In this document: positions 1-21,834 of the stretch, piece by piece
Layout of the letters: each line of letters begins with the position of its first letter
How positions within the stretch are numbered: the stretch's first letter is position 1
NCBI RefSeq assembly: GCF_946479715.1
Contig: NZ_CAMLHF010000087.1
Span: 1-21,834, forward strand
Reading direction: 5' to 3'
DNA from: an uncultured Pedobacter sp.
Lineage (GTDB): Bacteria; Bacteroidota; Bacteroidia; Sphingobacteriales; Sphingobacteriaceae
Length of the DNA: 21,834 bases
Translations under genes and position numbers: made by a program
Notes under the pieces: generated by a model
Databases searched by the model: none
The model's input: only the letters and a program-made list of their open reading frames with translations
Told to the model about the DNA's origin: nothing

Positions 1-583
1 GATACTTGTCATACGGTGAATTTGCAGATATCAGGGTTCTTTCAAATTGTGAAATGGCTTTTGTAATTCTAGAAGGAGTGATGCTTGTATCACCAAATGC
101 ACTTTTAAACAAAGATGGATACACATCCGTATTTCTTAATTTCTGAGCAGACAGATCTAATTCTTGCCCCATTTCATGTGGATTTGTTAACGGAAATACA
201 GCTTGCTCTTCCAGTCCAACCGAACGCCCGTCCCAAAAAAACTTGCGTGCCCAAAGTAGGTTAACCAAAGCCATAGAATTTCGGCTAGTTAAAGCACCGT
301 CTATGCCTACACTGAAAGATTTCCCGTCGGTAAATGCTTTCGATTGTTCATGGCAGCTGCTGCAAGATAATTTGTTGTTTGCCGAAAGTCTTGTTTCATA
401 AAATAGCTTACGTCCTAAGAACACACCTTCTTTGGTAGTTAGGTTATCTGATGGAATGGTAATGCGATTACCGAAATTAGCTGGGTAACTGAACAGATAA
501 GGGGAGGAGTTTGGTGCAAAAATTCGGAGCAATAAAAAGAATGATCCAATAACGCAAGCTAAAAGTTTGTAAAAATCATTCAT
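1..583 (-). CDS. Di-haem cytochrome-c peroxidase (CcpA/MauG family), 5' part, cut by window edge
   Basis: This open frame reads from an ATG at 583 off the left edge of the window, giving about 194 codons without a stop. The N-terminus (residues 5-24) is a hydrophobic export segment. A CSSCH haem-attachment motif lies at residues 74-78, preceded by a LGRKLFYE stretch and followed by KAFTDGK, SRNSM and FWDGR, all typical of the first haem domain of bacterial di-haem peroxidases. Such enzymes reduce peroxide in the periplasm using electrons from small c-type cytochromes; MauG-like relatives oxidise other substrates. The family is usually 320-400 residues, so the second haem domain is outside the window and the exact subfamily cannot be decided. 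It is transcribed away from the neighbouring ModE-like gene's stop, 108 bp upstream, so it probably has its own promoter. A LLAC string near the N-terminus is too close to the start to be a convincing lipobox. Confidence 0.88.
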   Translation of the reverse strand, partial: MNDFYKLLACVIGSFFLLLRIFAPNSSPYLFSYPANFGNRITIPSDNLTTKEGVFLGRKLFYETRLSANNKLSCSSCHEQSKAFTDGKSFSVGIDGALTSRNSMALVNLLWARKFFWDGRSVGLEEQAVFPLTNPHEMGQELDLSAQKLRNTDVYPSLFKSAFGDTSITPSRITKAISQFERTLISANSPYDKY

Positions 584-691
584 ATTTATTGATATGCATT
601 TGAAAGTTCTGTTTATCGTTATGTTTTTAAAAGTATAACGGTAAATATAGGATGAATATGTGTTTGTTTATGTAGGATTATCAATTAGTTG

Positions 692-1039
692 TTAAGTTTT
701 TATAGAATTTTCTTGTATTTTCAAGAATTCATTGAATTTTTCTTGCAATTTTTTGAATTCATCAATCATATGAAGCCCTTTTTGAGTAACAATTGCCTTT
801 CCTCCACCTGTGCCACCCCTTGATAGGACCACAAGAGAATCATCAAAGTGTTCATTTATATGCTGCACTAAATCCCAGGCTTGTTTGTACGACATTTTCA
901 TCTGTAGAGCAGCCTGGCGAAGTGAACCACTGGCATGAATACGTTCTAATAGCTCTACTCTGCCGTGACCTAATACTTTTCCTGTTGGAGTTTCGATCCA
1001 AATCCGGCCGTTTAACTTAAAATTCGTTTGCCCGCTCAT
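692..1039 (-). CDS. Short ModE-like winged-helix transcriptional regulator
   Basis: A 115-residue protein matching the N-terminal DNA-binding domain of the molybdate regulator ModE and of LysR-like winged helices. Visible signatures are GHGRVELLERI (about residues 24-34), the helix-turn-helix GSLRQAALQMKMSYKQAW (about 38-55) and RGGTGGGKAIVTQKG (about 74-88). Full ModE proteins add C-terminal Mop domains that bind molybdate; these are absent, and the chain ends in a short charged helix. It probably binds DNA, but molybdate sensing cannot be claimed. It starts 21 bp after the DUF2200 gene and shares its strand with that gene and the AraC gene, so it is probably the last gene of that transcript. 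No molybdate transporter or molybdopterin gene is visible nearby. Confidence 0.85.
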   Translation of the reverse strand: MSGQTNFKLNGRIWIETPTGKVLGHGRVELLERIHASGSLRQAALQMKMSYKQAWDLVQHINEHFDDSLVVLSRGGTGGGKAIVTQKGLHMIDEFKKLQEKFNEFLKIQENSIKT

Positions 1040-1060
1040 ATTAATCTTGAACTTTAAATA

Positions 1061-1411
1061 TTATTTCCTTAAAATCTTTTCCATAGTTTTTCCTTTTGCC
1101 AATTCATCAACCAATTTATCCAAATAACGTACCTTTTGCATAAGTTGGTCTTCGATTTCTTCCACACGATAACCGCAAATTACACCCGTGATTTTTGAAA
1201 CATTTGGATTTATTTGTGGTGCCTGAGCAAAAAAAGTTTCAAAATTGGTTTTGTTGTCGATGATCTGTTGCAATGATCGCTTGTCATATCCTGTCAGCCA
1301 AAATATGATCTCATCTAATTCCTCTTTTGTGCGTCCTTTTTTCTCCACTTTTAGAATGTAGTGCGGATAAACGCTCGCAAAAGACATTTTATATACTCTT
1401 GTATTATCCAT
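1061..1411 (-). CDS. DUF2200 family protein, function unknown
   Basis: A 116-residue soluble protein recognised as a DUF2200 member from the N-terminal block [20 protein letters not shown], then [18 protein letters not shown] and the later [27 protein letters not shown]. No signal peptide or membrane segment is visible. The family has no established biochemical role that I know of. The second half is helical and charged, consistent with a small alpha/beta protein followed by a helical tail. It lies 11 bp downstream of the AraC regulator and 21 bp upstream of the ModE-like gene on the same strand, so the three are probably co-transcribed. The length is normal for the family and the ATG at 1411 fits family N-termini. 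Confidence 0.85.
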
Positions 1412-1422
1412 TTTATCTGTTA

Positions 1423-2343
1423 TTAATTAAACGATTTTCTAAATTCTAATGGCGAGAGGTTGGTTTTTGTTTTGAATAACTTACTGAACGATTGTGGATG
1501 TTCAAAACCTAACGCATAAGCAACTTCACTTACGGATAAGTTAGTGGTAGATAGTTTTTCCTTCGCCTTTTCTATAAGCTTTTGATGAATGTGCTGCTGT
1601 GCATTTTGTCCGGTTAGGGAGCGCAGCATGTCACTTAAATAACTGGGTGATAGATTTAGTGTTTCGGCAAGATAATGAACACTTGGGATTCCCTCGCTTA
1701 AAGATCTTTCATCTGCGAAATAAGTATCTAATATCCTTTCCAATTGTTGTAACAGGTCACTGTTCACTGCTTTTCTGGTAATGAACTGGCGTTTATAAAA
1801 ACGATTGGCATAGTTTAGCAATAACTCAATCTGAGAAATCACCACGTCCTGGCTAAAGTCGTCGATTCGGCTATTTAGTTCATTTTCAATCATTTTGAAA
1901 ATCTTTATGACCGTTGCTTTTTCATCTTCTGAAAGATGTAAGGTTTCGTTCGTTGAATAAGAAAAAAAGCCATACTGCTTTACGTTTTTAGATAGTGGAT
2001 AACCTAAAAAGAAATCCGGATGGATGAGCAAAGTATATGCAGAACATACAACATCGTCATCATCTTCGCTACCAATAACCTGGCCGGGCGAAACAAACAA
2101 TAAACCACCCTCATCAAAATCATAATAACCCTGTCCATATTTTAACCTCCCGCCAAGCCTGGGTTTGTATGATATTTTATAGAAACCGATTACATGGTTT
2201 TGAAGAGGTTTAACCACTTCCATCTGTGAATGAGGGCCATTGAGCAAACTCACTAAGGGATGTTTCGGCTTAGGTAACCCAAAAGCACTATGGGCATCTA
2301 TTAAGGAAGCAATTTTCTGTGGAATGTTTTCTTTCTTTTTCAT
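1423..2343 (-). CDS. AraC/XylS-family transcriptional regulator
   Basis: An approximately 306-residue regulator. The N-terminal two thirds resemble the cupin-like effector/dimerisation domain common in this family ([21 protein letters not shown], then LLFVSPGQ). The last 100 residues carry two helix-turn-helix motifs: [20 protein letters not shown] and [20 protein letters not shown], followed by the family ending [12 protein letters not shown]. The frame can be opened at a TTG at 2349, but the ATG at 2343 two codons on is the better start. It follows the SDR gene on the same strand and has a palindrome-rich upstream gap at 2354-2391. The SDR promoter region carries a two-half-site direct repeat with AraC-type geometry, so the SDR is the likely target. 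The effector is unknown. Confidence 0.92.
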
Positions 2344-2353
2344 CGCCAATTGA

Positions 2354-2391
2354 AATGATAACCAATGGTTGGTTAAATATCGATTATCATT
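2354..2391. promoter_or_regulatory. Nested inverted repeats upstream of the AraC gene (candidate operator)
   Basis: An 8-bp perfect inverted repeat, AATGATAA at 2354-2361 and TTATCATT at 2384-2391, encloses a second perfect one, AACCAA at 2360-2365 and TTGGTT at 2369-2374. The block lies 11-48 bp upstream of the AraC start and after the SDR stop. A role as an autoregulatory site is inference; no clear -7 box was recognised beside it. Confidence 0.3.
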
Positions 2392-2425
2392 CCTGTTTTA
2401 ACAAGTTATCTTATTTTAGATTGCA

Positions 2426-3280
2426 TTATTTTGAGGATCCCTGTGCGGAATTAGATACTTCTTCCCACTCTTCCCAAGTTGCTAAACGCTCATTGTATGC
2501 TTTACGTACCCACGGTAGGCACTGACTGCCGAGGAAGAACCGCAACGGAGGGTTTTCTGCATCTACAATTTTGAATAGCGCCTCTGGTGTTGCATTCGGA
2601 TCGCCTCTTTCCATAGTGCTTAGGCTTTCAAAAAAAGTTGCTTTAAATTCTGTGTAAATTTCCATTCCTTGTGCAAATCTCAACGAATTCTTACTGCCAA
2701 ATTCAGTAGCATAAGCGCCAGGTTCTATAATAGTTACCTTGATGCCAAAAGCTTTAACTTCTTCGGCAAGACTTTCATGTATGGCTTCAAATGCCCATTT
2801 TGATGAACTGTAGTAGCCGATAACCGGTAGGGTTACATGACCGAGGTTACTTGATGTTCCCAATATGTGACCAAATCCTTGTTCACGAAGTAATGGTAAA
2901 GCGGCTTGTATAACCGCAACCGGGCCAAGAACATTGGTTTCATAAAGTGTGCGAATATCATCTGCACCGGCTTCCTCAATAGTCCCTACTAATGAATAGC
3001 CGGCATTATTGAGAACGATATCCAGTTTTCCAAAATGAGTGTGCGCCTGCTCCACAGCAGCCCTTACCTGCCCGGAATTTGTTACGTCAAGTTCTAAAGT
3101 CAGCACATTTTCACCATACTTTTCCTTCAGGTCTGCAATACTTTCCAAATTGCGTGCAGTAGCTGCAACCTTGTCGCCACGTTTCAGTGCTGCATCAGTC
3201 CAAACGCGTCCAAAACCCCTGGAAGCACCTGTGATGAACCAAACTTTATTTGCATGTAAATTATCTTTTTGATGTGTCAT
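2426..3280 (-). CDS. Short-chain dehydrogenase/reductase (classical SDR)
   Basis: A 284-residue NAD(P)-dependent oxidoreductase of the classical SDR fold. Seen in sequence: the nucleotide-binding glycine motif TGASRGFG at residues 17-24, the structural NNAG motif at 91-94, catalytic Ser143/144 in GTSSN, and the active-site pair Tyr157 and Lys161 in YYSSSK. The IEPGAYATEF stretch after the active site is typical of the SDR subgroup that soil bacteria keep next to AraC regulators. Position 41-43 (TAR) fits an NADP preference, but this is inference. The substrate is unknown. It is first in a same-strand block with the AraC regulator downstream (82 bp gap), and it diverges from an SRPBCC gene. 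A candidate AraC-type operator lies 56-93 bp upstream of its ATG. Confidence 0.93.
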   Translation of the reverse strand: MTHQKDNLHANKVWFITGASRGFGRVWTDAALKRGDKVAATARNLESIADLKEKYGENVLTLELDVTNSGQVRAAVEQAHTHFGKLDIVLNNAGYSLVGTIEEAGADDIRTLYETNVLGPVAVIQAALPLLREQGFGHILGTSSNLGHVTLPVIGYYSSSKWAFEAIHESLAEEVKAFGIKVTIIEPGAYATEFGSKNSLRFAQGMEIYTEFKATFFESLSTMERGDPNATPEALFKIVDAENPPLRFFLGSQCLPWVRKAYNERLATWEEWEEVSNSAQGSSK

Positions 3281-3335
3281 GATTTTATATTTTAAATAAA
3301 TGATACAACAAAGGTCAATAGATGTAGTAGTCTGC

Positions 3336-3373
3336 TTGTAGGCTAATTGAGGGTTTTTGTAGCCAAAATGAGG
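3336..3373. promoter_or_regulatory. Candidate AraC-family operator: 17-bp direct repeats 21 bp apart
   Basis: Two direct repeats, TTGTAGGCTAATTGAGG at 3336-3352 and TTGTAGCCAAAATGAGG at 3357-3373, agree at 14 of 17 positions and are separated by 4 bp. A 21-bp period places them on the same DNA face, the classic half-site arrangement for an AraC monomer pair. They lie 56-93 bp upstream of the SDR start, where an activator would bind. The AraC gene at 1423-2343 is the obvious candidate regulator. The spacing is seen; the binding protein is inferred. Confidence 0.55.
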
Positions 3374-3518
3374 ATGTCAAACATAAGAAGCTAATACTTA
3401 ATATGTCGCAAATTGCTCGTGAAATTGTCGTATATGCCCCTGATCAATACCTGTTTTTACTTGCATATTTGTTAAAGAAAATTAACAGAAACATAAATCA
3501 ATACTAAAAACTACTTTT

Positions 3519-3968
3519 ATGTCAGACAACAAAGTTTCATTGCACAGAGTTATTAAGGCATCACCCGAAAAGGTATATCGTGCCTTCACCGAAGCCTTGG
3601 CTATCGCTTCATGGTTACCGCCTTACGGTTTCCTTTGTACCGTACACAGTATGGATGTTAAGGTAGGTGGTACATTTAGAATGTCGTTTCAAAATTTCAC
3701 AACTGGTAATGGCCATTCATTTGGTGGGGAATACGTAGAGGTTAAACCAAGTGAGTTTTTGAAATATACAGATAAATTTGATGACCCAAACCTACCAGGA
3801 GTAATGACCACCTCTGTTTGGTTTCAAAAAACATCAGTAGGTACGGAGCTAAAAGTATTGCAAGAAGGAATCCCCGCAGTAATACCAGCCGAAATGTGTT
3901 ATCTCGGTTGGCAGGAATCAATTGAAAAACTAATTAAATTGGTAGAACCTGAAATACCGGATGCTTGA
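3519..3968 (+). CDS. SRPBCC (START-like/AHSA1) family protein
   Basis: A 149-residue soluble protein of the SRPBCC fold, close to the AHSA1 group. Typical blocks are HRVIKASPEKVYRAFTEA at the N-terminus, WLPPYGF, a MDVKVGGTFRMSF strand, GGEYVEVKPSEFLKYTDKF, and a long C-terminal helix CYLGWQESIEKLIKLVEPE. These proteins form a hydrophobic cavity; bacterial members are seldom characterised and no ligand can be assigned. There is no signal peptide. It is divergent from the SDR gene across 238 bp that holds the AraC-type direct repeats, so the two may be co-regulated. It is followed by a stem-loop at 4058-4090. Start ATG at 3519 agrees with family N-termini. Confidence 0.88.
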   Translation: MSDNKVSLHRVIKASPEKVYRAFTEALAIASWLPPYGFLCTVHSMDVKVGGTFRMSFQNFTTGNGHSFGGEYVEVKPSEFLKYTDKFDDPNLPGVMTTSVWFQKTSVGTELKVLQEGIPAVIPAEMCYLGWQESIEKLIKLVEPEIPDA

Positions 3969-4057
3969 TTAGCTCCGGTTCAGACTAGGACTGAATCAAT
4001 TCTGGTGAAAATCGGTAATCGTGAAATATGGTTGATGGGAAAAGCAGTTAATCAGAT

Positions 4058-4090
4058 ACGGACGGTCATAAATGGAATATGGCCGTTCGT
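4058..4090 (+). terminator. Stem-loop after the SRPBCC gene, possible terminator
   Basis: ACGGACGGTC followed by ATA at 4058-4070 can pair with TAT followed by GGCCGTTCGT at 4078-4090. This gives a 13-bp stem with two G-U pairs and a 7-nt loop. The nearest T-rich stretch (tcttttaatt) begins about 10 nt after the stem, so it is not a textbook intrinsic terminator. It lies about 90 bp past the SRPBCC stop and before the DeoR promoter region. Confidence 0.4.
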
Positions 4091-4153
4091 CATGCTGATA
4101 TCTTTTAATTAATCCTGATGATGCAGTTATTTAGTGTTTTATTGTAAATATTA

Positions 4154-4200
4154 TGCAAATATATTGCATTTATTTGTAAATTTGTGCAAATAATCTGCAA
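4154..4200 (+). promoter_or_regulatory. DeoR-NUDIX promoter region with TGCAA repeats
   Basis: TAAATTTG at 4177-4184 matches the Bacteroidota -7 consensus TAnnTTTG, 15 nt upstream of the DeoR ATG at 4200. This predicts a very short leader; no good -33 TTTG was found at the usual distance. TGCAA occurs at 4154-4158, 4185-4189 and 4196-4200, and its complement TTGCA at 4164-4168, so 4154-4168 is an inverted repeat with a 5-nt spacer. These repeats straddle the promoter and are a candidate autoregulatory operator for the DeoR protein; that role is inference. Confidence 0.4.
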
Positions 4201-4949
4201 TGACAAAGTCCAAAAGGCAGCAGCATATCCTAGATCAGTTGCGTCTGAACGATCAGGTGAGCTATCATGAACTGGCAGCAAAACTGCAAACTTCAGAAGA
4301 TACCATAAGGCGTGATATCCGTGAGATGGCCGATGATGGCTTAATAACCAGGGTAAAGGGTGGGGCACAGCCAAGAGCCATATTGCCCGTTACTTATCAG
4401 GAAAGAGAACTGTATGCAAATGGCGAAAAGCGGATTGTAGCCCAAAAGGCGGCACGTTTGTTTAAAGATGGGCAAGTTGTCGTTTTTGATGGTGGTACAA
4501 CACCTTTTCTAATCGCCAGCTATTTACCAAAGAAAATTGAACTAACACTAATTACGCATAGCTATCCCATCGCCAATTTAACCTTTGATTTTCCCAACAT
4601 TGAACTCATTTTTGTGGGAGGGAAGGCTTCCAAGAAGTCAAAAGTTTCTACTGGCTTCGATGTGCTTAAGAAGTACAATACCCTTCACGCAGATATCAGC
4701 GTACTCGGTGTACATAGTCTGCATATCGATCAGGGTGTAACGGACCCTGTACTGGAAGAAGCGGACGTTAAAACACGGATTAGCGAAATGAGTGACCAGT
4801 TGATCATTGTACCTACCACAGAAAAGCTGAATGCAATATCGACCATCGAAATATGCAAGACTGAGGCTATCGACCTGATGGTCACCAATCTGGATCCCGA
4901 AGATTTATTGTTACAACCTTACCGGAAAGCCGGGATAAAACTCCTCTAA
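4200..4949 (+). CDS. DeoR/GlpR-family transcriptional regulator
   Basis: A 249-residue sugar-metabolism repressor type. The N-terminus has the family winged helix: RQQHILDQLRLND, the recognition helix in TSEDTIRRDIREM and the wing ITRVKGGA (residues about 6-57). The C-terminal sensor domain, related to phosphosugar isomerases, shows VVVFDGGTTPFLIASYLP, the LITHSYPIANL strand, FVGGKASK and the late VTNLD. Such proteins usually bind a phosphorylated sugar and release DNA; the ligand here is not readable. Start ATG 4200 is where family alignments begin. Only 4 bp separate its stop from the NUDIX gene, so the two are almost certainly one operon, and the regulator probably controls the hydrolase as well as itself. 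Confidence 0.93.
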   Translation: MTKSKRQQHILDQLRLNDQVSYHELAAKLQTSEDTIRRDIREMADDGLITRVKGGAQPRAILPVTYQERELYANGEKRIVAQKAARLFKDGQVVVFDGGTTPFLIASYLPKKIELTLITHSYPIANLTFDFPNIELIFVGGKASKKSKVSTGFDVLKKYNTLHADISVLGVHSLHIDQGVTDPVLEEADVKTRISEMSDQLIIVPTTEKLNAISTIEICKTEAIDLMVTNLDPEDLLLQPYRKAGIKLL

Positions 4950-4953
4950 TATT

Positions 4954-5574
4954 ATGTCGTCAACTATTTTAAATTATGCTAAGCGCCTCAGATCTATTGC
5001 CCATTTGGGTTTAACTTATGCCAATAACGAATATGATACTGAGCGGTATCGGGAATTGCAGCAGATCAGTTTGGAAATGATGAACATGGCAACCGGACTG
5101 CCATCGGATCAGCTAGCTGGCTATTTTAGCACAGCAAAAGAATATATTACTCCTAAGGTGGATATACGGGCAGTTATTTTTAACGACAAAAATGAAATCT
5201 TGCTGGTCAAAGAGAAAGCCGATGGCAAATGGTCTCTGCCAGGTGGATGGGCAGATATTGGACAATCTCCAACAGAAGCTGCGGTAAAAGAAGCTTTAGA
5301 AGAAACAGGTTTTAGTGTTAAACCAATAAAACTATTAGCTGTCTTGGATAAGCGTTGCCACCCGCATCCTCCGCAGGTTGATTATGTATACAAAATCTTT
5401 ATTCAGTGTGAAATTACAAGCGGAGAATATAACCAGGCATTTGATATTTTAGATATGGGCTTTTTCAAACAAGGTGATTTACCTGAGCTTTCAGAAGACA
5501 GGGTGCTGGCCGGGCAAATTGATTTAATGTTTGAGTATTTAGATGATCCTGAAAAGCAAGCATTGATTGATTAA
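4954..5574 (+). CDS. NUDIX hydrolase with NUDIX N-terminal helical domain
   Basis: A 206-residue protein. Residues 1-60 form the helical domain seen before one group of NUDIX enzymes (LNYAKRLRSIAHLGLTYA, YDTERYRELQQISLEMM). Residues 66-185 are the NUDIX fold. The NUDIX box runs from Gly98 to Phe120, with the metal-binding Glu113, Glu116 and Glu117 present in KEALEETGF. Gln104 and Lys112 stand where the general consensus has Glu and Arg; as I recall, substitutions here are common in this subgroup, so I do not read it as inactive. It probably hydrolyses a nucleoside-diphosphate derivative such as ADP-ribose or a nucleotide sugar; the substrate is unproven. It is the second gene of the DeoR-NUDIX operon and converges with the barrel gene, leaving 1 bp between stops. 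Confidence 0.92.
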   Translation: MSSTILNYAKRLRSIAHLGLTYANNEYDTERYRELQQISLEMMNMATGLPSDQLAGYFSTAKEYITPKVDIRAVIFNDKNEILLVKEKADGKWSLPGGWADIGQSPTEAAVKEALEETGFSVKPIKLLAVLDKRCHPHPPQVDYVYKIFIQCEITSGEYNQAFDILDMGFFKQGDLPELSEDRVLAGQIDLMFEYLDDPEKQALID

Positions 5575-5575
5575 A

Positions 5576-8350
5576 TCAGAATCTGAAAAAGGTATCTCTG
5601 CCACCAACCTTACCACCAAAATTCTGAATATTGTAAGTCAAAGTTAGTAGGCCATGACGGCCTAAATTATTGGTGCTGATATCCCGGATATAATTCTCGC
5701 TGATGCTAATAGATCTCCTTGTGTTGGTATTTAAAATATCATTCACCGCAAACTTCAACTGAGCTTTGTCGTTCTTCAGGAACAAGAACGTAAGGCCGGC
5801 ATTCCAAATCTGAATGTTATTGTTAAATCCGGCTACGGTCTGGGTATTGTACTGTAACTTATAGCTTGTTTCCCAAACCATTTTTTTTGGAAAACGAACT
5901 ACCATTTCTGTTTCACTTGTGTGTACCAGAAAATCCAGATCACTATAAAAAGGATCATCATAAGAACTCTTATTAATACCCAGGTTGTAGGTCTCAGCAA
6001 ACTCAAACTTATCATTTAAATTAAGTCGCGCGTTGAGTCTTGGGGTTAAAGCTATATTATTTGCAAAACTTTTTACTGAATTAACCAATACAACATCGTG
6101 GTTATAGGTTAGCCAAAAACCACCACCAAACGTAAACTGGTTCTTTCCGTTTTTAATCTCCTTATTTACGTATCCCCCACCATTAAACTGCCATATACCG
6201 TCCTCATTAACAGGAGTATTTACCTGAACACCATTGTCGCGTATTACCCTCGACATCACAATTGCATCTTTCTGAAATGTCAGAAAGCCATTGTAGAAGT
6301 AATTGAGGGAGCGTTTGGTGTCATATTTAGATACTCTTGTGCCAATTTGGTGAGCTCTTGCGGGTCTGAGGTTAGGGTTGCCTTCCTGTATGAACAAAGG
6401 ATTAGAGTTGTTGGCCACAGGCTGAATGTATTTCACATCTGGTTCTCTGAAAGAAGGTGAGTAATCCAAACTAAAGGTTTTGTACCTCACCGTCAGTGAA
6501 GGGGCAATGAATCGGTAATGCTGTTCAAATGAGGCTGCACTGCTGAAGTTGTTTTGCAGGTCGATGGTATTAAGCACAAAACCTGGTTGGATGTTAAAGT
6601 CCTTAGTAATCTTCCATTTCAAACTTGCGCGTGAATTGCTTTTATATCCACTTTGAGTAACTGCTTCTGATAGGGTAGGAACCGCTATATCGTAAGCCTG
6701 GTTGAGTGGGTTTTTATAAAAAGTAAATAGGGCATTTTCATTGTCCAGATAATTGCCACCAACAGCAAAACTTAGTGCTAATTCCTTGCTAATCGGTTCA
6801 GCATAGTTGGCATTTAAGTTCAGTCCAAAATTACGGATGTTATTATCTCTTAGTTGATCTGTTACACTATTTGAAGGCGGATTATAGAAATCATTCTTCG
6901 CCACATTAAAATTGTCATTAAGATTATCTCTTTTACTGGTGCCTATGGCAGCATAGAAAGTTCTTCCCGGTTTCTTAAAGTCTTTCCAAAAGTTACCGTT
7001 AAAATAATACTCTGTATTTGCTCCCCGCAATCTATTGTCATTTATGCCATTATTCAGTAAAATGCTATTAGCATCCCTGGTCTCCGTTTGTTGAAAACCA
7101 TTGTTGCGAACAGTACGAAGAACAACAGAAGGCTCCAGTATGAGCTTGGTCAGCGTATCAATTTGCCATTCCGCCTTAGCACCAATGTTGTGGTTATAAT
7201 TCTTATTGCGCTGATTGGAACTGGTTATGGTGTGTAATTTTTCAGTACCCAGATTTTGATTAGCATCAATGATCTGTTCAAGGGAGTTATCGATCGACCC
7301 AAAGAAATACTTACCGTTCACTTTTATCCCACTTTTGGTAAGTGTGTTAAAATTTGCACCAGCCCCGATTGAACGCTGTACTCCTGCAGAAGAGCCTCCA
7401 AATGAAATGTCATTTACAAAAGCAGCCCCATCACTGTTGGTATACATAGAATTAATGCCGCTTCTGGAAAATCCACCAATACGGGAAATCTCCCCAACAT
7501 TAAAACCCGGTTTGTTCACATTATTCCCATAAGTCAGCAGACTTAATTGTGTAGTGTCTCTGAAAAAATTTAAGATGCCACCTGTTTCATACAACTCTTT
7601 TAGGCCGCCACCTGCATAAAGTTTACCAAAGGCACCCTGTTTAATAGCTTTCTTTAGCTTTAAATTGATTACCTGTGGTACATTTCCGGCTAATAGATCC
7701 GGGTCCTGTCTTTTGGCTTCCTGATCGTCAGTCACCTGAATTTTGTCTATGATATTTGCAGGTAAATTCTTGGTCGCAATCTGTTGGTCCCCTCCAAAAA
7801 ACTCTTTTCCGTCAACCAATATCTTACTGACATCTTTACCGTTTACCTGTATACTGCCATTTGCTGCAACAGTTACGCCGGGAAGTTTTTTCAGTAAATC
7901 ATCTACCACAGCAGTAGGAAGTGTTTTAAACGATCCGGCATTAAACTCAATAGTATCCTTTCGTACAATGATAGGGGGGCGTTCTGAATAGATAACCACC
8001 TCATTTAAAGCATTTGTTTTTACAGACATTCGTAGATTCCCCAGATCTATATTGCTGCCTGCCGTGGTAAAGGTAACCTCTTTACGTAAAACCAAATATT
8101 GCCAGGCATTTACCACAAGGCGATACTTTGTTCCAGCTTCCAGGTTTGAAATTTTGAACACACCTTTGTCGTCAGACAGTTTGTAGGTCGTTAAAACAGT
8201 GTCCTGCCCCTTAAAAACAGAAATTGTAGCATAATTAATGGTCATTTTTTGATTGGCGCTGTCAATCAGCACGCCGGTAAGGCTGCTTTTTTGGGCAAAT
8301 AGGGTCACCGACGATAGTGCAAAAGCTATCGTTAATAAGTTTCTTTTCAT
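5576..8350 (-). CDS. Outer-membrane beta-barrel protein, TonB-receptor-like with carboxypeptidase-regulatory-like domain
   Basis: A 924-residue exported protein. Residues 1-20 are a Sec signal peptide ending in LFAQ. Residues 21-110 form a carboxypeptidase-regulatory-like beta-sandwich (LTGVLIDSANQK, DDKGVFKISNLEAGTKYRLVV). About 112-215 is a plug-like domain beginning NALNEVVIYSERPP and including VDDLLKKLPGVTV, VNGKDVSKILVDGKEFFGGD and LPANIIDKIQVTDDQE. The rest is a large Tyr/Asn-rich beta-barrel of the outer-membrane beta-barrel type, ending in an aromatic FFRF as barrel proteins do. It is not a SusC with a SusD partner. The ligand is unknown. It lies 114 bp downstream of the M56 protease on the same strand, so it may belong to the BlaI-M56 unit or have its own promoter; no good -7 match was found in the gap. 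Confidence 0.92.
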   Translation of the reverse strand: MKRNLLTIAFALSSVTLFAQKSSLTGVLIDSANQKMTINYATISVFKGQDTVLTTYKLSDDKGVFKISNLEAGTKYRLVVNAWQYLVLRKEVTFTTAGSNIDLGNLRMSVKTNALNEVVIYSERPPIIVRKDTIEFNAGSFKTLPTAVVDDLLKKLPGVTVAANGSIQVNGKDVSKILVDGKEFFGGDQQIATKNLPANIIDKIQVTDDQEAKRQDPDLLAGNVPQVINLKLKKAIKQGAFGKLYAGGGLKELYETGGILNFFRDTTQLSLLTYGNNVNKPGFNVGEISRIGGFSRSGINSMYTNSDGAAFVNDISFGGSSAGVQRSIGAGANFNTLTKSGIKVNGKYFFGSIDNSLEQIIDANQNLGTEKLHTITSSNQRNKNYNHNIGAKAEWQIDTLTKLILEPSVVLRTVRNNGFQQTETRDANSILLNNGINDNRLRGANTEYYFNGNFWKDFKKPGRTFYAAIGTSKRDNLNDNFNVAKNDFYNPPSNSVTDQLRDNNIRNFGLNLNANYAEPISKELALSFAVGGNYLDNENALFTFYKNPLNQAYDIAVPTLSEAVTQSGYKSNSRASLKWKITKDFNIQPGFVLNTIDLQNNFSSAASFEQHYRFIAPSLTVRYKTFSLDYSPSFREPDVKYIQPVANNSNPLFIQEGNPNLRPARAHQIGTRVSKYDTKRSLNYFYNGFLTFQKDAIVMSRVIRDNGVQVNTPVNEDGIWQFNGGGYVNKEIKNGKNQFTFGGGFWLTYNHDVVLVNSVKSFANNIALTPRLNARLNLNDKFEFAETYNLGINKSSYDDPFYSDLDFLVHTSETEMVVRFPKKMVWETSYKLQYNTQTVAGFNNNIQIWNAGLTFLFLKNDKAQLKFAVNDILNTNTRRSISISENYIRDISTNNLGRHGLLTLTYNIQNFGGKVGGRDTFFRF

Positions 8351-8464
8351 AAAATTTCTAAATTTTAGGCAATAGGTTTCCTCTCACTTTTTAGTGATTT
8401 TTAAATTTTGTAGTAAATAATTGTTATTTGTTAAGTCTCAGGTATCTTACTTTTTGTATAAGTT

Positions 8465-9988
8465 TTATCTCGGTGAATCTCCAGTTGGACCAGGTTGGCC
8501 TATCGGTCCAGGCTCGCCAATGGGACCTGTTGGACCAGGACTTCCTTTAGGCCCGGAAGATTCTATTTTTACACGTAACTTAGACGATCGTGCCGCAACC
8601 TCCTCAGCTCTAATCCTGACCTCCTCGGCTCTTGTTTTAGCTGCATCTATTCTTATTTTGGCTTGGTCCAATCTTATCTTCGCTTCATCAGCTCTCGCCT
8701 TTGCTTCATCAGATCTAGCTCTGGTTTCGTCAGCTCTTATTCTTGCTTCTTCAGATCTTCTCTTATTCACCTCAGACCTCTTTCTGTCTTCTTCAAATCT
8801 CGCTTTCGCTTCATCAGATTTTATCTTAATCACTTCAGATTGTACAACGTTTGCTGTTGTCGGCTTCGAAGAATTACTTCTTTTAAGTTTAACCCTTTTC
8901 TTTGCCGGCCTGGGGTTCTGTTTTTTCCGAAGGTTTAATGTGTCGGTCTGTCTTGGTTCAATTATATGTTTCTCCGCAGGTGTAATCATGCCATCAGGGG
9001 CCTTACTTACACTTTTTGAGCCAACTGACGAAAAAGCTGCGGTCAGCACAACAGCTGTTACCAAACAAACAGTCAACAAGCTTTTTTCAATGCCGCTCAA
9101 AGTATGGTTATCATTTGAAACCATCCGTCTCACACGTCCAACTAAACTATTTCTGTTGGCAGCAAGCATCATTGCAAATCGCTGATTTACCTGAAACTGC
9201 TGACAAGAAAGCAAAGCATTAATATAAACTGTTTTATTCTGTTTAGTGGCTATCACCATGTCATCACAGCAGTTTTCCCTTTCTGCTTTAATCAGCGTTG
9301 ATATCCATAAAACTGCCGGATTAAAGAAAAATATAAGCTCCAGAAAGTTTTGCAATACATTAACCAGGTAATCCCTACGGCGAATATGACTTAACTCGTG
9401 AAGTAAAATTACCTCCACCTCGGCAACCGATAAATTAGCCAGTAAGCCAACCGGAAGTAAAATCAGCGGTTTTAAATGACCAAGAACCATTGGTATTTTT
9501 GCAATCCCAGATTCAACTACAGTGATTTTATTTTTAATCTCCAATATCTCACACAAATAACTGACCTTATCTTCCCAGTATTTCTCTATTGGTATCAACT
9601 GTTCGCGCTTCAGACGATACAGGTTATAAAATCCTACACCAAGCCTGGTAAATTTGATACAAATCATTAAAAACCAAACAAGCACGATGATTTCTGCTCT
9701 TGAATTCAAATATTGATAGCCGTAAAAAAGAATATTGTTCTCACTTGGGTCAATTGTCTGATTATATACGTCGTTAATCCCATCTGGAGCAGTCAGATGG
9801 AAAAGTAAGATCAAGCCTGTGGCCAAAGTAAACATCAAAAGATATCCTGTCAGTAATCTATACCTTAACCTGGAACTCGACTTCCGTGTAAAAATGATAG
9901 TTAAACCAGTAACCACTGAAAGTACCAGACCTAACCACAAAGATTGTAGTAAAGTATCGCAAATTGCTTGTATCAGTTGATGTTTCAT
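8465..9988 (-). CDS. M56-family (BlaR1-like) membrane metalloprotease with heptad-repeat stalk and collagen-like tail
   Basis: A 507-residue protein. Membrane segments are visible near residues 12-33, 44-65, 97-115, 212-230 and 302-320. The M56 zinc motif HELSH is at 197-201 (His197, Glu198, His201), with the ERENCCDD block at 236-243 that supplies the further Glu in BlaR1/MecR1 proteases. Such proteases are activated by an envelope signal and lead to cleavage of the partner BlaI repressor, encoded 19 bp upstream. The penicillin-binding sensor domain of BlaR1 is absent. After the last helix comes a Lys/Arg-rich linker (351-370), then twelve unbroken heptads at 391-474 of the type SDEAKAR or ADEAKIR, then nine Gly-X-Y triplets at 479-505. 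BlaR1 topology would put this tail in the periplasm. ATG at 9988 is well supported. Confidence 0.93.
   Translation of the reverse strand: MKHQLIQAICDTLLQSLWLGLVLSVVTGLTIIFTRKSSSRLRYRLLTGYLLMFTLATGLILLFHLTAPDGINDVYNQTIDPSENNILFYGYQYLNSRAEIIVLVWFLMICIKFTRLGVGFYNLYRLKREQLIPIEKYWEDKVSYLCEILEIKNKITVVESGIAKIPMVLGHLKPLILLPVGLLANLSVAEVEVILLHELSHIRRRDYLVNVLQNFLELIFFFNPAVLWISTLIKAERENCCDDMVIATKQNKTVYINALLSCQQFQVNQRFAMMLAANRNSLVGRVRRMVSNDNHTLSGIEKSLLTVCLVTAVVLTAAFSSVGSKSVSKAPDGMITPAEKHIIEPRQTDTLNLRKKQNPRPAKKRVKLKRSNSSKPTTANVVQSEVIKIKSDEAKARFEEDRKRSEVNKRRSEEARIRADETRARSDEAKARADEAKIRLDQAKIRIDAAKTRAEEVRIRAEEVAARSSKLRVKIESSGPKGSPGPTGPIGEPGPIGQPGPTGDSPR
8474..8554 (-). repeat. Coding repeat: nine Gly-X-Y (collagen-like) triplets
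   Basis: The extreme C-terminus of the M56 protein, residues 479-505, reads GPK GSP GPT GPI GEP GPI GQP GPT GDS, rich in Pro at X or Y. The DNA forms imperfect 9-bp units. Nine triplets is short for a stable triple helix on its own, but a preceding coiled coil could trimerise it. Confidence 0.9.
8567..8818 (-). repeat. Coding repeat: twelve 21-bp units encoding charged heptads
   Basis: Residues 391-474 of the M56 protein consist of twelve consecutive heptads without insertion. Arg is at position 7 in eleven of them (Lys in the last), acidic residues dominate positions 2 and 3, and small or hydrophobic residues dominate positions 1 and 4. On the + strand the same block appears as diverged 21-bp units resembling cttcatcagctct. 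Salt-bridge spacing (Glu3-Arg7; Lys5 with the next residue 2) suits either a coiled coil or a single stable helix. Confidence 0.9.
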
Positions 9989-10007
9989 ATTAAAAATGAT
10001 TAATTAG

Positions 10008-10406
10008 TTATTCCTCATTAATTTTGTTTAACAGATTTCTAATCTCATCTACATCCTCTTTTGTGGTGTCCCCGTTTCCTAGTAGTTGTACTACCAGCTT
10101 ACTCGCAGAACCATTATACATCGCGTCTACAAATTTCTTTAAGAGGTGACGCTTTGTTTTCTCTTCGTTTTCTGTAACATGATAAATATGTTTTACCGCG
10201 CTTTCATCTCTTTTCAGGATTTTCTTTTCGGCCATGATTTGCATCAGCTTCAAAGTAGAAGTATAGTTGATTTCCCTGTGTTCATTTAATTTGTCATTTA
10301 CAAATCTAACTGACGACGGACCATATTCCCATAATACCTGGAGTATTTCAAGTTCTGATTTAGTAGGTTCAATTTTGCTATTTTCAGTTTCGGATGGTGC
10401 TTTCAT
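10008..10406 (-). CDS. BlaI/MecI/CopY-family transcriptional repressor
   Basis: A 132-residue protein with the BlaI winged helix at about residues 13-80: PTKSELEILQVLWEYGPSS, then VNDKLNEHREINYTSTLKLM and a wing in MAEKKILKRDESAVKHIYHV. A C-terminal dimerisation helix carries LLKKFVDAMYNGSASKLVVQL, the region in which BlaI proteins are cleaved by their M56 partner. It is 19 bp upstream of the M56 gene, the standard repressor-protease pair. The 12-bp palindrome at 10426-10437, just upstream of its ATG, is a candidate autoregulatory operator. Nothing nearby encodes a beta-lactamase, so the regulon is probably local envelope genes; this is inference. Confidence 0.93.
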   Translation of the reverse strand: MKAPSETENSKIEPTKSELEILQVLWEYGPSSVRFVNDKLNEHREINYTSTLKLMQIMAEKKILKRDESAVKHIYHVTENEEKTKRHLLKKFVDAMYNGSASKLVVQLLGNGDTTKEDVDEIRNLLNKINEE

Positions 10407-10425
10407 AAATCTAATGTAGGAATTT

Positions 10426-10437
10426 TTTCGTACGAAA
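10426..10437. promoter_or_regulatory. Perfect palindrome upstream of the BlaI gene (candidate operator)
   Basis: TTTCGTACGAAA is a complete 12-bp palindrome 20-31 bp upstream of the BlaI start, where a repressor would block transcription of the BlaI-M56 unit. It differs from the TACA-TGTA operators known for staphylococcal BlaI, so assignment to this repressor is inference. Confidence 0.4.
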
Positions 10438-10527
10438 CAATAGGTAGTGTTATTTTTATTTTTTGCACGTCCAAATCAACCCGCTATAATGTCTATTTTG
10501 GCCTATGCCAGGTAGCATAATTGCCTG

Positions 10528-10535
10528 TAAATTTG
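10528..10535 (+). promoter_or_regulatory. -7 box candidate for the SRPBCC-DinB genes
   Basis: TAAATTTG matches the Bacteroidota TAnnTTTG element 29 nt upstream of the ATG at 10565. The nearest TTTG upstream (10497-10500) is 27 nt away, longer than the usual spacing of about 19-21, so only the -7 half is convincing. Confidence 0.4.
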
Positions 10536-10564
10536 ATTAACCATTAAAGATTAATTAAATAACT

Positions 10565-11011
10565 ATGAAAACATCCGATTTCACTACCTCCATATTGGTA
10601 GGTCAAACACAGAAAGAAGTTTTTGATGCAGTAAACAATCCTCAAAATTGGTGGCCGGGAGAAATTATCGGCAGATCAGAAAAAATTAATGATGAATTCA
10701 CTTATCGCTATAAAGAATTTCATTATTCAAAACAAAAGATAGTAGAGATGGTGCCCGATCAGAAAGTAATATGGTTGGTTACTGAAAGTGCACTTAACTT
10801 TACTGAGGATATAAATGAATGGACGGGTACAAAAATCATTTTTGAAATCTCAAACGAAGGAAATAAAACCAGGTTAAAATTTATCCATCAGGGGTTAGCT
10901 CCTGAAGTAGAGTGTTTTGAGGCCTGTTCAAGTGCGTGGACTCAAATTGTTCAGCAAAGCTTATTCAGTTTGATCACAACGGGTCAAGGGCAAGAACTTA
11001 AATTAGCTTAA
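10565..11011 (+). CDS. SRPBCC-domain protein
   Basis: A 148-residue soluble START-like protein, distinct from the one at 3519. Signatures are FTTSILVGQTQKEVFDAVNN (first strand and helix of the fold), NWWPGEIIG, the mid-barrel strands IVEMVPDQKVIWLVTES and GTKIIFEISNEGNKTRLKF, FIHQGL, and a final helix starting SAWTQIVQQSLFSLI. Members fold around a hydrophobic pocket and commonly bind small lipophilic ligands; the ligand and role here are not known. It is divergent from the BlaI gene across 158 bp and 65 bp upstream of the DinB-like gene on the same strand, so the latter two may be co-transcribed. Confidence 0.88.
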   Translation: MKTSDFTTSILVGQTQKEVFDAVNNPQNWWPGEIIGRSEKINDEFTYRYKEFHYSKQKIVEMVPDQKVIWLVTESALNFTEDINEWTGTKIIFEISNEGNKTRLKFIHQGLAPEVECFEACSSAWTQIVQQSLFSLITTGQGQELKLA

Positions 11012-11076
11012 ATGTTTGAAAAACAGTAAATTTATAAGAAGCAAAAGTCTAAATACTCAATTAAAATCCAAAAAAC

Positions 11077-11604
11077 ATGAAACTTAAAAGTTTAGCCGTG
11101 GTACTATGTTTAATCATAGGTAGCCAAATGGCAAAGGCGCAAGTAACAGTAGCCGATCTGGTAAAGGAATGGGAGCGGTCAAAAGCTTATACTAAGGAAT
11201 ATCTGGATGTAATGCCAGAAAGTGGTTATGCTTTAAAGCCCACCCCAGAAATGCGATCTTTTGCCGAGCAGGTATTACACCTGGGAGATGCTAATTATGG
11301 TTTTGTTTCGGCTGTTACAGGTACTAAAAGTCCGGTTGGACAAGGGGAGCTGGAAAAAACCAGTGATAAATCCAAAGCCAATGTGAGCAATTTGGTGCTG
11401 GCCAGTTACGATTTTGTGATCGATAATATAAAAAAGATGACCGATGCTCAACTTGATGAATCCATCAAATTGTTTGGGAAATTCGATATGACTAAAAGAT
11501 TGGCTTTGGCTAAGGTTTTTGAACATCAGGCACACCACAGGGGGCAAACAACGGTATACCTTCGACTGGCAGGCGTTAAGCCACCACAAGAAAAGCTGTT
11601 TTAG
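11077..11604 (+). CDS. Exported DinB-like family protein
   Basis: A 175-residue protein with a Sec signal peptide at residues 1-21 (KLKSLAVVLCLIIGSQMAKA, cleavage before QV). The mature part is the four-helix DinB/YfiT-like fold. His68 in LHLGDAN and the pair His150 and His154 in EHQAHHRGQ give the His triad that binds a divalent metal in this superfamily. Relatives include thiol transferases and uncharacterised stress proteins; no reaction can be assigned. Unlike many DinB-like proteins, which are cytoplasmic, this one should act in the periplasm. Its 3' end is followed by a palindromic repeat at 11620-11677 shared with the region before GH110, and it converges with the SDR gene at 11696. 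Confidence 0.88.
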   Translation: MKLKSLAVVLCLIIGSQMAKAQVTVADLVKEWERSKAYTKEYLDVMPESGYALKPTPEMRSFAEQVLHLGDANYGFVSAVTGTKSPVGQGELEKTSDKSKANVSNLVLASYDFVIDNIKKMTDAQLDESIKLFGKFDMTKRLALAKVFEHQAHHRGQTTVYLRLAGVKPPQEKLF

Positions 11605-11619
11605 TAATTAATTAGAATA

Positions 11620-11677
11620 CGTCGTCATCTCGACGGTAGGAGAGATCTCTTGTTCATATATAGTTCAAGAGATCTCT
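11620..11677. repeat. Palindromic intergenic repeat, copy 1 (REP-like)
   Basis: A conserved head, CGTCATCTCGACGGTAGG (11623-11640), leads into a stem: AGAGATCTCTTG at 11641-11652 pairs perfectly with CAAGAGATCTCT at 11666-11677 around a 13-nt loop. The same head and stem occur at 16170-16240, but here the outer right arm is lost. Between convergent genes it could also serve as a bidirectional transcription terminator. Confidence 0.75.
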
Positions 11678-11695
11678 GATAATTTATCCAGGTGA

Positions 11696-12394
11696 TCAAG
11701 CCAGCTTTAGAAAATGCTTAGAATCGCCAACTGGAACATCAAACTGATCTTTTTCTAGTGCCAGAAACAATTCTTCAGCAACTTCTTCAGGAGGGATGCC
11801 ATTTGCACCACCTATTTCCGCCGAAAATTCTGTATTTACCAGGGGAGGGTATACTTCATATATCTGAACGTTTTTCTGCTCTTCATAAGTATCTCTCAAG
11901 GCAGTAGTGTAACTGTGCAATGCGGCCTTTGTAGCACCATAAGTTGGCAGAAACTTGTGGCTTCTAAAAACTGCAATTGATGAGACATTTACAACGGCAG
12001 CCTCTGTTTTTTGTACCAGGTGTGGTAATAACAATTCTGTAAAGTGGATTACACTAAAGTAATTTGTGTTCATTTCTATAACAGCCTTCTCGTGTGCATT
12101 TAAAGTTTCATTCAAAAGATAACTAAAGGCCGCACCTGCGTTGTTAATAATGATGTTCACTTCCGGATGATTTTCCTTTAATTCTGTAGAGATGCGGATT
12201 CTATCTGCCTCTAATGATAAATCGCCTTGTATTGCAATGGCATTATCTAAATGTTTTAACGCATTTTGTAAACGTTCTTCATTGCGTCCATTGATGATTA
12301 TTTTATTGCCCGCTGCACTTAATTTTTTAGCGATAGCTAATCCTATTCCAGCGCTTCCACCACTAATGAATACTGTATTTCCTGTTGTTTTCAT
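11696..12394 (-). CDS. Short-chain dehydrogenase/reductase, DltE-like
   Basis: A 232-residue classical SDR. The cofactor motif is SGGSAGIG (residues 11-18, Ser in place of the usual first Thr), NGRNEERL follows the second strand, NNAG is at 84-87, Ser138/139 in VNVSSIA, and the catalytic pair is Tyr152 and Lys156 in TYGATK. The EVYPPLVNTEF stretch after the active site and the short length resemble DltE-type oxidoreductases of unknown substrate. It lies directly downstream of the TetR regulator on the same strand. The 74-bp gap between them contains two tandem copies of the operator motif also found at the tetR promoter, so this SDR is very probably the regulator's main target. Confidence 0.92.
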   Translation of the reverse strand: MKTTGNTVFISGGSAGIGLAIAKKLSAAGNKIIINGRNEERLQNALKHLDNAIAIQGDLSLEADRIRISTELKENHPEVNIIINNAGAAFSYLLNETLNAHEKAVIEMNTNYFSVIHFTELLLPHLVQKTEAAVVNVSSIAVFRSHKFLPTYGATKAALHSYTTALRDTYEEQKNVQIYEVYPPLVNTEFSAEIGGANGIPPEEVAEELFLALEKDQFDVPVGDSKHFLKLA

Positions 12395-12412
12395 GTTTAA
12401 TAATATTTAAAT

Positions 12413-12457
12413 TATACTTTTTGGTCTATTTTATAATATACTTTTTAGTCTATTTTA
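12413..12457. promoter_or_regulatory. Two tandem TetR operator candidates upstream of the SDR
   Basis: Two 21-bp copies, TATACTTTTTGGTCTATTTTA at 12413-12433 and the same with one A for G at 12437-12457, repeat with a 24-bp period. The 16-bp cores read TAGACCAAAAAGTATA and TAGACTAAAAAGTATA on the minus strand and match TATACTAAAAGGTATA at 13084-13099 upstream of tetR. They lie 19-63 bp upstream of the SDR ATG, where repressor binding would overlap the promoter. Confidence 0.7.
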
Positions 12458-12468
12458 GTGTAAAAAAA

Positions 12469-13059
12469 TTATAGAGCGTATTGTTCTAATTCAGCCTTCA
12501 AACTTTTGATCAGCCCCTGCATGGGTTTAGTTGTATCCATAACTCTGCACATTACACCTGCACCTTCAACAGCAGCTACCATTTTAAAAGCAAAGACAAC
12601 AGGATCAAGGTTATTTGAAAATTCACCACTATCAATTCCTTCCTGAAGTAGGGCGGTAATTTCTTCCTGACCGGTTCTAAACACTTTAGCTACTTTTTGT
12701 TTTATACCAGGGTAATTGTCATCAGTCTCTACAGCAGTATTAAATATTGGGCATCCTCCAGCAATGTAGGTTTGGATAGGATTTTTATAGAAATCCATAA
12801 ATGCAAATACTTTCCCTTTTACTGTCTTGCCTTTTGATATTTCAGTTCTTACTTTATCTGAAATCATCTTAAGTGACAAGTCGATAACTTGTTCAGAAAG
12901 ATCTTCTTTGTTTTCAAAATGACCGTACAAACATCCCTTTGTAAGTTTAGTGGCCGCAAGCACATCATCTATACTCACACCCGAAATGCCCTTCTCATTA
13001 TACAGAGGGGCTGCGGTTTCGAGTATGAATTGTTTTGTTTTTTCGGCTTTTGTAAGCAT
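12469..13059 (-). CDS. TetR/AcrR-family transcriptional repressor
   Basis: A 196-residue regulator. Residues about 5-50 are the TetR DNA-binding domain: TKQFILETAAPLYNEKGISGVSIDDVLAATKLTKGCLYGHFENKE, with GCLYGHF replacing the common GxLYxHF. The C-terminal ligand domain contains AGGCPIFNTAVETDD and VAAVEGAGVMCRVM, resembling the LmrA/YxaF-type subgroup; the inducer is unknown. It sits 74 bp upstream of an SDR on the same strand. A complete Bacteroidota promoter overlapped by an 8+8 bp palindrome lies upstream of the ATG at 13059, and the same core occurs twice before the SDR. This points to autorepression plus control of the SDR. Confidence 0.93.
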   Translation of the reverse strand: MLTKAEKTKQFILETAAPLYNEKGISGVSIDDVLAATKLTKGCLYGHFENKEDLSEQVIDLSLKMISDKVRTEISKGKTVKGKVFAFMDFYKNPIQTYIAGGCPIFNTAVETDDNYPGIKQKVAKVFRTGQEEITALLQEGIDSGEFSNNLDPVVFAFKMVAAVEGAGVMCRVMDTTKPMQGLIKSLKAELEQYAL

Positions 13060-13079
13060 GGTATTTTATAATTACACCA

Positions 13080-13112
13080 CAAATATACTAAAAGGTATAT
13101 TTTTCAAGCAAA
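13080..13112 (-). promoter_or_regulatory. tetR promoter with overlapping palindromic operator
   Basis: On the minus strand, TTTG (13109-13112), a 21-nt spacer and TATATTTG (13080-13087) match the Bacteroidota -33/-7 consensus. A perfect inverted repeat, AAATATAC at 13081-13088 and GTATATTT at 13095-13102 with a 6-nt spacer, covers the -7 box and most of the spacer. A repressor bound here would occlude RNA polymerase. It is the best-supported promoter in the window. Confidence 0.72.
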
Positions 13113-13175
13113 TTAAATCAATAAAAAGACATAAATATGTTTAATTATAAATAAGTGTTTTAAATTTTAAATGGC

Positions 13176-13201
13176 GCCACTCCAAAAACCTTTAGAGTGG
13201 C
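13176..13201 (-). terminator. Stem-loop terminator candidate after the GH29 gene
   Basis: GCCACTC at 13176-13182 pairs with GAGTGGC at 13195-13201 around a 12-nt loop, 8 bp past the fucosidase stop. In the direction of transcription it is followed by an A/T-rich stretch with short T runs. It also separates the fucosidase from the tetR promoter. Confidence 0.55.
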
Positions 13202-13208
13202 ACATAAA

Positions 13209-14852
13209 TTAGACAATATTTCCTTCTATTTTAAGCACAAACGCACTGTTTCCAGGTGCCTGTTGCGGCAGGTCTATTTTTAATCCTTCGGCTGTCTGCT
13301 GAAAAGAAAGTGCCTTGTGTTGCCCTATCAGACTTACTTTTTCTACTTTTCCGGTGCCTTCAGATAACGTTTTGATAATTGCCTTCTGATCTGCTGGCCA
13401 TCCTAATAAAGTTGCATAAAGGATATTTCCTTTGGTCACAAACCTGATGTCCGAAGATCCGAAGGGTTTGCCTTTGCCTTCATTAAAGCCCTGAGCGCTT
13501 AGAGGGGCTGCAGATTCCATTGCCGGTCCTTCGCCGAATACTTTCCATGGCCGGGTACCGTAAATGCTTTCGCTATTAATCTGCATCCAGGCGGCAATCT
13601 CTTCAACAACAATGCGTTCTTTTTCATCTATAGAGCCATCACCCCTTAGCGGAACGTTGAGCAGAAGATTCCCATTCTTGCTAACCACATCTATCAAGGT
13701 ATGGATAACTGTCTTAGATGATTTATAATGATTGTTATCATAAATCCTGCGGTCATAGTGCCAGGCGCCAATACAGGTATCGGTTTGCCACGGAAGCGGC
13801 TCTATGGTATTGCTTTGGCCTCGTTCAATGTCCCACACCATACACTTGCGCTGCTGCTCGTCCAGTATCTTGCCATTAATTACAGCTTTCAACTTTCCAT
13901 GCTTTTTGATACTCTTATTGTATAAATGTGCTGCAATGCGCAGCCCGGCATCATTTACTGGCCACAATGGAAGTACCGTGTCATCGAAATAAACCAGCTC
14001 CGGTTCATATTTATCTATCAGGTCTATAGTACGATTGTAAAAGTTTTCACAATAAGCTTTGCTTGGCTGGCATACCCCATTACCCCAGTTCCACTGCCCA
14101 TGAATGGCTCCGTCGTTTTGGCTGTTTTCGCTAAGAGGATGGTTTTGCGCATACAATTCCTGTGGATCATAACCTTTCCACCATTTGTCTGTTCCATCGG
14201 CAGCAGCAAGTTTCCCGTCGTAAGGTATTCCTGCCATAGGGCCTGATTTATCTGATCTTTGCGCAGTTTCGTACCAACTCCAGGCATGAGCTGCATGCAC
14301 ACTTACACCCAGCGGTAAACCTTGTTTTTTAGCTGCCTTTGCCCAGCCAGCCATTAGATCTTTTTTTGGCCCTATTTTGGTAGCATTCCAGCGTTGATGC
14401 TTACTATCGAAGAGATCAAAATTATCATGATGGTTTGCAAGAGCCATAAAATACTTCGCTCCGGCCTTTTTATACAAGGCCAAAAGTGCATCCGGATCCC
14501 ATTTTTCGGCTTTCCACTCATTTATCACATCCTTGAATCCGAATTTTGAAGGATGTCCATATTTTTCACAGTGGTATTTATACTGATCGGTGCCCTCCTG
14601 GTACATGCCCCGCGCGTACCAATCCCCTCGTTCTGGCTGACACTGAGGACCCCAGTGTGCCCATATCCCAAACTTGGCATCCCTAAACCAATCAGGAACC
14701 TGGTATTGCGCCAGTGAATCCCAGGTGGGTTGGAATGGGCCAATCCTGCCAATTGATGATGCGCCATTTAGATAAGAATATCCATACAAACGGGAAGCAT
14801 ATAGTGATGCCAGTCCCGCAATACCGCCCTTGATCAGTGTTCTTCGTTTCAT
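13209..14852 (-). CDS. GH29 alpha-L-fucosidase, Tat-exported
   Basis: A 547-residue exo-glycosidase that should release terminal L-fucose from glycans. The N-terminus MKRRTLIKGGIAGLASLYAS is a twin-arginine signal (RRTLIK), so export is folded, to the periplasm. The GH29 barrel is seen in FGIWAHWGP (61-69), ERGDWYARGMYQ (74-85), YFMALANHHDNFDLFDS (134-150) and KYEPELVYFDD (281-291); Asp290 or Asp291 is the likely nucleophile by family position. A beta-sandwich C-terminal domain follows from about residue 430. It diverges from an AraC regulator across a 168-bp region with a 10-bp perfect inverted repeat, and GH110 lies beyond that regulator. The linkage cleaved (alpha-1,2, 1,3, 1,4 or 1,6) cannot be read from sequence. 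Length is normal and start ATG 14852 is supported by the signal peptide. Confidence 0.93.
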   Translation of the reverse strand: MKRRTLIKGGIAGLASLYASRLYGYSYLNGASSIGRIGPFQPTWDSLAQYQVPDWFRDAKFGIWAHWGPQCQPERGDWYARGMYQEGTDQYKYHCEKYGHPSKFGFKDVINEWKAEKWDPDALLALYKKAGAKYFMALANHHDNFDLFDSKHQRWNATKIGPKKDLMAGWAKAAKKQGLPLGVSVHAAHAWSWYETAQRSDKSGPMAGIPYDGKLAAADGTDKWWKGYDPQELYAQNHPLSENSQNDGAIHGQWNWGNGVCQPSKAYCENFYNRTIDLIDKYEPELVYFDDTVLPLWPVNDAGLRIAAHLYNKSIKKHGKLKAVINGKILDEQQRKCMVWDIERGQSNTIEPLPWQTDTCIGAWHYDRRIYDNNHYKSSKTVIHTLIDVVSKNGNLLLNVPLRGDGSIDEKERIVVEEIAAWMQINSESIYGTRPWKVFGEGPAMESAAPLSAQGFNEGKGKPFGSSDIRFVTKGNILYATLLGWPADQKAIIKTLSEGTGKVEKVSLIGQHKALSFQQTAEGLKIDLPQQAPGNSAFVLKIEGNIV

Positions 14853-14896
14853 AGTGTGATGTTAGCTGATTAACATTAATGTTTATACTGGTTATA

Positions 14897-14928
14897 GGTT
14901 TACCTCAATCTATGATCAGAGGTAAACC
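14897..14928. promoter_or_regulatory. 10-bp perfect inverted repeat between GH29 and araC genes
   Basis: GGTTTACCTC at 14897-14906 and GAGGTAAACC at 14919-14928 are exact complements with a 12-nt spacer. The centre is about 60 bp upstream of the fucosidase start and 108 bp upstream of the AraC ATG. It is the strongest candidate operator in this divergent region. A second palindrome, AACATTAATGTT (14872-14883), lies nearer the fucosidase. Confidence 0.5.
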
Positions 14929-15020
14929 AAAAGTACAAGGCTTATACTTGAATATAGTAGACAAAATCAGACTAAATTTTGACTATAACGGACTTATTGA
15001 ATTTTACTATATTCGCTAAT

Positions 15021-15893
15021 ATGATCAAACGTATACTAACTCATAACTTTTCTTTGCTAAACATTGATCACGTTAGGCTTGACTCTCGTTGGAATTACAC
15101 AAACGTGATCAGTCCTTATCACCGGATATATTATATAACCGAGGGGGAAGGGTGGATTTCTCATTTCGAAAAGAAGCTGAAGCTCGAAACAGGATACTTA
15201 TACATCATTCCCAGTTTTACCTTGTGTAACTTGACCTGCGACAGTTTTCTGGATCAGTATTTTGTGCAATTCTTTGAGGATTCTTCTGATGGGATATCGC
15301 TTTTTGCCGACAATAGGTCTATATTTAAGGTTCCGGCAAAGGAGATTGATCTTGTCAACTTCGAGCGGCTCGTCCATATCAATCCCGGACGCGGGATCAA
15401 TCGGTCAGATAATCCCAGAATATATGAAAAGGATGTTTATTATAAGGAATATCAGCAACTCAACAATCAGCAAACTGCTGCTCAATTTTTAGAAACTCAG
15501 GGTATATTGCTTCAGCTGATTTCCCGATTTGCGCAGCCAGAAATCATTGCCCAAAAAGAACGACAACACATTCCAGTAAAGATTCTGGATACCATAAGCC
15601 ATATTGTGGTCAGTTTGCATTTACCACTTTCAGTTAAATTACTTGCCGAGAGGGTTCATCAAAATCCAGAGTATTTCTCCAGACTTTTTCAGCAATACAC
15701 AGGCTCGCGTCCCCTTGCCTATATTACTGAAAAGCGTATCGAGCGTGCCCAGTATTTAATCATGACAAGCACCTCCAAATATACCGAAGTAGCAGAGATG
15801 ACCGGATTTGAAAGCCTTTCCCATTTTTCACGGACATTTAAAAAAATCACTGGAATGAATCCCGGAGTGTATAAAAAGAGAATGGATAAATAA
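15021..15893 (+). CDS. AraC/XylS-family transcriptional regulator of the glycosidase cluster
   Basis: A 290-residue regulator. The N-terminal part is a cupin-like sensor domain (YHRIYYITEGEGWISHF, LETGYLYIIPSFT), as in AraC-type sugar sensors. The C-terminal 100 residues carry both helix-turn-helix motifs: KLLAERVHQNPEYFSRLFQQ and TEVAEMTGFESLSHFSRTFKK, then TGMNPGVYKKR. The frame extends to a TTG at 14979, but the first ATG, at 15021, gives MIKRILTHNFSLL, typical of the family, so I use it. It is divergent from the GH29 gene and precedes the GH110 gene on its own strand, so it probably activates both in response to a sugar; this is inference from context. An imperfect inverted repeat (14953-14987) lies just upstream. 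Confidence 0.92.
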   Translation: MIKRILTHNFSLLNIDHVRLDSRWNYTNVISPYHRIYYITEGEGWISHFEKKLKLETGYLYIIPSFTLCNLTCDSFLDQYFVQFFEDSSDGISLFADNRSIFKVPAKEIDLVNFERLVHINPGRGINRSDNPRIYEKDVYYKEYQQLNNQQTAAQFLETQGILLQLISRFAQPEIIAQKERQHIPVKILDTISHIVVSLHLPLSVKLLAERVHQNPEYFSRLFQQYTGSRPLAYITEKRIERAQYLIMTSTSKYTEVAEMTGFESLSHFSRTFKKITGMNPGVYKKRMDK

Positions 15894-15894
15894 T

Positions 15895-16146
15895 TTCATC
15901 AACAGGATCAAGGCTAAGTGTAATATCGTAACCCTGAACGGTGAAAGCTGCTGTAATGGACTTCTCTTTCTCTGTTATCTGAGTGATTTGTGTCATTTCA
16001 TTACCCGTTGAATCTTGAACAGTGCCGGTTAACTTGCCACCTTTCCTTTCAATAACAAAGGTCATTTTAGAATCACCATTGGGTGTGCCTCCGAAAGGTT
16101 TGATGATTATTGAAAATGAAGGTATACTGGATGTTTTAGCGAATAC
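15895..16146 (-). pseudogene. Relic of a small beta-rich protein gene, both ends missing
   Basis: The minus-strand frame from about 16146 to 15895 encodes a coherent segment, NGDSKMTFVIERKGGKLTG, then VQDSTGNEMTQITQITEKEKS, SITAAFTVQGYDITLSLDP and VDE. The alternating strands resemble small exported beta-sandwich or lipocalin-like proteins that I recall from Pedobacter relatives. No signal peptide or good start precedes it, and the recognisable part ends right at the AraC stop codon, after which the frame only continues in antisense of araC. The simplest reading is a decayed gene whose 3' end was deleted. An alternative is a 72-codon gene from the ATG at 16065, which I think less likely. Confidence 0.45.
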
Positions 16147-16169
16147 TTAAATTCATGCTATGGCCAACT

Positions 16170-16240
16170 CGTCATCTCGACGGTTGGAGAGATCTCTTGA
16201 ACAGCACTGGCAAGAGATCTCTCCTGCAGTCGAGATGACG
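16170..16240. repeat. Palindromic intergenic repeat, copy 2 (REP-like, complete)
   Basis: A 30-nt left arm at 16170-16199 and right arm at 16211-16240 pair at 27 of 30 positions around an 11-nt loop. The arms run CGTCATCTCGAC, four variable bases, then GGAGAGATCTCTTG. Copy 1 at 11620-11677 shares the head and inner stem. The block stands between the AraC stop and the GH110 start, so it may insulate or terminate, or be a non-autonomous mobile repeat. Confidence 0.8.
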
Positions 16241-16264
16241 ACGGTTTTAAGACGACTGTTTTAA
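16237..16264. repeat. 14-bp tandem duplication next to the palindrome
   Basis: GACGACGGTTTTAA (16237-16250) is followed directly by GACGACTGTTTTAA (16251-16264), 13 of 14 identical. The first unit overlaps the last bases of the palindromic repeat. Confidence 0.7.
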
Positions 16265-16331
16265 GATAATAGCTTTAAACAATCTGTCATTGGTAATTTA
16301 TTAAGATTCCCTCCCAATCCATTATTTTTAA

Positions 16332-16339
16332 TAGTTTTG
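16332..16339 (+). promoter_or_regulatory. -7 box candidate for the GH110 gene
   Basis: TAGTTTTG fits TAnnTTTG and lies 33 nt upstream of the TTG start at 16372, a plausible distance. No TTTG is found at the usual -33 spacing, which would fit a promoter needing an activator such as the upstream AraC protein; that is inference. Confidence 0.35.
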
Positions 16340-16371
16340 GGATTTGTAAAACCACTTTTAAACCAACCACT

Positions 16372-18189
16372 TTGAAAAAGATCATCCTATTGGTTTTGTT
16401 AACCACTGTGCTAAACTTTTCATTAACTGCCCAAAGCAAGGTCAAAATATATAAGTTATCGGCTCATGGTATAAAACCTAACACTGGAAAAAACACCACA
16501 CCGTTGCTCACATCATTACTTAAAGAGATCAAAAATAAAATCTCTGATCTCGATAAAGTAGTTATTCAGTTTGAAAAAGGCAGGTATGATTTTTATCCGG
16601 AAGGTGCCGTTAAGCGAGAATATTACATCTCCAATCACGATCAGGATAACCCAAAAACAGTGGGTATAGAAATAGCAAAATTTAACAATATTACCCTTGT
16701 AGGGAAAGGTACTGACCTAATGTTTCACGGGCGTATGCTTCCTTTGGCATTGATTGAAAGCAGCAATGTGAAAATAAAAGACCTCAATATAGATTTTAAA
16801 AAACCTCAGATTGCCCAGGTAAAGGTAATTACAAATGATACCATAGCAGGTAGCATCGTATTCGAAACGGCACCGTGGGTAAAATATAAAATAAAAGACA
16901 GTACTTTTTACAATACAGACGAAGGATGGGAAATGCAGCCGACATCGGGTATCGCCTTCGAAAATGGTACTAAGCATATCATCTTCAATAGCGGAGATAT
17001 TAAAGTGGGCACCAAAAGTGTTAGTGAGGTTTCGCCCGGCAAAATCAAGGCACACCACTGGAAGAATAAGAAACTAATTCCGGGAACGGTAATCGCCATG
17101 AGAAGCTGGCATCGCCCTGCTCCGGGTATTTTTGTTCACAAGGGCAAAAACATCAGTTTCGAAAATGTAAAAGTCCATTACGCAGAAGGAATGGGCCTTT
17201 TGGCACAGCTCACAGAAAACATCTATATGGATGGTTTTGGCGTTTGTTTGAGAGGGAAAAACGATCCGCGATATTTCACTACCCAGGCCGATGCAACCCA
17301 TTTCTCTGGGTGTAAAGGAGAAATTATCTCTAAAAATGGTTTATATGAGGGCATGATGGACGACGCTATTAACATCCATGGAACCTATCTTAAAATAACA
17401 CAAAAGCTAGACGATCATACGGTGATTGCCAAGTATATGCATGAGCAATCTTATGGTTTTGATTGGGGAAACACACACGATACTGTACAGTTTATACAGT
17501 CTAAAACCATGGAGCTATGGGACGCAAAGAATGCAATAGCATCCATCAAACCTATATTGGTTAATAATAATGATCCGATTAAGGAATTTAAAATTGAATT
17601 TACCAAAGCACTAGACCCCGCGGTTGATCCTTCAAAACAGGATATTGGAATCGAAAATTTAACATGGACACCATCGGTTGTTTTTACGGGTAATACTATC
17701 CGCAACAATAGAGCAAGAGGAGCATTGTTCAGTACACCAAAACCTACACTTGTAGCCAATAATCTGTTCGATCATACTTCAGGATGTGCGATATTGCTAT
17801 GCGGCGATAGCAATGGTTGGTATGAAACCGGATCGTGCAGAGACATTACCATTCGTGATAACAAGTTTGTTAATGCATTAACAAGCATGTACCAGTTTAC
17901 CTCTGCGATAATCTCCATTTATCCAGAAATCCCTGATCTCACGAATCAAAAGAAGTATTTTCACTCAGGTATAAGGATACAGAATAACCAGTTTGATACC
18001 TTCGATCAACCTATTTTATATGCGAAATCTGTAGACGGACTTGTTTTTACGGGCAATAAAATTCAGACCAACAAGGAGTATCCGGCATTCCACAGCAATA
18101 AGAAACGCTTTCTTTTTGAACGTGTAATAGGGGCGAATTTTAGTGATAACAAAGTTGATGGAAAGCCAATAGAACCGCTTGAGAAGTAA
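16372..18189 (+). CDS. GH110 alpha-1,3-galactosidase, secreted beta-helix enzyme
   Basis: A 605-residue exported protein resembling the Bacteroides alpha-1,3-galactosidases GlaA/GlaB. The start is a TTG: no in-frame ATG lies upstream before a stop, and TTG gives MKKIILLVLLTTVLNFSLTAQ, a clear Sec signal peptide. Family blocks are FEKGRYDFYPEGAVKREYY (68-85), ISNHDQDNPKTVG (86-98), FHGRMLP (118-124) and LNIDFKKPQIAQV (138-150). Repeated strands such as TGNTIRNNRARGALF and IRDNKFVN indicate a right-handed parallel beta-helix. Asp308 in QADATHFSGCKG and Asp330-Asp331 in MMDDAINIHG are the likely catalytic acids. The enzyme removes terminal alpha-1,3-linked galactose, as in blood-group-B-like structures; subfamily A or B is not resolved. 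It follows the AraC gene after 478 bp and converges with the S41 gene, 4 bp between stops. Confidence 0.88.
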   Translation: MKKIILLVLLTTVLNFSLTAQSKVKIYKLSAHGIKPNTGKNTTPLLTSLLKEIKNKISDLDKVVIQFEKGRYDFYPEGAVKREYYISNHDQDNPKTVGIEIAKFNNITLVGKGTDLMFHGRMLPLALIESSNVKIKDLNIDFKKPQIAQVKVITNDTIAGSIVFETAPWVKYKIKDSTFYNTDEGWEMQPTSGIAFENGTKHIIFNSGDIKVGTKSVSEVSPGKIKAHHWKNKKLIPGTVIAMRSWHRPAPGIFVHKGKNISFENVKVHYAEGMGLLAQLTENIYMDGFGVCLRGKNDPRYFTTQADATHFSGCKGEIISKNGLYEGMMDDAINIHGTYLKITQKLDDHTVIAKYMHEQSYGFDWGNTHDTVQFIQSKTMELWDAKNAIASIKPILVNNNDPIKEFKIEFTKALDPAVDPSKQDIGIENLTWTPSVVFTGNTIRNNRARGALFSTPKPTLVANNLFDHTSGCAILLCGDSNGWYETGSCRDITIRDNKFVNALTSMYQFTSAIISIYPEIPDLTNQKKYFHSGIRIQNNQFDTFDQPILYAKSVDGLVFTGNKIQTNKEYPAFHSNKKRFLFERVIGANFSDNKVDGKPIEPLEK

Positions 18190-18193
18190 GGGG

Positions 18194-20428
18194 TTACTTA
18201 TTTATCAAAATCAGTTTTTTAGCCTCTTCCAAAACCTCGTCTTTACCGGTTTTTATGCCATCAATAGTTGGTTTTACTACCTTGTTAATTTTCACTCCAA
18301 CACGCTGAGCATTCGTGCCGTCTGGATAATATACACCTAAACCTGAATACCAGGTTGTAATGGCACCGGGCAAAGAAATAGGAGTAACGTTGCCATCAGC
18401 ACCAGCAGACGAGCTGCCTATAACAGTTGTGTTTGGAGCACTTTGTAGAGCCATTGTAACAAATTCTGAATTACTCTGCGTAGTTTCATTAACAAGCACT
18501 ACCACTTTCCCCTTATAATAATCTGTTGTTTTAATCCCGGTTTTAGCAAATTCCTCATACATAAACATACCAGGATTGCTGATGGATCGGCCAGTAAATT
18601 TTGCAAAAGCACTGGAGTCTGGTTTGAAATAGGCAACAAAGGTGTGCTCCATTTCATCAACCGGATAGCCACGCATGTCTATGATAATCCCTTTTGTGTT
18701 CTTAAATTTCGTTTTTATGCTGTCTAACATAGTGTTTTTATAAGCGCCACAATAAACGTAGCCAATTCCATTATTTATTAACTGGTACGCAGGTTTATTA
18801 GATTGCAGGTAAACATCATTCACTTTGCTTATTTCTAAGCCTTGCTGAACCACAGTCATGGGTACACTATCTCGAATAATTTGTAGGTTAAAAGTGCTGT
18901 CGATACCTCTTCTAAGATAAACACTAGTCATATCTCTCAAAGCAGTGCCGCGGTTTGAGGCCGGTGTAATGGGTAGATATTTATTAATCAAAGACTGTAC
19001 TTTCGCTCCGTTAATAGCAGTTATGATATCCCCATGGGTTAAATTTTTACTAGCATCAAAGGTTTCTTTGAGGGGGCTTGTAACTATTAGCTGATCCTCC
19101 ACAAATCCGGCATCAAAAGGCAATCTATATCTTCCCAAATCTTGTTCGCGAACCTCACTTTCAATAAATGCATGTGAATCGTGGATGCTTGCAATTAGTT
19201 TAACCATTGCCTTTACGTAGCTGTGTTCATTGTCGGCTTTAATTACCTGAGGGATAAAAGCAGGAAGCATGGTATCCCACTTCTCAGTCGTCAACTCTCT
19301 ATTTGGACAAAAGTATTGAATCATACTCCAGTACCGATAAAGCGCCAATAAGCGTAAACCTGCATCAGGATACCTCTTGTCCGTGTATTTGTTTTCATGC
19401 AAAAAAGAACTGTTTCTTATATTAATCAGACCACCTACATAATAATGCGTTGTGATGTTTGTGTTCTTTAAAATGTAATCCAGTTTGGCCGAAAGTGTTT
19501 TGCTAAAGGTTTTGTTCTTAAATAAGCTTCCGTAATCAGGTCTAACGGCAATGCTGGCAAGACTAGGCTGTGTTTTGCAACCTGCGCAGGGCGGAACTTT
19601 ACCTAATTTATCAACCCATTTTTCCATCGCCTGCGATACCTGTATATCGGTACTGCAGTTAAGAATCTCAGGCAATACACGGAATAGTTCAGCATCCCAG
19701 TTATAATCACCATTGGCTATTGCAGGATGATGGTATTTTAAAAAGCCCCATAATTCGCCCAGTAAGCTTAAGTTTTTTTGAGTGAAAGGGGTTAAAGAAA
19801 TGGTATCTATTCCAGAACTTTTATTTAATAGCGTGTCTTTTAGAGCTTGGTATATATTAGCTTGTTGTTCCTGCGCTTCATCTATTGGCTTTTCGTCAAG
19901 ATATAGGCGCAAGCTATCAACCCAGACTGTTCCTTTGCCAGCCAGCACCGCACCAACATTTATGGCTACTATTTCCCGGCCGTCATAAGGTAACTGGATC
20001 ATAAACTCTTTCCAGTCATTTGTGCCTGTTAAAGCCGGATTCTCTGAATTTTCGTAGCCCACACTTTTTCCATTGATGCCATCTGTGCGCATCCAGATTC
20101 CTGCAAAACCATCAGTTACGTTTTTGGTTTTTAGATTCCCAACTAGCATCAGTTGTTTTCCCTTAAATCTTTTGTTTATTTTAAAGTTTATGCCCCCGTA
20201 ATCAGCGCCTGCACTGTCGGTAATAGAAATGGCATATTTTCCTTGCAGTTTAATCGCACTATCTAGTTTTACAATGTACGGGCTCTGGGTTTTTAATCTT
20301 AGATCCCAACCCTGTGGATTTCCTTTGTTGTCTAATACTTCAAAGTTGCCGTTAAACTTGTTTTGTGCCTGTGTTAATGCGCTGCATAACAGTAGTATGG
20401 TAAAAAGAGAGCGTTTGATTCTTATCAT
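18194..20428 (-). CDS. Exported S41-family (C-terminal processing-like) peptidase
   Basis: A 744-residue protein with a Sec signal peptide (residues 1-21, LLLCSALTQA). Residues about 25-178 form a beta-sandwich resembling a carbohydrate-binding-type domain (NGNFEVLDNKGNPQGWDL, then GTVWVDSLRLYLD). A helical linker and S41 N-terminal region follow. A PDZ-like segment at about 440-520 includes LTHGDIITAINGAKV. The S41 protease core covers about 550-744: GIGYVYCGAY, GIIIDMRGYP, VVVLVNETTQSNSEF and GSSSAGADGN, with Ser652 in the TQSNSE motif the likely nucleophile. Substrates are unknown. Two Cys in PPCAGC (280-284) could form a disulphide. It is convergent with GH110 and has a TAAATTTG -7 candidate upstream, so it is probably expressed alone. 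Confidence 0.9.
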   Translation of the reverse strand: MIRIKRSLFTILLLCSALTQAQNKFNGNFEVLDNKGNPQGWDLRLKTQSPYIVKLDSAIKLQGKYAISITDSAGADYGGINFKINKRFKGKQLMLVGNLKTKNVTDGFAGIWMRTDGINGKSVGYENSENPALTGTNDWKEFMIQLPYDGREIVAINVGAVLAGKGTVWVDSLRLYLDEKPIDEAQEQQANIYQALKDTLLNKSSGIDTISLTPFTQKNLSLLGELWGFLKYHHPAIANGDYNWDAELFRVLPEILNCSTDIQVSQAMEKWVDKLGKVPPCAGCKTQPSLASIAVRPDYGSLFKNKTFSKTLSAKLDYILKNTNITTHYYVGGLINIRNSSFLHENKYTDKRYPDAGLRLLALYRYWSMIQYFCPNRELTTEKWDTMLPAFIPQVIKADNEHSYVKAMVKLIASIHDSHAFIESEVREQDLGRYRLPFDAGFVEDQLIVTSPLKETFDASKNLTHGDIITAINGAKVQSLINKYLPITPASNRGTALRDMTSVYLRRGIDSTFNLQIIRDSVPMTVVQQGLEISKVNDVYLQSNKPAYQLINNGIGYVYCGAYKNTMLDSIKTKFKNTKGIIIDMRGYPVDEMEHTFVAYFKPDSSAFAKFTGRSISNPGMFMYEEFAKTGIKTTDYYKGKVVVLVNETTQSNSEFVTMALQSAPNTTVIGSSSAGADGNVTPISLPGAITTWYSGLGVYYPDGTNAQRVGVKINKVVKPTIDGIKTGKDEVLEEAKKLILINK

Positions 20429-20473
20429 AAATCTAATTTAAAGAATTAAGAATTCACTACTATATTTTACAAC

Positions 20474-20481
20474 CAAATTTA
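20474..20481 (-). promoter_or_regulatory. -7 box candidate for the S41 peptidase gene
   Basis: On the minus strand TAAATTTG matches TAnnTTTG 45 nt upstream of the ATG at 20428. A TTTT, one base off TTTG, stands 17 nt further upstream. The -7 match is exact; the -33 is weak. Confidence 0.45.
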
Positions 20482-20538
20482 ACTTTTTTTAACCTAGTAA
20501 AAGGCTCCTTACCAACCAGGATTACAGCCACTAATAAA

Positions 20539-20549
20539 CCCCTGCGGGG
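20539..20549 (-). terminator. Small GC-rich hairpin between kinase and S41 genes
   Basis: CCCC at 20539-20542 and GGGG at 20546-20549 form a 4-bp stem with a 3-nt loop, followed in the minus direction by TTTATTAG. It is about 100 bp past the kinase stop and is a weak terminator candidate. The rest of 20550-20646 holds only a short inverted repeat TTAACG/CGTTAA (20600-20622) and nothing coding that I can see. Confidence 0.3.
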
Positions 20550-20646
20550 AAATGTGGGAGGAGAACTTACTCCGTAAACGATAGTTATGAAAAGTTTAAT
20601 TAACGCGCTCAAAACTCGTTAAGTGGAACTTCTGATGGATGGTATA

Positions 20647-21834
20647 TTACATCATTATTTTGAATTCAGTCCATTGACCACTACTTTGTAAAGAAAATTT
20701 AAAATCATGATTATATAGTATTTCTCTTGTTAACATTAACCCGATTCCCTGACCATTCTTTGTTGTGCTGAAGAAGGGTGTAAAGAGCATATGACTGACT
20801 TCATTTGAAATTCCAGGACCGGTGTTCCCAATTGAAATTATTTTAGCAGATGCTAAGATTTGGATACGTATTGTTCCCGATTCATTCACCGCTTCTATTG
20901 CATTTTTCAGAATATTAATGAATACCTGTTCCAATTGCTGGTAATCAGCAAAAGCCTCAAAAGTTAAATCCTCAACCTCCCATAGCCAGGTCACCTCTTT
21001 TTTCCTGGCTTCAGGTTCCATTAACAAAACCACCGAACGAATCAGGGAGTGTAATTCTACATCATGCCGAATAGGTTCGGGAACCCGGATTACCCTTGCG
21101 AAATTTGACATCAAACTGCTTAAGCCGTTGTTACGGCTTATTGAAATATTTAAAGCCGCCTCATAGTCTTCCTGATCCTCATTCTCCAATTGATATTTAT
21201 AATTCAAACAACTGTTTAAGATTGAATTGATGGCACCAATTGAATTGTTTACCTCATGCGACATCATCTTAATTACCTTTTCATAGGCATTCTTTTCCTT
21301 AATGTAGATTTCACGGGTTAGCTCTTCAATCATAATAAAAGTCCTTGAATATCCCAGGTCTGTAAACGTTGCCTTATGGCATTTATAAGATTTTAGTCCA
21401 TTTAGGTTAACCACCTTAGGATCATTAACCTCCAGATCTATTAAATCTTCAGCCAACCTGCCAGGAACTTCATTCAATGGTTTACCTAAAAACTTATCCT
21501 CCAATAATCCAAACATTTCCAATGCTGCTGAATTTGCAGTAGCAATATTTCCATTAAAGTCAAAAATGATGATCCCGGAAGGAGAGGCTTCAATAAGTTT
21601 TTCCAGAAAAGAGCTTTTTTCAACCTGTAGCAATCGTTCATGCCTTAACTGATCGATCATCAGATTATACACATAAATCAGTTCATCCATCTCCTGATGG
21701 CCAATGCTATTTAGCTTGGCACTGAAATCTTTGTCTTTTAGGGTTTCAATTCCTGATGAGATCGTATCAAAAGTTTGGCTTATTGATTTATAAATCCAGT
21801 ATGTAAAAATCATCGAGATAAAAAGTAAAGCTTC
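20647..21834 (-). CDS. Membrane sensor histidine kinase (NtrB/NtrY-like), 5' end cut by window edge
   Basis: The frame is open to the right edge; the codons before the ATG at 21813 encode EALLFIS and continue a membrane helix, so the gene starts outside the window. Numbering from that Met: membrane helix to about 10, HAMP-like linker about 11-60, PAS domain about 62-165 (LIEASPSGIIIFDFNGNIATANSAALEMFG), histidine-phosphorylation helix with KMMSHEVNNSIGAI (His186), and an HATPase domain from about 245. The HEVNN motif is typical of the NtrB/NtrY-like group. The N-box is INILKNAIEAVNE and the G2 region is GQGIGLML. The G1 box reads NTGPGI with Asn320 in place of the usual Asp. The sensed signal is in the missing N-terminus and no response regulator is in the window. 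Confidence 0.92.
   Translation of the reverse strand, partial: EALLFISMIFTYWIYKSISQTFDTISSGIETLKDKDFSAKLNSIGHQEMDELIYVYNLMIDQLRHERLLQVEKSSFLEKLIEASPSGIIIFDFNGNIATANSAALEMFGLLEDKFLGKPLNEVPGRLAEDLIDLEVNDPKVVNLNGLKSYKCHKATFTDLGYSRTFIMIEELTREIYIKEKNAYEKVIKMMSHEVNNSIGAINSILNSCLNYKYQLENEDQEDYEAALNISISRNNGLSSLMSNFARVIRVPEPIRHDVELHSLIRSVVLLMEPEARKKEVTWLWEVEDLTFEAFADYQQLEQVFINILKNAIEAVNESGTIRIQILASAKIISIGNTGPGISNEVSHMLFTPFFSTTKNGQGIGLMLTREILYNHDFKFSLQSSGQWTEFKIMM

What the first reader, a model, noticed from the sequence alone, without database searches (positions are those of the whole stretch)
8474..8818. M56 protease with a 12-heptad charged stalk capped by a collagen-like tail
The BlaR1-like protease lacks a recognisable ligand domain. 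After its last membrane helix it carries 84 residues in perfect 7-residue register (391-474), then nine Gly-X-Y triplets (479-505). By BlaR1 topology this tail is periplasmic. With standard rises (0.15 nm per helical residue, about 0.29 nm per collagen residue) it would reach roughly 12.6 plus 8 nm if fully extended, comparable to crossing the periplasm. This suggests a mechanical or proximity sensor rather than a ligand pocket. The repeats are seen; topology and role are inference.
Basis: partly seen in the sequence, partly recalled or inferred. Interest (0 to 1): 0.75.

Follow-up and report, generated by a model that had tools for sequence, protein, structure and literature searches.

The report
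Helix-stalked membrane protease of outer-membrane operon
A Pedobacter-like membrane protease related to antibiotic sensors carries a long, probably rigid charged helix that could reach far into the space between its two membranes and sits in a row with a repressor gene and an outer-membrane barrel gene, so it probably senses something at the cell envelope rather than penicillin; its collagen-like tip is real but short and variable.

Summary
The repeats are real: 12 seven-residue units (391-474) and nine Gly-X-Y triplets (479-505) in a 507-aa M56 protease. But the stalk does not look like a coiled coil: 46 opposite-charge against 2 like-charge i+3/i+4 pairs, no hydrophobic seam, one predicted helix, so a charged single alpha-helix of about 13-14 nm. 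Periodic tails with other motifs occur in 76 of 201 relatives examined. Most relatives (68 of 80 genome loci) end in a conserved cap domain. The window's clade lacks it and ends in 5-9 Gly-X-Y triplets, with Gly losses in one ortholog; a triple helix is unlikely. The gene lies in a recurring blaI-M56-outer-membrane-protein order. A palindrome, TCGTACGA, sits in the blaI promoter in 58 of 77 cases; of 62 extended sites in 59 of 144 related genomes, 61 lie upstream of an M56 match. Best reading: an envelope-sensing relative of BlaR1 that uses the helix as spacer, cleaves BlaI and induces its own operon. In capless loci elsewhere the cap is often a separate gene nearby (5 of 12 against 1 of 68). 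New variant of a known kind.

The parts
8465..9988 (-). M56 (BlaR1-like) membrane metallopeptidase, 507 aa
9386..9400 (-). HELSH zinc-binding motif, residues 197-201; ERENCCDD follows at residue 236
   Evidence: H197, E198 and H201 invariant in the 56-row alignment
9023..9085 (-). last membrane helix, residues about 302-322, aligned to the last membrane helix of BlaR1
8849..9022 (-). basic linker, residues 323-380 (15 K/R, 4 D/E), predicted disordered
8567..8848 (-). charged single-helix stalk, residues 381-474; the twelve 7-residue units are 391-474 (8567-8818)
8474..8554 (-). nine Gly-X-Y triplets, residues 479-505, predicted disordered as a monomer
10008..10406 (-). BlaI-family repressor, 132 aa (Penicillinase_R, 79.5 bits, cut-off 22.6)
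5576..8350 (-). outer-membrane beta-barrel protein, 924 aa (OMP_b-brl_3, 75.2 bits, cut-off 27; Plug 18.4 bits, below its cut-off of 23.9)
10426..10437 (.). palindrome TTTCGTACGAAA, proposed BlaI operator, between a TTG and a TACATTAG promoter-like element

Best explanation
This is the sensor-protease of a self-regulating envelope switch. Shown here: blaI, the M56 gene and an outer-membrane barrel gene lie in a row on one strand, with a conserved palindrome in the blaI promoter; the protease motif is intact; the tail is a long helix predicted with high confidence over 391-470. Inferred: the protease sits in the inner membrane with its tail in the periplasm; the tail's charged single alpha-helix (84-94 residues, about 13-14 nm) is a stiff, monomeric spacer that holds a C-terminal element near the peptidoglycan or outer membrane; the state of the envelope there (most likely of the barrel protein made from the same operon) is passed to the last membrane helix, the protease cuts BlaI, and the operon is derepressed. 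In this clade the usual cap domain at the tip is missing, most simply lost, and a short Pro/Gly-rich tail takes its place.
For: Stalk: 46 opposite against 2 like i+3/i+4 charge pairs (shuffles about 24 and 24; the net is reached in 0 of 5000), moment below the shuffle mean; helix 381-474, block pLDDT 60 for 381-390 and 85-96 for 391-470; dN/dS 0.14-0.31, length changes mostly in sevens. Gene order: a BlaI-like gene in 76 of 80 loci; barrel proteins of one linked set directly downstream in 45 of 79 loci that have a downstream ORF. Operator: TCGTACGA upstream of blaI in 58 of 77 (shuffle mean 0.17); exact TTTCGTACGAAA at 2 places in each of two whole genomes, all four at blaI-M56 loci (the reversed control gave 1 place in one genome, 0 in the other); 61 of 62 extended sites upstream of an M56 match (reversed control 2 hits in 144 genomes). 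Cap loss: the four capless rows group with six capped ones, SH-aLRT 99, quick tree. BlaR1 is the nearest solved relative (E 2e-9).
Against: No contact between tail and barrel protein, peptidoglycan or cap is shown. The barrel gene is not directly downstream in 34 of the 79 loci (in L027 and L057 it lies a little further on), so it cannot be the universal partner. The palindrome is missing in 19 of 77, among them the four loci with split stalk proteins, and the extended pattern in 85 of 144 genomes. Only 24 of 55 distinct charged stalks show salt-bridge enrichment at p<0.01; 8 look amphipathic. The fold match to BlaR1 is not significant by E-value (6.5e-3), and the model as a whole is moderate (mean pLDDT 68.4, pTM 0.51). 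BlaI binding to the palindrome is inferred.
Confidence: 0.5

Rival explanations
1. One reading: the heptads form a coiled-coil rod and the Gly-X-Y tail a collagen triple helix, together a mechanical or proximity gauge across the periplasm.
For: Perfect 7-residue register and nine uninterrupted triplets; tail gaps between orthologs are multiples of three and the tail region has dN/dS 0-0.37 on 15-33 codons; Gly unchanged at 7 of 7 places against the O48 ortholog while X/Y changed at 6 of 14; Collagen E-value 6.8e-5 on the tail alone. Single-helix domains are described as constant-force springs (PMC4183817, passages), so a mechanical role fits the helix even without a coiled coil.
Against: No hydrophobic seam; Collagen scores 23.0 bits on the tail alone, below the cut-off of 27.2; V48 has lost 2 of 9 Gly while changing 1 of 18 X/Y; LMG 23400 has only 5 triplets. 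BlaR1 is a dimer (PMC9834060, passages), not a trimer.
Confidence: 0.12
2. The tail is a passive remnant: the sensor cap was lost, the spacer persists, and any sensing is done by the loop between membrane helices 2 and 3 or by the membrane itself.
For: No cap was found elsewhere: in the two genomes searched the cap profile hits only open frames of other M56 genes (3 hits). No cap remnant lies behind the stop codon. A search with the tail finds only three close relatives. The corresponding loop is part of the signalling proposed for BlaR1 (PMC9834060, passages).
Against: Stalk dN/dS 0.14-0.31 is only somewhat above that of the core (0.12-0.15) and below that of the linker in 3 of 5 pairs; a free tail should erode.
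Confidence: 0.25
3. The stalk is an alanine-rich parallel coiled coil that pairs the two chains of an M56 dimer, or pairs with a separate stalk protein.
For: Positions 1 and 4 are mostly Ala/Ser/Val with mean hydropathy 1.19 and 1.28; weak Alanine_zipper score (12.7 bits, E 0.16); in other loci a capless M56 and a neighbouring exported-looking protein carry similar heptads (one M56 stalk matches such neighbours at 39-74% identity in four genomes).
Against: Position 6 is as hydrophobic (1.69) and lies on the other face; the moment is below the shuffle mean; Alanine_zipper is far below its cut-off of 23.1.
Confidence: 0.13

Closest known systems
BlaR1/MecR1 beta-lactam sensor-transducers (M56) with BlaI/MecI
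   Same: M56 metalloprotease core, HExxH, last membrane helix, BlaI-family repressor gene beside it
   Different: no penicillin-binding sensor domain recognised; tail is a charged helix; the downstream gene encodes an outer-membrane barrel protein; NCBIfam blaR1_generic scores 81.7 against a cut-off of 400
Single alpha-helix (SAH, ER/K) domains such as that of myosin-10
   Same: dense i+3/i+4 opposite-charge pairs without a hydrophobic seam (definition in PMC4183817, passages)
   Different: 7-residue periodicity, periplasmic location inferred, Arg-rich with net positive charge; no biophysics done
TolA/TonB periplasm-spanning transducers
   Same: in most relatives: inner-membrane anchor, long helical periplasmic spacer, C-terminal domain; some stalk-plus-cap proteins are auto-named colicin import membrane protein
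   Different: attached to a protease, not to a proton-driven motor (recalled); the window protein lacks any C-terminal domain; no TolA or TonB Pfam match
Prokaryotic collagen-like proteins (for example Scl)
   Same: uninterrupted Gly-X-Y stretch, Pro at X, Thr at some Y
   Different: nine triplets here against 50 and 79 in two Scl proteins (PMC8968730, passages); variable between orthologs; below the Pfam cut-off

Membership tests
Peptidase family M56 | PF05569 match above gathering score | tested here: met
   112.3 bits, cut-off 31
Peptidase family M56 | HExxH zinc motif | tested here: met
   HELSH 197-201
BlaR1/MecR1 beta-lactam sensor | C-terminal penicillin-binding sensor domain | tested here: not met
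   no such domain in Pfam or NCBIfam; BlaR1 and MecR1 models match only residues up to 317 and fall far below their cut-offs
BlaR1/MecR1 beta-lactam sensor | BlaI/MecI-family repressor next to it | tested here: met
   10008-10406, Penicillinase_R 79.5 bits
BlaR1/MecR1 beta-lactam sensor | N-out, C-out topology | not testable with these tools
   by homology only
Single alpha-helix (SAH) domain | excess of opposite-charge i+3/i+4 pairs | tested here: met
   46 opposite, 2 like; net reached in 0 of 5000 shuffles
Single alpha-helix (SAH) domain | no hydrophobic seam | tested here: met
   moment 0.06, shuffle mean 0.12
Single alpha-helix (SAH) domain | monomeric, non-cooperatively melting helix | not testable with these tools
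   needs circular dichroism and ultracentrifugation
Coiled coil | amphipathic a/d stripe | tested here: not met
   (hydrophobic moment; no coiled-coil predictor was available)
Collagen-like (PF01391) | Pfam gathering score | tested here: not met
   23.0 bits on the tail alone, 19.0 with the stalk, cut-off 27.2; not listed for the whole protein at E<=0.001
Collagen-like (PF01391) | conserved Gly at every third residue | tested here: inconclusive
   Gly changed 2 of 9 (V48) and 0 of 7 (O48); X/Y 1 of 18 and 6 of 14
Bacteroidota M56 proteins with C-terminal cap (family defined here) | cap domain at the C-terminus | tested here: not met
   no match at E<=1 in window, V48, LMG 23400 and O48; matched in 68 of 80 genome loci
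TolA/TonB | motor-binding membrane helix and TonB/TolA C-terminal domain | not tested
   no direct comparison made; no such Pfam match

The most novel reading that the evidence does not exclude
A family of trans-envelope proteolytic switches in Bacteroidota: M56 proteases whose periplasmic single-helix stalks carry an exchangeable tip (fused cap, cap on a separate exported stalk protein with similar heptads, or here a collagen-like tail) that reads an outer-membrane receptor made from the same operon and controls mainly its own operon through a dedicated operator.
Probability: 0.35. Interest if true: 0.75.

Novelty: new variant of a known kind. Interest (0 to 1): 0.5.

Why it matters
Many of these proteins are named BlaR1 or beta-lactamase-regulating by their sources, which suggests beta-lactam resistance, yet the gene order and operator point to control of an outer-membrane barrel protein. 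If the model holds, it shows how a cytoplasm-facing protease can receive a signal from the far side of the periplasm, and gives a natural series of stalk lengths and tips to test it. It also warns that a perfect heptad array next to Gly-X-Y triplets need not be a coiled coil with a collagen rod.

Tried and rejected
Collagen rod: set aside as the main reading. Coiled coil by hydrophobic seam: rejected for the window. BlaI/MecI-type half-sites (TACA..TGTA, recalled) in the blaI promoter: 1 of 77, shuffle mean 0.44; the conserved palindrome is another one. Cap as a frameshifted remnant behind the stop: no. Cap elsewhere in the V48 and LMG 23400 genomes: three hits, all in open frames of the lengths of other M56 genes there. 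Identity of the cap: no Pfam match for an isolated cap at E<=5; Foldseek gave nothing at E<=0.001; the VIA-align rows covered mostly the first module, so the cap's fold is untested, not new. Prior reports: ten answered full-text searches (open-licence PubMed Central papers only; others were for helix, collagen and BlaR1 background; most lists were cut at 5-20 papers) showed no title or abstract on this gene order, operator, cap or a collagen-tailed M56. I read passages only of PMC12578637, PMC7593790, PMC12204202, PMC4183817, PMC10470040, PMC8968730, PMC7254926 and PMC9834060; the rest I saw only as listings. The relaxed pattern TTGNNTCGTACGA adds two sites in each genome: in LMG 23400 one upstream of a third blaI-like gene and one inside a gene beside a transporter ATPase (by eye); the two in V48 were not examined. 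Its reversed control gave 2 and 4 hits, so these extra sites may be chance. The one extended site of 62 without an M56 match (G142) may lie by a match not listed, as the list was cut. Rows dropped: 76 heptad tails, 74 distinct, 55 left after leaving out those with under 35% D/E/K/R/Q or with Pro. The 201 proteins are partly redundant (P0003 and L001 are one protein, P0002 and L002 nearly so) and some are fragments; 13 of them seeded the cap model, and cap matches were counted at E<=1.

Full report
What is there. The window holds, on the minus strand, blaI (10008-10406), an M56 metallopeptidase (8465-9988) and an outer-membrane barrel protein (5576-8350), with gaps of 19 and 114 bases. The 7-residue periodicity is far beyond chance (lag-7 identity 0.44 against 0.12; 0 of 20,000 shuffles).

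What the stalk is. A heptad array suggests a coiled coil, but the test fails: the hydrophobic moment of residues 381-474 is below the shuffle mean (reached by 4073 of 5000 shuffles at the heptad angle), while opposite charges pair at i+3 and i+4 46 times against 2 like pairs, where shuffles give about 24 of each. That is the signature of a charged single alpha-helix (as described in PMC4183817, passages). AlphaFold2 gives one helix, 381-474, with block pLDDT 60 for 381-390 and 85-96 for 391-470, between a linker (323-380) and a Gly-X-Y tail that are both under 50 almost throughout; the model as a whole is moderate (mean pLDDT 68.4, pTM 0.51). At 0.15 nm per residue the helix is 12.6 nm (84 residues) to 14.1 nm (94 residues).

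How far it is conserved. A search with residues 380-507 alone finds three proteins, two named Pedobacter and one unnamed, of 969 candidates scored. V48 (L081), LMG 23400 (L002) and O48 (L001) orthologs were compared with the window by codon in five pairs. The stalk evolves under constraint (dN/dS 0.14-0.31; core 0.12-0.15; linker 0.19-0.58, the stalk being lower than the linker in 3 of 5 pairs), and its length changes by seven-residue steps except near its ends in O48. The tail region 475-507 gives 0-0.37 on 15-33 codons, so relaxed selection is not shown. The Gly-X-Y tail has 9 triplets in the window, the same length with two Gly replaced in V48, 5 in LMG 23400 and 7 in O48; a near relative of LMG 23400, P0002, has one Gly replaced. 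Gly changed at 2 of 9 (V48) and 0 of 7 (O48) places, X/Y at 1 of 18 and 6 of 14: no clear extra constraint on Gly, with few data.

The wider family. Of 201 relatives examined (the window, 120 best database hits, 80 genome loci; partly redundant), 76 have significant 7-residue periodicity in the tail, with motifs that differ by clade. Of 55 distinct charged, Pro-free ones, 24 show salt-bridge enrichment and 8 amphipathicity at p<0.01, 3 of them both. A conserved C-terminal cap of about 60 residues, for which an isolated copy has no Pfam match, is found at E<=1 in 177 of the 201 and 68 of the 80 loci. The window and its orthologs lack it. On a quick tree of the protease core (113 rows) they group with six capped proteins (SH-aLRT 99), so the cap was most simply lost; cap state needs 7 changes, at least 6 by supported branches. 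Gly-X-Y runs of four or more triplets in the tail occur outside this clade only in P0010, which also keeps its cap, and P0077.

A split form. In 5 of 12 capless loci, against 1 of 68 capped ones, a nearby gene carries the cap (next, or next but one in L055; Fisher p 1.8e-4). In four of the five (L055, L062, L073, L075) it is a protein with a signal-peptide-like start (by eye), a first module, heptads much like those of the M56 stalk, and the cap; the fifth (L057) is a weak match (E 2.3e-5). AlphaFold2 models one as a dumbbell: a beta module, a 160-residue helix (82-241, block pLDDT 86-98) and an alpha/beta cap. Such proteins form a sizeable family (234 hits among 8000 candidates scored). This supports the periplasm as the place where stalk and cap work, and suggests that the tip is exchangeable.

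The operon and its operator. BlaI-like genes lie in 76 of 80 loci, and barrel proteins of one linked set directly follow the M56 gene in 45 of the 79 loci with a downstream ORF. The palindrome TCGTACGA lies upstream of blaI in 58 of 77 cases (window included; shuffle mean 0.17), flanked by TTG and TAcCTTTG in promoter-like spacing (that this is the Bacteroidota promoter type is recalled). It is missing in 19, among them the four loci with split stalk proteins. TTTCGTACGAAA occurs once in the window (10426-10437) and at two places in each of the V48 and LMG 23400 genomes, all at blaI-M56 loci (the reversed control gave 1 place in V48 and 0 in LMG 23400). The extended pattern TTGTWTCGTACGAAA has 62 sites in 59 of 144 genomes of the group (reversed control: 2 hits), and 61 of the 62 lie within 1 kb upstream of an M56 match on the same strand. 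So the switch appears to control mainly its own operon, and the two operons of these genomes share one operator.

How it most likely works. Shown: gene order, operator sequence, intact protease motif, helical charged stalk (by prediction and charge pattern), absence of the cap. Inferred: inner-membrane protease with a periplasmic tail (BlaR1 is N-out/C-out, PMC9834060, passages); the helix as a stiff spacer; a signal from the outer side, most simply the state of the barrel protein; BlaI cleavage and derepression as in BlaR1. Whether the Gly-X-Y tail does anything is open.

Verdict. The sequence observation is right, the coiled-coil-plus-collagen reading is not the best one, and the more interesting facts lie beside it: the operon, the operator and the exchangeable tip. 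It works like BlaR1 with BlaI but is not a BlaR1 by the sensor-domain test. New variant of a known kind.

Noticed in passing
window 10426-10437: Palindrome TTTCGTACGAAA in the blaI promoter; shared by the two blaI-M56 operons of the V48 and LMG 23400 genomes, so the paralogous repressors may cross-regulate.
   Followed up: yes
L055, L062, L073, L075, L057: Capless M56 genes with a separate nearby gene that carries the cap, in four of them on a protein with similar heptads and a signal-peptide-like start.
   Followed up: partly
P0145, P0160 and others: Stalk-plus-cap proteins auto-named colicin import membrane protein, probably from the helical repeats alone.
   Followed up: no
P0010 residues 626-676: M56 relative with a longer collagen-like run (Pfam Collagen 26.4 bits, cut-off 27.2) placed before an intact cap.
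   Followed up: no
L036 5216-5914 and 8110-8802: Two further cap-bearing genes flank a capped M56 gene.
   Followed up: no
window 5576-8350: The barrel protein is of a 924-aa type; the paralogous loci L017, L023 and L054 (V48 and two P. panaciterrae strains) encode 817-818-aa ones.
   Followed up: partly
window 8421-9185 (+): A 254-aa open frame antisense to the stalk, without any Pfam match; probably a by-product of the repeat.
   Followed up: no
window 12406-12457: A 24-bp unit in 2.2 tandem copies between two ORFs.
   Followed up: no
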